Origin: a virus | Reading direction: 5' to 3' (one strand) | IMG/VR virus record: IMGVR_UViG_3300025759_000004 | Location: 1-61,509 of that record | Length of the DNA stretch: 61,509 bases | Part shown: piece after piece, positions 1 to 61,509 of the stretch | Position numbering within the stretch: the stretch's first letter is position 1 | How the letters are laid out: each line of letters starts with the position of its first letter | Notes under the pieces: model-generated | Database searches by the model: none | The model's input: only the letters and a program-made list of their open reading frames with translations | What the model was told of the DNA's origin: nothing | Program-made: the position numbers and the translations under genes

Positions 1-127
1 ACCAACGAAACTTATTAAGATCTGCAGTAGTCTTTAGATCAATAATAAGCTTTTCGTCGTGATTAACAATATCAGCTTTACCTTTCCATTTTAAACCTTC
101 AAGCTCTGTAATACCTGGTCTTTCATA
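1..127. repeat. Terminal direct repeat, left copy
   Basis: These 127 bases are identical to 61383-61509. An exact overlap of this length is what a de Bruijn assembler leaves at the join of a circular or circularly permuted molecule, so I read it as an assembly overlap and not a physical terminal repeat. It lies inside the exonuclease gene, whose frame continues correctly through the join. Confidence 0.95.
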
Positions 128-490
128 TTCTACATTTATACCACGTATTAAATCTTTGCAAACATCGTTAGCTAAGACTTTATCAGTCATTAGATCGATT
201 TGATCAACCTCGTGTTGTAGTAGACATAATTCGCCGCCAGACATCTCTTTATACGCTTTAGTGTTTCTAGTACTAGCATCGATAATCTTATACTTTTTAA
301 GCTTATCAGGTTCTAGTATAGCCGTGTGGAAATAACCACCAACTAAAAAAGCAGAGCGAGCTTCTTGTTGCTTTCCTAAAGCTAAAGGGTTTGTAAGTAA
401 TGTAGAAATATCAGAATTACTAAGGTATTGTTTTCCAAATTCACCATAATAATGTTCATCATTTTCTAACTTTTTTAATACATCTTCCAT
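1..490 (-). CDS. RecE/exonuclease VIII-like PD-(D/E)XK exonuclease, N-terminal part (split by contig ends)
   Basis: The gene starts at ATG 490, sharing the A of the TAATG junction with the preceding ERF gene. It runs off base 1 and resumes at 61382, giving 241 residues in total. Early residues carry the family motif VGGYFHTAILEPDK (about residues 50-63). The catalytic core follows: GKADIV (D140) and LIIDLKTT (D151, K153), the D-x(n)-D/E-x-K pattern of PD-(D/E)XK nucleases, then a YDSQAYIYSKLFGY helix. RecE-type enzymes degrade one strand of duplex ends to leave single strands for an annealing protein. Its immediate partner here is the ERF-family annealase, so the two form a phage recombination pair. 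Confidence 0.85.
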   Translation of the reverse strand, partial: MEDVLKKLENDEHYYGEFGKQYLSNSDISTLLTNPLALGKQQEARSAFLVGGYFHTAILEPDKLKKYKIIDASTRNTKAYKEMSGGELCLLQHEVDQIDLMTDKVLANDVCKDLIRGINVEYERPGITELEGLKWKGKADIVNHDEKLIIDLKTTADLNKFRW

Positions 491-1038
491 TATAGAGTAT
501 TTAACGCACCTTCTACTTCCGCAGAAAGATTGTACTTTTGCTTAATAGCTTCTAATTTACCACCTGCTGCTATGTATTGAACCGCTTTGTCATATGCTGG
601 ATCTTTTTTTGAGGTTATGGTACTTTTAGTTTTAGCTTTTGGCGCTTTGCCGTGAGTATTTGACGCATCTGAGTCTTGCGTGTCGTCTATTAGGAATAAA
701 TTACCTAATGCATATTTCTTTCCATAGCTCGATGCCGACCCAAACTGCTGAGGTGTTTGCATACCTTTCTGATTAAGATCAACGCCAACTAACGCCGTAG
801 CGTGTATAGCATTTTCGCCATCAGAAATTGTAGCAGTCGAACAAATAATTGGTAAGCCATAGGCTTCAGTCAATTGTTCATTGATTGTTACTGATACTCC
901 TAACTCTAACAGAAAGGGTTTTGTTGCTTCGAGAATGTCTTCGGCTGATCTGAAGTAATATTTGCCGAATGAGTTAAACCTACTTTTTTTCGATTTAAAC
1001 TTTGTCTGGATCGTAGCCAGTTTTTCGTTTATGGTCAT
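490..1038 (-). CDS. ERF-family single-strand annealing protein
   Basis: 182 residues. The ERF hallmark is present: an N-terminal helix pair around KSRFNSFGKYYFRSAEDI, then the signature GSASSYGKKYALGNLFLIDDT near residues 101-121, followed by a polar K/S/T-rich linker and a short helical C-terminus. ERF proteins coat single-stranded DNA and anneal complementary strands, as in P22 recombination and circularisation. The gene is coupled through TAATG to the RecE-like nuclease and lies downstream of the sigma factor with a 63-nt gap. A genome that appears circular or permuted needs such a pair for end joining and concatemer formation. Confidence 0.85.
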   Translation of the reverse strand: MTINEKLATIQTKFKSKKSRFNSFGKYYFRSAEDILEATKPFLLELGVSVTINEQLTEAYGLPIICSTATISDGENAIHATALVGVDLNQKGMQTPQQFGSASSYGKKYALGNLFLIDDTQDSDASNTHGKAPKAKTKSTITSKKDPAYDKAVQYIAAGGKLEAIKQKYNLSAEVEGALNTL

Positions 1039-1101
1039 ATGGTTTATTGTTTTGGTATATTAATATAATTACACATTAGAATATTGTTTTACATATTTAA
1101 C

Positions 1102-1863
1102 TTAAAGGAAATCAATAACTTGCGAAGCGTCTACGTTTTCAATTAATTTTTCAACAGCTTGTTTTTTAAGTTCTGAAACGCGTACATAAGCACTGGTTCC
1201 TTTTATATTTAATTTATCAGCTATATAGTTGGCTGAATGCTTTTCGCAATCTAAGCCATAAGATAGTCTTAATACTTCGTATTCAATAGGTGTTAAATAT
1301 TTTTTCATTAAACCTTTTAGGTAAATATTAAGTATATGTATATTATATGGCTCTGATTTATCTGCAATTTGATAGATCATATTTTCTTCTTCATCATCAG
1401 TTTGAACAGCGTCTATACTTAAAAACATACTATTAAAAAACATTGCAACCATCTTTTTGTCTTTTGGATTTTTACGTATTTCGTTTAATTTATGTTCGGG
1501 TATACGCATGTTACCTCTAGCCATATCTATTCGTCTTCTTAAATGCCCCTTAATTCTTTTTGAAAAAAACGATTTTAATGTTTTTTCAATGTCCTCAGAT
1601 TCAATTAATTTTTCCCAATCTAATTTATCTACCGCTCTAATTAAGGCTTCAGATCCTATTTGTATTAAATCATTAATTGTTAATACGCCAGAAGCTTGTT
1701 GAGTTGTTGAAAATTTACGGGATAAGTTTTCTACAAGTGGTAAGAATTTAACTATAAGCTCATCTCGTGAGTATTCATCCCAAAACTTGCCTTCTAAATT
1801 AGATATAGAAGTCTTAAGATCTTTTTTATATCTTACGTAATTTTGTACGTTATATTTTTTCAT
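1102..1863 (-). CDS. Phage-encoded sigma-70-family factor
   Basis: 253 residues. A region-2-like segment spans about residues 35-90 (LPLVENLSRKF, then LTINDLIQIGSEALIRAVDKL), matching the core-binding and -10-recognition helices of sigma-70 proteins. A basic stretch HLRRRIDMARGN follows. Residues about 190-245 look like region 4, with LTPIEYEVLRLSYGLD and a helix-turn-helix SANYIADKLNIKGTSAYVR. No region 1.1 or complete region 3 is visible. Its ATG overlaps the stop of the upstream HTH gene (ATGA), so the two are translationally coupled. It probably redirects host RNA polymerase; the repeated promoter motif in this genome is an obvious candidate target, but that link is inference. Confidence 0.8.
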   Translation of the reverse strand: MKKYNVQNYVRYKKDLKTSISNLEGKFWDEYSRDELIVKFLPLVENLSRKFSTTQQASGVLTINDLIQIGSEALIRAVDKLDWEKLIESEDIEKTLKSFFSKRIKGHLRRRIDMARGNMRIPEHKLNEIRKNPKDKKMVAMFFNSMFLSIDAVQTDDEEENMIYQIADKSEPYNIHILNIYLKGLMKKYLTPIEYEVLRLSYGLDCEKHSANYIADKLNIKGTSAYVRVSELKKQAVEKLIENVDASQVIDFL

Positions 1864-2480
1864 ATTTGTTGATTAAGTAGTTCTTTTTCTTTTTTAAGTT
1901 CATTACTCATATTTCTGTATATTGTTCGTGTTGAGCATTTTAACGCATCCGCTATTCTAGCTACCGTAATTTTTATTTTATTATCATTTATTAATAACAT
2001 TGCATCATATATTTCATTTTCTGATATTTTAGATCTACCAACTAATTTGCCAACTATAGAAAGCTTTTGTCGCATATCTAATCCAGTGTTGTCTTTAAAT
2101 ATAACTTTACGCAACTTATTAGGTGGCGGTTTTTCGAGATCCATTAAAGATACATCGTAAACCATGCTTTGCAATAATTGTTCTGAAACCTTAAATGTTA
2201 CAAATCCATTTTGCTTATTACAAATATATCTAGCAAGCCCATTAAAGCCTTCTTGATCTAATTGCGGGTTAAGATACCATAATACATATAAATGCCATTT
2301 AAGACTTTTATACGTGTTTATTTTGGCGCGTGAAGCAAATAGTGTATAGCACTGATGTGTGCCGTTTTCGTAGTACCAACCCCATTTAAATTTTTCCGTT
2401 GGCTTATCCGTAATAGGATTACGTCTATATATTATACGGTGTATATTTAGGTATTTGGTATTTCTTTCGTATTGTGACAT
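1860..2480 (-). CDS. HTH-containing protein upstream of the sigma factor
   Basis: 206 residues. The N-terminal part (about 1-130) is aromatic-rich and unassigned. The C-terminus is a clear helix-turn-helix: DAMLLINDNKIKITVARIAD, then ALKCSTRTIYRNMSNELKKE. It could be a replication initiator or a transcription regulator. It heads the operon HTH-sigma-ERF-RecE and has its own promoter region (2481-2519) immediately upstream, so a regulatory role is likely. The start is taken at ATG 2480. Confidence 0.6.
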   Translation of the reverse strand: MSQYERNTKYLNIHRIIYRRNPITDKPTEKFKWGWYYENGTHQCYTLFASRAKINTYKSLKWHLYVLWYLNPQLDQEGFNGLARYICNKQNGFVTFKVSEQLLQSMVYDVSLMDLEKPPPNKLRKVIFKDNTGLDMRQKLSIVGKLVGRSKISENEIYDAMLLINDNKIKITVARIADALKCSTRTIYRNMSNELKKEKELLNQQI

Positions 2481-2519
2481 TAGGTTGTTACTATTTAATT
2501 ATATATTAGCTATTGTCAC
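2481..2519 (-). promoter_or_regulatory. Shared 39-nt promoter element, copy A (upstream of HTH-sigma operon)
   Basis: Read on the minus strand: GTGACAATAGCTA, 16 nt, TAACAACCTA, directly abutting the start codon of the 2480 gene. The same two flanks with exactly 16 nt between them recur at 9098-9136. A host-like promoter, TTGTCA with 18 nt to TATAAT, overlaps it. A TTGTCA-cta-TGACAA inverted repeat sits at its upstream edge. The rest of the 2520-2613 gap is AT-rich and holds nothing I can name. Confidence 0.5.
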
Positions 2520-2613
2520 TATGACAAAGCGTATATTATATGGTATGAAATAATTAAAAATGCATATATAGTTATTAAGTATAATAAATAAATTAAGTTT
2601 TCTTTAAACTTTT

Positions 2614-2895
2614 TCATTCAATATTATATTTGCTTTTAAGGTGTTTGATTTTATTAGAAACTATAGCGGCCTTTTCATAATCTTCATTATCTTCAAGACT
2701 TTTTAATCTTTTACTTAAGCGGCTAATTTCTTCATTAACAATATCGATAGTTGTAGTTTCTTTTACTTCAATATCTGGGTTTTCACTTTTAAATTGTTCT
2801 AAATCAGCTTTAAATTCTTGATCGTATTTATTCTGTAGCTCTACAAGTTTGCTTACTATTTTTTCGGCTAATTGATCTATTTGTTTTTCTGTCAT
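2614..2895 (-). CDS. Small coiled-coil protein with UVR-like motif
   Basis: 93 residues, highly charged and predicted helical. The C-terminus SLEDNEDYEKAAIVSNKIKH resembles the UVR motif that mediates UvrB-UvrC contact and also occurs in McsA and Clp proteins: paired helices with an E-D-Y-E-x-A-A turn. It may bind a host UVR-motif protein. The likeness is to one short motif, so function is open. It lies 2 nt downstream of the 73-residue basic protein gene. Confidence 0.55.
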   Translation of the reverse strand: MTEKQIDQLAEKIVSKLVELQNKYDQEFKADLEQFKSENPDIEVKETTTIDIVNEEISRLSKRLKSLEDNEDYEKAAIVSNKIKHLKSKYNIE

Positions 2896-2896
2896 A

Positions 2897-3118
2897 TTAA
2901 TATAAAATTAGTTTTAATCTTCGATTGTATTTCTTTAAAAGCTTTGCTTTGTTTTCTATATTACCGTGTAAAATAGTTATATTTTTATTAAAGCTATATT
3001 CACCTTTAAAAGATGCTTTTATTATATCACCGTGTAACTCTGCTATTATTTGATGCAGAAACTTTACGTGACCCGCTTTTCTTTTTCGCTGCTTTAATTT
3101 TGTCGTTAATGTTCGCAT
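2897..3118 (-). CDS. Small basic protein, unknown function
   Basis: 73 residues, rich in Lys and Arg, opening with MRTLTTKLKQRKRKAGHVKF. No recognised domain. Its start overlaps the end of the preceding gene by 13 nt, consistent with a shared early transcript. Nucleic-acid binding is plausible from charge alone. Confidence 0.5.
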   Translation of the reverse strand: MRTLTTKLKQRKRKAGHVKFLHQIIAELHGDIIKASFKGEYSFNKNITILHGNIENKAKLLKKYNRRLKLILY

Positions 3119-3606
3119 AATTCGTTGATGTTATGTGGTCGTACAATTTTTTGCTCATTTTTATTTTTTACTGTGTGTTTTTCGTTTTCATAATAATTCC
3201 AGTATGCAATTAAGCTACTGTCTGCTTTGTATTCGTCTGGCATGCATTGTGGTGGCTCAACCCAATCATTACCCTGTATATGTTTAGGAGGTATTGATAA
3301 AAAATCTCTACACTTAATAATAGTAAGGTGCTGTTTGCCGTATCTTTTAGTATATTCTTTACCCAATGCAATCATATGGTCGTATAGCCACATGTACGTT
3401 AATTTAGATCTTCTAGCCCATATTGTGGACGGGTGATTTAAATGTGCTTGCCTATAAGGTACATTAGACTTTTGTTCCGCGTCTCCATAACAATGATGCG
3501 CAGTGCATAACATTTGTGCAGACTCTAATATCATTTTTACTTTATGTTTATCGTAAAAATAACTTGCTGCTTTAGCTGGATCGGGATGTAAATAAAATAT
3601 ATTCAT
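3106..3606 (-). CDS. Conserved phage protein (MNIFYLHPDP family)
   Basis: 166 residues. I recognise the layout from T4-like cyanophage and other marine-phage proteins of unknown role: an N-terminal DKHKVKMILESAQMLCTAHH segment, then NHPSTIWARRS, YMWLYDHMIALGKEYTKRYG and a QCMPDEYKAD turn. Conserved His, Asp and Glu suggest an enzyme, but I cannot assign a reaction. It starts at the TAATG junction with the KTSC gene at 3606. Confidence 0.65.
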   Translation of the reverse strand: MNIFYLHPDPAKAASYFYDKHKVKMILESAQMLCTAHHCYGDAEQKSNVPYRQAHLNHPSTIWARRSKLTYMWLYDHMIALGKEYTKRYGKQHLTIIKCRDFLSIPPKHIQGNDWVEPPQCMPDEYKADSSLIAYWNYYENEKHTVKNKNEQKIVRPHNINELCEH

Positions 3607-3827
3607 TAGTTTATTTTGGTAAATTTAAATTTATTAACAACAAAGTTATTAATGAATTTACCCTTAGACGAAGATTCCGTTAATCCTCGCCAATAAAAGC
3701 GCGGTACATTTAAATATCTATATAAACCTTCGTTTTTAAAGTATATAGTTAAATATTCATCTTTGTTGTTATACTCAGCAAACTCAATAGCTGAAGAGTC
3801 TACTATAATTGTTTCTACTTTGTTCAT
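3606..3827 (-). CDS. KTSC-domain protein
   Basis: 73 residues covering the whole KTSC domain: SSAIEFAEYN, LTIYFKNEGLYRYLNVPRFYW, SSSKGKFINNFV. KTSC is a small domain found alone in phages and at the C-terminus of some lysyl-tRNA synthetases; its activity is not known to me. A promoter-like motif ends only 3 nt before the ATG, so the message may be leaderless. Confidence 0.8.
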   Translation of the reverse strand: MNKVETIIVDSSAIEFAEYNNKDEYLTIYFKNEGLYRYLNVPRFYWRGLTESSSKGKFINNFVVNKFKFTKIN

Positions 3828-3830
3828 AAT

Positions 3831-3865
3831 TTATCTATTTTTATTCGTGTTAAACTTATATTTTA
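3831..3865 (-). promoter_or_regulatory. Repeated phage promoter motif, copy 1
   Basis: On the minus strand: AAGTTTAACACGA, 9 nt, GATAA. This is the left-most of ten copies with an invariant 9-nt gap. It sits 3 nt before the KTSC gene start at 3827. Confidence 0.65.
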
Positions 3866-3873
3866 ATGGAATG

Positions 3874-4137
3874 CTAATTCTCTTTATACATTCCGTGGTA
3901 TTGTACTTCAAACTCTTCACGTATTTCACGGCCATATGCAGTATTAAAACCATAGCTATGTGTACCTCCTAAGCTCACCTGCTCAATCATAAAATGAAAG
4001 ATTTCTTTAGGGGTATATCCATATTGTTTAGCTACAATTCTGCATGCTTTAGCCATACGTTTTACATTATGACGTAATTCGCCATAGTTTTCGGTTATAT
4101 AATCTTTTATATATTTTTGCGATATTGTTTTACTCAT
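3874..4137 (-). CDS. Hypothetical phage protein
   Basis: 87 residues, mixed charge, predicted mostly helical (ISQKYIKDYITENYGELRH...). No recognised domain. Its ATG at 4137 shares a base with the stop of the gp88-like gene (TAATG). Its end abuts promoter copy 1, so a new transcript probably begins just downstream. Confidence 0.55.
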   Translation of the reverse strand: MSKTISQKYIKDYITENYGELRHNVKRMAKACRIVAKQYGYTPKEIFHFMIEQVSLGGTHSYGFNTAYGREIREEFEVQYHGMYKEN

Positions 4138-4751
4138 TAGTGAAATATTAATCCTACTTTTTTATTTTTACTAAACCATTTTGTTGCCATCAAATCAATA
4201 CTAGAAGCATCCACATAACCGTTAGATACAAGATCGCTATGACTAGAAAAGATTTTGGTGTGTCTATGTTTTCTTTCATTTATTAAATGTTTTTGTTTAC
4301 CTGAATCACTAAATATAATATCGTAATTACTTGGTAATGAAGTCTTTAAGATCATATCTACCATATTGGTATAACTGTAAAACCGTACGTTCGGATTGTG
4401 TATAGCAATCTCTATCCACTTTTTTAGATACGCGGGTGAGTAGTAATCGCCGCTATCATGGACTCTGACGTAGTCAGGTTTCTTCTTACGTATTTCAACG
4501 TTCATAGCTTCAACAAAGTCGTCTGTCTTTGTTAACTGATAACGCTTTTCAAACGCAGGTTTTACGTTAGACCAGATGTAAGCTCCTTTCTTGGCATAAC
4601 AGAATTTAACACAACCGTCAGCCATAGGGCACGTCAGTTTCCCGCTAGCAGATTTGTAGGCAGGAATACCAAAGTTAAAAACCCGGAGCCCGAGTTCTTT
4701 AGATGTTTTTTTAAGTTTACTATTCTGTGTCAGAAGATTCATAGTATTCAA
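4137..4751 (-). CDS. Gp88-family protein with Cys cluster
   Basis: 204 residues. The N-terminus matches the phage gene-product-88 family: LLTQNSKLKKTSKELG, FNFGIPAYKS, then the Cys cluster CPMADGCVKFCYAKKGAY (C-x5-C-x3-C). Later segments YVRVHDSGDYYSPAYLKKW and RFYSYTNM resemble alternating strand-helix units. The Cys cluster probably binds metal, perhaps an Fe-S cluster; that is inference. The gene overlaps the MSYCRFEN-family gene upstream by 32 nt. Confidence 0.7.
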   Translation of the reverse strand: MNTMNLLTQNSKLKKTSKELGLRVFNFGIPAYKSASGKLTCPMADGCVKFCYAKKGAYIWSNVKPAFEKRYQLTKTDDFVEAMNVEIRKKKPDYVRVHDSGDYYSPAYLKKWIEIAIHNPNVRFYSYTNMVDMILKTSLPSNYDIIFSDSGKQKHLINERKHRHTKIFSSHSDLVSNGYVDASSIDLMATKWFSKNKKVGLIFH

Positions 4752-4929
4752 TTATTCGTTCAAAGTCGTCTTCCATATTTACAATGTCCCGCGCATATTC
4801 TAGCACGTCTTTAAATCCAGCTAGTTCATAACTACTGAACTCATATACATCACGCTCTTCGATAGCGTAGATGCAGTCTCTCATGTCTTTTGCCGTATTT
4901 TCGAAGCGACAGTAACTCATATTTCCCAT
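4720..4929 (-). CDS. Conserved small phage protein (MSYCRFEN family)
   Basis: 69 residues, acidic. The opening MGNMSYCRFENTAKDMRDC is characteristic of a small family widespread in phages with no known role. The ATG at 4929 lies 4 nt after the stop of the next gene. Confidence 0.65.
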   Translation of the reverse strand: MGNMSYCRFENTAKDMRDCIYAIEERDVYEFSSYELAGFKDVLEYARDIVNMEDDFERIIEYYESSDTE

Positions 4930-4933
4930 AATT

Positions 4934-5200
4934 TTAATCTAATAATACCATATAGGCGGTTGGATTGTTTACTCTGAACCAAGTTAAAGCTCGGTCAAAG
5001 TCTTTAATTTGTTTTGGTGTTATAGTTTTTGGTGCGATAGCCATAACATGCTGCGATCCCATTATGAAATCGTATATAGATAACTCTACATTATTCAGTT
5101 CAAAGCTTTCGCCGCTAAATGGATTGGTTACTACTTCACCTTCGTCATAGATCATACCGTTAAACCACTTAGGTATTTTTTGTTCTTTAATCTTCGTCAT
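4934..5200 (-). CDS. Conserved hypothetical phage protein
   Basis: I place the start at ATG 5200 (MTKIKEQKIPKWFNG, 88 residues), not the in-frame ATG at 5257, because the longer form would overlap the upstream gene by 71 nt. The sequence has a PFSGESFELNNVELSIYDFI strand-rich core followed by a helical QIKDFDRALTWFRVNNP end. This architecture recurs in phage early regions, but I know no function. Confidence 0.6.
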   Translation of the reverse strand: MTKIKEQKIPKWFNGMIYDEGEVVTNPFSGESFELNNVELSIYDFIMGSQHVMAIAPKTITPKQIKDFDRALTWFRVNNPTAYMVLLD

Positions 5201-5543
5201 TGTCTTGTACTTTAAATACTGATTCAACGTAGTCGCATATTGCTTCTTCAAGATCATCAGTGTAGTTAAATTCTAAATTACTTAGCTCTATGCGGTTGTC
5301 ATAGTTAATTTCAAAGTCGTATTCGTAATTATCTATATTGTTAAAGTCATAATTACCTACAGCTTCATAAACCTGTTGACGTATAGCATCGCGGGTTTCT
5401 TTGGTTATTACTGGTTTGCTTACGTCTTCAAGATCCTGTTTTGCTTGATTAAGTTGCTTAGTTAACTCTTGTTGATCAGTTTCAAATTGAGCTAACGCCG
5501 CTGTTAACTCTTTTACTTTTAGTTCTAGTTGTGCTTTAGTCAT
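5187..5543 (-). CDS. Coiled-coil acidic protein
   Basis: 118 residues. Residues 1-45 form a heptad coiled coil (LELKVKELTAALAQFETDQQ...). The rest is very acidic, with repeated Asp-Asn-Tyr and a DED end. It could be a DNA-mimic or a protein-protein adaptor; the charge pattern is suggestive only. It overlaps its downstream neighbour by 14 nt. Confidence 0.55.
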   Translation of the reverse strand: MTKAQLELKVKELTAALAQFETDQQELTKQLNQAKQDLEDVSKPVITKETRDAIRQQVYEAVGNYDFNNIDNYEYDFEINYDNRIELSNLEFNYTDDLEEAICDYVESVFKVQDNDED

Positions 5544-5551
5544 AGTTTTAA

Positions 5552-5767
5552 TTATTTATATCCGTGTTTTTCTATTAATGTTAAAATAAATTGCCATACT
5601 TGCAGGTCAGATCGGGTAGATCGTACACAATTTTTAAGTACATCAAGTGATAATCTACCGTCACCACCTTTTCGTATATCTTCATTTAGTTTGCTAATGT
5701 CACGCTGTAAAGTTAGTATTTTACTAAATGATTTGTTATGTGCGCGGTGATAAATATCTTTATTCAT
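5552..5767 (-). CDS. Hypothetical small protein
   Basis: 71 residues, basic and helical (KSFSKILTLQRDISKLNEDI...). No recognised domain. It overlaps the preceding gene's end by 8 nt and has a typical position in the early microgene run. Confidence 0.5.
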   Translation of the reverse strand: MNKDIYHRAHNKSFSKILTLQRDISKLNEDIRKGGDGRLSLDVLKNCVRSTRSDLQVWQFILTLIEKHGYK

Positions 5768-6014
5768 AATCTTTAGAGATTAATATGTTATCGCCGTACT
5801 TAAAATCCCACACTGAAGTTTTAATAAGTTCAAGGTGTGTAAACGTGTATAGCGAACTGATATCGCTAATGGATAGGTCACTATAAAATGTAGTGCTTGA
5901 AAGCGTTTCGACTATAGAGTCAATGACGGCTTTGTACTTTTCGTTTTCAGAAGAATGTAATGCTTCTTTGATTTCAGGTTTTAGTCTTTCGTAAACTGTT
6001 AGTCTTCTACTCAT
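5760..6014 (-). CDS. Hypothetical small protein
   Basis: 84 residues, helical with a Ser-rich centre (SDLSISDISSLYTFTHLELI). No recognised domain. It is the first gene after promoter copy 2, with 25 nt from the GATAATATA box to the ATG. Confidence 0.5.
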   Translation of the reverse strand: MSRRLTVYERLKPEIKEALHSSENEKYKAVIDSIVETLSSTTFYSDLSISDISSLYTFTHLELIKTSVWDFKYGDNILISKDYE

Positions 6015-6035
6015 TTTAATTTAGTTTTAATTTAT

Positions 6036-6072
6036 TATATTATCTTTAGGTGTTCGTGTTAAGCTTATGTTC
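6036..6072 (-). promoter_or_regulatory. Repeated phage promoter motif, copy 2
   Basis: On the minus strand: AAGCTTAACACGA, 9 nt, GATAATATA. It overlaps the last codons of the upstream gene (stop at 6046), so promoter and stop codon share sequence. It drives the 6014 gene and followers. Confidence 0.7.
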
Positions 6073-6249
6073 TAATTCTTCTATAGCAAGCTTGTAACCA
6101 AAATTCATCGCTAATTGCATTAGTAACAGATCGGCTGATCCGCCATTTGATTGTGCAAATCTTTCTAAATAATCTCGATCGTGAGGTGTTGCTACAATAC
6201 CTCTATCCAGCATTCTATACTGGTCTTTAATAAAATTCTCAATGTTCAT
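6046..6249 (-). CDS. Hypothetical small protein next to tRNA
   Basis: 67 residues from ATG 6249 (MNIENFIKDQYRML). The frame stays open upstream, but that extension runs through the tRNA-Gln gene and cannot be coding, so the internal ATG is preferred. The protein is helical with a QSNGGSADLLLMQLAMNFG segment. No recognised domain. Confidence 0.55.
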   Translation of the reverse strand: MNIENFIKDQYRMLDRGIVATPHDRDYLERFAQSNGGSADLLLMQLAMNFGYKLAIEELEHKLNTNT

Positions 6250-6269
6250 AATAATTAATTTAAAATTAG

Positions 6270-6342
6270 TTGACTCATCAGGGATCGAACCTGAACTCTT
6301 CTGGACCAAAACCAGACGTGTTACCAATTACACTATGAGTCA
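6270..6342 (-). tRNA. tRNA-Gln (TTG anticodon)
   Basis: Perfect cloverleaf on the minus strand. The 7-bp acceptor stem is TGACTCA with TGAGTCA. The D arm contains AATTGGTAA. The anticodon stem TCTGG/CCAGA encloses loop TTTTGGT with anticodon TTG (Gln). The T arm is CAGG-TTCGATC-CCTG and the discriminator base is A. CCA is not encoded, so host nucleotidyltransferase must add it. It reads CAA codons, which are common in these AT-rich Gln-rich genes. Confidence 0.93.
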
Positions 6343-6347
6343 TTTAG

Positions 6348-6426
6348 TGGACGTGGCAGGAATCGAACCTGCGTTACCGGCTTTAGGTGACATTCCCCCC
6401 GTTTCCGGTCAAACCATTTCACGCCC
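6348..6426 (-). ncRNA. tRNA-like element resembling a minimal tmRNA tRNA domain
   Basis: It lies 5 nt upstream of the tRNA-Gln on the same strand. The acceptor stem pairs GGGCGTG with CACGTCC (one G-T). A perfect T arm, GCAGG-TTCGATT-CCTGC, abuts the 3' acceptor strand. The 47-nt core has no possible 5-bp anticodon stem with a 7-nt loop. Instead it has the tmRNA-type D-region ATGGTTTGACCGG and a 5-bp stem ACCGG/CCGGT closing a 24-nt loop, as in tmRNA helix P2. No tag frame or pseudoknots fit in that loop. It could be a tmRNA relic, a tRNA mimic or part of the larger upstream RNA. Confidence 0.55.
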
Positions 6427-6731
6427 ATATTCCCTCACTTGTTTTCAACCTAAAAGGCTTGGTGCTTTGTAGCACATGTTTCCCGCGAGGGACGGCGGCA
6501 CACCGGTATGCGCGCCGGTTTTAGGTATGCTCGTATGTTTTTCGGTCGAGTTACAGCACCACACTCGTGCCCATACCTGTATATTTGAGAAGTGGATAGA
6601 ACTGGAATGTTAGAGATGCACGTCATTTACTAGTATGTACCCTGACTTATACTCTTTTCTCTGTTTATACTATCTTTCACCTTCATCGAGCCGAACCATT
6701 ATCGCCTTTAATCTGGTTTCCAGACTTCTTC
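6427..6731 (-). ncRNA. Structured non-coding region, probable phage RNA
   Basis: These 305 bases have no credible gene and are more GC-rich and structured than the surroundings. Minus-strand helices include TCTGG-AAA-CCAGA, AGGTATG paired with CATACCT around a CGAGT/ACTCG hairpin, and ACCGG-8 nt-CCGGT. There is also a junction closed by TCCCTC/GAGGGA holding a GTGCT-ACAA-AGCAC hairpin and a bulged CAA-CC/GG-TTG hairpin. It leads directly into the tRNA-like element. The position beside tRNAs recalls large phage RNAs such as GOLLD and ROOL, but I cannot match it to a family by eye. Confidence 0.5.
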
Positions 6732-6920
6732 TCATTTACGTCGCCACGCCCTGTGAACACTAGCAGAGACTTCTTGGCTGACGATTTGTATTGTATTACC
6801 TGTTTTATGCTCAATGATCGGGACATACGAGTATGTTTTAGTTGTTGAGCACTTCACACACGTTTTATATCCCAAATCTAAACGGATCGGGTGTACTTTA
6901 TTTCCACATCTACAATACAT
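6732..6920 (-). CDS. Small zinc-ribbon protein
   Basis: 62 residues. CRCGNKVHPIRLDLGYKTC plus VKC gives a C-x-C and C-x2-C pair spaced like a zinc ribbon, followed by a strand-rich basic tail. Probably a metal-stabilised nucleic-acid or protein binder. It starts 29 nt after promoter copy 3. Confidence 0.65.
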   Translation of the reverse strand: MYCRCGNKVHPIRLDLGYKTCVKCSTTKTYSYVPIIEHKTGNTIQIVSQEVSASVHRAWRRK

Positions 6921-6945
6921 AGTTATTTATTTTTTTTGGTTCATA

Positions 6946-6983
6946 TATATTATCTTTAGGTAATCGTGTCAAACTTATATTTT
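6946..6983 (-). promoter_or_regulatory. Repeated phage promoter motif, copy 3
   Basis: On the minus strand: AAGTTTGACACGA, 9 nt, GATAATATA. The stop codon of the upstream 62-residue gene (6975) lies inside the upstream box. It drives the zinc-ribbon gene and possibly the RNA cluster below it. Confidence 0.7.
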
Positions 6984-7163
6984 CCTAGTTTGATGGTACA
7001 TTATTTCGATCGCTCGTTGTAGGGTTTCAGCGTGTATAGCATTGTAGGTATCGCCGTCTGCTTCATACTCAGACAATTGCCAGTCTACGCTATCATACAT
7101 TAAATCTAGTGTAACGTCAGCAACACCTTGTGCTACTTCATTTATGTTTATTTCTTTAGTCAT
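6975..7163 (-). CDS. Hypothetical small acidic protein
   Basis: 62 residues, acidic and helical (INEVAQGVADVTLDLMYDSV...). No recognised domain. Its ATG overlaps the end of the 39-residue gene by 8 nt. Confidence 0.5.
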   Translation of the reverse strand: MTKEININEVAQGVADVTLDLMYDSVDWQLSEYEADGDTYNAIHAETLQRAIEIMYHQTRKI

Positions 7164-7275
7164 AGCTTAATATTTCTTGTAGTTCGCCAAATGTCATTTC
7201 ATCTATTTGTTCCTGTGTATATCCCTCAAACGCTGGGTGATTATACGCTGTTGTCCATGGATTATTCATACTCAT
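7156..7275 (-). CDS. 39-residue hypothetical protein
   Basis: Short frame from ATG 7275 (MSMNNPWTTAYNHPAFEGY...), with a second ATG at 7269. Stop and start overlap with both neighbours in the same manner as the longer genes nearby, which is the main support. No recognised domain. Confidence 0.45.
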   Translation of the reverse strand: MSMNNPWTTAYNHPAFEGYTQEQIDEMTFGELQEILSYD

Positions 7276-7429
7276 AAATTTCTGGGTCGGTGTGCGCCAT
7301 CCACTCGATGTCATTTAACCTAAAACCACGGTCAATAATTACTTCTTCATATCCTTCGTGACTCATACCTTCTAGTACTTCTATACGAGATACGAGGCCA
7401 CTTGCAAAATCTAATATCGTTATATACAT
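7262..7429 (-). CDS. 55-residue conserved-looking phage protein
   Basis: Begins MYITILDFASGLVSRIEVLE and ends with DIEWMAHTDPEIYEYE. The opening ITILDF strand and the late EWM-H element resemble a small family I have seen in other phages, without a known role. It overlaps the 39-residue gene by 14 nt. Confidence 0.55.
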   Translation of the reverse strand: MYITILDFASGLVSRIEVLEGMSHEGYEEVIIDRGFRLNDIEWMAHTDPEIYEYE

Positions 7430-7440
7430 AGTGTTCAGTT

Positions 7441-7569
7441 TTATAAGTTATATTCTTTTCTGTAATGCGACGTGATTTGATCGACGGCTACTACAAATTC
7501 ATCTTCAGTTAGTACACCAGATTTTATTTCTTGTAATGCACAATCTAGTTCATAAAGTAAATGTACCAT
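7441..7569 (-). CDS. 42-residue hypothetical protein
   Basis: Acidic, helical peptide (MVHLLYELDCALQEIKSGVL...). It ends 11 nt before the next gene and begins 5 nt after the stop of the 69-residue gene, fitting the packed early array. No recognised domain. Confidence 0.45.
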   Translation of the reverse strand: MVHLLYELDCALQEIKSGVLTEDEFVVAVDQITSHYRKEYNL

Positions 7570-7574
7570 AATGC

Positions 7575-7784
7575 TTAGAATAATGAGTCATATACTCTTT
7601 CGTTAACAAAATCTCGGTGTTCATCGTTGAGATAGTCGATTTGTTCTTCAGTCATTTCTACCCCGTCGTAATCTGCAGATACTAAGAATGCATCTACAAA
7701 GTCTGGATAATCTGAATGGTCAATACCTTCAAATTCCATATTGTCTATTTTTCCAAAGTCTAATTTGTCTAAATTGAATTTCAT
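7575..7784 (-). CDS. Hypothetical acidic protein
   Basis: 69 residues with a very high Asp/Glu content (LDFGKIDNMEFEGIDHSDYP...). Such small acidic early proteins often act as inhibitors or DNA mimics in phages; here that is only a possibility. No recognised domain. Confidence 0.5.
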   Translation of the reverse strand: MKFNLDKLDFGKIDNMEFEGIDHSDYPDFVDAFLVSADYDGVEMTEEQIDYLNDEHRDFVNERVYDSLF

Positions 7785-7803
7785 AATATTTAAGTTTTAA
7801 TAG

Positions 7804-8064
7804 TTAATCGCCTGTCCAGTTGTTATGGTTATTAGCATAGAATGAAGCCGCACCGGAATTGGTTAGTTTTCTTCGGTATTCATATTCAACTCTGTTATCT
7901 AATAACTCATCAATCTTATCTTTCATTTCTTGTTCAGTATCTGCTGGAAAAGAAATAAGGTGATAAGGGTAAAAGTTAAAATACTTACAGGTGTAAGCCG
8001 AGCATTCTTGACCGTTGTACGCGGTCCACTCGTGGTATTCGTATGGTATATTTCTGTGTTGCAT
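7804..8064 (-). CDS. Hypothetical aromatic-rich protein
   Basis: 86 residues from ATG 8064; an alternative ATG at 8076 would add four residues and overlap the upstream gene by 10 nt. Rich in Tyr, Phe and Asn with two Cys (ECSAYTC). No recognised domain. Confidence 0.5.
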   Translation of the reverse strand: MQHRNIPYEYHEWTAYNGQECSAYTCKYFNFYPYHLISFPADTEQEMKDKIDELLDNRVEYEYRRKLTNSGAASFYANNHNNWTGD

Positions 8065-8066
8065 AG

Positions 8067-8255
8067 TTACTCCCATATATAAGTTATACCTTTATAATTA
8101 AACCATTCGGTAAGCCCGTCTTGGTCTTTGTTTTCGTCATAGATAAAACCAAAGCGTTTTGGTATAGCACCGATCAAGTAACCTTTGTAATATTTATCGG
8201 TTAGTGCACACGGTTGGCCGTCTTTGTTTTTGAAGAATTTAATGGTTTTTTTCAT
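8067..8255 (-). CDS. Hypothetical small basic protein
   Basis: 62 residues. I use ATG 8255 (MKKTIKFFKNKDGQPC) because the open frame extending to 8303 passes through promoter copy 4, which lies 25 nt upstream of this ATG. Strand-rich with GYLIGAIPKRFG. No recognised domain. Confidence 0.55.
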   Translation of the reverse strand: MKKTIKFFKNKDGQPCALTDKYYKGYLIGAIPKRFGFIYDENKDQDGLTEWFNYKGITYIWE

Positions 8256-8276
8256 AGTTCTAATTTTTAATTCAGT

Positions 8277-8314
8277 TATATTATCGTTAGGTGTTCGTGT
8301 CAAATCTATATTTT
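8277..8314 (-). promoter_or_regulatory. Repeated phage promoter motif, copy 4
   Basis: On the minus strand: AGATTTGACACGA, 9 nt, GATAATATA. It lies between the 98-residue gene (stop 8319) and the 8255 start it appears to serve. Confidence 0.7.
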
Positions 8315-8318
8315 ACCG

Positions 8319-8615
8319 TTAAGCAAAGTTAAATTTTTTAGTATATACTGTTTTACCTGTTACTTCTTGTACACCACCATTCACTGCTTTTACAACAGAT
8401 CGAATTAGGTGTAATGGGGTTTTATAGTCGTATATACAATCTGGTAAATTAGGCCCACGCCATCCACATTGCATGTTACTTATAGCGAAGCTTGTACCGT
8501 GGCTATTGGTGTATTGGTAACCTACCGTTCCGCTCTCGTTTTCGTACACAAATAGTGTTTTAGGGTTTTTTCCACTGCGTTGTGCAGTATTTACTTTAGC
8601 AATTAGTTTTCTCAT
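8319..8615 (-). CDS. Hypothetical protein
   Basis: 98 residues, mixed strand and helix, with two Cys (QCGWRGPNLPDC). Its ATG overlaps the stop of the 45-residue gene (ATGA). No recognised domain. Confidence 0.5.
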   Translation of the reverse strand: MRKLIAKVNTAQRSGKNPKTLFVYENESGTVGYQYTNSHGTSFAISNMQCGWRGPNLPDCIYDYKTPLHLIRSVVKAVNGGVQEVTGKTVYTKKFNFA

Positions 8616-8749
8616 AATAATTCTATATTTAATTTGTTAGCAGCGAAGTTCATTAATACTTCGGTATAATATTGTGCATCACCGTGTAGGTTTTCAATAT
8701 ACCCACCTCCGTGGAAATAGTTGAGTGCTTCAATTACTTCTTCTTTCAT
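8612..8749 (-). CDS. 45-residue hypothetical protein
   Basis: Frame from ATG 8749 (MKEEVIEALNYFHGGGYIEN...), ending in an ATGA overlap with the next gene and starting 2 nt after the previous stop. The coupling at both ends supports it. No recognised domain. Confidence 0.5.
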   Translation of the reverse strand: MKEEVIEALNYFHGGGYIENLHGDAQYYTEVLMNFAANKLNIELL

Positions 8750-8751
8750 AG

Positions 8752-9003
8752 TTATGCGGTTTTAAAAGTATTATCGTTGTACATAGTGTGTATGCGGTTA
8801 GAATATTTCTGTGATTCCCATAGTTTAGTGTGAGAATAAGTTCTACCTTTACTACTCGCTTTTTTCATAGGTGTTTTTACCTTATTATACTCTTTTTGAG
8901 TAAATTTAGTACAATAATCTCCGTTTGTTACTTCAATTTGGTGTGTTCGGTTTCGTTGTCTTCGTGAGTTCGTTAAATACTCACACGCTTCTTTCATTGT
9001 CAT
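8752..9003 (-). CDS. Hypothetical basic protein
   Basis: 83 residues, strongly basic and Asn/Thr/Ser-rich (TNSRRQRNRTHQIEV...). A 138-nt leader with two hairpins and two stacked promoter elements precedes it, by far the most elaborate upstream region among the early genes, so its expression is probably specially controlled. No recognised domain. Confidence 0.5.
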   Translation of the reverse strand: MTMKEACEYLTNSRRQRNRTHQIEVTNGDYCTKFTQKEYNKVKTPMKKASSKGRTYSHTKLWESQKYSNRIHTMYNDNTFKTA

Positions 9004-9057
9004 AATTAAAAGGTGTTACTTTGTTTGCTTATTATTTTAGTGGTACTGTTATTACAG

Positions 9058-9090
9058 AGTACTTCTGTACTTGTAAGTAATTTCATTACT
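9058..9090 (-). promoter_or_regulatory. Tandem hairpins in the leader of the 9003 gene
   Basis: Two small perfect hairpins, AGTAC-TTCT-GTACT (9058-9071) and AGTAA-TTTCA-TTACT (9076-9090), lie 55-87 nt upstream of the start codon. Neither is followed by a U-run, so they look like leader structures or operators, not terminators. Confidence 0.4.
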
Positions 9091-9097
9091 GCGACAA

Positions 9098-9136
9098 TAG
9101 GTTGTTAAGTATTATATAGTAACTAGCTTTTGTCAC
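9098..9136 (-). promoter_or_regulatory. Shared 39-nt promoter element, copy B
   Basis: On the minus strand: GTGACAAAAGCTA, 16 nt containing TATAAT, TAACAACCTA. Same flanks and same 16-nt gap as the element before the HTH-sigma operon at 2481-2519. It directly follows promoter copy 5, giving two stacked elements. Confidence 0.5.
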
Positions 9137-9175
9137 ATATATTATCGATCGGTGTTCGTATCAAACTTATATTTT
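9137..9175 (-). promoter_or_regulatory. Repeated phage promoter motif, copy 5
   Basis: On the minus strand: AAGTTTGATACGA, 9 nt, GATAATATA. Followed immediately by the shared 39-nt element and a long leader to the ATG at 9003. Confidence 0.7.
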
Positions 9176-9187
9176 TCTGCAATTATT

Positions 9188-9478
9188 CTATTTACCAACA
9201 TTTCTCTTTACCCAGTTAACTATAAACTCTAGTCTTTCTAATTCATTAGGTATAAGAATTCTAGTATAGGTATAGATAGTTACGTCGGTTCTTCCCCTAC
9301 CATGCCATACTCCCGTCCAATACTCATCTTTCGTTTTAACTTTCTTATTGATCTGGTATAATCGGTCTAGGTAGTAATTTGATATTCTAACATAACCTGA
9401 CTTGTAGGATTTTAATTGTCTTCCGTCACTTAGTTGGTATGTAGCGGTACCATTACTATTAATTTCTAATAATTCCAT
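9188..9478 (-). CDS. Hypothetical protein
   Basis: 96 residues, strand-rich N-terminal half (NSNGTATYQLSDGRQLKSYK) and a charged helical end (IVNWVKRNVGK). No recognised domain. Promoter copy 6 ends 28 nt upstream. Confidence 0.5.
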   Translation of the reverse strand: MELLEINSNGTATYQLSDGRQLKSYKSGYVRISNYYLDRLYQINKKVKTKDEYWTGVWHGRGRTDVTIYTYTRILIPNELERLEFIVNWVKRNVGK

Positions 9479-9502
9479 AATAACTTTTATTTTAGATTCA
9501 CA

Positions 9503-9540
9503 TATATTATCTTCACCGACTCGTGTTAAACTTATATTTT
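9503..9540 (-). promoter_or_regulatory. Repeated phage promoter motif, copy 6
   Basis: On the minus strand: AAGTTTAACACGA, 9 nt, GATAATATA, 28 nt before the 9478 start. A partial second upstream box (GGTTTAATACGA) lies at about 9549-9560 without a matching GATAA box, perhaps a decayed duplicate. Confidence 0.7.
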
Positions 9541-9560
9541 TTTTTCATTCGTATTAAACC

Positions 9561-9651
9561 TTGATCACCGAAATGCTATACACTTCGTAGTAAACCTTTC
9601 CCGCAGGTGCAGGTGCTATACAATGCTATACACCCTGACCGGGTGCAGCGG
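9561..9651 (-). other. Intergenic hairpin module with TGTATAGCA repeats
   Basis: Within the gene-poor stretch 9479-9793, this part holds three TGTATAGCA-type repeats and a CACCC-TGACC-GGGTG hairpin at 9631-9645, placed just after the stop of the 29-codon frame. The same order (stop, GC hairpin, TATAGCA, promoter) recurs at 10.3, 10.8 and 11.07 kb. There is no U-run, so a classic terminator is unlikely. Confidence 0.45.
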
Positions 9652-9741
9652 TTAGTGCCAGGTTGTTTCAGAAGGAGCTGGTCCTAAAAATTCTCTGAAT
9701 GCTCTTAGCTTAAGGATAATGTAGTGACTAAATTTTCTCAT
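9652..9741 (-). CDS. Possible 29-residue peptide
   Basis: A short frame from ATG 9741 (MRKFSHYIILKLRAFREFLG...). Its stop is placed relative to the hairpin module just as in the better-supported microgenes downstream. Nothing else supports translation, so it is tentative. Confidence 0.3.
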   Translation of the reverse strand: MRKFSHYIILKLRAFREFLGPAPSETTWH

Positions 9742-9793
9742 TTGTTAAAGTTTTAAAGTTAATAAAGGTAGGTTAAGATTGGGGCGAAGAAGC

Positions 9794-10114
9794 CTACTTT
9801 TCAGTAGACTCTTCAAGTTCGACTCGTTCGATTACAATATCCCTAACATTTGAAGGCATATCGGTTGATTGTGACCAGTAGCCTCTTTTGATCCAGCATG
9901 GCATTATGCTTAGCTTAGGTAACATTACTTTAAGCACTTCGTCGTGATTGTAGGTGATCTTTTGGTTTTTGTTGTTAACAAAGGTGATGATTTGATTTCG
10001 GCCATACCAAGACTTTCGGACAACAAAGTTCTTGCGAGTAATTGGTGGAAAGATTTCAGATAATTGCTCTTTTGATAATTTGGAGATTGTTTGGTTTAAT
10101 AATTCAGTGTTCAT
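9794..10114 (-). CDS. Hypothetical basic protein
   Basis: 106 residues. A helical start (LLNQTISKLSKEQLSEIFPP) leads to a basic strand-rich middle (RKNFVVRKSWYGRNQIITFV), a pattern compatible with nucleic-acid binding. No recognised domain. Two promoter copies (7 and 8) lie in tandem upstream. Confidence 0.5.
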   Translation of the reverse strand: MNTELLNQTISKLSKEQLSEIFPPITRKNFVVRKSWYGRNQIITFVNNKNQKITYNHDEVLKVMLPKLSIMPCWIKRGYWSQSTDMPSNVRDIVIERVELEESTEK

Positions 10115-10160
10115 AATTTAAAATTTAATGGTTTATATTTATTTGTTATTTATTTTCAGT

Positions 10161-10198
10161 TATATTATCATTTACTATTCGTATCAAACTTATATTTA
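10161..10198 (-). promoter_or_regulatory. Repeated phage promoter motif, copy 7
   Basis: On the minus strand: AAGTTTGATACGA, 9 nt, GATAATATA, about 50 nt before the 10114 start. Confidence 0.7.
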
Positions 10199-10247
10199 GT
10201 TATTTTAATTAATTTCATTTTTATATTTCTTTTATTTTTTATTCAAC

Positions 10248-10285
10248 TATATTATCTAAATAGATCCGTGTTAAACCTATGTGCT
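10248..10285 (-). promoter_or_regulatory. Repeated phage promoter motif, copy 8
   Basis: On the minus strand: AGGTTTAACACGG, 9 nt, GATAATATA. It differs from the others in the last base of the upstream box. It lies 87 nt upstream of copy 7 with no gene between them, so the 10114 gene has tandem promoters. Confidence 0.65.
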
Positions 10286-10292
10286 ATACGCG

Positions 10293-10317
10293 TTGCTATA
10301 CACGCCTTCGGCGTGCT
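10293..10317 (-). repeat. 25-bp intergenic hairpin repeat, copy 1
   Basis: A 25-bp sequence identical to 10801-10825. It forms CACGCC-TTC-GGCGTG (6 bp) flanked by TATAGCA. It lies 16 nt after the stop of the 52-residue gene and just before promoter copy 8. Confidence 0.8.
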
Positions 10318-10332
10318 TGGGGCTAGCTGAGG

Positions 10333-10491
10333 TTAGAACACCTCGAGCTGTTTAAGTAAGCTTTGATATGGGCTTGGAGTTAGATTGCGCTTTAATATAT
10401 CCAAAGATTCAATTAAGCCTTCTTTAGTTACATTACCGTTTAGGTATTGATTTAGATCATCAATGGTTGAGAGAATTAGCATTTTTTCCAT
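10333..10491 (-). CDS. 52-residue hypothetical protein
   Basis: Frame from ATG 10491 (MEKMLILSTIDDLNQYLNGN...) ending in a basic helix KQLEVF. It follows the 56-residue gene by 53 nt without a promoter motif, so the two are probably co-transcribed. No recognised domain. Confidence 0.55.
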   Translation of the reverse strand: MEKMLILSTIDDLNQYLNGNVTKEGLIESLDILKRNLTPSPYQSLLKQLEVF

Positions 10492-10544
10492 GTTATTAGT
10501 TTTAATTGTTATACATTTTAAGTTGGTAGATTTGGGGGTTTAGT

Positions 10545-10715
10545 TTATTTATATTGTTGTATTAATTTGTTTATATCTTTTAGATTTGAAAAATGGTAAT
10601 GGTATATAACTTGATCATTTGTTATATTGTAGACAGTAAAGTCATACATTTTGTATTTAGGTGAATAATAGATTTTGAAATAAGTTTTTGTTAAAGGAAA
10701 ATTGTTATTAAGCAT
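10545..10715 (-). CDS. 56-residue hypothetical protein
   Basis: Frame from ATG 10715 (MLNNNFPLTKTYFKIYYSPK...), Tyr- and Lys-rich, strand-like, ending DINKLIQQYK. Promoter copy 9 lies about 45 nt upstream. No recognised domain. Confidence 0.55.
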   Translation of the reverse strand: MLNNNFPLTKTYFKIYYSPKYKMYDFTVYNITNDQVIYHYHFSNLKDINKLIQQYK

Positions 10716-10756
10716 TTTAGTTTATTTTAAATTAATATTTATATTTTAAATTCAAC

Positions 10757-10794
10757 TATATTATCTATATTTACTCGTATTAAACCTATATGCT
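10757..10794 (-). promoter_or_regulatory. Repeated phage promoter motif, copy 9
   Basis: On the minus strand: AGGTTTAATACGA, 9 nt, GATAATATA, serving the 10715 gene. Confidence 0.7.
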
Positions 10795-10800
10795 ACGAAT

Positions 10801-10825
10801 TTGCTATACACGCCTTCGGCGTGCT
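10801..10825 (-). repeat. 25-bp intergenic hairpin repeat, copy 2
   Basis: Identical to 10293-10317 and in the same context: 15 nt after the stop of a 52-residue gene and just before a promoter copy. The hairpin is CACGCC-TTC-GGCGTG. Confidence 0.8.
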
Positions 10826-10839
10826 GGAGCTGGTCCAGA

Positions 10840-10998
10840 TTAGAATATCTCGGACCAATGCTGCTCTTCCTCCTCCCAAAGATCGTCCCATTCAGATTCA
10901 GGCAGAATTACTGTTATGATGCCATCTGAATCAATACGATAGTTTATTTTGTTTTTGGTTAAATGATTTAGGACTTCAGGTTTGATATAATTTTTCAT
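10840..10998 (-). CDS. 52-residue acidic hypothetical protein
   Basis: Frame from ATG 10998 (MKNYIKPEVLNHLTKNKINY...), ending in a very acidic Trp-rich tail with EEEEQHW. Its position right after promoter copy 10, at the head of the leftward unit, suggests it is among the first proteins made. No recognised domain; a host-takeover peptide is possible but unproved. Confidence 0.55.
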   Translation of the reverse strand: MKNYIKPEVLNHLTKNKINYRIDSDGIITVILPESEWDDLWEEEEQHWSEIF

Positions 10999-11029
10999 AG
11001 TATATTAATATTTATATTTTAAATTCAAC

Positions 11030-11066
11030 TATATTATCCTGATCCACTCGTGTCAAACCTATATGC
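11030..11066 (-). promoter_or_regulatory. Repeated phage promoter motif, copy 10
   Basis: On the minus strand: AGGTTTGACACGA, 9 nt, GATAATATA. This is the first copy after the divergent junction and drives the 10998 gene. Confidence 0.7.
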
Positions 11067-11337
11067 TATACAGCTTCGCTGCGCTACGCTCCGCTCCGCG
11101 CTTTAACCAGGCCACAAAAACCCCGATAGCACCAGCAAAATCCAGCAAAAAGGCAAAACCTTTTCAAAGTATCGAAAAAATGGAGGGGGACCCCTTCACG
11201 AAAAACCTATTTTCTATTTAGGACCAGCCGTTTAAAACTAGCGGTAACCCAATAACCCTCTATAAGCAACGTATTTTTAGTTACAGCAGTAAAAAATTAA
11301 AAAAATATGTGAGTATATACATTATAATACTAATCAT
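11067..11337. promoter_or_regulatory. Divergent intergenic control region
   Basis: This gap separates the leftward and rightward units. It starts with a CAGC-TTC-GCTG hairpin (11071-11081) plus TATAGCA, the same module seen between early genes, then a GC-rich run (11082-11102). An AGGGG-GA-CCCCT inverted repeat follows near 11175. The right end is AT-rich, with TATAAT at 11323-11328 ten bases before the first late ATG, a plausible late promoter without a recognisable -35 box. A replication origin could lie here but I see no iterons. Confidence 0.5.
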
Positions 11338-11595
11338 ATGGCTAAACCAAAGAAAAAGGGAGGACCTAAGCAAAAATTAAGCCCTCTAGCTGCTCGAAGA
11401 AAGGCTAGAAGAGACTATTTATACGCAATGACTCCTCGTAGAAGACGAATGAAGGCAGAAAGTCAGCGTGCAAACTGTCCAAAAGGCCAAGATTACGACC
11501 ATAACACTAAAAAATGTGTTTCTTCCTCTCATAATCGCGGTGGAACACAGGCAAAACATAAAAAAGACGGTACAAAAGCCGAAAGAAAAGCATAA
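11338..11595 (+). CDS. Small Lys/Arg-rich protein, first gene of the late unit
   Basis: 85 residues, extremely basic (MAKPKKKGGPKQKLSP, RRRRMKAE), with two Cys in a CPKGQDYDHNTKKC loop resembling the NPCGSTKNKNTKKC loop of the protein at 51683. It probably binds nucleic acid or is packaged. The stop shares TAATGG with the first tail-fibre gene. No enzyme motif. Confidence 0.6.
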   Translation: MAKPKKKGGPKQKLSPLAARRKARRDYLYAMTPRRRRMKAESQRANCPKGQDYDHNTKKCVSSSHNRGGTQAKHKKDGTKAERKA

Positions 11596-12911
11596 TGGCA
11601 ATAATTAACTCATACCCAACAGTAACACCCACTGGTGATGATTTGGTATTAATAGTAGACACATCAGTAGAAGGAAATCCAACTAAAACGGCTACAGTAA
11701 GTAGTATAAGTAGTATAACATCTGGAGATTTAAATGGAACTCCTACGCAAATAGCGTTTTTTGATACTACAAAAAGCGTAACAAGTAGTAATAATTTATA
11801 TTGGGACAATGTGAATTCAAGACTTGGAGTAAATACAAGTACACCAGTTGATAGTTTGCATATTGAAGGAGGGGTTAGAATAACCAGTGAAGTAGACTTA
11901 TTTCAAGGAAATAATAATACTTTTGCAGGTACAGATGCGGGAAATCAAGGAACTATTACAGGGGGATTCAATACGGCTTTTGGAAAAAACGCAATGTCAT
12001 CTGCTACAATAGCAAATAACAATACGGCATTAGGTTATGGTGCTTTAGGTAGTATAACATCTGGTAATAGAAATATAGCGATTGGAGTTAGAGCTTTAGG
12101 CGATGCAGTTGGCAACAATGGAAACAATATAGCGATAGGTTATCAGGCGCAACAAAATAATGGCGGCGCAGATAATATAGCTATCGGATCAGACGCTTTA
12201 AATCAAAGTACTTCTGGAGGTGATAATATAGCAATAGGAAAAGAAGCATTATTTTCTCAAGGTTCAAATTCACGTTCTATAGCAATTGGTAGAGAAGCCT
12301 TGTATAGTAACACAACAGGCGCACACAACGTTGGTATAGGTTATGGTGCTCTTGTTAATTTGTCAACAGGTACAAATAGATGGAATACAGCAATTGGATA
12401 TTTAGCTGGATCTCAATTAAGCACAACTACTGGTACTGGAGGTGAAAACAATATTATAATTGGATATCAAGCGCAAGCTAGTTCACCAACAGTATCTAAT
12501 GAAATAACATTAGGCAATAATGCTATATCTGTATTAAGATGTGCTGTTACTACTATCACATCTTTATCTGATGAGAGAGATAAAACAGATATTAAGCCAT
12601 TGGATTATGGACTTAACTTTATTAACTCGTTATCACCAAAACAATTTACTTGGAATCAAAGAGATGAATATATAGATTCAAAAGATGATGAAGGAAACGC
12701 AATACAAGAATTAGTTGTAAATGCTAATAAAGGTAAAAAAGATTTTGGATTTATAGCTCAAGAAGTTCAATCAGTTGATAATGATATATTAAGACTTGTT
12801 TATGCTGAAAACCCTGAAAAACTAGAAATGAGTTACGGAAAGTTAGTTCCCATTTTAGTAAAAGCAATTCAAGAATTAAGCGCAGAAATAACAGCCTTAA
12901 AGCAAAATTAA
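11595..12911 (+). CDS. Tail fibre with S74 intramolecular chaperone (shorter paralogue)
   Basis: 438 residues. The N-terminus MAIINSYPTVTPTGDDLVLI is shared in pattern with the next gene and probably anchors the fibre. The middle consists of short repeats such as NTALGYGAL and NIAIGYQAQ, as in trimeric adhesin heads. The C-terminus is a peptidase S74 chaperone: SDERDKTDI carries the Ser and Lys of the self-cleaving dyad, followed by LSPKQFTW, DFGFIAQEVQ and a terminal coiled coil. S74 domains fold the trimer and then cut themselves off. The mature fibre probably recognises the host surface. Confidence 0.85.
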   Translation: MAIINSYPTVTPTGDDLVLIVDTSVEGNPTKTATVSSISSITSGDLNGTPTQIAFFDTTKSVTSSNNLYWDNVNSRLGVNTSTPVDSLHIEGGVRITSEVDLFQGNNNTFAGTDAGNQGTITGGFNTAFGKNAMSSATIANNNTALGYGALGSITSGNRNIAIGVRALGDAVGNNGNNIAIGYQAQQNNGGADNIAIGSDALNQSTSGGDNIAIGKEALFSQGSNSRSIAIGREALYSNTTGAHNVGIGYGALVNLSTGTNRWNTAIGYLAGSQLSTTTGTGGENNIIIGYQAQASSPTVSNEITLGNNAISVLRCAVTTITSLSDERDKTDIKPLDYGLNFINSLSPKQFTWNQRDEYIDSKDDEGNAIQELVVNANKGKKDFGFIAQEVQSVDNDILRLVYAENPEKLEMSYGKLVPILVKAIQELSAEITALKQN

Positions 12912-12912
12912 T

Positions 12913-15630
12913 ATGGCAATTATATATAGTTACCCAGAAAAAATAACTCCGGCAGGTGGAGACTTTTTAGTCATCACCGATTCAGAGCAACCAGCACCTA
13001 ATAAAAATCGGACGAAAAGTTTAAAAATAGATAACTTAGCAGATTATATAGTTACATCAACTAGTGGTATCACTGGATCTGGTACTTTAAACACTATTGC
13101 CATGTTTACACCTGATGGGCAAAGCATTGGTGATTCTATATTAACACAAGATGTTGGCGCTACACAATTAACGGTTAATGGCGAATTAAGAGTATCCAAA
13201 TCCATTTATGCTGTTTTAGGCCTTACAATAGATGGTGCAACTTTGTTAAATGGAAATGTTACTCTTGGTGACAATAGCGCGGATTTAATAACACAAACGG
13301 GTACATTATATTTAAACGGCCCTGTAAAAGATACATCTGATACACTGGGCGACGCTGATCAAATTTTGGTATCAGATGCTTCTGGGGAATTAACTTTTAC
13401 GGACTTAGCCAATATATCCATAGGAGCCGCGGAGGTTGTGCAGGTTCCTGTTAAAAACCTACAAGGATCAGCGCTAACAAAAGGCGATCCTGTTTATATA
13501 TCAGGTTCTGTAGGCGCATCGGGCAGACTGGAAGTGCAATTAGCGGATGCTTCTAATGCGGCTAAAATGCCTGCTGTTGGTTTATTAAAACAAGATCTAG
13601 ACATAAATGAAGAAGGTTTTGCGGTTGTAACAGGTAAGCTTAGAAACCTAGATAATAGTACAATTGACGGGCAACCACCCGCGCCTAATGACGTTGTATA
13701 TGTAAAAGCTAGTAGCACCACTGGCAATGCTCTTACTCTTGTAAAACCGGTAGGCAGTGCTCTTATCCAAAATATGGGTAAAGTTGGTAGGGTGAGCAAC
13801 GTTGGGTCAAATGATGGAACGTTTGTTGTATCATCTATACTCAGAACAAACGACATACCTAATCTTACCCCGGGTAAAATATGGGTTGGCTCAACTGGTA
13901 ATACTATTGAATCAAGCTCCATTACATTTACAGAAGCTACAGGAGCAGTCCAACTTGATGAATATGGCACAGCGACACATACTGGCACTACTGCATACAA
14001 TTTAGCAGTCGATGCGGCGGGTAATGTAATTGAAACACCTCACACGTTAGAAGATCTTTTAGACACTGAAATTGAATCCGGGCGCGTTAGGCATTCAACT
14101 CTTACAACCCCAGGCTCTGGTTATACCGTTGCTAATAATGTTCCAACCACAGGTGGAAACGGGACGGGCCTTGAAATTAATATACTTACCTTGGGGGTTG
14201 GGGATTCAATTGCAACTTATTCTATAGCTCCTATTAGAGACGGCGCTAATTATGTTGCCGGTGACGTAGTTACTGTTAATGCTGGTAATGTTGATGCTAC
14301 AATTACTATTGATGAAACTTGGCCATTAGGGGGTAATACACTTGTTTATAATACCAATGATGATGTTTGGATAAATGACGCCACTTTAACCGTTGATTAT
14401 ATTAATAAACGCGTTGGTATTGGCACTACAAATCCCATTATAGGATTTCACTGCGACCCTAAGGCAAAGTTTAGAAATGAAGTAAGAATAGATCAAAAAA
14501 ATAACAATGCAATTTTAGGTCAGGGCTCTAATTATGATAATCTAATTGGTAATGCAAATACAGCCGTTGGAACAAATGTTATGGGCGCAGCGGTAGCAGC
14601 AAGTAATAACACAGCGGTTGGTTATAATGCTTTTGCAGTGGCTACAGGTGGTAATAACAATGCCGTTTTTGGTTCTGGGGCTGGAAGTTCAATTGTAAAT
14701 GGTAGTTTTAATGTTGCATTAGGTGCATATGCATTACCTGCGGCAATTAATACGCAGGCGAATATTGCTATTGGCTACAACGCTCAGCAAAGTAATACTT
14801 CTGGAAATAATAATATTGCTATTGGAAGAAACGCACTTGGAACAATAAACGGTTACTTTTCAAATACAGTAATTGGAACAGATGCGGCAAGATTAACCTT
14901 TAATATGAATAGGGCTGTAGTTATTGGCTCGGAAGCGCTTGGAGTAGGAACAACCGGCAGTGATGTGGTGTTAGTTGGAAATCAAGCAGGGCAAAACAAT
15001 AATGCTCAATGGACTGTTGCGATTGGTTCAAGAGCTTTGCAGGCTAATACAAGAGGGTTTTTTAATACAGCCGTTGGAGGACAAGCTCTAAGTGCAGTTA
15101 CAGGCGGTATAGGTAGATACAACGCTGCTTTAGGATACCAAGCCGGAAATAATATAACAAACGGTCAAAATAATATTGTTATTGGATTTCAAGCACAGGC
15201 TAGCTCTGCAACCACAAGTAATGAAATTACATTAGGAAATAGCTCTATATCTGTATTAAGATGTGCTGTAACAACTATAACGTCACTTTCTGATGAGCGT
15301 GATAAAACCGATATAACTAATCTTGAGTATGGATTAGACTTTATAAATTCTTTATCGCCAAAACAATTTACTTGGGATCAAAGACCGGAATATGCAATTG
15401 AAATTGATGATGATGGTAATGAAACCCAAGTAGAGGTAGAGAATGCCAACAAAGGCAAAAAGGACTTTGGGTTTATAGCTCAAGATGTTCAATCAGTAGA
15501 TAACGACATATTGCGGCTTGTCTATGCAGAGAATCCTGAAAAGCTTGAAATGAGCTATGGGAAGTTAGTGCCTATATTAGTGCAAGCAATAAAAGAGCTT
15601 ACAAATAGAATAGAAGCGTTAGAAGCATAA
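12913..15630 (+). CDS. Tail fibre with S74 intramolecular chaperone (longer paralogue)
   Basis: 905 residues. It has the same N-terminal anchor pattern (MAIIYSYPEKITPAGGDFLV) and almost the same C-terminal S74 chaperone (SDERDKTDI, LSPKQFTW, DFGFIAQDVQ). Between them are a strand-rich module near residues 170-330 (VKNLQGSALTKGDPVYISGS) and adhesin-like repeats near 550-780 (NTAVGYNAF, NIAIGYNAQ). The duplicated chaperone with a different shaft suggests alternate receptor specificities or two subunits of one spike. Confidence 0.85.
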   Translation: MAIIYSYPEKITPAGGDFLVITDSEQPAPNKNRTKSLKIDNLADYIVTSTSGITGSGTLNTIAMFTPDGQSIGDSILTQDVGATQLTVNGELRVSKSIYAVLGLTIDGATLLNGNVTLGDNSADLITQTGTLYLNGPVKDTSDTLGDADQILVSDASGELTFTDLANISIGAAEVVQVPVKNLQGSALTKGDPVYISGSVGASGRLEVQLADASNAAKMPAVGLLKQDLDINEEGFAVVTGKLRNLDNSTIDGQPPAPNDVVYVKASSTTGNALTLVKPVGSALIQNMGKVGRVSNVGSNDGTFVVSSILRTNDIPNLTPGKIWVGSTGNTIESSSITFTEATGAVQLDEYGTATHTGTTAYNLAVDAAGNVIETPHTLEDLLDTEIESGRVRHSTLTTPGSGYTVANNVPTTGGNGTGLEINILTLGVGDSIATYSIAPIRDGANYVAGDVVTVNAGNVDATITIDETWPLGGNTLVYNTNDDVWINDATLTVDYINKRVGIGTTNPIIGFHCDPKAKFRNEVRIDQKNNNAILGQGSNYDNLIGNANTAVGTNVMGAAVAASNNTAVGYNAFAVATGGNNNAVFGSGAGSSIVNGSFNVALGAYALPAAINTQANIAIGYNAQQSNTSGNNNIAIGRNALGTINGYFSNTVIGTDAARLTFNMNRAVVIGSEALGVGTTGSDVVLVGNQAGQNNNAQWTVAIGSRALQANTRGFFNTAVGGQALSAVTGGIGRYNAALGYQAGNNITNGQNNIVIGFQAQASSATTSNEITLGNSSISVLRCAVTTITSLSDERDKTDITNLEYGLDFINSLSPKQFTWDQRPEYAIEIDDDGNETQVEVENANKGKKDFGFIAQDVQSVDNDILRLVYAENPEKLEMSYGKLVPILVQAIKELTNRIEALEA

Positions 15631-15716
15631 GGTAAAAAACAGTAAAAACCAGTAATATATAACATATACCCTGCTCGGGAAAGTGCAAACCAATTAACAA
15701 CATAAAACCAAAACCA

Positions 15717-16007
15717 ATGACATTTTATTATTCGACTAATTCGTGGTCTAGTCAATCACAACCAGATGAAAACCGTTTAAAACTTTGGAAGCATATCGCA
15801 GATAAAGCAAACTGGAGAATAGTTCAACTACCAAACGGTTATTACCAAACAGAATACCAAGATCTTCGCGACGAAGGAATCTGGAAGGATGTTACGCGGC
15901 GAGAAACATTAGAAGCCGCAGAAACTTCAATAGATAAAACTATTGAACACTACAAAAAAAAGCTTGAATTTTTAAACGGGCCAAAAGTAGTAAAGACCTT
16001 TAAATAA
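15717..16007 (+). CDS. Hypothetical protein
   Basis: 96 residues, Trp- and Tyr-rich start (YYSTNSWSSQSQPDENRLKL), then a long C-terminal helix (ETSIDKTIEHYKKKLEFL). It lies between the tail fibres and the chaperonin genes, with an 86-nt leader. Possibly a fibre-associated or assembly protein. No recognised domain. Confidence 0.55.
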   Translation: MTFYYSTNSWSSQSQPDENRLKLWKHIADKANWRIVQLPNGYYQTEYQDLRDEGIWKDVTRRETLEAAETSIDKTIEHYKKKLEFLNGPKVVKTFK

Positions 16008-16037
16008 ACCAATATTAAAATTAAATTAAATTAAATT

Positions 16038-17594
16038 ATGTCAGACGCAATTGTCAAAAACTTGAACTTTGGAACAGAAGCTAGAGATCAAGTATTTAAA
16101 GGAATAGAAAAACTCACTAAAGCTGTTAGCTCCACGTTGGGAGCTAGCGGCCGATGTGTGATGTTAGAAGATAACACTGGAAAACCCATTATTACAAAAG
16201 ACGGTGTTACTGTAGCAGATTCAATAATCTTGCTAGATCCAGTTGAAAATATGGGTGCTACACTTTTAAAAGAAGCTGCTCGCAAAACAGTGCAAGAAGC
16301 GGGTGACGGCACAACAACGGCAACGGTACTAGCTCACTCTATACTAAGTGAAGCTTATAAAGTTGCTGATAAAACAAACTCAAGAGAGTTGAAAAACGGT
16401 ATTAATAAAGCTGTTAAAAATGTAGTTAAGTTTTTACAGTTAGTATCTGTAGACGTTAAAGGCGATATGATAGATCAAATTGCTACAATATCTACAAACA
16501 ACGACGCTAAACTTGGAAAAGTTATAGCGGATGCTTTTAGAGCGGTTGATAATACAGGTGTGGTTATGATGGAAACGGCTTCAGATGGTAAAACATATGT
16601 TGAAGTTGTTGATGGTGTCCAATATGAAAAAGGACTTAAGAACTCACACTTTATAACTAACAAAGCTAATAAAACGGCTGAGTTGGACAAACCGCTAGTG
16701 CTTTTATTAGAATCCCCAGTGGACACAATAAGACAGATTCAGTCTGTGCTAGAGTACGTAATAAAAAACAACAAACCTTTGCTTATTATAGGCGATTTAG
16801 AACAAGGTGTTTTATCAGCTCTGGCAATGAATAAAATGAAAGGCGCTATTAAAGTAAATGTTATTGATGCTCCAACATACGGTATCAATAAACAACAGAT
16901 GCTTCAAGACCTTTCGCTTTTAACTGGTGCCACTATCATAAACGAAGACCTTGGAGATGATATGGATATGATACAGCCAGAACACTTAGGAACTTGCATT
17001 AAAAGTGTTACTTCTCACGAAGATACAGTTTTACAAGTTGAAGAACCTTCTGAAGAAATATTAAGTGTTATAAAAGAATTAAAACAACAAGTATTAGAAG
17101 AAAAAAATCCTAATAAAGTTGTAAAGCTGGAAAAAAGATTAGCAATGCTTTCTGCTAAAATAGCAATTGTAAAAGTGGGTGCTAATTCAGAAATAGAACT
17201 AAAAGAAAAAACAGATAGGGTAGAAGATGCTATCTGTGCTACTAAAGCTGCTATTAAAGAAGGGATTGTTCCTGGTGGTGGTATTGCTCTATTAAATGCC
17301 GCAACAAATTTAAAAGCTAAGTCTATTGGTGAAACAGTTTTGCTAGAAGCTATTAAAGCGCCTTTTAAAACTATACTTGAAAACGCAGGTGTTGATAATG
17401 TTAAAACACCAACTAGAAAAGGACAAGGTTATAACGTGGTTACGGGAAAAATGGTAAATATGACAAAGTCAGGTATTATAGATCCTCTACTTGTTACCAA
17501 GAGCGCTCTTCAAAATGCAGCTTCCGTAGCGACTACGATTTTATCTACAGATTGTGTAATTAATAATCTAAGAATTAATGAAGGCAATAGGTAG
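16038..17594 (+). CDS. groEL: GroEL-type chaperonin, group I
   Basis: 518 residues against about 548 for E. coli; the C-terminal GGM tail is missing. Nucleotide-site motifs are present: ITKDGVTVA (D55, equivalent to E. coli D52) and GDGTTTAT at 89-96 (D90, equivalent to D87). After VPGGG (421-425) the loop reads AATNLKAKSI, shorter than in host GroELs and without any acidic residue, so the equivalent of catalytic D398 appears absent. The leader is ATTAAATTAAATTAAATT. The gene overlaps groES by 17 nt. It probably folds the phage's own late proteins. Confidence 0.95.
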   Translation: MSDAIVKNLNFGTEARDQVFKGIEKLTKAVSSTLGASGRCVMLEDNTGKPIITKDGVTVADSIILLDPVENMGATLLKEAARKTVQEAGDGTTTATVLAHSILSEAYKVADKTNSRELKNGINKAVKNVVKFLQLVSVDVKGDMIDQIATISTNNDAKLGKVIADAFRAVDNTGVVMMETASDGKTYVEVVDGVQYEKGLKNSHFITNKANKTAELDKPLVLLLESPVDTIRQIQSVLEYVIKNNKPLLIIGDLEQGVLSALAMNKMKGAIKVNVIDAPTYGINKQQMLQDLSLLTGATIINEDLGDDMDMIQPEHLGTCIKSVTSHEDTVLQVEEPSEEILSVIKELKQQVLEEKNPNKVVKLEKRLAMLSAKIAIVKVGANSEIELKEKTDRVEDAICATKAAIKEGIVPGGGIALLNAATNLKAKSIGETVLLEAIKAPFKTILENAGVDNVKTPTRKGQGYNVVTGKMVNMTKSGIIDPLLVTKSALQNAASVATTILSTDCVINNLRINEGNR

Positions 17595-17838
17595 AAATAT
17601 AATAATAAAAAAAGCTAAAGAAGGTACCACTAAAACAAAAGGAGGCCTTCTTTTAGCAGAAACACATAGAGACGATATAAGATATGTAGAAGCAACAGTT
17701 ATTTCGGCTGGCGATGAAATAAACAGTTTAAAAAAAGGTAGTGTCATACTTTATGATAGACACGCTGGACATAAAATAGAAGTTGAAAAAGAAGCATATC
17801 ACGTTATTAAAGTACAAGATGTTGTAGTTGTGTTATGA
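17578..17838 (+). CDS. groES: GroES-type co-chaperonin
   Basis: 86 residues, slightly shorter than host GroES. It opens MKAIGRNIIIKKAKEG and has a mobile-loop region TTKTKGGLLLAETHRDD, then VEATVISAGDEINSLKKGS and the YDRHAGHKIEVEKEAYHVI roof-and-core segment. It caps the GroEL ring. Overlaps groEL by 17 nt and the next gene by ATGA, so the three are coupled. Confidence 0.92.
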   Translation: MKAIGRNIIIKKAKEGTTKTKGGLLLAETHRDDIRYVEATVISAGDEINSLKKGSVILYDRHAGHKIEVEKEAYHVIKVQDVVVVL

Positions 17839-18278
17839 GAAGATTAGAGGCGGATGATATAAAAAATCTCAACCTTATGAAACACTACAGGATTATAAGA
17901 AAGTGGGCGTGCAAAAATAATAATTTAACAGATTCTGAATTAGAGTTGTTAATATATTTGGACTGCATGGATTTTTTTTCAAAGCAAGATTATAAAACAG
18001 GCGTCTATACATACAGCTGGAATAATAGAAGATGGAATAAACTTTTAAAAAGCGGATGGGTAGTGGTATGGAGACATCGGAACAGAACAACACAAAAATA
18101 TAATTTATATAAAACTTCTGTAAAAGCGAAACAGCTTATAAAAAGAATTTATAAAATAATGCTAGGCGAAGAAGATATAAATATAGGTAGAAGAAATAAA
18201 ATAATAAATAGCGAAAAATATAGCGATAAAGTTATGACAAAAGCTATTTATAATGTTAATAATGATAATTTAAGATAA
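17835..18278 (+). CDS. Winged-helix-like protein downstream of groES
   Basis: 147 residues. Residues about 30-115 read as a winged helix: LTDSELELLIYLDC, a helix with RRWNKLLKSGWVVVWRHR, then a wing with NLYKTSVKAKQLIKRIY, reminiscent of MarR-type folds. The C-terminus is basic. It may regulate late transcription, but it could also be structural. Coupled to groES by ATGA. Confidence 0.5.
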   Translation: MRRLEADDIKNLNLMKHYRIIRKWACKNNNLTDSELELLIYLDCMDFFSKQDYKTGVYTYSWNNRRWNKLLKSGWVVVWRHRNRTTQKYNLYKTSVKAKQLIKRIYKIMLGEEDINIGRRNKIINSEKYSDKVMTKAIYNVNNDNLR

Positions 18279-18962
18279 ATGGCGGGATATTTTGATTTAG
18301 GATCCTTGTCTGCAGGAATGCAGAGCGAATCAGGTACAAGATCAAGCTATGATAATTACCAAGGGTATAATGCGTCTACCGGATTAGAATTTGGGCCTCA
18401 AGCTATGTTTAGAGCTGGAGGTTACCAAACAGATATGACAAGAGACGGTATGGTTGATACCAAGGAAGAAGGCTGGGGATTATACAATGATATGATCAAA
18501 GCTAGCGGGCAATATGACAGGGATATAAGTCAAGGTAATCAAGAAGCTGGTAAATTAAATGCTTTTGGAATTGGAAATGCTTATAAAAGCATAGCCGATA
18601 CCTCAGGTGAAATTGGAACTTTTGGAGGCATAAGACAGTCAGGCTTTAGAACTTTAGGAGGGGATCCAAATATGAGAATGGGATTTTCTGCTCAAAGAGG
18701 TATTAACCAAGGATTGAGACAATTAACGCAAGCTGATAAATATAGAAACACTGTAGCTTTAAGTGGAGCTTTAGGTGTAGCGTCTAGAAATACAGGAGCA
18801 GGATCACTTGGCTATAATTCAAACATGAGCGCTGATTATTTAAGAAGAGCTTATTCTTTAACACGACCAGGTCAAAGTGCAACAGCTGGGGCTTCTTGGG
18901 CAAATAACGCATTAGGCGGCGGGGCAGCCGGATTAGGTAATTACCGATTTGGTTTAATGTAA
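18279..18962 (+). CDS. Gly/Ser-rich probable virion protein
   Basis: 227 residues, low complexity, rich in Gly, Ser, Ala, Tyr and Asn, with repeated N-x-G and GxxG segments and an Arg-spaced C-terminus (AGLGNYRFGLM). No enzyme motif. Composition and late position suggest a minor structural protein. It begins directly after the winged-helix stop. Confidence 0.5.
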   Translation: MAGYFDLGSLSAGMQSESGTRSSYDNYQGYNASTGLEFGPQAMFRAGGYQTDMTRDGMVDTKEEGWGLYNDMIKASGQYDRDISQGNQEAGKLNAFGIGNAYKSIADTSGEIGTFGGIRQSGFRTLGGDPNMRMGFSAQRGINQGLRQLTQADKYRNTVALSGALGVASRNTGAGSLGYNSNMSADYLRRAYSLTRPGQSATAGASWANNALGGGAAGLGNYRFGLM

Positions 18963-18981
18963 ACAAATAAAAACAAAAATA

Positions 18982-19194
18982 ATGATTTCAAAAAATTCAA
19001 ACAAAGTTTTAACAAAAGCTGAACTAGACGGCAATGTAGGGGAAAATGCTTTATGGAGTGGGCCTCTTGATCTTAGCGGATTTCCAATGGGAAAAGGCGC
19101 CAGCAACGGCACTTATGGTTTAGAAATTTTAAAAGCTAGTTGCGGATGTGATGGACTAAAAGCCCCTATTACATCTAAAGCAAAATCTTACTAA
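18982..19194 (+). CDS. Hypothetical small late protein
   Basis: 70 residues with a C-terminal Cys pair (ASCGCDG) and a Gly-rich middle (WSGPLDLSGFPMGKG). No recognised domain. Late position only. Confidence 0.45.
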   Translation: MISKNSNKVLTKAELDGNVGENALWSGPLDLSGFPMGKGASNGTYGLEILKASCGCDGLKAPITSKAKSY

Positions 19195-19204
19195 AATTGT
19201 AGAA

Positions 19205-19366
19205 ATGAGACTTTCGATGGGAGATATAAAACTATATGCATTAAACGGAGGCACGCTAGCGGTTAGCATGACTGAAATAGAATTATGGCTAAAAATATTT
19301 TTGCTAGTTGTAACTATAGGTTATACCCTGTCAAAGTGGCATGAAATATATAAAAAGAAAAAATAA
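19205..19366 (+). CDS. Small single-span membrane protein (lysis-gene candidate)
   Basis: 53 residues from ATG 19205. A hydrophobic helix WLKIFLLVVTIGYTL (about residues 28-42) is flanked by acidic residues before (TEIE) and a basic tail after (SKWHEIYKKKK), which predicts an N-out, C-in span. Small size and lysine tail fit a holin or holin partner, but a larger holin-like gene exists at 22568. Alternatively a virion membrane peptide. Confidence 0.5.
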   Translation: MRLSMGDIKLYALNGGTLAVSMTEIELWLKIFLLVVTIGYTLSKWHEIYKKKK

Positions 19367-19367
19367 T

Positions 19368-19697
19368 ATGGCTTCAAAATTTTCAGCACCGTTTATGGCA
19401 AAATCTCCTTTACTAAAAAAAGGAGACGCACCTTCTCGTAAAAAATCAAAGGGATATTATAACGAAGCTAAAGATTCTGGAACAGGTGCTGCCGCAGGAG
19501 GAGGTATGTCTGAAAAAGGCGTGGCAAAATATAGAAGAGATAATCCCGGCAGTAAATTGCAAACCGCTGTTACTAGAGACCCTAAAAAACTTAAACGTGG
19601 TAGCAAAGCATGGAAGCGTAGAAAATCATTTTGTGCTAGATCAAAAGGATGGAAATCTAAAAGAGGTTTAGCAGCAAGACGCAGATGGAATTGTTAA
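19368..19697 (+). CDS. Small basic protein with C-terminal Cys/Trp motif
   Basis: 109 residues from ATG 19368 (MASKFSAPFMAKSPLL). An earlier in-frame ATG at 19341 would overlap the membrane-peptide gene. The C-terminal half carries a motif known from marine phage and large-virus proteins: SEKGVAKYRRDNPGSKLQTA, RRKSFCARSKGW, then AARRRWNC. The Cys residues and basic character suggest DNA binding or packaging with the genome. Confidence 0.6.
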   Translation: MASKFSAPFMAKSPLLKKGDAPSRKKSKGYYNEAKDSGTGAAAGGGMSEKGVAKYRRDNPGSKLQTAVTRDPKKLKRGSKAWKRRKSFCARSKGWKSKRGLAARRRWNC

Positions 19698-19716
19698 TAT
19701 ATAAAAAATAAAAAAA

Positions 19717-20037
19717 ATGGGAAATTATAGTCCACTTTCAAAATTTATGTGCACTTCACCGCAAATGGGCGGTGGTAGAGGGCCGGCTCGTATGAATGAA
19801 GATAGCCCACTTGAAGGTAATGCTTTTGGTTACGCAATGCAAAAAACAGGCGGTGATTATGAAAAAGCAAAAGCAATGGTAGAAGGTAAAGGCTCTGCTA
19901 TGCAGATGAAGGGTAAAAAAGTAACAGTAACAACTCAAGACGGTAAAAAAGTTGAAGTTGATAGTAGATCTGCGGAAGCTGCCCACGCTAGAAGATACGG
20001 AGGCGGAAGACAAGATTCACATCAAGATGATCAATAA
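19717..20037 (+). CDS. Hypothetical small late protein
   Basis: 106 residues. Gly/Met-rich start (MGNYSPLSKFMCTSPQMGGG), central helix (AMQKTGGDYEKAKAMVEGKG), then a basic and His-rich tail. No recognised domain; probably a minor virion protein. Confidence 0.45.
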   Translation: MGNYSPLSKFMCTSPQMGGGRGPARMNEDSPLEGNAFGYAMQKTGGDYEKAKAMVEGKGSAMQMKGKKVTVTTQDGKKVEVDSRSAEAAHARRYGGGRQDSHQDDQ

Positions 20038-20099
20038 AATAACAGATTAAGACTGTATAAACATAGTTAAAACAATAACAATAACAAAAAACAAAAAAA

Positions 20100-20399
20100 A
20101 TGGCAATAAGATTAAAATTAACTAATACTGCTAGCGCACCAATCGTGTTAAATGCAAGTTCTATTATTACTTTGTACGCTAACAACACAGACAGTGCGTG
20201 CTACGTATTAAATTCAAATTCACAAGCTGATCAAAATTTAGGTAGTACTAAACTTGCTGGTCAGTTTACGATAACTGGCGGAAGTTACAATGATTTCGCT
20301 AAAGAAATAAACTCAGCGCTAACATCTAATCCAGGAGGTCCAGTGATAAAACTTCACACTGAGGCTCAAATAACAGACTACGTAATACTACCAGGATAA
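20100..20399 (+). CDS. Small late protein, paralogue 1
   Basis: 99 residues. It shares its plan with the next gene: an opening strand with LKLTN, a central helix (DFAKEINSALTSNPGGPVIK), and an end with TDYVILPG. Such small paired strand-rich proteins can be capsid decoration or cement proteins; that is inference from position and size. Confidence 0.5.
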   Translation: MAIRLKLTNTASAPIVLNASSIITLYANNTDSACYVLNSNSQADQNLGSTKLAGQFTITGGSYNDFAKEINSALTSNPGGPVIKLHTEAQITDYVILPG

Positions 20400-20424
20400 A
20401 ATAACAAAATAATAAAACAAAAAA

Positions 20425-20730
20425 ATGGGATATTTAAAATTAACAAACGTTGACTCAGGCTACAAAGGAGGTGCCCCTTTCGTATTAAACTTAGACTATA
20501 TTTTACAGTTTAAAGCAAATTCAAACTTCGGCATTGACATATTAACAACAGCATCAACAGGTCAAGGCGTAATGGAAGGTTTTATTTCAGTAGACAGTGG
20601 TAGCACCACTGCTGACGAAGTAATAGCTTTACAAAAAGAAATAGATAACGCTATAACGGCTTCACCTGGAAGTAGGGTTATAGAATTGCCTACAACAACT
20701 AAACTAACAGGCTTTAGCCTTGGGATCTAA
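20425..20730 (+). CDS. Small late protein, paralogue 2
   Basis: 101 residues. Matches its neighbour in order of elements: LKLTNVDSGYK, a helix (VIALQKEIDNAITASPGSRV), and TTKLTGFSLGI. The two are diverged tandem duplicates. Probable virion decoration protein. Confidence 0.5.
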   Translation: MGYLKLTNVDSGYKGGAPFVLNLDYILQFKANSNFGIDILTTASTGQGVMEGFISVDSGSTTADEVIALQKEIDNAITASPGSRVIELPTTTKLTGFSLGI

Positions 20731-20742
20731 ATAAAAACTAAT

Positions 20743-21051
20743 ATGGCTTTTAAAATGAAAGGCGCTCCCTACGTGGAAGATAATACACCTATATATTATG
20801 TAAACATGCAGGACGGCGCTATTGGAAAAGCCAATAATAATGGAACTATTATCATAGCGGATGGTTGCTCCAAAGAGCAGGAAAACGATGTTATTGCTCA
20901 CGAAAAAATACACATTGAACAAATGCTAAGAGGTGATCTGAACTATGATGATGACTATGTTTACTGGAAAGGAAAAAAATATCCTAGAAGTAAAATGAAT
21001 GAGGGCGCTAAAAATTTACCCTGGGAAGCTGAAGCATATAGAAGAGCTTAA
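20743..21051 (+). CDS. Mini-zincin with HExxH motif
   Basis: 102 residues. DVIAHEKIHIEQ contains HExxH (H-E-K-I-H), the zinc-binding and catalytic signature of zincin metallopeptidases. A downstream acidic helix (LPWEAEAYRRA) could supply the third ligand. It is about the smallest size that could hold a zincin core. It may process a virion protein or attack the cell envelope. The motif is short, so activity is unproved. Confidence 0.55.
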   Translation: MAFKMKGAPYVEDNTPIYYVNMQDGAIGKANNNGTIIIADGCSKEQENDVIAHEKIHIEQMLRGDLNYDDDYVYWKGKKYPRSKMNEGAKNLPWEAEAYRRA

Positions 21052-21106
21052 GGAAAAAAAGTAAATTATAAGTAATAATATTAATATAACAATTAAATTT
21101 AATATT

Positions 21107-21559
21107 ATGAAAAAATTAATCACAACATTATTTAGTTTATTTTTATTTTTTAGTGTTTATTCACAAGAACAGTTTTCAGGCAATTGGGTACCATCAAATA
21201 ATCAAAAATGGGTTAATAGCCAAGCAAACGTTAGAGCAAAATATGTTAAAAATTTTAATATAATTGCAAATGATATATTTATAGTTTCTTATTTAACAGA
21301 TAGAGATTACATAGAATATCAATATAAAAATCCGTTAACCGTATTTGATAAATCTAAATTTATAGAAAGAAAAGACTTTCACGAAGAGGTTTTAGATTAT
21401 AATGAAAAAAATATAAAAACTATTTTTTATAATTCTAATAACAATTATAGAGTTTATATAAATTACTATTTAAAAAACAAAACAAATATTATAGCTACAT
21501 ATATTGATTTTGACACCGAACAAGTTAAAGGCGTGGTAGCTTATCAAAGAAAAAAATAA
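21107..21559 (+). CDS. Secreted protein with flavobacterial-type signal peptide
   Basis: 150 residues. Residues 1-19 are a classic signal peptide: MKK, a hydrophobic core LITTLFSLFLFFSV, then cleavage at YS-Q, the usual Bacteroidetes pattern. The mature part is Asn/Tyr/Lys-rich and strand-like, with no recognised domain and only one Trp-rich motif near the start. The gene is more AT-rich than its neighbours. It could alter the infected cell surface, for instance to exclude other phages, or be a recent acquisition. Confidence 0.6.
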   Translation: MKKLITTLFSLFLFFSVYSQEQFSGNWVPSNNQKWVNSQANVRAKYVKNFNIIANDIFIVSYLTDRDYIEYQYKNPLTVFDKSKFIERKDFHEEVLDYNEKNIKTIFYNSNNNYRVYINYYLKNKTNIIATYIDFDTEQVKGVVAYQRKK

Positions 21560-21565
21560 AAAATT

Positions 21566-22561
21566 ATGTACAAACAATCACCCGGCAGAATGAACATGCC
21601 AAAAACAGGACGAGGCATACCTAGCGCCTTGCCAATGAGCCCTTTAAATAAATTCCCTGTTAAGCCGGGGATGAAGCTTTCAAAATATGAAAAGTTATTA
21701 GACAAAACATCAGGCAATATTTTAACTGATGAAGAAGCTAGTAATATTTTGTCTAGTTCACCAGACACTGACTTAAGTCAATATGAGGGTGTAACAAATT
21801 TAACAGGGGTATCAAAAGACATGGAAGGTAGAGCTTCTATTTCTGAAAGAATTTCTGGCCCTCAAGGAAGAACAAGAAGCTATCAAGGCTATCAATTTCC
21901 AGAAGTTTCTAATGTTACTGGATCTAATACATCTCGAAATGAAGCTAATGAGGTTGATGGTTTTTCATTTCCTAGTGAAGCTAATTATAATCTAACTAAT
22001 AGAACTCAAAAACAAATTGGCAACTTAATACAAAGTAGCAATATTGCAAGCAATAGAAATGTAACTGAACCGGAATCAAAACGGACGACTTCTCCTAAAG
22101 GTGAAAATATTTACACCACAGCTAGAGTTACAGGTCAACAAGATGTTTCTCAATTAATACCAAATGTTAGGTATAGTGGCGGAAAAGCATTTATGACCCC
22201 AAGAGAACAAGTAACTAATTTGACTCAAATGAATAAGAATTTTCCTTCAGCTTTTACAGAAAGCCAAATACAAAGTAATATTTCACAAAATCCAAATCAA
22301 TATTATGCTACCGGGGGTAACTACCAAAGACGGGAAGGTAATATTGGCATTGGTAAAAATGTAAAAGACGCTTATGAGCATATGGACTTTACAGGCAGCA
22401 TGCAGGCTCCTACAACTGGAAGTGGCCCAGCAAGTAATATATATCAAGCAATTACTAGACGTCAGGAAAACGAAGCATTAAGAAACGCTGAAAAAAATAA
22501 ATCCGAAGACTACTACTCCACTAGTAGAAGAAAGGGAAGAAGCGTTAGAGCAAGAAGATAA
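21566..22561 (+). CDS. Hypothetical late protein, probably structural
   Basis: 331 residues, Asn/Ser/Gln-rich with little predicted fold. Pro-rich basic start (PGRMNMPKTGRGIPSALP) and very basic end (RRKGRSVRARR). It may be a flexible virion component or DNA-associated protein. No recognised domain. Confidence 0.45.
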   Translation: MYKQSPGRMNMPKTGRGIPSALPMSPLNKFPVKPGMKLSKYEKLLDKTSGNILTDEEASNILSSSPDTDLSQYEGVTNLTGVSKDMEGRASISERISGPQGRTRSYQGYQFPEVSNVTGSNTSRNEANEVDGFSFPSEANYNLTNRTQKQIGNLIQSSNIASNRNVTEPESKRTTSPKGENIYTTARVTGQQDVSQLIPNVRYSGGKAFMTPREQVTNLTQMNKNFPSAFTESQIQSNISQNPNQYYATGGNYQRREGNIGIGKNVKDAYEHMDFTGSMQAPTTGSGPASNIYQAITRRQENEALRNAEKNKSEDYYSTSRRKGRSVRARR

Positions 22562-22567
22562 ATTATA

Positions 22568-22966
22568 ATGAAAAAAATTTGGCAGTGGCTAACTGGCAAT
22601 GTAATTAAAGAAGTCGGGGATGTTATTGATAAGCTTACAACTACTAAAGAAGAAAAGTTAGAGGCGCAAAGATTAATAACTGAAATTCTAGAAAAAGCTG
22701 ATAAAGAAGCTCAAGAACAAGTAACAGCAAGATGGGAATCGGATATGAAGTCTGATTCCTTCTTGTCTAAAAATATACGTCCATTAGTACTTATATACTT
22801 AACAGTTATATTTACTATATGTGCTTTTTTTGATGGCAACATTGGGGAGTTTAAAATAGCAGAAGAATACATACCTATATTTCAAACATTATTAGTTACT
22901 GTTTATGGTGCTTATTTTGTTGGTAGAACTTGGGAAAAAGCTAAAAGTATAGGTAATAATAAATAA
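22568..22966 (+). CDS. Holin-like membrane protein (Holin_3TMs type)
   Basis: 132 residues. An amphipathic N-terminal half carries the family pattern WESDMKSDSFLSKNIRPL. Two strong transmembrane helices follow: VLIYLTVIFTICAFF and IFQTLLVTVYGAYFV, then a basic end (GRTWEKAKS). This matches the holin class found in gene-transfer agents and many phages. It would permeabilise the inner membrane to release the amidase encoded at 51951. Confidence 0.7.
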   Translation: MKKIWQWLTGNVIKEVGDVIDKLTTTKEEKLEAQRLITEILEKADKEAQEQVTARWESDMKSDSFLSKNIRPLVLIYLTVIFTICAFFDGNIGEFKIAEEYIPIFQTLLVTVYGAYFVGRTWEKAKSIGNNK

Positions 22967-22990
22967 AAATCAATTAAATTAAATTAAATT

Positions 22991-23233
22991 ATGGCAAAAG
23001 CAAAAAAAATTAAAAAAGAAGAATTAGAAATTATTGTTAAAACTAACACTGAAATTTCTAACGTATTAACTCAAATAGGGGGAATTGAAGCCCAAAAGCA
23101 TTCGCTATTGCACCGTATTGCAGAATTAAATCAAGTTATTGAAAATGAAAAACAAAAACTTGAAAAAGAATACGGGCAAGTTTCAATTAATTTAGAAACA
23201 GGAGAGTACGAAGAGATTAAAGCTAGTGAATAA
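22991..23233 (+). CDS. Coiled-coil small late protein
   Basis: 80 residues, continuous helix with heptads (LEIIVKTNTEISNVLTQIGG..., IENEKQKLEKEYG), then a short strand SINLETGEYEEI. It resembles small prefoldin-like coiled coils. The leader repeats ATTAAATTAAATT. Stop shares TAATGG with the next gene. Confidence 0.5.
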   Translation: MAKAKKIKKEELEIIVKTNTEISNVLTQIGGIEAQKHSLLHRIAELNQVIENEKQKLEKEYGQVSINLETGEYEEIKASE

Positions 23234-23460
23234 TGGATTCTGTAGTTAGAAAAATAAGCATTGGCTCAGACTACAAAAACGACGCAATGCATTATTCTGT
23301 AGGTCAGCAAGTTTATGGCGGTCATCAAATATCGCATATAATTTTTGATCAAACAGACAATTCGTATAATATACATATAAAAAAGAATAATGAAATATTG
23401 CCTTGGAAAAAATTCAATTCTAATATGGCTATTTCAGTTGAATACGATTTGGAGTACTAA
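23233..23460 (+). CDS. Hypothetical small late protein
   Basis: 75 residues, strand-rich (GQQVYGGHQISHIIFDQTDN). No recognised domain. Coupled by single-base stop-start overlaps to both neighbours. Confidence 0.5.
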   Translation: MDSVVRKISIGSDYKNDAMHYSVGQQVYGGHQISHIIFDQTDNSYNIHIKKNNEILPWKKFNSNMAISVEYDLEY

Positions 23461-24065
23461 TGAATGCATTGTATGACTTTATTGTTAAACCTGTTGGTAA
23501 AAAATACAGTAATACAGTACAGGTTGGCGATAAAAAATTAGTTGTTAATACTAAAATTGAAAACTGGAAGTTTGTTAATAGATTAGCGGAGGTTATTCAA
23601 GTACCATTAGCTTTTAATACTGGTATAAAAAAAGGCGATAAAGTTATAATACATCAAAATGTATTTAGAACTTTTTATGATATGAAGGGTAAAAAGAAAA
23701 AAAGTAGATCTTTTTTAAATGAAGATCATCATCTTTGTTCTTTTGATCAAATATATTTATATAAAAATAAAAGTGGTTGGCACACTGTAGGCGAAAGATG
23801 CTTTGTCCAGCCTATAAAAGATAAGCAAGATTTAACTCTAAATAAAGAGCGAAGCCTTGTTGGTATATTAAAATACAGCAATAGCTCTTTAAAAGCGCTT
23901 AAAATTAACCCAGGGGACTTAGTTGGATTTACTCCAAATAGTGAATGGGAGTTTTTAGTTGATAATGAGCGATTGTATTGTATGAAATCAAATGATATTG
24001 TAATTAAATATGAATACCAAGGAGACGAAGAAAAATATAATCCAAGCTGGACGCAAAGCAGTTGA
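23460..24065 (+). CDS. Two-domain GroES-like protein
   Basis: 201 residues with two tandem copies of a cpn10-like layout. First copy: DFIVKPVGKKY, KFVNRLAEVI, GIKKGDKVIIHQN, LCSFDQIYLYK. Second copy: RCFVQPIKD, SLVGILKYSN, LKINPGDLVGFTP, SEWEFLVDNERLYCM, NDIVIKYEY. Each follows the GroES order: opening strand with Lys-Pro, G-x-V strand, I-x-x-GD-x-V, then the closing strand. The mobile loops are weak. It lies just upstream of terminase, so a packaging or virion role is as likely as co-chaperonin activity. Confidence 0.5.
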   Translation: MNALYDFIVKPVGKKYSNTVQVGDKKLVVNTKIENWKFVNRLAEVIQVPLAFNTGIKKGDKVIIHQNVFRTFYDMKGKKKKSRSFLNEDHHLCSFDQIYLYKNKSGWHTVGERCFVQPIKDKQDLTLNKERSLVGILKYSNSSLKALKINPGDLVGFTPNSEWEFLVDNERLYCMKSNDIVIKYEYQGDEEKYNPSWTQSS

Positions 24066-24285
24066 GGAGCTTATAAAAGTAGCTAAAGAGCCTATCGTTG
24101 ATTCTGATGATGATATTTCTGCAGATCGACTAAAAAACGCGGCTGCTACAAAAAAACTTGCTATTTTTGATGCTTTTGAAATACTTGCTAGAATTGAAAA
24201 CGAAGAAGATTTGTTGAATGAAAAACCAAAAGAAGTTAAAGAAGAAAGAACTTTTAAAGGTTTTGCAGAAGGTAGATCTAAGTAA
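24010..24285 (+). CDS. Putative small terminase subunit
   Basis: 91 residues, almost all helix, with a basic N-terminus (KETKKNIIQAGRKAVEELIK) and an acidic middle. It lies immediately before the large terminase and is coupled to it by TAATG, the standard place for a small subunit. It overlaps the upstream gene by 56 nt. No diagnostic motif, so the call rests on position and size. Confidence 0.5.
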   Translation: MNTKETKKNIIQAGRKAVEELIKVAKEPIVDSDDDISADRLKNAAATKKLAIFDAFEILARIENEEDLLNEKPKEVKEERTFKGFAEGRSK

Positions 24286-26495
24286 TGTATAAGCAAACAT
24301 TATACAAAGTATTAAAAGACCATATAAGGCCTAATGTTTTAAAAAAACAAAATAGGTATAAAAAATGGGAGTATGGCTATAATAAAGATTACGATATTAT
24401 AGTTATAAGTAAAACAGGTGAGATAGGTGAAATATATGAAATACAAAATTTAAAAATAGCACTTCCTAAAGAAGCAAATGTATTTAAATTTAATTCTAAC
24501 ACCTGGGAACATACGCCATACCCAAAGGAACTTAAAAAAATAAAGTCAGTTTTTGACTGGGAAGAATACCCTAAAGACTTTAAAGAAAAGTGGTACGATT
24601 ATATAGACGACGAATTTATCAGAAGAGAAGAGGGCTTTTGGTTTTATAATAAAAACGTGCCGACTTATATTACAGGTACACATTATATGTATTTGCAGTG
24701 GTCTAAAATTGATGTAGGCCAACCTGATTTTAGAGAATCAAATAGATTGTTTTATATATTTTGGGAAGCCTGCAAAGCCGATCGAAGATCTTACGGTATG
24801 TGTTATCTTAAAAACCGCCGATCCGGATTTTCATTTATGTCATCAGCGGAAACCGTTAACATGGCAACTATATCTAGCGATTCAAGATTTGGTATATTGT
24901 CAAAGTCAGGGCCTGATGCTAAAAAAATGTTTACAGATAAAGTTGTACCGATATCGGTTAACTATCCTTTTTTCTTTAAGCCAATACAAGACGGTATGGA
25001 CCGTCCGAAAACTGAGCTTGCGTATCGCGTACCAGCTACTAAATACACAAGAAGGAAGCTTGAAACAAATGAAAAAGCTCAAGAACTTGATGGACTAGAC
25101 ACAACTATTGACTGGAAAAATACAGGTGATAATAGCTATGACGGTGAAAAATTAAAGTTATTGGTGCACGATGAAAGCGGTAAATGGGAAAGGCCTACAA
25201 ATATATTGAATAATTGGCGAGTAACAAAAACTTGTTTAAGATTGGGATCTAAAGTAATAGGCAAGTGTATGATGGGTTCAACTAGTAACTCTTTAGATAA
25301 AGGGGGAGATAACTTTAAAAAATTATACTATGACTCAGATGTTACCCAAAGAAACGCCAATGGACAGACTCGCTCAGGACTATATAGTTTGTTCATACCT
25401 ATGGAATGGAATTACGAAGGATACATTGATTCTTATGGGTTACCTGTATTCGATAAACCAAAAGGTGAGGTTAAAGGTCCCCAAGGTGAAATAATAGATC
25501 AAGGTGTAATTGAGTATTGGGAAAATGAAGTTGAAGGTTTAAAGCAAGATCAAGATGCATTAAACGAATTTTATAGACAATTCCCGCGCACTGAAAAACA
25601 TGCTTTTAGGGATGAGTCTAAAGAATCTTTATTTAATTTAACTAAAATATATCAACAGGTTGATTATAATGAAGATTTACAAAACTCTAATATAGTTTCA
25701 AAAGGAAACTTTCAGTGGGAAAATGGTATAAAAGACTCTAAAGTAATATTTGTTCCAAATCCTAATGGTAGGTTTAATATATCCTGGGTTCCTAGTGCAA
25801 ATTTACAAAATAGAGTAATAGTAAAAAACGGAATTAAGTATCCCGGCAATGAACATATGGGTGCTTTTGGATGTGATTCATATGATATATCAGGTACCGT
25901 AGGTAACAGAGGATCTAACGGAGCATTGCACGGGCTTACTAAGTTTAGTATGGAAGATGCCCCTCCAAATAGATTTTTTTTAGAATATATAGCTAGACCT
26001 CAAACTGCTGAAATATTTTTTGAAGATGTACTAATGGCTTGTGTATTTTACGGGATGCCATTATTAGCAGAAAATAATAAGCCAAGACTTTTATATCATT
26101 TTAAAAGAAGAGGCTATAGAGGGTATTCAATGAATAGACCCGATAAAAAATATAATAAGCTATCTACTACAGAAAGAGAATTAGGGGGAATACCTAACTC
26201 TAGTGAAGATATAAAACAAGCTCATGCCGCCGCTATTGAAACATATATTGAAACATTTGTTGGTTTAAATGAAACTGGCTATGGGGATATGTATTTTCAA
26301 AGAACGCTAGAGGACTGGGCTAAATTTAATATAAATAACAGAACAAAACACGATGCCTCTATTAGTAGCGGTTTAGCTATTATGGCTTGTAATAAAAATT
26401 TATATGCCCCATCAACTCCTGTAAATAGGGTTGTTTATAATTTAGGATTTAAAAAATACGACAACAAAGGTTTTGTGTCAAAAATAAAAGAATAA
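24285..26495 (+). CDS. terL: Terminase large subunit
   Basis: 736 residues. The ATPase half has a divergent Walker A, KNRRSGFS at 176-183, and Walker B LLVHDES with D296-E297. The C-terminal half carries the RNase H-type nuclease, with first acidic residues in FGCDSYDIS (D531, D534) and a later acidic segment TYIETFVG. It pumps DNA into the procapsid and cuts the concatemer. The Walker A lacks the canonical GxxGxGKT, as in other large phage terminases of this kind. The portal gene follows directly. Confidence 0.85.
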   Translation: MYKQTLYKVLKDHIRPNVLKKQNRYKKWEYGYNKDYDIIVISKTGEIGEIYEIQNLKIALPKEANVFKFNSNTWEHTPYPKELKKIKSVFDWEEYPKDFKEKWYDYIDDEFIRREEGFWFYNKNVPTYITGTHYMYLQWSKIDVGQPDFRESNRLFYIFWEACKADRRSYGMCYLKNRRSGFSFMSSAETVNMATISSDSRFGILSKSGPDAKKMFTDKVVPISVNYPFFFKPIQDGMDRPKTELAYRVPATKYTRRKLETNEKAQELDGLDTTIDWKNTGDNSYDGEKLKLLVHDESGKWERPTNILNNWRVTKTCLRLGSKVIGKCMMGSTSNSLDKGGDNFKKLYYDSDVTQRNANGQTRSGLYSLFIPMEWNYEGYIDSYGLPVFDKPKGEVKGPQGEIIDQGVIEYWENEVEGLKQDQDALNEFYRQFPRTEKHAFRDESKESLFNLTKIYQQVDYNEDLQNSNIVSKGNFQWENGIKDSKVIFVPNPNGRFNISWVPSANLQNRVIVKNGIKYPGNEHMGAFGCDSYDISGTVGNRGSNGALHGLTKFSMEDAPPNRFFLEYIARPQTAEIFFEDVLMACVFYGMPLLAENNKPRLLYHFKRRGYRGYSMNRPDKKYNKLSTTERELGGIPNSSEDIKQAHAAAIETYIETFVGLNETGYGDMYFQRTLEDWAKFNINNRTKHDASISSGLAIMACNKNLYAPSTPVNRVVYNLGFKKYDNKGFVSKIKE

Positions 26496-28904
26496 ATGAA
26501 TATATACACGGATACTAATAGTGTTTTTCCTAGCCAAGTGGTTAGTGATGAAGAAAAAGCATCCTATGAGTACGGACTTCAGGTGTCTAGGGCTATTGAG
26601 CAAGAGTGGTTTAAACAAGGCCGTACAAACGGTAATAGATATTTAGCTAATTGGAATAACTTTCATTTATTAAGACTTTATGCTAGAGGCGAGCAGCCTA
26701 TTCAAAAATATAAAGATGAGTTAGCTATTAATGGTGATTTGTCTTATTTAAATTTAGATTGGAAACCGGTACCGGTTATTGCTAAGTTTGTCGACATTGT
26801 AACTAATGGTATTGCTCAAAAAGAATATGATATTAAAGCATACGCACAAGATCCATATTCAATAAAAAAGAGAACAGATTACGCTACAGCAGTATTAAAA
26901 GATATGTACAGCCAGCAGCAAATTGCAATGGCTAAACAAAAATTGGGTTTAGATATTTCATCGGCACCTTCTGTGCAACAAATGCCACAAACACCCGAAG
27001 AGCTTGAGCTGCATATGCAACTTACTTACAAGCAAAACGCCGAAATAGCAAACGAAGAGGCGATTAATAATGTATTAGCATTTAATAAATACAAACTAAC
27101 CAACAAAAGAATTGTTGATGATTTAGTAACTCTTGGTATAGGCGCTATAAAAACAGGCTTTAATACAGCTGAAGGTATAACCGTTGATTATGTTGACCCA
27201 GCGTATATGGTTTATTCTTATACAGAAGATCCAAACTTTGAAGATATATATTATGTTGGCGAAATAAAGTCAATAACTATTCCAGAACTTAAAAAAGAAT
27301 TTCCTAATATATCTGAAGAAGAATTAGCAAAAATTCAAAAAACGCCAGGCAATCGTCAATATATAACCGGATGGGGTAATTATGACGAAAATACAGTTCA
27401 AGTATTATATTTTGAATACAAAACGTACATGAATCAAGTATTTAAAATTAAGCAAACTGATCAAGGTTTACTTAAAGCTATTGAAAAGCCTGATACTTTT
27501 AATCCTCCACCAAATGATAATTTTGAAAGGGTTTCAAGAAGTATTGAAGTTTTATATTCAGGAGCTAAAGTTTTAGGTACAGACACAATGTTAAAATGGC
27601 AGTTAGCAGAAAATATGTCACGTCCGTTTTCTGATACTACTAAAGTTGAAATGAGCTATGCTATTTGCGCTCCTAAAATGTACAAAGGCAAAATAGAATC
27701 AATCGTGAGCAGAATAACCGGTTTTGCTGATATGATACAATTAACGCATTTAAAGCTGCAACAGGTAATGTCTAAATTAGTACCGGACGGTGTATTTTTA
27801 GATATGGACGGCTTAGCTGAAGTGGATCTTGGTAATGGTACAAATTATAATCCAGCGGAAGCATTGAATATGTATTTCCAAACTGGTTCTATTGTAGGTA
27901 GATCATTAACTCAGGATGGTGAGCTAAACAGGGGCAAAGTACCTGTACAAGAATTAACAACATCTAGTGGTGGCGCAAAAATACAAAGCTTAATAGCTAC
28001 ATACCAATATTATTTGCAAATGATCCGTGATGTTACGGGATTAAATGAAGCAAGAGATGGAAGCTTACCTAATAAAGACGCTTTAGTTGGGTTGCAAAAA
28101 ATGGCCGCTAATGCTTCTAATGTTGCTACAAAACACATACTAGATGCTAGTTTGTTTATAGCGTTAAGATGTTGTGAAAATATTTCATTAAAAATGGCTG
28201 ATGTGTTAAGCTATCCGCTTACTGCAGAAAGTTTAAAAAATAGTATATCAAATTCAAATGTAGCAATACTAAATGAATTAAGTATGCTTAATTTGCATGA
28301 TTTTGGTATATACTTAGAGCTAGAGCCTGATGATGAAGATAAAGCGCAGTTAGAGCAAAATATACAAATTGCTTTAAAATCTGGGGGTATAGCATTAAGT
28401 GATGCAATTGACATACGCCAAATAAAAAATATTAAGCTTGCTAATCAATTGCTAAAAATTAAGCAAACAGAAAAACAAAAGCAAGACCAAGCTGCAAAGC
28501 AAGCTAATATACAAGCTCAAGCGGCCGCCAACCAACAAACCGCAGAAAAAGCTGCGTTGTTTGAAGTGCAAAAAACTCAAGCCGTTACAGAAAGTAAAAT
28601 TCAAATTGAGCAAGCGAAAATTCAATTTGAAATACAGAAAATGGAGCAAGAGGCTAATTTGAAAAAATTATTAATGGCCGAAGAGTTTAATTACAATATG
28701 CAATTAGCCGATGTTCAACAATCAGCTAAAACGCGAAAAGAAAAAGAAATAGAAGATAGAAAAGATAAAAGAACTCAAATGCAGGCTACTCAGCAAAGTA
28801 AAATGATTGAGCAGCGTAAAAATAATACGCCCCCAGTTAATTTTGAATCTGCTGGGTTTGATACCATGAGCGGCTTTGGATTTGAGCAATTTGATCCTAA
28901 ATAA
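26496..28904 (+). CDS. Portal protein
   Basis: 802 residues. The core spans about 1-600, with the WKPVPVIAKFVDIVTNGI wing/clip-type segment and RDVTGLNEARDGSLPNKDAL late in the stem region. Residues about 640-780 are a long Gln/Lys/Ala coiled coil (TEKQKQDQAAKQ...), an unusually long tail that may form a barrel reaching into the capsid. It forms the dodecameric DNA gate and contacts terminase. Position between terL and the scaffold supports the call. Confidence 0.8.
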   Translation: MNIYTDTNSVFPSQVVSDEEKASYEYGLQVSRAIEQEWFKQGRTNGNRYLANWNNFHLLRLYARGEQPIQKYKDELAINGDLSYLNLDWKPVPVIAKFVDIVTNGIAQKEYDIKAYAQDPYSIKKRTDYATAVLKDMYSQQQIAMAKQKLGLDISSAPSVQQMPQTPEELELHMQLTYKQNAEIANEEAINNVLAFNKYKLTNKRIVDDLVTLGIGAIKTGFNTAEGITVDYVDPAYMVYSYTEDPNFEDIYYVGEIKSITIPELKKEFPNISEEELAKIQKTPGNRQYITGWGNYDENTVQVLYFEYKTYMNQVFKIKQTDQGLLKAIEKPDTFNPPPNDNFERVSRSIEVLYSGAKVLGTDTMLKWQLAENMSRPFSDTTKVEMSYAICAPKMYKGKIESIVSRITGFADMIQLTHLKLQQVMSKLVPDGVFLDMDGLAEVDLGNGTNYNPAEALNMYFQTGSIVGRSLTQDGELNRGKVPVQELTTSSGGAKIQSLIATYQYYLQMIRDVTGLNEARDGSLPNKDALVGLQKMAANASNVATKHILDASLFIALRCCENISLKMADVLSYPLTAESLKNSISNSNVAILNELSMLNLHDFGIYLELEPDDEDKAQLEQNIQIALKSGGIALSDAIDIRQIKNIKLANQLLKIKQTEKQKQDQAAKQANIQAQAAANQQTAEKAALFEVQKTQAVTESKIQIEQAKIQFEIQKMEQEANLKKLLMAEEFNYNMQLADVQQSAKTRKEKEIEDRKDKRTQMQATQQSKMIEQRKNNTPPVNFESAGFDTMSGFGFEQFDPK

Positions 28905-28937
28905 AATTACTATTTAATTATTTAATTATATTATATT

Positions 28938-30137
28938 ATGTCAGAAACAGTAAAACAAGAAGGCGATTTTAAATTAAAATCTAAACCTAAAAAATTAGTG
29001 CCAACGAATGATGAACCCATTAAAGTTAATTTAGCTGAACCAAAAGCGGCTGAAGAAACGGAAGGTGATATCGCAAAGGTGGTAATTAAAAACGAAGACA
29101 AAGATGCCGTTCAAGAACAAGGCTCAGAGGACAGCGTGTTACGCTCAAGCGAGCCGGATGAAAAAACAGGGCAAGAAACCAACGTGGAATTGCCAACAGT
29201 GGGACAAGGAGACGAAGGGCCCGTTGAAAATGTTATTCAAGAAATAACAGAAGAAAAAGTTGAAAAAATAGAGCAAGAGGTAAAAGAGGCTGTACAAAAT
29301 AAAGAAGTATTAGGCAAACCTTTACCGGAAAATATTGAAAAGCTAGTTTCATTTATGGAAGAAACAGGTGGCACAATAGAAGATTACGCTCGATTAAATA
29401 TTGATTATTCAAATGTAGATAACAATACATTGCTTAAGGAGTATTATAGTAAAACAAAACCTCATTTAGATTCAGAAGATATTTCAATATTAATGGAAGA
29501 TTTCTCCTATGATGAAGAACTAGATGAGCCAAAAGAAATACGCAAAAAGAAAATTGCGTTTAAAGAAGAAGTTGCAAAAGCCAAAAACTTTTTAGAGGAA
29601 ACTAAGAAAAAATATTACGACGAAATCAAGTTGAGACCCGGCGTAACTCAGGACCAACAAAAAGCTATGGACTTTTTCAATCGATATAATGAAGGTCAGA
29701 AAAAGGCTGCTGAAAATTATGAAAGTTTTAAACAAAAAACTGAAAATTTATTTTCTGAAGAATTCGAAGGTTTTGAATTTAATTTAGGAGAAAAGAAATT
29801 TAGGTATAATGTTTCAAACCCAAAAGAGGTGGCTTCAATTCAATCGGATATTAACAACATCGTAGGGAAGTTCCTTGCGGAAGATGGTAGTGTTGTAGAC
29901 GAGAAGGGTTATCATAAGGCCATGTTTGCAGCTTACAATGCTGATAAAATAGCAAGTCATTTTTACGAACAAGGTAAAGCTGACGCTGTTAAAGAGGTTG
30001 TAAGTAAATCTAAAAATCCAAGTATAGATACTGCCAGAGAGGCACCAAAAGATGTATTTATAGGAGGGTTAAAAGTTAGAGCAATAAGTGGTACTGATTC
30101 TTCTAAACTAAAAATTAAAACAAAACGATTTAACTAA
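28938..30137 (+). CDS. Putative scaffolding protein
   Basis: 399 residues, acidic, with a disordered Glu/Lys-rich N-terminal third, a helical middle (IRKKKIAFKEEVAKAKNFLE) and a compact basic end (SGTDSSKLKIKTKRFN). This composition directly before the major capsid gene is typical of capsid scaffolds. The leader is TTAATTATTTAATTATATTATATT. Confidence 0.65.
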   Translation: MSETVKQEGDFKLKSKPKKLVPTNDEPIKVNLAEPKAAEETEGDIAKVVIKNEDKDAVQEQGSEDSVLRSSEPDEKTGQETNVELPTVGQGDEGPVENVIQEITEEKVEKIEQEVKEAVQNKEVLGKPLPENIEKLVSFMEETGGTIEDYARLNIDYSNVDNNTLLKEYYSKTKPHLDSEDISILMEDFSYDEELDEPKEIRKKKIAFKEEVAKAKNFLEETKKKYYDEIKLRPGVTQDQQKAMDFFNRYNEGQKKAAENYESFKQKTENLFSEEFEGFEFNLGEKKFRYNVSNPKEVASIQSDINNIVGKFLAEDGSVVDEKGYHKAMFAAYNADKIASHFYEQGKADAVKEVVSKSKNPSIDTAREAPKDVFIGGLKVRAISGTDSSKLKIKTKRFN

Positions 30138-30151
30138 AAAAAATTAAAATT

Positions 30152-31615
30152 ATGGCTATATCACCAGAATTTGGTTCAATTAAACCATCTCAAGCCCAAC
30201 AAACACTTAGTGACAATTATTTGTCATTCGACGGCGCTGCCGGAGGAAACTTTGCGCAACAGTATTTACCTGAGATTTACGAACAAGAAGTAGAGCGTTA
30301 CGGAAACCGTACGTTATCTGGATTCTTACGTATGGTAGGTGCTGAAATGCCAATGACATCTGATCAGGTTATCTGGTCTGAACAAAATAGACTACACGTT
30401 GCATATGATGATGTTACTGTCACAAATGGAACAACTTTAACAATTAATAATATTTCTGCGGTTGCAGGACCTAACTTTGTACAAAACTTAGTTTCAAAAA
30501 ACCAAACTTTAGTTGTAATTAATCCAGCTACTGGAAAAGAAGCTAAATGTATTGTTACAGTTACTCCTGCTTCAACAGCCACAGCTACAATTGCTGTTGC
30601 AACTTATGGATCTGCTGATTTAGTAACTGCAAATGGTGCAGATAACCCTGCTCCTTTTGCTACAAATGACGCAGTAAAAATCTTCGTATACGGTTCTGAA
30701 TATCAAAAAGGATCAACTTTAGTTGGAGATGCCTATGTAAGCATTGAACCAACTTTTACTCAATTTTCTAATTCACCAATCATCATTAGAAACCAGTATC
30801 AAGTATCTGGATCTGATATGGCTCAGATTGGATGGGTAGAAGTTGCTACTGAAGACGGAACATCTGGATACTTATGGTATTTAAAAGCTGAATCTGAAAC
30901 TCGTTTACGTTTTGCAGATTACTTAGAAATGTCTGTAGTAGAAGGTAAAAAAGTTGTTACTGGTGACGGTGTTGCAGGATATAACACTAAATTATCAGGA
31001 ACTCAAGGTCTTTTTGACGCAATTGAAGACAGAGGTAATATCCAAACTGGATTTACAGCTGCTAATGGTCTTACTGAATTTGATGCTATTTTGAAAAATC
31101 TTGATACTCAAGGGGCTATTGAAGAAAACATGCTTTTCTTAAATCGCCAAACTGCATTAGATTTTGATGACATGCTAGCTGCTTTGTCTCAAGGGCAATC
31201 AGGAGGTACTGCTTATGGTCTATTTGAGAACTCAGAGCAAATGGCTTTGAATCTTGGATTTAGCGGTTTCCGTAGAGGATCTTACGATTTTTACAAAACT
31301 GACTGGAAATACTTAAACGACGCTTCTACTCGTGGTGCACTTGATTACACTGTACAAGGAATTGAAGGTGTATTAGTACCAGCTGGAACTTCAACTGTTT
31401 ACGATCAAATCTTAGGAACTAATATCCGTCGTCCATTCTTGCACGTGCGATATAGAGCTTCTCAAGCTGATGACCGTAGAATGAAGTCTTGGTTGACTGG
31501 TTCAGCAGGAGGCGCTTTCACATCTGATCTTGATGCAATGCAAGTTAACTTCTTGTCTGAAAGATGTTTATGTGTACAGGCTGCTAATAACTTTGTAATT
31601 TTCAAAGGAGCTTAA
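30152..31615 (+). CDS. Major capsid protein
   Basis: 487 residues. Helix-and-strand mix without low complexity, Phe- and Gly-rich, with LRMVGAEMPMTSDQVIWSEQ near the start and a conserved-looking end (TSDLDAMQVNFLSERCLC). Codon choice is visibly less AT-biased (GGT, ACT, CGT) than neighbouring genes, as expected for the most highly expressed product. It follows the scaffold and is itself followed by a terminator hairpin. HK97 fold is presumed, not shown. Confidence 0.8.
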   Translation: MAISPEFGSIKPSQAQQTLSDNYLSFDGAAGGNFAQQYLPEIYEQEVERYGNRTLSGFLRMVGAEMPMTSDQVIWSEQNRLHVAYDDVTVTNGTTLTINNISAVAGPNFVQNLVSKNQTLVVINPATGKEAKCIVTVTPASTATATIAVATYGSADLVTANGADNPAPFATNDAVKIFVYGSEYQKGSTLVGDAYVSIEPTFTQFSNSPIIIRNQYQVSGSDMAQIGWVEVATEDGTSGYLWYLKAESETRLRFADYLEMSVVEGKKVVTGDGVAGYNTKLSGTQGLFDAIEDRGNIQTGFTAANGLTEFDAILKNLDTQGAIEENMLFLNRQTALDFDDMLAALSQGQSGGTAYGLFENSEQMALNLGFSGFRRGSYDFYKTDWKYLNDASTRGALDYTVQGIEGVLVPAGTSTVYDQILGTNIRRPFLHVRYRASQADDRRMKSWLTGSAGGAFTSDLDAMQVNFLSERCLCVQAANNFVIFKGA

Positions 31616-31631
31616 TCATACTTTTAAATCT

Positions 31632-31665
31632 TAGGGTCACTTATCGTGGCCCTAGGGTTTTATTA
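31632..31665 (+). terminator. Terminator or attenuator after the major capsid gene
   Basis: Stem TAGGGTCAC-TTATC-GTGGCCCTA (9 bp, one G-T pair) followed by GGGTTTTATTATT. It lies 16 nt after the capsid stop. Partial termination here would raise capsid message relative to downstream tail genes. Confidence 0.65.
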
Positions 31666-31689
31666 TTAACTATTTAATTTTATTATATT

Positions 31690-32514
31690 ATGGCTAAAGA
31701 AGTCAAAGCAGAAGAAACTGTTGAGGTTGCACCTCAGCCTGTTGTTAAACAAAATAAAAAAGTTGAACAACCTAAAAAACCAGAATGGGAAATTAAAGAT
31801 AGAACTTATTATATATTAGGTAAAAATCCATTAACCCATACAATACATTCAAAGCATACATCTAAGCATCCTTTACTTTATTTTGATGCAAAAAAAGGTG
31901 TACAAAGAGAACTTAGGTATGCAACAAATCAAACATCTCCATTTGTAGACGAGCAAAAGGGAGAAGTTACTCTTGGACACATCATATTTAAAAATGGTGA
32001 TTTATTTGTTCCAAAAGAAAAACAAAATTTACAAAAATTACTTTCTCTATATCATCCACTTAAGGATAAACTATATTCAGAATTTAGCCCAGTTGAGGTT
32101 GCTGAAGATGATTTAGAAATTTTAGATGTTCAAATTGATGCTTTAAACATTGCAAGAGACATGGACATTGACCAAGCTGAAGCAATTTTAAGAACAGAGA
32201 TGGGATCTAAAGTTTCAAAAATGAGTTCTAAAGAATTAAAAAGAGATTTACTTCTTTTTGCTAGACAAAAACCATATTTATTTCTTGAACTTGCAAATGA
32301 TGAAAATGTGCAGTTAAGAAATGTAGCAATTATTGCTGCTGAAAATGGTATAATTTCTTTATCTCAAGACCAAAGAACATTTACATGGGCATCTAACGGC
32401 GCTAAGCTAATGACCGTTCCATTTGATGAAAATCCATATTCAGCTATGGCTGCGTTCTTTAAAACCGATGAGGGCGTACAAGTTTTTAAATCTATAGAGA
32501 AAAAACTAAAATAA
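31690..32514 (+). CDS. Conserved late protein, function unknown
   Basis: 274 residues. After a charged, disordered start it has LLYFDAKKGVQRELRYATNQ, then FVDEQKGEVTLGHIIFKNGD and NLQKLLSLYHP, a pattern I recognise from marine phage genomes next to capsid genes, without a known role. Helical C-terminal half. Possibly a head or cargo protein. Confidence 0.6.
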   Translation: MAKEVKAEETVEVAPQPVVKQNKKVEQPKKPEWEIKDRTYYILGKNPLTHTIHSKHTSKHPLLYFDAKKGVQRELRYATNQTSPFVDEQKGEVTLGHIIFKNGDLFVPKEKQNLQKLLSLYHPLKDKLYSEFSPVEVAEDDLEILDVQIDALNIARDMDIDQAEAILRTEMGSKVSKMSSKELKRDLLLFARQKPYLFLELANDENVQLRNVAIIAAENGIISLSQDQRTFTWASNGAKLMTVPFDENPYSAMAAFFKTDEGVQVFKSIEKKLK

Positions 32515-32570
32515 TGCGTAATAATAATATGTTAGGGTGTTGCTTACCGCAATGCCCTGGTGTATTATAA
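32514..32570 (+). other. Hairpin with an 18-codon Cys-rich frame
   Basis: A 10-bp stem AGGGTGTTGC-TTACC-GCAATGCCCT (two G-T pairs) at 32534-32558 has no U-run after it. A frame starting in a TAATG junction at 32514 encodes MRNNNMLGCCLPQCPGVL and ends at 32570. The stem may act in RNA processing; whether the peptide is made is unknown. Confidence 0.35.
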
Positions 32571-32582
32571 TAAAAATATAAG

Positions 32583-33362
32583 ATGGCGGTAAACGTAAAT
32601 TCAGTATATCAAACAGTTTTATACTTACTTAACAAAGAACAAAGAGGGTATATAACTCCAGAAGAGTTTAATAAACTTGCAACACAAGTACAACTTGAAA
32701 TATTCGAAGATTATTTTTCAGACGCCAATCAATTAGTGCGCAAAGACCAACTTAATGCACAAAATGATTCAGAATTTTTTAATCCTGTTAAAGATATAGA
32801 ATATAAGCTGTATCCATTTCAAAAAGAAGCTTTGTTTTCATATGACAATACTAATGACATATGGACAACAACAGAAAATGTTTATAAAGTTGGTGATGTA
32901 ATAGCTAATTACACAGTAGATCAAAACCCTGCTGTAAACTCAGTGGCAGAATTAACTACAATAAAAGAATATAACTTAATAACAAGATCAAAATTAACTG
33001 CTCCTACAAAAAGCTATCCGCTTTTTTACATTTCAAATCAAACAAATTCTACGACTTTAGATAAGACATCTTCTTTAAAAGTTTTTCCTAAGCCAGACTC
33101 TTTATTGTGTAACATTTTAACAACACCTTCTAATGTTTATTGGGGTTATACAATTGGGTCAGTTGGGCAATTTTCTTATAATAATAGCTTATATAGCTCT
33201 TCAAACCCTAACGGTAGTATAAATTTTGAATTAGATATTTCCGAGCAAACTAATATTATACTTAATATTCTTAAATATTGTGGTATGGTAATTAGCGATG
33301 GTAATATTATACAAGCCGCTATGAATGAAATACAACAGAATAAAGTAAATTTAAAAAGCTAA
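32583..33362 (+). CDS. Head-tail connector/adaptor protein
   Basis: 259 residues. The opening VYQTVLYLLNKEQRGYITPE, then EFNKLATQVQLEIFEDYF, is a conserved start I associate with neck proteins of Bacteroidetes short-tailed phages. A strand-rich middle and a helical end follow. Its place between the capsid and tail genes supports an adaptor ring role. Confidence 0.6.
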   Translation: MAVNVNSVYQTVLYLLNKEQRGYITPEEFNKLATQVQLEIFEDYFSDANQLVRKDQLNAQNDSEFFNPVKDIEYKLYPFQKEALFSYDNTNDIWTTTENVYKVGDVIANYTVDQNPAVNSVAELTTIKEYNLITRSKLTAPTKSYPLFYISNQTNSTTLDKTSSLKVFPKPDSLLCNILTTPSNVYWGYTIGSVGQFSYNNSLYSSSNPNGSINFELDISEQTNIILNILKYCGMVISDGNIIQAAMNEIQQNKVNLKS

Positions 33363-33365
33363 TAA

Positions 33366-34592
33366 ATGTCTTTAATAACACAAACTAATCAGCAATATTA
33401 CCAGGGTGCACAGCAATTTGTATCAACAACAAACGCGCAAAATGAGACATTTCCAACTACATTTGATACTCCTTTAGTTTTTAAAGATTGGGACCCAAAC
33501 AATACAGATTACGCTTTAAACAATTTTAAAATATATACAAGCCCTACTGGATTACCCGGAAGTTGGGACGAATATGTTTCCCAATATGATGTTGAAAATA
33601 ATGTTATTACCATAAGTGCTGCTTTGCCTACCAATACTTTTGTAGTTGTACAACTTAAAACATTAACCGGCGGTAACTACGGAGATACCAACTCTGAAAA
33701 AGCATTTGGTGAAACCGTAGAAGAAGGATATGGTGATTATGAATATATAAAATTAGGTGACGCTATAGACAACTTTATGGTTGGCTATGTAGGCGATGGT
33801 AAAATTATACAAAAAGCTAAAAAATCTGATGTTGTATTTTTTGCTAAAAGAAATCTACAAGAGTTTAGTTATGATACTTTAAAAAGTATAAAATCAGCGG
33901 AGTTAACAATACCACCAAATTTAAGCGTAATTATACCGCAAGATTATGTTAATTATGTAAAAGTATCATGGATAGATAAACAAGGCGTAAAAAGGCCTAT
34001 ATATCCGGCTAATAACTTAACAATTAACCCAACGGAAACTCCATTACAAGATAATAACGGGGTGCCTATGCAGGATAATTTTGGGGAAAACGCGGAGAGT
34101 ACATCGATAACAAAAGAAAGATGGAGTGAAAACAATACAGATATATTAAACTCAGAATGGGCGGCTGATTGGGCTGAATGGGGTTATACTGCATACGGCT
34201 TTGGTCCTTACGGCTCATGGGGTACAGGTGAATTATATGGAATGGACCCTCAGTTTTCGCAAGTTAATGGATGGTTTAGTTTAGACCATAGAGATGGCAA
34301 AATGACATTTTCAAGTAATTTAGCAAACAAAATAATAGTCCTAGAATACATTTCTGATGGCCTTGCTTATGACTTAGACACAAAAGTACCAAAGCTAGCT
34401 GAGGATGCTTTATATTCAGCTATAATGTACTCTATTGTGTCCACAAGAGCTAATCAACCGGAATATATTGTACAAAGACTAAGAAGAGAGCGTAGCGCAA
34501 AATTAAGAAATGCAAAAATTAGATTATCTAACATAAAACTTGATGAAATAGTGCAAGTAATGAGAGGTAAATCTAAATGGATAAAAAGTTAA
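33366..34592 (+). CDS. Neck/tail structural protein
   Basis: 408 residues. The N-terminal part resembles a strand-rich attachment domain (QQYYQGAQQF, YTSPTGLPGSWDEY). The C-terminus holds the recurring LAEDALYSAIMYSIVSTRAN, then AKIRLSNIKLDEIVQVMRGK segment seen in neck proteins of marine phages. Aromatic- and Gly-rich centre (EWGYTAYGFGPYGSWGTGEL). Probably a tail-tube or collar protein. Confidence 0.6.
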   Translation: MSLITQTNQQYYQGAQQFVSTTNAQNETFPTTFDTPLVFKDWDPNNTDYALNNFKIYTSPTGLPGSWDEYVSQYDVENNVITISAALPTNTFVVVQLKTLTGGNYGDTNSEKAFGETVEEGYGDYEYIKLGDAIDNFMVGYVGDGKIIQKAKKSDVVFFAKRNLQEFSYDTLKSIKSAELTIPPNLSVIIPQDYVNYVKVSWIDKQGVKRPIYPANNLTINPTETPLQDNNGVPMQDNFGENAESTSITKERWSENNTDILNSEWAADWAEWGYTAYGFGPYGSWGTGELYGMDPQFSQVNGWFSLDHRDGKMTFSSNLANKIIVLEYISDGLAYDLDTKVPKLAEDALYSAIMYSIVSTRANQPEYIVQRLRRERSAKLRNAKIRLSNIKLDEIVQVMRGKSKWIKS

Positions 34593-34595
34593 TAT

Positions 34596-37500
34596 ATGGC
34601 TAAAATAACCAATGCTTTTATAAAGTCCAAAATGAATAAGGACTTAGATGCTCGCCTATTACCGCAAGGAGAATATAGAGACGCTCAGAATATACAAATT
34701 AGCCAATCCGAAAACTCAGATGTTGGTAGTGTGCAAAATGTGCTTGGTAATGTTCAAGTTTTTAGTTTTGAAGGTCAGCTAGGTGTATCTGGGTTAGTAT
34801 CTATAGGAATACTTGCTGATCAAGACAAAAGTGATATATATTTATTTTTAACAAATGACACCGATCATTTTATAATAAAATATAATAATCAAAGCAGTGC
34901 TTTAAACATATTAACACAAGGATCCTATCTTAATTTTAATAAAAACACAAGAGTTAACGGCATAACATTAATAGAAGATTTGCTTTTTTGGACCGATAAT
35001 AATAATCAGCCAAGAAAACTAAATGTACAAACAGCCGTAGGAAATCCTAATTATTACACAAATGAACAGCATATATCTGTAGCTAAATTTGCACCCTATA
35101 AAGCTCCCAGGCTTGTAGACCTATCTTCAACGGCAGATATAAAACCTTCCACAATGTCTAATGCCGCGGATTTACCCACTGTATTAATAGGTACATTGCA
35201 ATGGACAACAGTTAATTTAAATGTTGATAAATTAAACGACGGAACCGCTATTGTAGAAGCTACTGATTTAAGCGAGTGGCAGAATTTTGATGCAAACAAC
35301 CAACCAGCTTGGTGCTACTACGATTTTAACCCTGCTAATGGGGAGGTTTACGGTAAGCTTTATAATAAACACGCTGCTGAGCACCCTAAAATTGCTCCTA
35401 ATGGATATAGGGTTGCTAAAAAAAATGATTGGACAACATTAATTAACGGAGTTGGTGGCGTAGCAAACGCTAATAGAATTAAAAACACTAATTCTAGTCC
35501 AATTGTGGATCAACAAGGAAATAACAATTGGCCTGCTTTTTATGTAGCCGGTACTTGGGCTGCTGGTCAGCAAGGCGACTTTGATACAAACGTATTTTTT
35601 AATTCTAGACCGGGAGGTTATGCTGATGGCATAGGAGGCCCTGGGCTTACCGGGTTTTTAAAAATAGGAGGAAGCGGAGCGCCATTGTCTTCAAACCCTG
35701 ACGAAGCGGTTAAATACTGGGCAATTCAAGTTGGTAACCCCGCGGAAGAAGTTTTAGTGTCAGGCACAAATAATAATATTGTTAAACAAGCAATACCAGC
35801 TACAGGTACTCCTGGATATTACATAAGATGTATAAGAGATGACAACTATGAGGGGTGGAATGGAGATCCCGCGTATATGCAAGATAAATTTTTAACTTTT
35901 AGTTACAGATTTAAATTTGATGATAACGAATATTCTTTAATTGCCCCATTTACACAAGCAGCATTTGTGCCTAATCAAAATGGTTATTTTTACGATGGAG
36001 ATGAAGATGCAACATTTAGATCTACAATTGTAGAATTTATGCAAAACAATATTAATAATCTTGTTTTAAATATTGAATTACCATCAGGCAGCCCGTATAA
36101 AGATTATAAAATAACCGAAATAGATATAATAGTAAAAGAATCAGACGGTGTAGTTTATAAAGTTGTAGAAAGTATACCAGTTGATGATTCTTTTGATGTA
36201 TTATATACAGACAGAATAACTACAACAACCGCAATTGGCACATATACGGCTACCAAAATTGTTACTACAGATTTATTAAATGGTATAATTCCAGGCTATT
36301 ATTTAGAAGAAATAAACGGAGTGGCTCTTCCTGCGCCTGTTTTAGTGGTAGCGGTTGAATACAATCCAACAACAACACCTCCTCAGTATGAAATTACAAT
36401 GGAAGGAGCTGTAACATATTCTGACGGTGATACTTTTTCTTGGGATTATTCACCTACCCCAGTTTATCAATACGAATATGAATCTACTAAACCTTATAAA
36501 ACTTTGCCCGAAAGAGAGGTGGTTAGAGTTTATGATGAAGTGCCAATCAGAGCAAAAGCTCAAGAAACGGCCGGCAATAGAATAATGTATGCAAATTTTG
36601 TTGCAAATCATGCTAGTCTAAATAGTTTAGATTATGAAATTTCTGCTGATGAAAAAAATTTACAAGAAACAACAGAATATCCAAATCACAATATAAAACA
36701 AAATAGGAATTACAAGGTAGGAATAGTTTTAGCTGATAAATGGGGCAGACAGTCAGATGTTATATTGTCTAAATATGATAATCTTTTAAATGAATTTGGT
36801 GAATTCCAAAAAGGGTCAAATTTATTTCACAATTTTAAATCTCCAAATTTTTTACCTCTTCTAAACGCTTGGGATGGCGACCAGCTGAAAATAAAAATGA
36901 ATGATATTATACCTGAAGAGCAAAACTTTTCAGGAATTGCAGGCTACCCAGGCACTTATGCAATAGGAAAGTATTGGTTAACAGAATTTCCTGATATAAT
37001 TAATTTTCAACCTCCTGAAAAATATTTTAGATTTGACAGCATAAATGCTAATGGCACTTATGTATACAAGCTAGACAAGCTTTTTGATAATTGGGCTACT
37101 ACGTATTCTGAGTATTTTAATTCTAGTAAATATTTAAGAGGATATTACAATGATTATATAGGAATTGTATCAGCAACTATAGACGGAGCGGGTGTTGTTA
37201 CGTTAACTACATTAGAAAAAATTTCTAACGAGTATTTATTTGAATACACTAGCACTGATATTGATGTATCCGGAAGTAAAGGAAATGCAGTTTATGACAT
37301 AAACGAGCTAGGATATTATTCTTATAGAATAGTTGTTCAACAAAAACAGCAAGATTACTATAATGTTTATTTGCCAGGCATTGTAAATGGCTATCCAATA
37401 AATGACTTTAATGACGAAAGAAATCAGACGGCTCACATAGTATTAATTAATGATAATATAAATAAAATACCTAGAGATTTAAAAGAAGTTGGGCCTGTTC

Positions 37501-39563
37501 AAACAGAGTTTAATAGTAGCGTTAAACTATATGGTAGAGTAACAAATTTAACCGGAACTCAGTCTACTTCAATAATAAATCAACAATATTTTCCAGCTCC
37601 AATTCCTGATACAGTAACCTTAATAGGTTCTCAAAGGGAGCTTTTTGGGCCTGCTGATTATACAACAACTGACTCTGGGTTTTTAAATGGATTATGTTTA
37701 TATCCCGGTTTTGCAGTTCAATATAACGAAGAAAGTCTTGATCCCAGTGGTAATGTTTCTGGATCTTTAAGAAAATATACAAATATAAATCCTTTAGTAG
37801 CTAGAATAAATACTATTAACCCTATAGGGGAAACAGAAAATGAATTTACAACAAATGCAAATAGAACATATCCTAACTCTATGTATTTGGCTGTTTATGA
37901 AACTGCACCTACAGAATCAGTATTAGATATATATTGGGAAACATCCACGTCAGGTTTAATTTCTGATTTAAACAATGCCGTATTAAGCTCATCAACATCT
38001 GAGCTGCCTACAGGATTATCTACTTTTACCTTTGCTATTGAAGAAGACGATGCCGCAGGAACTCCCGTTACCTCTGCATTTTTTCCAACAAATTCAAATG
38101 GCGACATTGCTAATACAACAGGAGAATTAATACAGGTTTTTTCTAAAGATATATATGGAAATTTAAACTATTCAGTTAATAGAGCTACAGTACCCGGGGG
38201 TACAAATGAATTTTCTTTAATTCAACAGAGTAATGGCTCCTATAAAATACAAGTAAATATTCCTCAAGCTTATTTAGAAAATTCTGAATTATTAGACTAT
38301 TATTTATTTGTAATGGAATTTACATCTGAGACCGGTGAATCAGTAACTTTAAACGCGGAATCTACTCTTGTAAATAAACCACCAGGGTTTTTACCTAATA
38401 TACATAGTTCGCAAACTGACCCCACTGAGTTGTTCATATTGACGGATGTAAGCGCAGAAGAAATTTTTATTATGGGAAATACTGCGCAAGGTGCTGTTAC
38501 GAACAATAGATTGGTAGCTACTAACGGAAGTGTTAATAACGAAAAAAGACATATAGGGAATACTGTAGAAATTATAGCCGGGACTAAAGTATTCAACAGT
38601 GTAGCCACAGAACTAATACTTAATGATCCAACTCAAGATGATGAGTTTTATATTCCTTTTACATATTCTACGGCTTACACAACACAAAATTTAAATGGTG
38701 CACCCACATATCCTATAATGAGAAGATCAGAATACGGGCCAATGACTGCGGGCGCATTTTATGAATTAACTATACAAGTTACGGATCCTGGAGGGCTTTC
38801 TAATACTTGTAAAGTACAATGGGTAGCAGGGTTAAAAAGATATGACGGATTTGTTACTTGGTCTCCCTATGTTAATCAAAGTTCTTGGTCTGGTAATGAT
38901 GTTCCTAATGACCTTCCATATCTGCAAAAATTAAATAATCGGGTTGTAGGGGGTTATGATCAAAACACTGTTGCTTTTGATGGAAATTTTTGGAGCTTGA
39001 CCGCGCCAGGGGTGTCAAACCCTGGGCATTTTCAAGGCGCTATAAAAAGAGGACTTGTTTGCAACTGGACAGATCAAATTAAAGTAGTAGCAGCAATAGC
39101 ATATAAAGGGTCTCACACTGGTGCGGATCCTGGGACCAAAATAGAAGGAAGAGCAGCGGCTACAGACGGTAATATTCCTCCCAGTAATACATTTTTTGAC
39201 TCCGCATTAGCGGCAGGAGGTCAAACATATAGAGTGTTGGGTACTTTAGAGCCTTTTAATCCAACTTCGGAAGAGTTAGCAGAAGGTGTTGTACCTGGAA
39301 TGGTTGGAACAACAACATCTGGGCAATCTTATGATTATGAAGGATGTATTCTGCCTAATGTTCAAATTGAAATAACGGAAAACACACTTACAGGAGGAGC
39401 TGGAGAAAGCGGAGAAGTAATATTTATGGCGCATGCGCAAAACAGCGCGGCTAATTTGCCTATAGCCCCTACCGCTGCGAACGAATTAAAGTACGCGGCT
39501 TACACTGTACCACCATTTATAAATGGACAAGATGGTGCGGATTTCCCGTATTATCCTCAGTAA
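34596..39563 (+). CDS. Giant tail-hub/stabilisation-like protein with FISUMP domain
   Basis: 1655 residues. The start KSKMNKDLDARLLPQGEYRD is typical of tail hub or DNA-stabilisation proteins of short-tailed phages. Residues about 200-416 form a FISUMP domain: QWTTVNLNVDKLNDGTAI, AWCYYDFNPANGEVYGKLYN, APNGYRVAKKNDWTTLI, GYYIRCIRD. FISUMP domains are C-type-lectin-like surface modules common in Bacteroidetes and Fibrobacter. The remaining 1,200 residues are strand-rich repeats, probably immunoglobulin-like. The protein likely forms the tail knob and may carry a receptor-binding insert. Confidence 0.65.
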   Translation: MAKITNAFIKSKMNKDLDARLLPQGEYRDAQNIQISQSENSDVGSVQNVLGNVQVFSFEGQLGVSGLVSIGILADQDKSDIYLFLTNDTDHFIIKYNNQSSALNILTQGSYLNFNKNTRVNGITLIEDLLFWTDNNNQPRKLNVQTAVGNPNYYTNEQHISVAKFAPYKAPRLVDLSSTADIKPSTMSNAADLPTVLIGTLQWTTVNLNVDKLNDGTAIVEATDLSEWQNFDANNQPAWCYYDFNPANGEVYGKLYNKHAAEHPKIAPNGYRVAKKNDWTTLINGVGGVANANRIKNTNSSPIVDQQGNNNWPAFYVAGTWAAGQQGDFDTNVFFNSRPGGYADGIGGPGLTGFLKIGGSGAPLSSNPDEAVKYWAIQVGNPAEEVLVSGTNNNIVKQAIPATGTPGYYIRCIRDDNYEGWNGDPAYMQDKFLTFSYRFKFDDNEYSLIAPFTQAAFVPNQNGYFYDGDEDATFRSTIVEFMQNNINNLVLNIELPSGSPYKDYKITEIDIIVKESDGVVYKVVESIPVDDSFDVLYTDRITTTTAIGTYTATKIVTTDLLNGIIPGYYLEEINGVALPAPVLVVAVEYNPTTTPPQYEITMEGAVTYSDGDTFSWDYSPTPVYQYEYESTKPYKTLPEREVVRVYDEVPIRAKAQETAGNRIMYANFVANHASLNSLDYEISADEKNLQETTEYPNHNIKQNRNYKVGIVLADKWGRQSDVILSKYDNLLNEFGEFQKGSNLFHNFKSPNFLPLLNAWDGDQLKIKMNDIIPEEQNFSGIAGYPGTYAIGKYWLTEFPDIINFQPPEKYFRFDSINANGTYVYKLDKLFDNWATTYSEYFNSSKYLRGYYNDYIGIVSATIDGAGVVTLTTLEKISNEYLFEYTSTDIDVSGSKGNAVYDINELGYYSYRIVVQQKQQDYYNVYLPGIVNGYPINDFNDERNQTAHIVLINDNINKIPRDLKEVGPVQTEFNSSVKLYGRVTNLTGTQSTSIINQQYFPAPIPDTVTLIGSQRELFGPADYTTTDSGFLNGLCLYPGFAVQYNEESLDPSGNVSGSLRKYTNINPLVARINTINPIGETENEFTTNANRTYPNSMYLAVYETAPTESVLDIYWETSTSGLISDLNNAVLSSSTSELPTGLSTFTFAIEEDDAAGTPVTSAFFPTNSNGDIANTTGELIQVFSKDIYGNLNYSVNRATVPGGTNEFSLIQQSNGSYKIQVNIPQAYLENSELLDYYLFVMEFTSETGESVTLNAESTLVNKPPGFLPNIHSSQTDPTELFILTDVSAEEIFIMGNTAQGAVTNNRLVATNGSVNNEKRHIGNTVEIIAGTKVFNSVATELILNDPTQDDEFYIPFTYSTAYTTQNLNGAPTYPIMRRSEYGPMTAGAFYELTIQVTDPGGLSNTCKVQWVAGLKRYDGFVTWSPYVNQSSWSGNDVPNDLPYLQKLNNRVVGGYDQNTVAFDGNFWSLTAPGVSNPGHFQGAIKRGLVCNWTDQIKVVAAIAYKGSHTGADPGTKIEGRAAATDGNIPPSNTFFDSALAAGGQTYRVLGTLEPFNPTSEELAEGVVPGMVGTTTSGQSYDYEGCILPNVQIEITENTLTGGAGESGEVIFMAHAQNSAANLPIAPTAANELKYAAYTVPPFINGQDGADFPYYPQ

Positions 39564-39592
39564 TTAATTAATTTTATAAGTAATAATTAAAT

Positions 39593-40987
39593 ATGGCAAC
39601 TACATTAGGTATACAATACTATAATTCCTTTTGGCTCAAAAAGAAAGATTTTAGCGATCCCACAAATTTTGCTAAAAGTTGGTATATTGAAGAGTCTAGA
39701 ATTAAGGGAGGATTTAACAATGTAGGTGTTGGTAATGGTTCTAGAGCGTATACAACTTTAAAAGACAACTCGCAAAGATTTTTACCAAGCTCTATAATAT
39801 ATTCCGGGATTTACAATTCAAGAACTACAATAAATCAAACTAATGTATTTTCTGTAGCGGAAGATATAACAAAAGCTGTTGATCCTGAATATGGAAGCAT
39901 TCAAAAACTATATGCAGAAGATACAAATTTAACAATATTTCAAGAAAGTAAAATACATAGAGCGTTAATAGATAAAGATGCGGTTTATACTGCTGAAGGA
40001 AGCGCTATGACCACTACTAGTAATGTTGTAATTGGACAAATTCAAGCTTATGCTGGCGAATATGGCATATCACAAAATCCAGAAAGCTTTGCTGTATATG
40101 GCTATAGAAAATATTTTGCTGACAAAGATAGATCTGCTATATTAAGATTGTCACAAGACGGTATTACAGAAATATCATCATATGGTATGAAGGATTGGTT
40201 TAGAGATGCTTTAGGTCAAAATACATTAAATAATCTTATTGTTGGTGGTTGGGATATACATAATAAAAACTATACTTTATCAATACAGAATTTAACAAAT
40301 AATTACACATTAGTTTACGACGAATCAGTGCAGGGTTGGGTTAGCTTTCATAGCTATGTACCTGAATTTATTTTTAGTTTAAAAAATAGATTCTTTTCAA
40401 CAGGAGGTAGTGGTACAAATGCTGGATTATGGCAACATTATGCAGACTCTACATCAAGAGGAAGCTATTATGGAGAATCCATTCAAAGGTCATCAATTAC
40501 TTTTATATTTAATCCTGTACCATCAGCTCAGAAAACTTTTAAAACAATTGCGTACGAAGGATCTAATGGGTGGGAGATGTTAAACGCATTTAGTGGTAGT
40601 CAGGGAGCTCAAGCAATTATTCCAGGGCAATCAAATATTTCAACATTTGCAGACAGGTCTAATAAAATTAGAAGTTATTTAGAAGGTTCTTATGATTCAG
40701 CTACACCGCCTAATACTGGTTCAGCGGCATCGCAGTATCCAATATATCATTCAGGCTTTGATATTAAAGAAAATAAATATGTGGGTGCTTTACAGAAAAG
40801 CTCTAAAACATCGGTAATGCCGGGACAGGTGTTATTTAATTTAAATCCGGCGTTTGCGCAGCCAACATTAGGAATAAAAGGTTATTTTATGACTGTAACC
40901 ATGAGCACTGATAACTCAACTGATGTAGGAGGTGGTAAAGAATTATTTGCTGTATCCTCAGAATATAACCCACTTAATGGATATTAA
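39593..40987 (+). CDS. Tail-hub/stabilisation-like protein
   Basis: 464 residues. SIQKLYAEDTNLTIFQESKI and ALIDKDAVYTAEG recall the beta-propeller hub proteins that plug phage tails. In related phages this segment is often fused to the preceding hub protein, so here the hub may be split into two polypeptides. Coupled by TAATGG to the cupin-like gene. Confidence 0.55.
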   Translation: MATTLGIQYYNSFWLKKKDFSDPTNFAKSWYIEESRIKGGFNNVGVGNGSRAYTTLKDNSQRFLPSSIIYSGIYNSRTTINQTNVFSVAEDITKAVDPEYGSIQKLYAEDTNLTIFQESKIHRALIDKDAVYTAEGSAMTTTSNVVIGQIQAYAGEYGISQNPESFAVYGYRKYFADKDRSAILRLSQDGITEISSYGMKDWFRDALGQNTLNNLIVGGWDIHNKNYTLSIQNLTNNYTLVYDESVQGWVSFHSYVPEFIFSLKNRFFSTGGSGTNAGLWQHYADSTSRGSYYGESIQRSSITFIFNPVPSAQKTFKTIAYEGSNGWEMLNAFSGSQGAQAIIPGQSNISTFADRSNKIRSYLEGSYDSATPPNTGSAASQYPIYHSGFDIKENKYVGALQKSSKTSVMPGQVLFNLNPAFAQPTLGIKGYFMTVTMSTDNSTDVGGGKELFAVSSEYNPLNGY

Positions 40988-41472
40988 TGGAATCAAATTT
41001 AATTAAATTAGAAAAAGAATTTACTTTACAATTAGAAAAACTACAAGAATATATTATATCATTAAATTCTGATCAAATTTTAGTTGGTAAAGAAAGCGAA
41101 AAAATTGCGCCAATAAAGCATACTTTTTCCGAGGGCATTTTAACAAGAGAAATGCATGCTCAAAAAGGCAATGTTTTAATTGGTAAAATACATAAGTACG
41201 ACCATGCGTGGTTTTTAATGAAAGGAAAACTATTAATGGGAACTCCAGAAGGCAATAAAGAAATTAAAGCTCCAGCATGGGGCACATCACCTGCTGGAAC
41301 AAAAAGAATTGCATATGTTATGGAAGACAGCGTTTTTATAAATGTTTTTCCAGATTTAAATAATACAAAAGATATTGAGCAAATTGTTAATAATGTTACT
41401 TTTGATAAATATGAAAGTTTTGAAAAATTTGCATTAAAACAAAATGAAATTAAAAAAATAGATAAAAAATGA
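40987..41472 (+). CDS. Cupin-like virion protein
   Basis: 161 residues. A helical start leads into a small beta barrel: FSEGILTREMHAQKGNVLIG, then KIHKYDHAWFLMKGKLLMGT and APAWGTSPAGTKRIAYVMED. The G-x-x-x-x-H and later Gly pattern resembles cupin motifs, though metal ligands are incomplete. Similar barrels occur among tail genes of marine phages. ATGA overlap with the next gene. Confidence 0.6.
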   Translation: MESNLIKLEKEFTLQLEKLQEYIISLNSDQILVGKESEKIAPIKHTFSEGILTREMHAQKGNVLIGKIHKYDHAWFLMKGKLLMGTPEGNKEIKAPAWGTSPAGTKRIAYVMEDSVFINVFPDLNNTKDIEQIVNNVTFDKYESFEKFALKQNEIKKIDKK

Positions 41473-42200
41473 GTGTAATAGGTGTTGCCGTAATTGGTAC
41501 TGTTGGTTCTTCTGTGTATGGAGCATATTCAGCTAACCAACAAGCTAAAGATGCTAAAGGCCAGATGAACAACGCAAATCGGGCTATTGCTGAGCTAGAG
41601 GCTAATAGACAAGATATTATAGATCCTTATGCAGGATTTCAAAACGTTAGTAACATTGCTCAAGATCTAAGCGATATGATGAGTAATGCTTATGCAAATC
41701 TTGGAGTCTCAACAAAAGCCGCAGAAATTCAAATGGAAGAAACTGATATAGCGCTAGCTAATACATTAGATACTTTAAGAGCTAGCGGATCAAGTGCTGG
41801 AGGCGCTACAGCTTTAGCTCAAGCAGCGGCAAGATCTAAAAAAGGTGTTTCTGCTACTATTGAAAAACAAGAAGCTGATAATGAAAAATTAAGAGCACAA
41901 GGTGAAATGCAATTACAAGACAGAAGAATTGCTGAACAACAAAGGTTGCAAGGTATACAGATGTCAGAAGAAATTAGGATGCAGGACGCCGAAGCTCAAG
42001 GTAAGGTATTTGAATTTAATGCACAAGAACAAAGAGACGTAATGAAACTTAATAGACTTTCAGGTTTATCACAGCAATATCAAGCGCAACAAGCGGCCGC
42101 GTTAGGAGCAAGATCTTCTGCCATAGCTGGTGGCATATCAGGTTTAACATCTATAGCAACTTCAGGGATGGGTGGCCAACCTTGGTTTACAACAACATAA
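41469..42200 (+). CDS. Internal virion/DNA-ejection protein
   Basis: 243 residues. A hydrophobic Gly-rich N-terminus (VIGVAVIGTVGSSVYGAYSA) is followed by Ala/Gln/Glu-rich helices (NTLDTLRASGSSAGGATALA) and a Gly-rich end. The plan matches the small ejection proteins (T7 gp14 type) that are injected to form a channel through the envelope. The two following large genes complete the usual trio. Confidence 0.65.
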   Translation: MSVIGVAVIGTVGSSVYGAYSANQQAKDAKGQMNNANRAIAELEANRQDIIDPYAGFQNVSNIAQDLSDMMSNAYANLGVSTKAAEIQMEETDIALANTLDTLRASGSSAGGATALAQAAARSKKGVSATIEKQEADNEKLRAQGEMQLQDRRIAEQQRLQGIQMSEEIRMQDAEAQGKVFEFNAQEQRDVMKLNRLSGLSQQYQAQQAAALGARSSAIAGGISGLTSIATSGMGGQPWFTTT

Positions 42201-42205
42201 TAAAT

Positions 42206-43873
42206 ATGGGAGCATACGATAATCCACAAATAATAATAGACCGTTCAGCCGAGGTTTGGGGTAAACTAGCGTCAGACATTGGCGAAAAATTTAGCCAATA
42301 TGCTAAATACAAAGCAGAAAAAGAAGAAAAAGACAAGCTTAGAAGAGAACGCGATGCTCAACTTGAAGTCGAGGTAAATTTAGCTACTTTACAATCTCAA
42401 AAAGAAGGTTTTAAAAAGGTTACACCTTTATTAAAGCAAGGCGACGTTAATGACGAATTAATGGCGGCAAGTGAGCGTATGAAAAATGCGCAACTACAAT
42501 TACGTACAAATGCTGTAAATTTAACGCCTGAAGAAAAAAAACAATATTATGCAGATATAGATAATTTTGATTCCGAGGTTAATAAGTACTCATCTATAGG
42601 GGAATATGTGCAAGGTGTAATTACTTATATAGACACAGATACTAACGGAACGTTTGGTAGCGACTGGACTTTTACATCGGCTTCACCAGATAAGGCCGGA
42701 GAAGACTATATATGGTGGACCGCTATGTCTGGCACAAATAATAAGTATACCCGTGAAACAAAAAAAGATAAAAACGGTAATATACAAATTAACTTTAAAG
42801 ATGAAAGTGGTACAGTTGTAGCTAGCAAAAGTGTTAATGAGTTATACTCTATGGCTACAAATAAAACTAGAGCCACTGCAAAGATACCAAAACAAAATGT
42901 GCTTGCTTCAAACATGTTAAATGACATCAATATAACGGTTGATGGAGTATTTAATACTTCTCTGCTTGATGCTTCATTGCAAACTAGAACTAAAATGGCT
43001 GATGGTAAGCGAACTTTTGAAACCCAGTATTTATCAAAAGAAGCACAAGCTAAAATTAACGCTAAAATTGAAGCTCAAGCTGCTGCAGATTTAAGCGGTA
43101 CGCCTGATGAAATTCAACATAATTTAAAAACATTATGGAACTATACATTTAAAAACGGGTCAACTCAACCTTTTAATGAATGGTACGCGGACAAAAGCAT
43201 TGACCACAAAGCAGAACTTGTTAGAGAATACAAAGAGGCGGCTGCTGGTGTTATGAAATTAGCTATTGATGAAAATGGTAATTTTTATAAATCTGGAGGC
43301 GTTAGAGATATACCTAAGCCATCTTCCAAGTCTAATCAAAATGTATTACCTAACGAAATAACATCTTTAAAAAGAGAGTTTGGATATGGACAGGCTACAG
43401 CAGAAAACATTGTGCAGGGAACCGTTCCTTATAATGACACTATAGCTGAAATGGAGGGTATATCCACCGCAGAAGATTTATTAAGTTTATTAAATTCTAA
43501 AGATACTAAAAATAGTTACGTTAATGGTAAAGATCTTTTAATATTAGCAGGAGAATTAAGCGAAGGCGACACAATGGAAGCAGCACAAAAAGTGGCTAAT
43601 GAAAAGAAAATAGACCTTAACGCTGTTTATAATACCAAAAACCCGCGTAAGCCTTATACAATAAATGATTTTGGACTTATTCAATCATTGCTATTTGATT
43701 TAAATGGAGGTACACCTGCACAATTAAAAGCAATAAAAGGTCATCAAAATACTGTAAAGCAGCGTGAAGAAAGAAAAAAGCAAGATTGGATAGATAATTA
43801 CAAAGCTAATAACCCAGACGTAACAGATACAGATGCTTTAATAGCGTATAAACTAGAAATGGCTAATAAATAA
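42206..43873 (+). CDS. Internal virion/DNA-ejection protein
   Basis: 563 residues from ATG 42206 (MGAYDNPQIIIDRSAEVWGK); an upstream in-frame ATG at 42182 lies inside the previous gene. Long charged helices (KYKAEKEEKDKLRRERDAQL) dominate the first 150 residues. A mixed middle and a helical end follow. Position 2 of the three-gene ejection set, comparable with T7 gp15. Confidence 0.6.
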   Translation: MGAYDNPQIIIDRSAEVWGKLASDIGEKFSQYAKYKAEKEEKDKLRRERDAQLEVEVNLATLQSQKEGFKKVTPLLKQGDVNDELMAASERMKNAQLQLRTNAVNLTPEEKKQYYADIDNFDSEVNKYSSIGEYVQGVITYIDTDTNGTFGSDWTFTSASPDKAGEDYIWWTAMSGTNNKYTRETKKDKNGNIQINFKDESGTVVASKSVNELYSMATNKTRATAKIPKQNVLASNMLNDINITVDGVFNTSLLDASLQTRTKMADGKRTFETQYLSKEAQAKINAKIEAQAAADLSGTPDEIQHNLKTLWNYTFKNGSTQPFNEWYADKSIDHKAELVREYKEAAAGVMKLAIDENGNFYKSGGVRDIPKPSSKSNQNVLPNEITSLKREFGYGQATAENIVQGTVPYNDTIAEMEGISTAEDLLSLLNSKDTKNSYVNGKDLLILAGELSEGDTMEAAQKVANEKKIDLNAVYNTKNPRKPYTINDFGLIQSLLFDLNGGTPAQLKAIKGHQNTVKQREERKKQDWIDNYKANNPDVTDTDALIAYKLEMANK

Positions 43874-43883
43874 ATTAAATTTT

Positions 43884-46800
43884 ATGGAGTTAGAAGAGTA
43901 CATTGACAGCCTTGTGGCTCAAGGTTTGTCTCAAGAAGAAATAAAAAAATTAGTAGACGAGTTTATTGCTAATGGTAATCAAGTTCCTGAAGCTAATATA
44001 GAATTTAAACAAGCGGTAGGGCAAAAGCCTTTAGAAATAGCAAAGATAAATGTCGGTGTGCCGGGTGCAGTTGCATCGACGGAAATACTAGCACCAAAGT
44101 CGGAATCATTATTGGAAGATGGTTTTGTGGAATCAGTATTGGCTCCAGATACACCGGAAAATAATTTAGAAAGACGAGCACAAGGATTTATACCCCCTAA
44201 TCATTACTTAATTAAGCAAGGAGACAAAACCCATTTAGATTTTTACGAAGGCATTGATTTTATGGGGCAAACCCCAGAGGATTTTAAGCAAATGGAAATA
44301 AAGCCATGGGATAATTTTTCATTAGAAGATAAAACTAAAGCTAAATTAAAATATAAAGATTTAGATATTGAATTTCCTTATTATTATTTTGGTGACGACA
44401 ATAGTTCTTTTGTAGAAAATAATTATGGTACAGAAGAATTAAAAGCGCTTAATATAGATATAAAAGATTTTGATGGGTTTTTAAAAGAAAGAGGTCTTTC
44501 TGACGACTTTATTAAAAAACAAAACACTGGTTTTTATAAAGCTGAAGTTAGTGATAATCCTTTTAATTTAGACTCATCTGTACAAGCTGAAAACCAAAAT
44601 AAGCTAGACATTGCAAAAGAGAGACAGCTTAGAAAAATGCTTAATCTTTATGTTGAAGACAGAAACAAAAGATCTAGAGAAAAACAGGCTGCTGAATATA
44701 TTTTTTCTAACCCTGAAAATTTAGAAGAACAAGAGCTTATAAAAGCCGCAAAGAAAATAGAAAATGGCCAGCAGGGCTTATTAGACCCTTCATCTTTCAG
44801 CGCTTATTATGAATATCAATTTCCAACATCTACAGCAAAAGATAGAGAATATTTAGCTGCTAAAATTGACGAAGTATCCAGGCTTGAAAGCCAAGGCAAA
44901 GTTAAAGCAGGCTTAATGGGGCTTTTAGATTTTGGATCAAATTTTGTAAGTGGGTTTCAAAATGAAGTGGCAGGTACGGTTGCTACTATAAGTGATGTAT
45001 TAGGATTTGAAAATGCTGCAGATGAAATACGTGTGCAGGAAGAAGAAGAAATGTTAGCGGACCCTAGTATGTCTTATGCTCGCGTTCAAGGTAAAAAAGT
45101 AACTATTGACGATATTGAATACATTAAGAATGAAGACGACGGTCAAATATATAATACCACTGTAGGCTATAATATAGGGTATACAACGTCTCCAATTGAA
45201 TACAAAAGAATTAGCGATGCTTTAGATAAAAGCGAAGAAGAGGGATCGGATTGGGATGCTAGAGGAATGGCTATTCAGGCTGGGCAAGTTACAGGCGGTA
45301 TTACCTTTCAGGTTATTGGAACGAAAGGGTTAGGTGGCATTACCAGCGCTGCAGCAACAAGAGCAGCAGCATATGCTAATGGATTCAAAACAGTTGCTGA
45401 ATATAAAAAGGTTAGAGATTTAGCTCAAGCTATAGGTGGTGCTAAAGTTCCAAATTTTAGGGTTCCTATTAAAAAGTCTACTGTTGACTTAATTACATTT
45501 CAATCAATGTATGGAGCATCCTTGGGTTATGAAGAAACACTAAAGCAAGCTAGAGCTGCTGGATTAGGTGATGATAAATCCTATGAATTAGCAACTAGTG
45601 CTGCAGGGCAAATGTCTGTTTTATTTGCTTTAACCGCTAGATTAAACCCAAGAACAAAAGCAACTGAAGCTTTATTTGGGAAAACAGGTATTAGAAGCCA
45701 AATAACAAAAGCAATTAATTCTTACAAAACAGAAGGGCAAAAAGGGTTTTTAAATAGTCTTACTAATGGTATTAAAAACACAGTGGCTAACCTACCAAAA
45801 ACAGCAACTGTATTTGCAGAAGAAGGTACTAAAGAAGTATTTCAAGAAAATGTTCAGCAGTTTGGTGAATATACAATTATAAATGAAAATATTAATCAAG
45901 AAGTTGGCTTTGATCTTTTAAAAGATACATATACAATTAATGATATTAAAGTTACAACTGCATTATCATTTTTAACAGCAGGAGGTCTTGCAAATGTTAG
46001 AACGCCTAATTTTAAGCCAGATCCATTAAACCAACTTAGAACATTTTATAGTATTGGTTCAGATTTAAATTTGTTAAAAACTAATTTAGATAAAATGGTT
46101 TTAAATGGCGATATTACGCAAGATGAATCTAAAAAGGTTTTTAGAGATGCTAAAGCTGTTTATACACAATTGGATAAGATGCCTTCTAATATTGATCCGT
46201 CAATTACATTAGAAGTTGCTAATGCTTTACAAAATATTCAAGACTTAGAAGTTGAAAAGAAAAATACAGATCCAGCATTTCACGGGCCTATAAACGAAAG
46301 ACTGGAACAAGCTAGACAAGAGCTTGGAGATATTTATATAAACCAAGATGTTACAAAAGCTCAAAGAGCTATGAAAGCTTTAGGCTTAAAAGGCGAAACA
46401 AAAGCGGCAAACACCGATAATGAATTCCAAGGTTATTTAAGAACTTTGGTAGATTCCGATGGCAAACAAATATACACGGAGGAACAAATACAAGATATTA
46501 ATAGAATTGGTGTTTTTGTAGACAATACAGGGGATATATTAATAAATAAGGCAGCGGCTAGAAGATTAGGCGTAACAGAAACAGGTAGACATGAGTTTTT
46601 ACATAGGTTAATTTATACAACTGTAAAAGGAAAGCCAGAACTTATATCTAAAATAGGTAAAGATTTAGATGCATATGTTACTGAATTAATTGCAAAAGGC
46701 GATTTAAAAGGAGGCAAAAACTTTAAAGTAGATTTACAAGGCTATAAAGATAGAGCTTCTGCTAAAATTGATAGAATAAACGAACTAAGACAAAAAGCTA

Positions 46801-49800
46801 AACAATACTTGGATCAAGGCGCTTTAACGCAAGAAAAGTATGATGCTTACATGGAGGGCTACAATAAAACAGAACTTCAAATAGAAGCAAATACGTTTGA
46901 AGAAGTACTCACCTTGTTATCTGAAAGTATTGCTACAGGTGATTTAGTTTATGAAAAAGATCAAGATTTATTTGTTAAAATAACAGATTACATAAGAAAT
47001 TTTTTACAATCAATTGGTGTTACCGATATAAATCTAAAAGATGGTAAAGCTACATTTAATTTTATAAGAGACTATAATAAAGCTTTTGATAAAACCGAAT
47101 TTAATAAAGCATTTCAAAAATTAGCTGACACAGTTGCCGATCCTAATGTTGAAGATTCTATATTTATTAAAGAATCTACAAAAATTAATGAAGATCGTAA
47201 TAAAAAAGTTGACGACTTTGTAGGTCCTAAAGATGCTGATGGTAATTATATTATGACAAAAAAAGAGTGGGATTCCGGAGGAATTGCCACTGCTTATATG
47301 GAAATTATTGGAGGTACGGCTTTAGACGGTTTGATTAGAAGAGGTATAGAAGGTAACTCTGTATACGGAAAACCTATTGAAACATTTTTAGAAGACGTTA
47401 AGCAAGGTTTAACTGGAACTTTAATGAGATTTAACCCTGAAGAAAACAATAGCTTAATGGGTTGGATTAATGGCCAAATGGCGGCCCGTAAAGGTGATGT
47501 GCTTAATAAATACAAAAAAGAACAACCGTTAGGAAGTAAGTCATTAGATGTTGAAGCCGGGGAGGTTGGTTCAGTAAGAGAAGCTGTTGCTGAAGAAACC
47601 GCTGAAGACTTTATAACTACAGAAGAAAGATTAGCAGAGCAAGAAGCCTCACTTAAAAGAGGACCCTCATTTTTAGAGGCATTACCTGTTGACCAAAAAA
47701 CAGGGGAAAAATCTTTTAAAGATGAAATTAGAGAAGAGGTAGATAAAAGAATTAAAAGGAATATACAATTTTTTGATGCTGCTACATCTGCTAATAGAAC
47801 TGTAAAGCCTTTTATTGCAGAAATTAAAAAAGATTTAAGTGATAATTTTTACAAGCAAACTAGAAAATGGTTTAATAATTACGAGGGTGGATATGAAGGT
47901 TTTTTAAGAGATTTTAGAGTAGATTTGCTAAATAACTACACAACAACATATTTATCTAAACATCCTATTTTTAGAAAAGGCATATTAAAAAGAATTAATG
48001 GTAAATGGACAGCGCCTAAAAAAGTTAGAAGTTCATACGGAGGGTTTAAGTATGACTGGGTAGACGACAATGGCAAAAAATTAAAGATAGACAGGGATGA
48101 TGCAGCTGGAAGAGGTTTAACTTCTGGGCCTGAATTTATAAAAAGAAACCCCAACATTACTAAACTCATCGGGGAAAATGAATTTATTGATTACCATTTT
48201 GAAGATGGTGCTTTACGTAAAAAACGTAAACAAAATCCAGAAAAAGCTTTAGCTATTCAGCTTGCTAGCGAAATTGGATTAGAAATATTACAAAATGATT
48301 TATTAACAACTGATGAAAGCGGTAATATTATTGGCGGCCCATTAACAGAAGCTATTATTGACAGAGCGGGTTTATTAGAAATGGTTTTAGCAGATAACGC
48401 CATGATAACATTAGCGAGCGATATTGATAGAGGTAATGTTAAAGAGTCATTAAAAAAGAGTGTTGTTAAACCAATATATGAAAAAGGATTAGATATTTTA
48501 GCTCAGCAAGGAGAAACAGCTTTTAATGAATATATTGATGGCTTACCTGATCAAGAAGCGGCTCAATATGTTAAACGCTATTTTGATGACAAATATTGGC
48601 AAGTAGGTTTGTATCAAAGCGCTAAAGCTAAAAATAGAGGTTTAGCTTATGAAAAACTTGTAAAAAGAGTTTTAAGTTCAAGCGGAAACAGAGATATTAA
48701 AGTTGAATTAATTGGTAAAAACCCTAAAATGGGTGGTGATATTTTATTAAAATTTAAAAATACCAATATAGCCATAGAATTAAAACTTAATGAATTTGCT
48801 CAAATGGGTAGTTTTACTATAAAAAATGTAGACGGAAAACCTGTGTTTACTTTAAGGAACATGAGCCCCGAGTTAGAAAATTCAATAAAAGAAGCTTTAG
48901 AAAAAAGACAGCCAGCTTTAGATAGATATTTTGAAGAAGCTAAAAAATATGCAGAACAAAATGGTTATGCTATACTAATTGAAAATAACGAAATTCGCGC
49001 CCCAAAACCAGTATTTGAATACTTAAGAGCTGAAGGCTTTTTAGAAAAAACAAATGTAACAGTAAAAGCGGATCAAAGGATTATAAATGCATTATACCGA
49101 GCTAAAGAGGTTTATTACATGAATATCGGGGACAAAGGGCTATTTGCTCTTGGTAAAGATATATATAACTTAGGTGTACCTGTTCTTTATTCTGATGTTG
49201 ATTTGGTTATAAGACTAACAAGAACTTACGATGCTAAATATGGAAGAATTGCTACAACTAGAGCCTTCCCTGTTCTTAATGGTAATTTAATAACACCATC
49301 TAAATCTTTAGATAATGCTTCTAGCGTAACAGAATTGCTAGATAACTTTCAAAATTCAATTAAAGAATCTACTAAAAAAGAAGAGCAAAAACCTGAACAA
49401 GAAAAAATAACTAGTGATATAAGTTCAGAGTTTAATAAAATGATGGAAGAAATATCCGGAATTCCTAAAGATGAAGTAATATCGCAAGCTAGGGGTAAGG
49501 TACTAGGTAAAAATAAAAGCGGAACTTGGTTTATACCATATAGTCATGAGGATTTTGTTGGACTTATGTACCCATTGCTAGCCAAAGGCAAAAAGGGTGA
49601 GCAGCAATATGAATATATTAAAAATAATATAATACAACCTTACGCTGAAGCTGAGTACAAAATAAATCAAGAAAGGCTTAGAACCGCCGCTGATTTTAAA
49701 GCACTTAAGGCGCAAATAGAAGAGCAATTAGGCAAATCAAAAAATACATTTACAAGATCGCCTTTAAGTAAACTTTTAAACAAAGAAGCTTGGTCCGGAT

Positions 49801-51521
49801 TTAAAAATGAGGATGCGGTAAGAGTATTTTTATGGAATTTACAAGGAATGGATATTCCTGGATTAGATGCTAAAGATATAAAAAAGTTAGTTAGTATAGT
49901 TAATACTAATGCAGAGTTGCTTAAATACGCCTTTGGTATAAAAAGTTTAATGAAAGGTATGGAATACCCCGCCGCTAAAAAAGGTTGGGAGACAAGCAAT
50001 ATTTCTTATGACATCCAGCAAAATTTAGAAACAACACGAAGAAAAGAATTTTTAGCTAATTGGCAAGAAAATGTTGATCAAGCTTTTTCTAAAGAAAATA
50101 TGGCAAAACTTGAAGCTATATTTGGCCCTAAATATGTTGAGGCTTTAAGAAATATATTAGAAAGAATGCGTACGGGCAAAAATAGGAAAGCAAATAATAG
50201 TAGATTAGAAAATGCCTTACTGGATTATTTTAATGGATCTGTGAGTGCTATTATGGCTTTAAACACAAAATCAGCAGTGTTACAGCAGCTTTCAAATATA
50301 AACTTTTTAAATTGGACAGATAATAACCCAATAGCGGCCGCGAAAGCTTTTGGCAATCAAAAACAATACTGGAGAGATGTTATTGATATTTTAAATTCAG
50401 ACTATCTTGTTAATAGACGAGCTGGATTAAAAATAAATGTAACAGAATCAGAGCTTGCTGCAATGGCTAATTCTAAAAATAAGGTAAGAGCTTTTATTGG
50501 TTTGATTGGTGAAAAAGGTTTTATACTTACAAAGTACGGAGATAGTTTTGCAATTGCAACCGGAGGAGCAACTTTTTATAGAAATAGGTTTAATACTTAT
50601 TTAAATCAAACAGATGCTGATGGTAATAAAATCTATACAGAAGAAGAAGCTAATAAAAAGGCTATGGTTGATTTTATCGAAATATCGGAAGATACTCAGC
50701 AATCATCTAGACCTGATAAAATTAGCATGCAACAAGCGGGTAACCTGGGTAGGTTAATATTAGCGTTTGCTAATACACCCTCTCAGTATGCGAGGCTTAC
50801 TAAAAAAGCATTGTTAGATTTAAAAAACGGTAGAGGAAGTAAACGTGAGAATATAATGAAAATAACATATTATGGCTTTGTGCAAAATTTAATATTTTCA
50901 TTTATGCAGCAAGGATTGTTTTCAATATTCTTTGGAGATGATGACGATGAAGAAATTAAAACAATTAAAGAAGCAGAAGAAAAGGCTCAAAGAAAACAAA
51001 AGCAAGCTTTTAAAGCGGCTAATGGTGCATTTGATGGATTTTTAAGAGGGCTTGGCGTTATGGGAGGTTTAGCAAGTACTTTAAAAAATATGGGTATTAA
51101 AGTGTACGAAAAGTCAAAAAGAAAAAGACCTGATTATGCAAGCACAGCTTATGAATTACTAAATATTTCTCCGCCTATTGATTCTAAGCTTTCAAAAATT
51201 AGAAGTGGGTTTGCTGCTCTTGATTTTGATTTAGAAGAAATAAAGAAAAAAGGATTTAAGGATATTTCAAATCCAGGATACATGGCTGGAGCAAGGGTAA
51301 TAGCGGGAACTACAAATGTAGGGATAGATAGAATTTTTACAAAAGGAAGAAACATAGCTAATGCTTTTGATTCTGAGTTAGCAACTTGGCAAAGAATATT
51401 TTCTTTAGGTGGATGGCAAGGATATGAGTTAGGTATTGAAGACGAGGAAGATGATGATCCAAAAAAGTTTTTAGATTTAAACATTAATATAGATTTAGAA
51501 TTGCCAAAAATAAAATTATAA
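43884..51521 (+). CDS. Giant 2,545-residue internal virion protein with zincin and nuclease-like motifs
   Basis: Third and largest gene of the ejection set. Helical regions surround hydrophobic patches near residues 350-650. At 901-909 GRHEFLHRL gives HExxH (H903, E904, H907), a zincin-type metal site. At about 1618-1635 GGDILLKF followed by IAIELKLN gives D1619, E1632 and K1634, the PD-(D/E)XK nuclease pattern. A conserved block SLMGWINGQMAARKGDVLNK lies near 1190, and the C-terminal region has AVLQQLSNINFLNWTDNNPI and SFAIATGGATFYRNR. This matches large multi-enzyme phage proteins injected with DNA. Activities are predicted from motifs only. Confidence 0.65.
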   Translation: MELEEYIDSLVAQGLSQEEIKKLVDEFIANGNQVPEANIEFKQAVGQKPLEIAKINVGVPGAVASTEILAPKSESLLEDGFVESVLAPDTPENNLERRAQGFIPPNHYLIKQGDKTHLDFYEGIDFMGQTPEDFKQMEIKPWDNFSLEDKTKAKLKYKDLDIEFPYYYFGDDNSSFVENNYGTEELKALNIDIKDFDGFLKERGLSDDFIKKQNTGFYKAEVSDNPFNLDSSVQAENQNKLDIAKERQLRKMLNLYVEDRNKRSREKQAAEYIFSNPENLEEQELIKAAKKIENGQQGLLDPSSFSAYYEYQFPTSTAKDREYLAAKIDEVSRLESQGKVKAGLMGLLDFGSNFVSGFQNEVAGTVATISDVLGFENAADEIRVQEEEEMLADPSMSYARVQGKKVTIDDIEYIKNEDDGQIYNTTVGYNIGYTTSPIEYKRISDALDKSEEEGSDWDARGMAIQAGQVTGGITFQVIGTKGLGGITSAAATRAAAYANGFKTVAEYKKVRDLAQAIGGAKVPNFRVPIKKSTVDLITFQSMYGASLGYEETLKQARAAGLGDDKSYELATSAAGQMSVLFALTARLNPRTKATEALFGKTGIRSQITKAINSYKTEGQKGFLNSLTNGIKNTVANLPKTATVFAEEGTKEVFQENVQQFGEYTIINENINQEVGFDLLKDTYTINDIKVTTALSFLTAGGLANVRTPNFKPDPLNQLRTFYSIGSDLNLLKTNLDKMVLNGDITQDESKKVFRDAKAVYTQLDKMPSNIDPSITLEVANALQNIQDLEVEKKNTDPAFHGPINERLEQARQELGDIYINQDVTKAQRAMKALGLKGETKAANTDNEFQGYLRTLVDSDGKQIYTEEQIQDINRIGVFVDNTGDILINKAAARRLGVTETGRHEFLHRLIYTTVKGKPELISKIGKDLDAYVTELIAKGDLKGGKNFKVDLQGYKDRASAKIDRINELRQKAKQYLDQGALTQEKYDAYMEGYNKTELQIEANTFEEVLTLLSESIATGDLVYEKDQDLFVKITDYIRNFLQSIGVTDINLKDGKATFNFIRDYNKAFDKTEFNKAFQKLADTVADPNVEDSIFIKESTKINEDRNKKVDDFVGPKDADGNYIMTKKEWDSGGIATAYMEIIGGTALDGLIRRGIEGNSVYGKPIETFLEDVKQGLTGTLMRFNPEENNSLMGWINGQMAARKGDVLNKYKKEQPLGSKSLDVEAGEVGSVREAVAEETAEDFITTEERLAEQEASLKRGPSFLEALPVDQKTGEKSFKDEIREEVDKRIKRNIQFFDAATSANRTVKPFIAEIKKDLSDNFYKQTRKWFNNYEGGYEGFLRDFRVDLLNNYTTTYLSKHPIFRKGILKRINGKWTAPKKVRSSYGGFKYDWVDDNGKKLKIDRDDAAGRGLTSGPEFIKRNPNITKLIGENEFIDYHFEDGALRKKRKQNPEKALAIQLASEIGLEILQNDLLTTDESGNIIGGPLTEAIIDRAGLLEMVLADNAMITLASDIDRGNVKESLKKSVVKPIYEKGLDILAQQGETAFNEYIDGLPDQEAAQYVKRYFDDKYWQVGLYQSAKAKNRGLAYEKLVKRVLSSSGNRDIKVELIGKNPKMGGDILLKFKNTNIAIELKLNEFAQMGSFTIKNVDGKPVFTLRNMSPELENSIKEALEKRQPALDRYFEEAKKYAEQNGYAILIENNEIRAPKPVFEYLRAEGFLEKTNVTVKADQRIINALYRAKEVYYMNIGDKGLFALGKDIYNLGVPVLYSDVDLVIRLTRTYDAKYGRIATTRAFPVLNGNLITPSKSLDNASSVTELLDNFQNSIKESTKKEEQKPEQEKITSDISSEFNKMMEEISGIPKDEVISQARGKVLGKNKSGTWFIPYSHEDFVGLMYPLLAKGKKGEQQYEYIKNNIIQPYAEAEYKINQERLRTAADFKALKAQIEEQLGKSKNTFTRSPLSKLLNKEAWSGFKNEDAVRVFLWNLQGMDIPGLDAKDIKKLVSIVNTNAELLKYAFGIKSLMKGMEYPAAKKGWETSNISYDIQQNLETTRRKEFLANWQENVDQAFSKENMAKLEAIFGPKYVEALRNILERMRTGKNRKANNSRLENALLDYFNGSVSAIMALNTKSAVLQQLSNINFLNWTDNNPIAAAKAFGNQKQYWRDVIDILNSDYLVNRRAGLKINVTESELAAMANSKNKVRAFIGLIGEKGFILTKYGDSFAIATGGATFYRNRFNTYLNQTDADGNKIYTEEEANKKAMVDFIEISEDTQQSSRPDKISMQQAGNLGRLILAFANTPSQYARLTKKALLDLKNGRGSKRENIMKITYYGFVQNLIFSFMQQGLFSIFFGDDDDEEIKTIKEAEEKAQRKQKQAFKAANGAFDGFLRGLGVMGGLASTLKNMGIKVYEKSKRKRPDYASTAYELLNISPPIDSKLSKIRSGFAALDFDLEEIKKKGFKDISNPGYMAGARVIAGTTNVGIDRIFTKGRNIANAFDSELATWQRIFSLGGWQGYELGIEDEEDDDPKKFLDLNINIDLELPKIKL

Positions 51522-51524
51522 ATT

Positions 51525-51683
51525 ATGGAACAAAAAGATATTACAAAAATAGTAGGTTCCCCGTTTGCGTTGAAAGATGCGTGCTATTATAAAGTGAAAG
51601 CTCAATATGATGTTTTTCCTTCTGCTTATGCAAGCGGAGCTATAGCAAAGTGTCGTAAAAATAAAGGTAAAAAGAAAAAGTAA
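51525..51683 (+). CDS. 52-residue basic protein with PSAYASG motif
   Basis: Short frame from ATG 51525. It contains FPSAYASGAIAKCRK preceded by KDACYYKVKAQYDV, a motif I recognise in small basic proteins of marine phages and large viruses, often beside the CRP motif of the next gene. Lys-rich tail. TAATGG overlap with the next gene. Probably packaged or DNA-binding. Confidence 0.65.
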   Translation: MEQKDITKIVGSPFALKDACYYKVKAQYDVFPSAYASGAIAKCRKNKGKKKK

Positions 51684-51958
51684 TGGCTTATCAATCTCCA
51701 TTTAATAAAGTTAGAAAAACTGAAAAAGGGTTGGCTCTTAAACGATGGTTTAAAGAAGAATGGACAGATGAAAAAGGAAACCCTTGCGGATCTACAAAAA
51801 ATAAAAACACTAAAAAATGTAGACCTAGCAAAAGAGTAAACAGTAAGACTGTAAAAACCTGGAGCGAAATGTCATCCACTGAAAAGAAAAAAGCTATTGC
51901 TGAAAAGAAAAGAGTTGGAATGGGTAAAAGAGCATCTAATATAAAAAGAAATGCGTAA
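51683..51958 (+). CDS. Small basic protein with CG-x-KKCRP motif
   Basis: 91 residues. KRWFKEEWTDEKGNPCG and NTKKCRPSKRV form a Cys-containing loop, followed by a Lys-rich helix (MSSTEKKKAIAEKKRVGMGK). Related in style to the proteins at 11338, 19368 and 51525. Likely nucleic-acid associated. Confidence 0.6.
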   Translation: MAYQSPFNKVRKTEKGLALKRWFKEEWTDEKGNPCGSTKNKNTKKCRPSKRVNSKTVKTWSEMSSTEKKKAIAEKKRVGMGKRASNIKRNA

Positions 51959-52358
51959 TATAGATAAAATAATTATACATTGCTCCGCTACAAAAGAAGG
52001 TAATAATGTTGCTGCATCAACAATTGATCAGTGGCATAAAGATCGTGGCTGGCGAGGTATAGGTTATCATTATGTTGTAGCGCTTGACGGTACTATAGAA
52101 TATGGCCGTAGTATATATGAGACAGGGGCACATGTAAAGAACTATAACGAAGGCTCTATAGGTATTTGTTATATTGGAGGATTAGGATCGTCTATGGAAG
52201 CCAAAGACACTAGAACTATAGAACAAAAAGAAAGCTTATTGTTATTGCTTAAAACATTGAAAAAAATGCATCCAAAAGCAACAATTCATGGTCATAATGA
52301 ATTTTCATCAAAGGCTTGTCCTTGCTTTAATGCTAACGAAGAATATTGTAATTTATAA
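51951..52358 (+). CDS. N-acetylmuramoyl-L-alanine amidase (endolysin, T7-lysozyme type)
   Basis: 135 residues, amidase_2 fold. Zinc ligands are visible: H10 in IIIHCSAT, H115 in IHGHNEFS, C123 in SKACPCF, with the H-to-C spacing of T7 lysozyme. Y39-H40 in GIGYHYVV lies at the active site. It cleaves the bond between the glycan strand and the peptide in peptidoglycan. It has no signal peptide, so it needs the holin. T7 lysozyme also inhibits T7 RNA polymerase; this phage has no such polymerase. Confidence 0.88.
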   Translation: MRNIDKIIIHCSATKEGNNVAASTIDQWHKDRGWRGIGYHYVVALDGTIEYGRSIYETGAHVKNYNEGSIGICYIGGLGSSMEAKDTRTIEQKESLLLLLKTLKKMHPKATIHGHNEFSSKACPCFNANEEYCNL

Positions 52359-52368
52359 ATTAAAAAAA

Positions 52369-52482
52369 ATGGGAAAATTTTTTATTAAACTAGGGAAAAA
52401 AATAATTGAATTTAATGAATTCTTAAAAAGTAAATGGAATTCATTAATGTACAGATTAATGTTTAAAAAGGAACAAAAATAA
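52369..52482 (+). CDS. 37-residue basic peptide
   Basis: From ATG 52369 (MGKFFIKLGKKIIEFNEFLK...). Amphipathic and cationic throughout, with aromatic residues spaced along a helix, a composition that would associate with membranes. It follows the amidase by 10 nt and precedes the late terminator, so it may be a lysis accessory. Confidence 0.5.
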   Translation: MGKFFIKLGKKIIEFNEFLKSKWNSLMYRLMFKKEQK

Positions 52483-52519
52483 ATGGGCGTACCATACCCA
52501 AAAGTTCCTGTAACCAAGA

Positions 52520-52548
52520 AAGGGCCCTCATTACGAGAGCCCTTTTTT
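52520..52548 (+). terminator. Intrinsic terminator of the late unit
   Basis: Stem AAGGGCCCTC-ATTAC-GAGAGCCCTT (10 bp, one mismatch) followed by a T-run. It ends the rightward unit. The complementary strand has an A-run/T-poor flank, so it would work less well leftward, although the leftward unit also ends within about 75 nt. Confidence 0.85.
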
Positions 52549-52621
52549 AATATGTATAGATTATTCAATTTTTTATACACATTAGTTATTGTATGTATAA
52601 AAAAGTCATAACTTTTAGCCT

Positions 52622-54343
52622 TTAGCCATCACACGCTAAACAATCTTCACTCATTGCTTGTTGTGCTATATCTCCACGAAGCACCGACTCTGTCCTCGTA
52701 TAATATAAAGTCTTAATACCATTTTTCCAAGCTTGCATATGGACTTGGTTAATCCATTTAGGCGTTGCTACACTAGGAAAAGCAAGATTTAAACTAACTG
52801 CTTGATCAATGTATTGCTGCCGTATACCAGCTTGATTAACTAACTCTAGTTGATTAATCTCCTTAAACGTCTTAAATACTTCTTTCGCAGGGATTTCGTG
52901 CGGGCCAACAACAACCCCATCAAGCTCAGATAAATCTTGAACGCTACCACCATCTGCAAGTATTTTATCCCAAGTTTCATTTGTGTTAATTTTAAGTTTT
53001 CTTAATAACTTTAGTAGCGTAGGATTTTTTCTTATAAACGTTCCTTTAGCAGATTGCTCAGTGAATACGTTTGCCGCCCACGGTTCAATACCAGGAGATA
53101 CATTTCCCGAAAGCTTGCTATTAGAAACAGTGGGAGCAATAGCACGAAGGTGAGTATTACGCATGCCAGTATTAGCACACCACAAAGGCTCGCCGTAAAT
53201 TTCAGCAAGATCCCTGGAAGCTCTTTCACTTTCAATTTTAATTTGCGAAAATATTTTTCTAGTTTCAAACTGAGCAAGTAAACCTTCAAACGGAATGCCA
53301 AGCTCTTGGAGATACGTGTGCCATCCGAGTACACCCAACCCAAGCGCTCGTCCTTTAACAGCAGAACGAACGGCATTTTCAAAACCTCTAAGTCCTTTTG
53401 CTCTTTGTATAAATTCCTCCATAACGCCATCAAGAAACCAAGTGGCGTCGTATATAAGGTTAGTGTCTTTCCATTCATCATATTTAGCTAAGTTTAGTGA
53501 CGATAAACAACAAACAAAACTGTGGTTTTCATCGGTGTGTAATGTAATTTCAGAACATATGTTAGTCATATGTACTTTTAAACCGTTGTCTTTGTATGAT
53601 TTAGGATTTGCTTTGTTAGTATTTCCTTTAAACAATATATACGGCTCGCCAGTGGCCTTTCGTTTTCTAAGAAGTTTACTCCATCTATCCCTAGCTTGCG
53701 CATCTCCTTGTTCAAGTTTACGCATAAATTTATCACCAACAACTGCGCATTGGTGTAGATTAAGCGATTGTCTATTGACGTCTCCTTTTGGTTCACGGAT
53801 TTCAAGCCACTCTTCGAAATCGTCGTGCTCAATATTAATATTAACTGAAGCAGCTCCTCTTCTGACAGATCCTTGATTAGTTGCAAGAATCGTTGAGTCG
53901 TAGATTTTGCAGAACGGTACGACTCCATCTGATGTTCCATTTCCTGTAATTTTAGCGCCGGCGGGTCTAATCATGTTAACTCCGATACCAACTCCACCGC
54001 CATGCTTAGCGAGTAGCATCATCTCTAAATTCTTTTGTCCTATATCCTGTATACTATCAGCTACATCGATCCCAAAGCAGCTAATAGGCAAGCCGCGGTC
54101 AGTACCGGTGTTAGATAATACAGGACTAGCAAGACAAAGCCAACCGTTCCAGATATACTCGAAGAATGTTTCTGCCATTTCTGGTTTGAATAATCTACGA
54201 GCAACTGTTTTACTGACGCGCGTGTATGCTTCTTTAGGTGACTCTCCGTCGAGTAAATATCCCCCGGATATAGTCTTCTTGTATACGTCGTTATTACCCC
54301 ACGCAGGGTAATCTTCACCTTTTTTCCAGTTTTCATTCCACAT
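52622..54343 (-). CDS. nrdA: Class I ribonucleotide reductase, alpha subunit
   Basis: 573 residues, shorter than host enzymes because the N-terminal ATP cone is absent. Active-site elements are present: GLPISCF (redox Cys), NICSEI (radical Cys and Glu), FVCCLSS (second redox Cys), PGIEPWAAN, LYYTRT with paired Tyr for radical transfer, and a C-terminal CLAC pair (residues 569-572) for reduction. It makes deoxynucleotides for phage DNA. Lacking the cone, it should escape dATP inhibition. Its partner NrdB is at 54984. Confidence 0.93.
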   Translation of the reverse strand: MWNENWKKGEDYPAWGNNDVYKKTISGGYLLDGESPKEAYTRVSKTVARRLFKPEMAETFFEYIWNGWLCLASPVLSNTGTDRGLPISCFGIDVADSIQDIGQKNLEMMLLAKHGGGVGIGVNMIRPAGAKITGNGTSDGVVPFCKIYDSTILATNQGSVRRGAASVNINIEHDDFEEWLEIREPKGDVNRQSLNLHQCAVVGDKFMRKLEQGDAQARDRWSKLLRKRKATGEPYILFKGNTNKANPKSYKDNGLKVHMTNICSEITLHTDENHSFVCCLSSLNLAKYDEWKDTNLIYDATWFLDGVMEEFIQRAKGLRGFENAVRSAVKGRALGLGVLGWHTYLQELGIPFEGLLAQFETRKIFSQIKIESERASRDLAEIYGEPLWCANTGMRNTHLRAIAPTVSNSKLSGNVSPGIEPWAANVFTEQSAKGTFIRKNPTLLKLLRKLKINTNETWDKILADGGSVQDLSELDGVVVGPHEIPAKEVFKTFKEINQLELVNQAGIRQQYIDQAVSLNLAFPSVATPKWINQVHMQAWKNGIKTLYYTRTESVLRGDIAQQAMSEDCLACDG

Positions 54344-54507
54344 TATGTTAGTAAGTGTGTTATCCAGGCAATAAGCCCATTAATATTAAGTGCTACAAGG
54401 TTCCATTGTTTTCTATATGACGTTTGAACCACAACGCATATAAAGCCTACAACATAAAGTTCTGGCTGTATGGTCCATTGAGCAGCGATTAAAAAACCAC
54501 TGCCCAT
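54343..54507 (-). CDS. Small membrane protein
   Basis: 54 residues from ATG 54507 (MGSGFLIAAQWTIQPELYVV). The frame is open to ATG 54609, which would overlap the upstream gene by 74 nt, so the shorter form is preferred. It has two hydrophobic segments with a basic loop between (QTSYRKQWN) and the ending LNINGLIAW. The plan resembles short PQ-loop/SemiSWEET-like proteins in some marine phages, but that is weak. Coupled to nrdA by TAATG. Confidence 0.5.
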   Translation of the reverse strand: MGSGFLIAAQWTIQPELYVVGFICVVVQTSYRKQWNLVALNINGLIAWITHLLT

Positions 54508-54535
54508 ATAACCTATTCTAATTGCTAGGCGTTCT

Positions 54536-54757
54536 TCAGCCTTCAGCTTCCTTCGATGCACTAGCTTTTTCAGCAACTTGCGCTTTAAGCTTTTCGATGG
54601 CTTCATCATAATCTGGCATTTGTTTAATTGTTTCTAATGTTCCTACTGCCAAATCTTTTAAATAAGCATTTTCATCTAACAGTTGTTGTACAACACCAAT
54701 CAAGGCTTGTATTTTTTTTTCAAGTAAATCTACTCTACTACTTTTTTGACTCTTCAT
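54536..54757 (-). CDS. Small coiled-coil protein
   Basis: 73 residues with a leucine-heptad coiled coil (LLEKKIQALIGVVQQLLDEN) and a Lys/Glu/Ala-rich tail. No recognised domain. Overlaps the two-span membrane protein gene upstream by 20 nt. Confidence 0.5.
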   Translation of the reverse strand: MKSQKSSRVDLLEKKIQALIGVVQQLLDENAYLKDLAVGTLETIKQMPDYDEAIEKLKAQVAEKASASKEAEG

Positions 54758-54944
54758 CTAATTTTGTTGTTTTATAATCTATTATAAATCCTATTAAAAC
54801 TATTATATTCATACCTAAACTAGACAGTAGTTCATACGCATCATGAAAGCTATGTATTGATAGATGTATATGTCCTACTATCCAGAAAGGTATTGCTAAA
54901 TTTTGACTAATCCATATAATAGTATATTTTATGAAGTCTTTCAT
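54738..54944 (-). CDS. Small two-span membrane protein
   Basis: 68 residues. Hydrophobic segments IKYTIIWISQNLAIPFWIVG and GMNIIVLIGFIIDY are separated by HIHLSIHSFHDAYELLSS with several His residues. The C-terminus is charged. Role unknown. It lies between the two ribonucleotide reductase genes. Confidence 0.5.
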   Translation of the reverse strand: MKDFIKYTIIWISQNLAIPFWIVGHIHLSIHSFHDAYELLSSLGMNIIVLIGFIIDYKTTKLDEESKK

Positions 54945-54983
54945 TTGTAAAGTTCTTCAAATATTTCTTGTTCGCTAATTAGT

Positions 54984-55952
54984 TTACCAAATGTCGTCGA
55001 AGTCTTCGCCTTCGTTAGCTTTCGAATAATCCGTCGGCCGTATTGCGAAAAAATCAGTATGAGTGACCCCGCCGGTAAGATGATAGAACCAATCAAGATT
55101 AGACGCTGCATTCTTGTCATACGCGAAGTACGAGCCAAGGTCAACGTAACCAAGTTCAACCAGTTTTTCATTTGCTCTCTTTTTTATAAAATGTTTAAGA
55201 TCATTGGCTTTTATACCTTCTACATCACCAGCTTCAAACATTTTCTCTATATATTTAGTTTCAAGCTTTATCATCGTTTCTGCAGCTTTTATTATATCTT
55301 CTCTACATAAATGCAGTAATTGATCATTTTCGCTGCACATATCGCGGAAAAGTTTACAACCCATTTTACTGTGTAATGATTCGTCTCTTACGGACCATTT
55401 CATTTGTTGTCCAATACCCTTGAGTAAATTACGTAGCTGGAAGCTGTATAAAACAGCAAAAGCTGAATACAAACTAACGCCTTCTGCGAAAGCAGAAAAT
55501 ACGGCAAGTGACTTACCAATACCAATAGGATTTGTACCGTCATAAGCAACCAGATTATCAAATCTCTGTGCTGTAGCAGGTTCGTGCAAAAACGCTTCAT
55601 AATCTTCTAAGTTTAATGTTTCATTTAAATAACTATAAGCAACCGCATGCACTGTCTCTTGTGATCCAAACATCATTGCCATTTGTTGTATTTCGTGCTT
55701 CGGAAACCAACTAACTACCTTTTGGGTCCAGTAATCAGAAACCGCGCATTCCGTCTGTGCAAAGCCGAGTAATATATTACCGACCAAGTTCTTTTCTTTA
55801 TCATTTAATTTTTCTTTCCAATCTTTAATATCGCTTTGCATTGAGATTTCGGTATGTAACCAAAATGCTTGTGCTTGTTTTAACCAGCCTTCTGTGTAAT
55901 ACTCTGGATACTCAAAAGGTTTATATGCTATGCGTTCATCAAATAATCCCAT
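54984..55952 (-). CDS. nrdB: Class I ribonucleotide reductase, beta subunit
   Basis: 322 residues. Metal-site motifs are visible: LHTEISM, FGSQETVHAVAYSYL (Glu, His, then the radical Tyr four residues after the His), AEGVSLYSAF, and RDESLHSKMG (Glu and His). The acidic end EDFDDIW is the likely alpha-binding tail. It holds the tyrosyl radical for NrdA. The radical Tyr is present, so a conventional class I mechanism is expected. Confidence 0.93.
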   Translation of the reverse strand: MGLFDERIAYKPFEYPEYYTEGWLKQAQAFWLHTEISMQSDIKDWKEKLNDKEKNLVGNILLGFAQTECAVSDYWTQKVVSWFPKHEIQQMAMMFGSQETVHAVAYSYLNETLNLEDYEAFLHEPATAQRFDNLVAYDGTNPIGIGKSLAVFSAFAEGVSLYSAFAVLYSFQLRNLLKGIGQQMKWSVRDESLHSKMGCKLFRDMCSENDQLLHLCREDIIKAAETMIKLETKYIEKMFEAGDVEGIKANDLKHFIKKRANEKLVELGYVDLGSYFAYDKNAASNLDWFYHLTGGVTHTDFFAIRPTDYSKANEGEDFDDIW

Positions 55953-56116
55953 TATTTATATATTTCTATTGCTAAATCTATAAAAGGTAAATAAAATACG
56001 TGTGTTGTTTGCTCTTCTTCATGGTATGTTCTCATTCCAAATAAAATTCCAGGATAAAAACCTAAAGATAAAGACCAAACAGGGTTATTTCCCTTGTCCT
56101 TTATATTTTTTGACAT
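55952..56116 (-). CDS. Hypothetical small protein
   Basis: 54 residues from ATG 56116 (MSKNIKDKGNNPVWSLSLGF). An ATG at 56158 would extend it into the next gene. Aromatic, strand-like core with the end FIDLAIEIYK. Stop and nrdB start share a base (TAATG). No recognised domain. Confidence 0.5.
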   Translation of the reverse strand: MSKNIKDKGNNPVWSLSLGFYPGILFGMRTYHEEEQTTHVFYLPFIDLAIEIYK

Positions 56117-56219
56117 AATTTTTACTATTTTTATTATTACTAGTTTTGCTCTTTGCATGAACGCCTTTGCGTTTTACTTTTTTCTTTTCTCTATAATTAT
56201 TAAGTGTTAGCTTTGCCAT
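56085..56219 (-). CDS. 44-residue basic protein (NYREKKKVKRKGVHAK family)
   Basis: From ATG 56219: MAKLTLNNYREKKKVKRKGV, then HAKSKTSNNKNSKNYVKKYK. The pattern HAK-x-KTS-x-NKNSKNY with a terminal KGQGK is one I recognise as a tiny conserved protein of marine phages. Extremely basic. It overlaps both neighbours (20 and 32 nt). Possibly ribosome- or nucleic-acid-associated. Confidence 0.6.
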   Translation of the reverse strand: MAKLTLNNYREKKKVKRKGVHAKSKTSNNKNSKNYVKKYKGQGK

Positions 56220-56385
56220 AACATTTTATTCCATATTTATCTTGTAATTCCACTAATTCTTTGTACTTAACTTTATTACGCATTTCCCAGCTCCATTTAA
56301 CCCACTTGTTAATCTGGCGTTCAGCGTATTTTTGCCTAGCTACTTCTTTTGTTTTTCTAGGATCAATCTTACTGTCTCGTCGCAT
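56200..56385 (-). CDS. Small basic protein
   Basis: 61 residues, helical and basic (RKTKEVARQKYAERQINKWV). Trp-rich middle. It overlaps the nuclease gene by 46 nt. No recognised domain. Confidence 0.45.
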   Translation of the reverse strand: MRRDSKIDPRKTKEVARQKYAERQINKWVKWSWEMRNKVKYKELVELQDKYGIKCYGKANT

Positions 56386-56801
56386 TCTTTTTGATTTTGT
56401 GGTTTATACAATGTTACGTTTGGAAACTGGCGCATAACTAATTGCTTAAATAGCTTCCAGCGCATTGGAAAAGATTCATTAGCTCTCCCTTTACATTCAA
56501 TTATAAAATCATCACCAATAAAATCTGGTGTGTATTTTATAGGTAATATACGTTTACAACCTCTGTTTTTGTAATCACCTTTTCCATTCGTTTGTCTTTC
56601 ATATACTTCGTTTTCAAAATGAAAACCATTTAATAATACAAACGTTTCACCTTCGTATTTACATTTTATTTTAGCTTTACGTAAAGCCATATACATATAA
56701 CGCTCAAGACCAGAAGCAAAGTTAATACCGTCATACGTTACTTTCTTTGCTTGAACTGGACCTCTTTTGCGTCGCTTTCTTTTATAAGGTATCTTCTTCA
56801 T
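56340..56801 (-). CDS. PD-(D/E)XK nuclease, DUF1064-like
   Basis: 153 residues. Basic start, then TYDGINFASGLERYMYMALR (E33), YTPDFIGDDFIIECKG (D93, E102, K104). That E...D...E-x-K order is typical of phage resolvase-like nucleases of the DUF1064 group. It may trim recombination intermediates or resolve packaging concatemers. Its start overlaps the MazG-like gene by 20 nt. Confidence 0.7.
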   Translation of the reverse strand: MKKIPYKRKRRKRGPVQAKKVTYDGINFASGLERYMYMALRKAKIKCKYEGETFVLLNGFHFENEVYERQTNGKGDYKNRGCKRILPIKYTPDFIGDDFIIECKGRANESFPMRWKLFKQLVMRQFPNVTLYKPQNQKECDETVRLILEKQKK

Positions 56802-57045
56802 AAACTTCGTAAGAATTTATTAATGCTTGCTGAAGCTCTTCTGTTGATTCTTCTTTAAGCTTTTGTAGATACAACACAGCATCCATTAGCTCTTCTTGCA
56901 AATGATTAATCCATTGGAATATATTAGATTTGTCATTGTCAAGAGTAACACCATACTTTGCAAAGCCTACATCAGATCTTGATACAAACTTATCAACAAC
57001 ACGTTCAACAACTGGATCTCTAAATTCTATTTGTTTTTTATTCAT
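56782..57045 (-). CDS. MazG-like NTP pyrophosphohydrolase, small
   Basis: 87 residues. VGFAKYGVTLDND then WINHLQEELMDAVLYLQKL gives the E-E-x-x-D metal motif of all-alpha NTP pyrophosphatases. The fold normally needs about 90-100 residues and dimerises. It would split a (d)NTP to the monophosphate and pyrophosphate. It is encoded next to a second MazG-type enzyme and the thymidylate-synthase-family gene, which suggests dNTP pool editing. Confidence 0.65.
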   Translation of the reverse strand: MNKKQIEFRDPVVERVVDKFVSRSDVGFAKYGVTLDNDKSNIFQWINHLQEELMDAVLYLQKLKEESTEELQQALINSYEVYEEDTL

Positions 57046-57824
57046 AGTGTTTCTTTTATTCCTGTTTTAACAAATGTTCCATTGTGCATTACACCAGTTC
57101 TATTAGCTATTTCATTGTATGCTGAATCAATACAGTTTTCAATTTGCATATCCTCTAATGCGGCTAGGTTTGTTAAAACTACAACCATATCTCCAATAGC
57201 GTCTTTAATAAAGTAAGAATCTTTGTTTAATAAAGCGGCTGCTAGTTCTCCAGCTTCTTCCATAAGCTTAACATATTGTGTATGTGAATTGCCTTTATCA
57301 TATATGCCTCGCTCAGTTGCCCATTTTCTTATAAGCTCAAATCTTTCATTTTGATTCCAAGATACCTCTTGAGGATTATGCTTTGGATTAAAAAAGGCTT
57401 CATAAAAAGCCTTGTTGTAAATGTAGCTTCGATTATCGTTATACATCGAGGTTTTAACATTAGCCATAATCCATGGAATGTTTTCTTTTGTTATTTTAAA
57501 TTCACCAAAACTTGTTTCCCAAGTTAAGCCTACATTATCCGAAAGCCTACCTTTAAGTTTATTAACAGGTAGCGGAAATGTAGATGTCTGCTCTGTAGCG
57601 TTTATTTTCATTTTATTAAATAATTGTTTATATAATTTTCTGTCTTTTTTATAGCCATAAGACTTTTGAAGTTCTATTTCGCGGTCGGAGATATAGTTTA
57701 TATCTTCACTTTGATCAAGAACTTCGTATTCGCCTGCTGCATAACCCTGTTGCAACGTAACTCTATTATTAAGATTACGTGTAACTCCGATTTTTTTACC
57801 AGGAATGTGATATAAATAATACAT
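57042..57824 (-). CDS. GIY-YIG-like domain fused to MazG pyrophosphohydrolase
   Basis: 260 residues. The N-terminus resembles a GIY-YIG fold: YYLYHIPGKKIGVTRNLNNR followed by a helix and DREIELQKSYGYKKDR. The motif residues are degenerate, so cutting activity is uncertain. Residues about 160-250 are a complete MazG domain: VKLMEEAGELAAALLN (E189, E190, E193) and KDAIGDMVVVLTNL (D208, D212). It overlaps the small MazG-like gene by ATGA. MazG enzymes hydrolyse dNTPs, and in T4 a comparable all-alpha enzyme removes dCTP. Confidence 0.7.
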   Translation of the reverse strand: MYYLYHIPGKKIGVTRNLNNRVTLQQGYAAGEYEVLDQSEDINYISDREIELQKSYGYKKDRKLYKQLFNKMKINATEQTSTFPLPVNKLKGRLSDNVGLTWETSFGEFKITKENIPWIMANVKTSMYNDNRSYIYNKAFYEAFFNPKHNPQEVSWNQNERFELIRKWATERGIYDKGNSHTQYVKLMEEAGELAAALLNKDSYFIKDAIGDMVVVLTNLAALEDMQIENCIDSAYNEIANRTGVMHNGTFVKTGIKETL

Positions 57825-57832
57825 ATTTATTT

Positions 57833-58672
57833 TTATTTACCAACACTCAGCTCTGCTTTAATTGCAGGATAAGGATTGTATTTTAATAATTTAATTTTAT
57901 CAGCCGCAGGTATATTAACTTTATTTGTTAGCTTACCTAACTCTGAATACATATATATACCTTCGTCTAATTGTAATTTAGGCAGTATTCTTTTTGGTCT
58001 ATCTAAATATACTTGAGCTTGTTCTAAATGATTGTTGTACAAATGACAATCACCAAGCTGACCTATAAGCTGCCCTGCTTTTAATCCAGCACCTTTAGCT
58101 AACATTTCTAATAATAAACCATACATTGCAATATCGTAAGGCAATCCTAAAAATACATCAGCTGAACGTTGCTGCCACATTAAATCCATAACACCATTAT
58201 TAATATAAACTTGAAATCCATAATGACACGGCGGCAAAGCCATATCAGGCATATCAGCCGGGTTCCAAGCGCTGATCATAAGGCGTCTAGAATTTGGATT
58301 AGTACTTATGCTATACACAAGCTTTTCAAGCTGATCTACGCCGTTAAAATCGCGCCATTGCTTGCCATATACAGGACCAAGCGTTTCATCTGTTCTGCCT
58401 GAACGTTCATAATCTGGTCTCCAATACTTAACACCGTTGTCTTCTAAATATTTAAGATCAGTTCTACCGTTTAATATCCAAATTAATTCAGTTCTTGCGG
58501 CATTAAAGCTTATCTTCTTTCCTGTAAGTATAGGGAAGCCAAGTGACATATCATGCCTAATCGTTCTTCCGAAGACAGACTTCGTCCCAGTCCCTGTTCT
58601 GTCCGCCTTATCAGATCCTCCGTGGAGTATTTCTCCCATAAGTCTTCTATATTCATCTTCTATGCTTATCAT
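57833..58672 (-). CDS. thyA: Thymidylate synthase-family enzyme with dCMP-type Asp (probable dCMP methylase/hydroxymethylase)
   Basis: 279 residues, full-length ThyA fold. Motifs: RTGTGT (25-30), ELIWILNG (62-69), GPVYGKQWR, PPCHYGF with catalytic C149, QRSAD (168-172), LGLPYDIAMY, and GDCHLYNNH. The residue 31 after the catalytic Cys is D180. In dUMP enzymes this position is Asn (E. coli N177); Asp is found in T4 dCMP hydroxymethylase (D179), and the N-to-D change is known to shift specificity to dCMP. Trp84 is kept, as in methylating enzymes. The substrate is therefore predicted to be dCMP. It overlaps the upstream gene by 20 nt. Confidence 0.85.
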   Translation of the reverse strand: MISIEDEYRRLMGEILHGGSDKADRTGTGTKSVFGRTIRHDMSLGFPILTGKKISFNAARTELIWILNGRTDLKYLEDNGVKYWRPDYERSGRTDETLGPVYGKQWRDFNGVDQLEKLVYSISTNPNSRRLMISAWNPADMPDMALPPCHYGFQVYINNGVMDLMWQQRSADVFLGLPYDIAMYGLLLEMLAKGAGLKAGQLIGQLGDCHLYNNHLEQAQVYLDRPKRILPKLQLDEGIYMYSELGKLTNKVNIPAADKIKLLKYNPYPAIKAELSVGK

Positions 58673-58940
58673 AATAATATTTCATTGCTTTATACATTTG
58701 CTCTACAATTTCATCTTTGCCATATGTTTGAGGCGAAAGGTTAGGTTTTTCATATTTCTGGTATGCTCCTAAACAAACTGTTAGCTTAAAGTTTTCAGGC
58801 GACATACCCTGCTCCAAAGGTTTAAATGATATTCTTATATTATTTTTTACGCAATACCTATATGCTTCCCAATCTTCTTTACTTGGTTTATAATATTCAA
58901 ATTCATTTTTGCCTTTCTTTTTTCTAAAACCACTACCCAT
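58653..58940 (-). CDS. Conserved hypothetical phage protein
   Basis: 95 residues from ATG 58940, which shares a base with the primase-helicase stop (TAATG); another ATG lies 9 nt upstream. Contains SKEDWEAYRYCVKNNIRISF and FKLTVCLGAYQKYEKPN. Possibly a replication or nucleotide-metabolism accessory by position. No recognised domain. Confidence 0.55.
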   Translation of the reverse strand: MGSGFRKKKGKNEFEYYKPSKEDWEAYRYCVKNNIRISFKPLEQGMSPENFKLTVCLGAYQKYEKPNLSPQTYGKDEIVEQMYKAMKYYYDKHRR

Positions 58941-60649
58941 TATTCCCAAGGCATTGGCTCAGCCGTTAGATCAATAGGTTGATGAGGAATAAAACAACCA
59001 GACTTAGGTTCCCATTTAAAATGAGCTTCAGCGCCATTTTCCCCAAGGTTTTGAAACTTTACTTTAAGCACCTTAGCTTTGACTGTTTTTTCTTCATAAT
59101 TCCTATGCACCAATAAGCCATGATAACTAGCGTCATACCATTCACCACCGCCTTTGATATTGTACATCGTAGGTTCCTCAATCTTTCCATCTGATCCTTT
59201 ATACATTTTAGTTGGATGTGCTACTATAAAAACTAACACATCATACTTCTTAGCAAAGATTTCAATCTTTTGCAAGTATTCCATTGTGTAGCGATTAACA
59301 TCTTCTGTTTTTGCATCTACGTCACGAACTTTATTAAACGGATCAATAACCAAACATTTAATACCCTTACGCTTTACTAGCTCAGCGCCTTTTCTTAATA
59401 CGGCTTCAAGAGTATATCGCTCCATATCAATATGAAAAAAGTTACTGTTGCAATGATCAGCAACCTGATTCCATTTGTCACCGCCAATATCATCTCTGCT
59501 TGGCATGCCTTGCCAAACTTTACGCATTAACTTGTGTGCGTGAAGGTATGTCGGTACATTTTCCGGACTAGCGAACGCCGTTTTCCAGCCATAGTTTTGG
59601 TTATATCCAACAACCATTTGGTCGACGAAATCTGACTTCCCGCTACTTGGAATACCAGTAACAGTAATGAACTGACCAGTATAAGTTGAAAAGATGTCAT
59701 CAAAATTTTGCAAACCAATTTGATATCCAGGCTTAAACCCGTTACGAACAAAGTCCGTGACTTCGTCCTCAATGTCCCTAAATGTCGTGACATTTTCGAG
59801 CGGCACTGGTCTCGCTGCGGTAATACGCTGTACCAATTTTTTTGTTCCATACTTTATTAAATATTCGTTAGCGTCTTTGCAATCATCAAATGATGCTAAA
59901 TAACAAACTTCAGATCCTAACCGTCTTACAAGTTCAGCTTGCAATGCTTGACCAGCTTCGTCAGTATCAACTGCTAATATTATTTTTTCTTTATCATCAA
60001 AATAATCAATACAGTTGTCTAAGTATTCTAAGTTGTTTGTATTAAGTGTTGCACCATTGGGTACAGATATTGCATTTGTTATACCAGCTTCATGTAACGC
60101 CAACACGTCCATTTCACCTTCAACAATTATACAATACTCATAACCAATGATACTGTCTATGTTATAAAATACTTTTTCAGCACCCTTATATAATTTAAAG
60201 TTCTTTCTTCCATCGCGGTATTTAATATTAATTAAATCACCACCCATAAAATAATTGAACTTTATTGTGTTCTCGGATTTACCGGTTTGTGGCATATATT
60301 CAGCACCCTCACCGACTTTTAGATCAGTGAGAGTTTGCTGAGATATACCTCTTGATTTAAACCATTCAACAACTTTGCTATCAGGTGGTTTAACAACCGT
60401 TTCATTAGGTCGTTCATACACCCTTTCAGTTTCACCTTTACGTTTGTACGTATGAAGTTGAAAAGTTGAATTACAGTTGTGACAAGTACCGAGACCCCGT
60501 TCCCAATCATAAGACGCGCATTTTGCCTTTTGATTTTTAGGTTTTCTATCAGCTGAACACAAAGGACAGGTTCCTTGCTTTTTGCCAGCTTCAAGCTTAT
60601 GTATATTGAATTCATCAATTACAAATCCATTGATCTCTGTTGTCTGCAT
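58940..60649 (-). CDS. T7 gp4-type DNA primase-helicase
   Basis: 569 residues. A zinc finger (C28, C31, C56, C59) is followed by a TOPRIM primase core with VEGEMD (176-181) and DTDEAG (228-233). After a linker comes a RecA-type helicase with Walker A GIPSSGKS (332-339), CLVIDPFN as Walker B, and IVAHPTK. It unwinds the fork and primes lagging-strand synthesis. No phage DNA polymerase is encoded, so it must work with the host replicase. Confidence 0.9.
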   Translation of the reverse strand: MQTTEINGFVIDEFNIHKLEAGKKQGTCPLCSADRKPKNQKAKCASYDWERGLGTCHNCNSTFQLHTYKRKGETERVYERPNETVVKPPDSKVVEWFKSRGISQQTLTDLKVGEGAEYMPQTGKSENTIKFNYFMGGDLINIKYRDGRKNFKLYKGAEKVFYNIDSIIGYEYCIIVEGEMDVLALHEAGITNAISVPNGATLNTNNLEYLDNCIDYFDDKEKIILAVDTDEAGQALQAELVRRLGSEVCYLASFDDCKDANEYLIKYGTKKLVQRITAARPVPLENVTTFRDIEDEVTDFVRNGFKPGYQIGLQNFDDIFSTYTGQFITVTGIPSSGKSDFVDQMVVGYNQNYGWKTAFASPENVPTYLHAHKLMRKVWQGMPSRDDIGGDKWNQVADHCNSNFFHIDMERYTLEAVLRKGAELVKRKGIKCLVIDPFNKVRDVDAKTEDVNRYTMEYLQKIEIFAKKYDVLVFIVAHPTKMYKGSDGKIEEPTMYNIKGGGEWYDASYHGLLVHRNYEEKTVKAKVLKVKFQNLGENGAEAHFKWEPKSGCFIPHQPIDLTAEPMPWE

Positions 60650-60659
60650 TTAATTTAAT

Positions 60660-60965
60660 TTAAAATGGTAAATCATCTGCGGGTTGTGCCGCTACTGCTT
60701 GTTGGGGTTGGTCTTGTCTAGGTGCGGCAGCTACATTATCACCGTTTGTCCACACTACTTGAACGTTACCTAAATAAGTTTTAGCTTGCTTAGATTCACG
60801 CTCTTCTTTTGTTTGAGCTACTACAATCGGTCCTTGATTACCAAATTGATCAACCTCATCATTCAAAGTAATTGTAATAGGTAAATATTTACCTTTTTTA
60901 CCAACAATAACTTTATCTTTTGGTATTTCAGACAGATTGATACTTGCTTTAATTATACTAGCCAT
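60660..60965 (-). CDS. ssb: Single-stranded DNA-binding protein
   Basis: 101 residues. An OB-fold-like strand series (KYLPITITLNDEVDQFGNQG, KTYLGNVQVVW) leads to a Gln/Ala/Pro-rich linker and the acidic-aromatic tip DDLPF, the hallmark by which SSBs recruit replication partners. It is coupled by TAATGG to the 59-residue gene and lies 10 nt upstream of the primase-helicase. Confidence 0.75.
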   Translation of the reverse strand: MASIIKASINLSEIPKDKVIVGKKGKYLPITITLNDEVDQFGNQGPIVVAQTKEERESKQAKTYLGNVQVVWTNGDNVAAAPRQDQPQQAVAAQPADDLPF

Positions 60966-61144
60966 TATACGTAAGCATTTAATTGATTAAACATTCTTTG
61001 TAACTGTGACTTTGTAGCGCTACTGTTACGTCTTAAATTATCTACAGCTTTCACATGGTTTTGATTAGCATAAAAATTATCTACGCTAGTTTCTAATCCT
61101 GTTACTGTACAAACTTTGGTTTGGGTTTTTCTGGTTCTTGCCAT
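60965..61144 (-). CDS. 59-residue small basic protein
   Basis: From ATG 61144 (MARTRKTQTKVCTVTGLETS). The C-terminus has VKAVDNLRRNSSATKSQLQR and MFNQLNAYV, a pattern I recognise from small proteins of marine phages near replication genes. It starts 2 nt after the exonuclease stop and shares its own stop with the SSB start. Role unknown. Confidence 0.6.
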   Translation of the reverse strand: MARTRKTQTKVCTVTGLETSVDNFYANQNHVKAVDNLRRNSSATKSQLQRMFNQLNAYV

Positions 61145-61146
61145 AA

Positions 61147-61509
61147 TTAAAGTGTTTGATTAATAAAAAATTGTTGAGGATCAAAATCCTCTGATTGATA
61201 AAACAATTTATATTGTTCTGCTGCTCTTTTTACTTTGTCTTGACCACGTTCATAAAACTCAGGCGAGCAGTCGAATATGCCTAGTTGATGAGTGGTTTTG
61301 TCGATAACTATAAATACAAATTCATAGCCAAACAACTTACTATAAATATAAGCTTGACTGTCGTAATTGTACTTAGAAGCTGACCAACGAAACTTATTAA
61401 GATCTGCAGTAGTCTTTAGATCAATAATAAGCTTTTCGTCGTGATTAACAATATCAGCTTTACCTTTCCATTTTAAACCTTCAAGCTCTGTAATACCTGG
61501 TCTTTCATA
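61147..61509 (-). CDS. RecE-like exonuclease, C-terminal part (continues across the contig join)
   Basis: The frame enters from the join with LIIDLKTTADLNKF and ends at 61147 after FVFIVIDKTTHQLGIF and a helical tail QQFFINQTL. Joined with 1-490 it makes a 241-residue protein with no frameshift. The part before residue 61383 is C-terminal to the catalytic D151/K153. Confidence 0.85.
   Translation of the reverse strand, partial: YERPGITELEGLKWKGKADIVNHDEKLIIDLKTTADLNKFRWSASKYNYDSQAYIYSKLFGYEFVFIVIDKTTHQLGIFDCSPEFYERGQDKVKRAAEQYKLFYQSEDFDPQQFFINQTL
61383..61509. repeat. Terminal direct repeat, right copy
   Basis: Exact second copy of bases 1-127. Removing one copy gives a unit genome of 61,382 bp. 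The join restores an uninterrupted 241-codon gene, which supports true circular closure. Confidence 0.95.

Follow-up and report, generated by a model that had tools for sequence, protein, structure and literature searches.

Our analysis of the window, a 61,509-nucleotide stretch of viral DNA, identified a gene of the thymidylate synthase (TS) family whose product is best explained overall as a ThyA-fold dCMP methylase, a reading that we regard as probable on the comparative sequence evidence. The first-pass annotation had proposed dCMP specificity and cytosine modification for this enzyme, and both are strongly supported by comparison with relatives, because the dCMP-selecting Asp is invariant across the clade, a dCMP hydroxymethylase replaces the enzyme in the same gene slot of sister phages, a MazG-type neighbour accompanies either enzyme and carriers show no restriction-site avoidance. 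The product, the virion base and the function of the MazG-type protein are what we infer from there. The gene order in this region is primase-helicase, 98-aa gene, enzyme, MazG, 87-aa gene, DUF1064, NrdB and NrdA, with the following features:

57833..58672, minus strand: ThyA-type TS-family enzyme with Asp177, predicted dCMP C5-methylase (intact ORF, 279 aa)
58226..58228, minus strand: codon of catalytic Cys149, equivalent to E. coli Cys146 (alignment)
58133..58135, minus strand: codon of Asp180, equivalent to E. coli Asn177 and T4 gp42 Asp179 (alignment)
58940..60649, minus strand: primase-helicase, Toprim and DnaB-like (profile match, gene order)
58653..58949, minus strand: 98-aa conserved protein upstream of the enzyme, overlapping its start by 20 bp
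57042..57824, minus strand: 260-aa protein with a C-terminal MazG-type NTP-pyrophosphohydrolase domain (N-terminus GIY-YIG-like by eye)
56782..57045, minus strand: 87-aa conserved protein of the same cassette (gene order in relatives)
56340..56801, minus strand: DUF1064 / Holliday-junction-resolvase-like protein (profile match, gene order)
54984..55952, minus strand: NrdB, ribonucleotide reductase small subunit (profile match, gene order)
52622..54343, minus strand: NrdA, ribonucleotide reductase large subunit (profile match, gene order)

The window is a marine, Bacteroidota-type podovirus genome, and by terminase and portal it falls into a group that is otherwise known from podoviruses of Flavobacterium, Cellulophaga, Tenacibaculum and Maribacter. 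Its first 127 bases (1-127) exactly duplicate the last 127 (61383-61509) and a DUF3799 gene spans the join of the two ends, indicating a complete, circularly closed genome of ~61.4 kb. The enzyme gene is the only PF00303 gene in this genome, as is also the case in 33 long relatives, and searches of the window genome for ThyX, PolA, PolB, dCMP deaminase and a T4-type dNMP kinase found none. A literature search for flavobacterial phages with such enzymes returned no papers. Elsewhere in the window, a phage-encoded GroEL-type chaperonin (phrog_5725; 16038-17594) typical for this podovirus group was observed, and the early region holds a Pyr_excise-like gene (T4 DenV family, weak match) and a gene for a GP88 family protein at 3106-3606 and 4137-4751 (minus strand).

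The enzyme gave a full-length PF00303 match in a profile search (E 2e-84, residues 7-277) and its AF2 model (pLDDT 94) adopted the ThyA fold, with a Z of ~36 and an rmsd of 1.3-1.6 A to ThyA structures, so that profile, fold and the catalytic Cys, Arg, Asp, His and Tyr all place it in the TS superfamily. The best 50 structural matches of the model were thymidylate synthases only, and the fact that T4 dCMP hydroxymethylase is missing from these 50 is no argument against kinship with it. Asp180 lies in the motif LPYD, 31 residues past Cys149, as the first-pass annotation had described without giving the minus strand of the ORF; its equation of this spacing with E. coli ThyA Cys146/Asn177 and T4 gp42 Cys148/Asp179 was also correct, since the three pairs occupy the same alignment columns. 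The remaining ThyA catalytic residues were all retained in the alignment, in agreement with its statement that the other substrate and folate motifs are intact. Asn at E. coli position 177, the hallmark of dUMP-specific thymidylate synthase, is absent from the window enzyme and all its relatives, which carry Asp, and this Asp177 occurs together with an intact TS-type reductive machinery, the combination that characterizes a dCMP methylase in sequence. The annotation had further held that changing Asn to Asp favours dCMP over dUMP, and in the literature as cited in PMC8670742 such mutants do switch to dCMP, Asn177 to Asp in ThyA yielding a dCMP methylase. Asp177 has also been associated with cytosine-modified phage contigs (MetaGPA).

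Conservation of this residue was surveyed across the clade, where Asp was invariant in more than 100 relatives at 58-88% identity. Asp180 and Tyr179 were both present in every one of 80 relatives with 64-87% identity. A second scan, whose contigs were partly shared with the first, found the two residues in 73/73 loci, and 28 further loci at ~60% identity had them without exception. Asn, in comparison, occupied the position in 44/44 aligned ThyA proteins of bacteria and phages and in 77 of 80 matches from a bacterial genome collection, while the remaining three matches were copies of the phage gene. These three Asp matches sit in metagenome-assembled genomes labelled as Bacteroidetes UBA4009 and Rickettsiales MED657, and the contigs are probably mis-binned phage because they carry the phage gene, with phage gene order checked in one. 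Invariance in relatives against Asn in bacterial matches places Asp180 beyond chance. Four further positions near the site were fixed in the clade relative to the 44 Asn-type proteins (Ile79Tyr, Trp83Asp/Asn, Ser180Met and Ala182Gly).

The gene neighbourhood of sister phages pointed to the same substrate. Three long contigs with terminases 78-80% identical to that of the window encode another PF00303 protein in the same slot, between the primase-helicase and the MazG gene, and its best solved relative was T4 dCMP hydroxymethylase (E 4e-19). All 80 retrieved copies of this sister protein had Asp177 together with the equivalents of T4 Ser94 and Asp145. One slot is thus occupied by either a ThyA-type Asp enzyme or a gp42-type hydroxymethylase, which have the dCMP-selecting Asp in common. 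The 260-aa MazG-type gene directly followed the enzyme in 110/111 Asp-enzyme relatives and the same gene adjoined the hydroxymethylase in 79/80 hydroxymethylase-type relatives. Over its full length the MazG protein found no match in 17 enzyme-less relatives, two of which showed a match to the MazG domain only. This protein is a candidate dCTP pyrophosphatase that would supply dCMP, although MazG proteins are common in phages, which counts against the weight of this neighbour. One 77-kb contig (IMGVR_UViG_3300030380_004057) carried two hydroxymethylase-MazG cassettes, at 100% and 78% to the query, perhaps through duplication or as a chimera.

In the mechanism that we propose, Asp180 would recognise and protonate N3 of cytosine, and Cys149 would attack dCMP rather than dUMP. 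The nucleotide would then take the methylene of CH2-H4folate, and hydride transfer would reduce the product to 5-methyl-dCMP. The MazG-type neighbour may hydrolyse dCTP to dCMP, as T4 gp56 does, which would both deplete the normal nucleotide that competes with the modified one and provide the enzyme with substrate. Phosphorylation of 5-methyl-dCMP to the triphosphate would fall to kinases of the host. A host polymerase, proposed here because searches of the window genome returned neither PolA nor PolB, would then build DNA with 5-methylcytosine in place of much or all cytosine. Such DNA would be expected to resist most type II restriction enzymes, and the modification probably disguises phage DNA from bacterial restriction enzymes.

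A genome-wide trace of this protection was sought in C-containing 4-mer palindromes, for which avoidance was defined as an observed/expected ratio below 0.25 with at least 8 expected. Avoidance of at least one palindrome was found in 16/20 enzyme-less contigs versus 1/50 Asp-enzyme contigs and 1/40 hydroxymethylase contigs, a contrast with a Fisher p of 1e-13 that is uncorrected for shared ancestry among contigs that are not independent. Observed/expected counts in enzyme-less relatives reached 0/42 to 0/133 for GATC, 0/90 for CATG and 0/26 for GGCC, and extreme avoidance of GATC, CATG, GGCC, CGCG or CCGG was seen in enzyme-less relatives of the terminase group, including elemoA and MW202828. 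In the window, GATC (175/144) and CCGG (66/77) were close to expectation and no palindrome was strongly avoided besides a low CATG (68 observed, 158 expected, 0.43), a tendency that was also seen in the clade. One hydroxymethylase-type contig still avoids CATG (0/35) and GATC (5/22) and is an exception to the pattern. The lack of avoidance in carriers fits DNA that is uncut at such sites, as has been shown in Xp12.

Loss of avoidance is a clade-level correlation and could also stem from the hosts, the habitats or other antirestriction genes. The enzyme might modify dCMP while the base merely supplements the pool or serves a non-restriction role, with non-avoidance reflecting hosts that lack those restriction systems, and this we judge to be quite unlikely. 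Avoidance is phylogenetically clustered, the hosts and habitats of carriers may not be those of non-carriers, and three cultured enzyme-less relatives avoid little; however, avoidance is lost alike with either of two different dCMP enzymes, and in metagenomic relatives without an enzyme it extends to several unrelated palindromes. Less probable still is that the gene supplies dTMP as an ordinary or relaxed thymidylate synthase, with Asp as an oddity of the lineage. The canonical ThyA sequence and fold (40-49% identity; Z ~36), the intact reductive machinery and the status of the gene as the sole TS gene of the genome are all what such an enzyme would have, but its Asp is strictly invariant, mutants of this kind switch to dCMP in the work that PMC8670742 cites, sister phages have a dCMP hydroxymethylase in its slot, and no dCMP deaminase for making dUMP was found in the window.

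Given dCMP as substrate, the product may be methylated or hydroxymethylated. The first-pass annotation had taken Trp84 as leaving this choice open, and the residue proved uninformative; it was rejected as a marker of either product, because T4 dCMP hydroxymethylase has the same Trp (Trp82; PMC6400193). Mutation of T4 Ser94 or Asp145 strongly lowers hydroxymethylation (PMC6400193), and where T4-type enzymes have these residues the window enzyme has the TS-like Pro100 and Leu146. It also ends in a TS-type C-terminal tail (..IKAELSVGK) that T4-type enzymes lack. The TS-type Pro100, Leu146, His150 and tail therefore favour 5-methyl-dCMP, which overall is the probable product as far as residues can predict it. 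A point against the dCMP methylase reading is that the clade has kept His147, which other cytosine-modifying phage enzymes have changed (Pro in the Xp12 type, Thr in T4; MetaGPA). A dCMP hydroxymethylase with the same dCMP selection, in which water rather than hydride resolves the exocyclic methylene to give 5-hydroxymethyl-dCMP as in T4, appears rather unlikely. The use of this slot for a T4-type hydroxymethylase in sister phages speaks for it, as does the C-terminus, which in most clade members runs 1-2 residues past the usual terminal Val (Gly-Lys or similar), an extension that could disturb hydride transfer, T4's enzyme being without a tail. Yet Pro100 and Leu146 are as in ThyA, where 80/80 sister hydroxymethylases have Ser and Asp, and no T4-type dNMP kinase was found in the window, a point tempered by its absence from hydroxymethylase-type sisters too.

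The predicted dCMP methylase was compared with three kinds of known enzyme. With ThyA and T4-like td it shares the fold, Arg25, Glu62, Trp84, Tyr102, Leu146, Cys149, His150, Gln168, Arg169, Ser170, Asp172, His210, Tyr212 and the C-terminal tail; it differs in Asn177 to Asp and Phe176 to Tyr, which are fixed in the clade along with the four changes near the site, and in the longer C-terminus of most members. The engineered N177D and N229D enzymes of E. coli and L. casei share the ThyA scaffold and the single specificity switch, whereas the switch in the window is natural, fixed clade-wide and accompanied by changes around the site. T4 gp42 has in common with it the Asp at 177/179, the slot (through the gp42-like enzyme of sister phages) and the presumed substrate, but the window enzyme is without the Ser94/Asp145 equivalents, keeps the TS tail and is only 23-25% identical, so that of the T4-type features it has the Asp alone.

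Xp12 (MT664984) replaces all C by 5mC and its DNA is uncut by 90% of restriction enzymes (PMC9206674, PMC7653180). Its presumed dCMP methylase (Pamexvirus/Bosavirus), represented here by the close relatives AXL1 and PaMx28, shares GLPYD with Asp at 177, and its gene, like that of the window, adjoins one for a MazG/PRA-PH-type pyrophosphohydrolase. The two enzymes are ~28% identical and differ at the C-terminus, the Xp12-type operon additionally holds a dCMP deaminase, DHFR and an ENDO3c protein, and an Xp12-type enzyme would have Pro147 besides Asp177 and belong to that clade, where the window enzyme has His150, 28% identity and a separate tree group. The first-pass annotation had suggested placing the protein in a tree, and there the clade formed one group (SH-aLRT 100) within a larger phage td group (SH-aLRT 99), apart from the Xp12 and T4 types. 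AU tests of a single origin of all Asp enzymes gave p values of 0.49 and 0.84, and a p of 0.20 once Gaprivervirus td was included and the motif masked, so a common origin is not rejected; in view of these values an independent origin from the Xp12 and T4 types is not claimed as proven.

The same residue was found in td of T4-like phages that lack gp42, namely VR25/VR26 and a near relative, SP18, VR7, Acinetobacter 133 and Morganella MP1, with SP18, VR7, 133 and MP1 each having one TS gene, which carries Asp177. VR5 and the T4 group, which have gp42, had Asn in td, as did RB49, which has been treated as a canonical-DNA phage (PMC8056088). Gaprivervirus, Acinetobacter phages ZZ1 and 133 and Morganella MP1 are without a known non-canonical-base enzyme, and a base-modifying enzyme that is yet to be recognised has been suggested for Gaprivervirus, ZZ1 and 133 (PMC8056088). 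The Asp177 td is a candidate for the enzyme proposed there for Gaprivervirus and other T4-like phages. Gaprivervirus td grouped with other Tevenvirinae td (97, motif masked), and this looks like a separate Asn-to-Asp switch.

In summary, cytosine replacement in Xp12 and the association of Asp177 with modified phage DNA in MetaGPA were already known in kind; the ThyA-clade version, the in-place swap and the link to restriction-site avoidance are new. The picture that we find somewhat better than even is of a large, uncultivated lineage of Bacteroidota-type podoviruses with a cytosine-modification cassette in which the first enzyme can be exchanged without a change of position, with a ThyA-derived dCMP methylase (5mC genomes) in one clade and a T4-type hydroxymethylase (hmC genomes) in its sister clade, both lifting restriction-site avoidance, and with Asn-to-Asp arising separately in td of T4-like phages that lost gp42. 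A housekeeping enzyme would thus have become a DNA-modification enzyme through a specificity switch at one key residue that was fixed in nature, and two chemistries, methyl and hydroxymethyl, would be swapped in place within one virus lineage. The presence of the enzyme is tied to a genome-wide readable trace, the lost avoidance of restriction palindromes, and the Asp177 reading of T4-like td can be checked on cultured phages.
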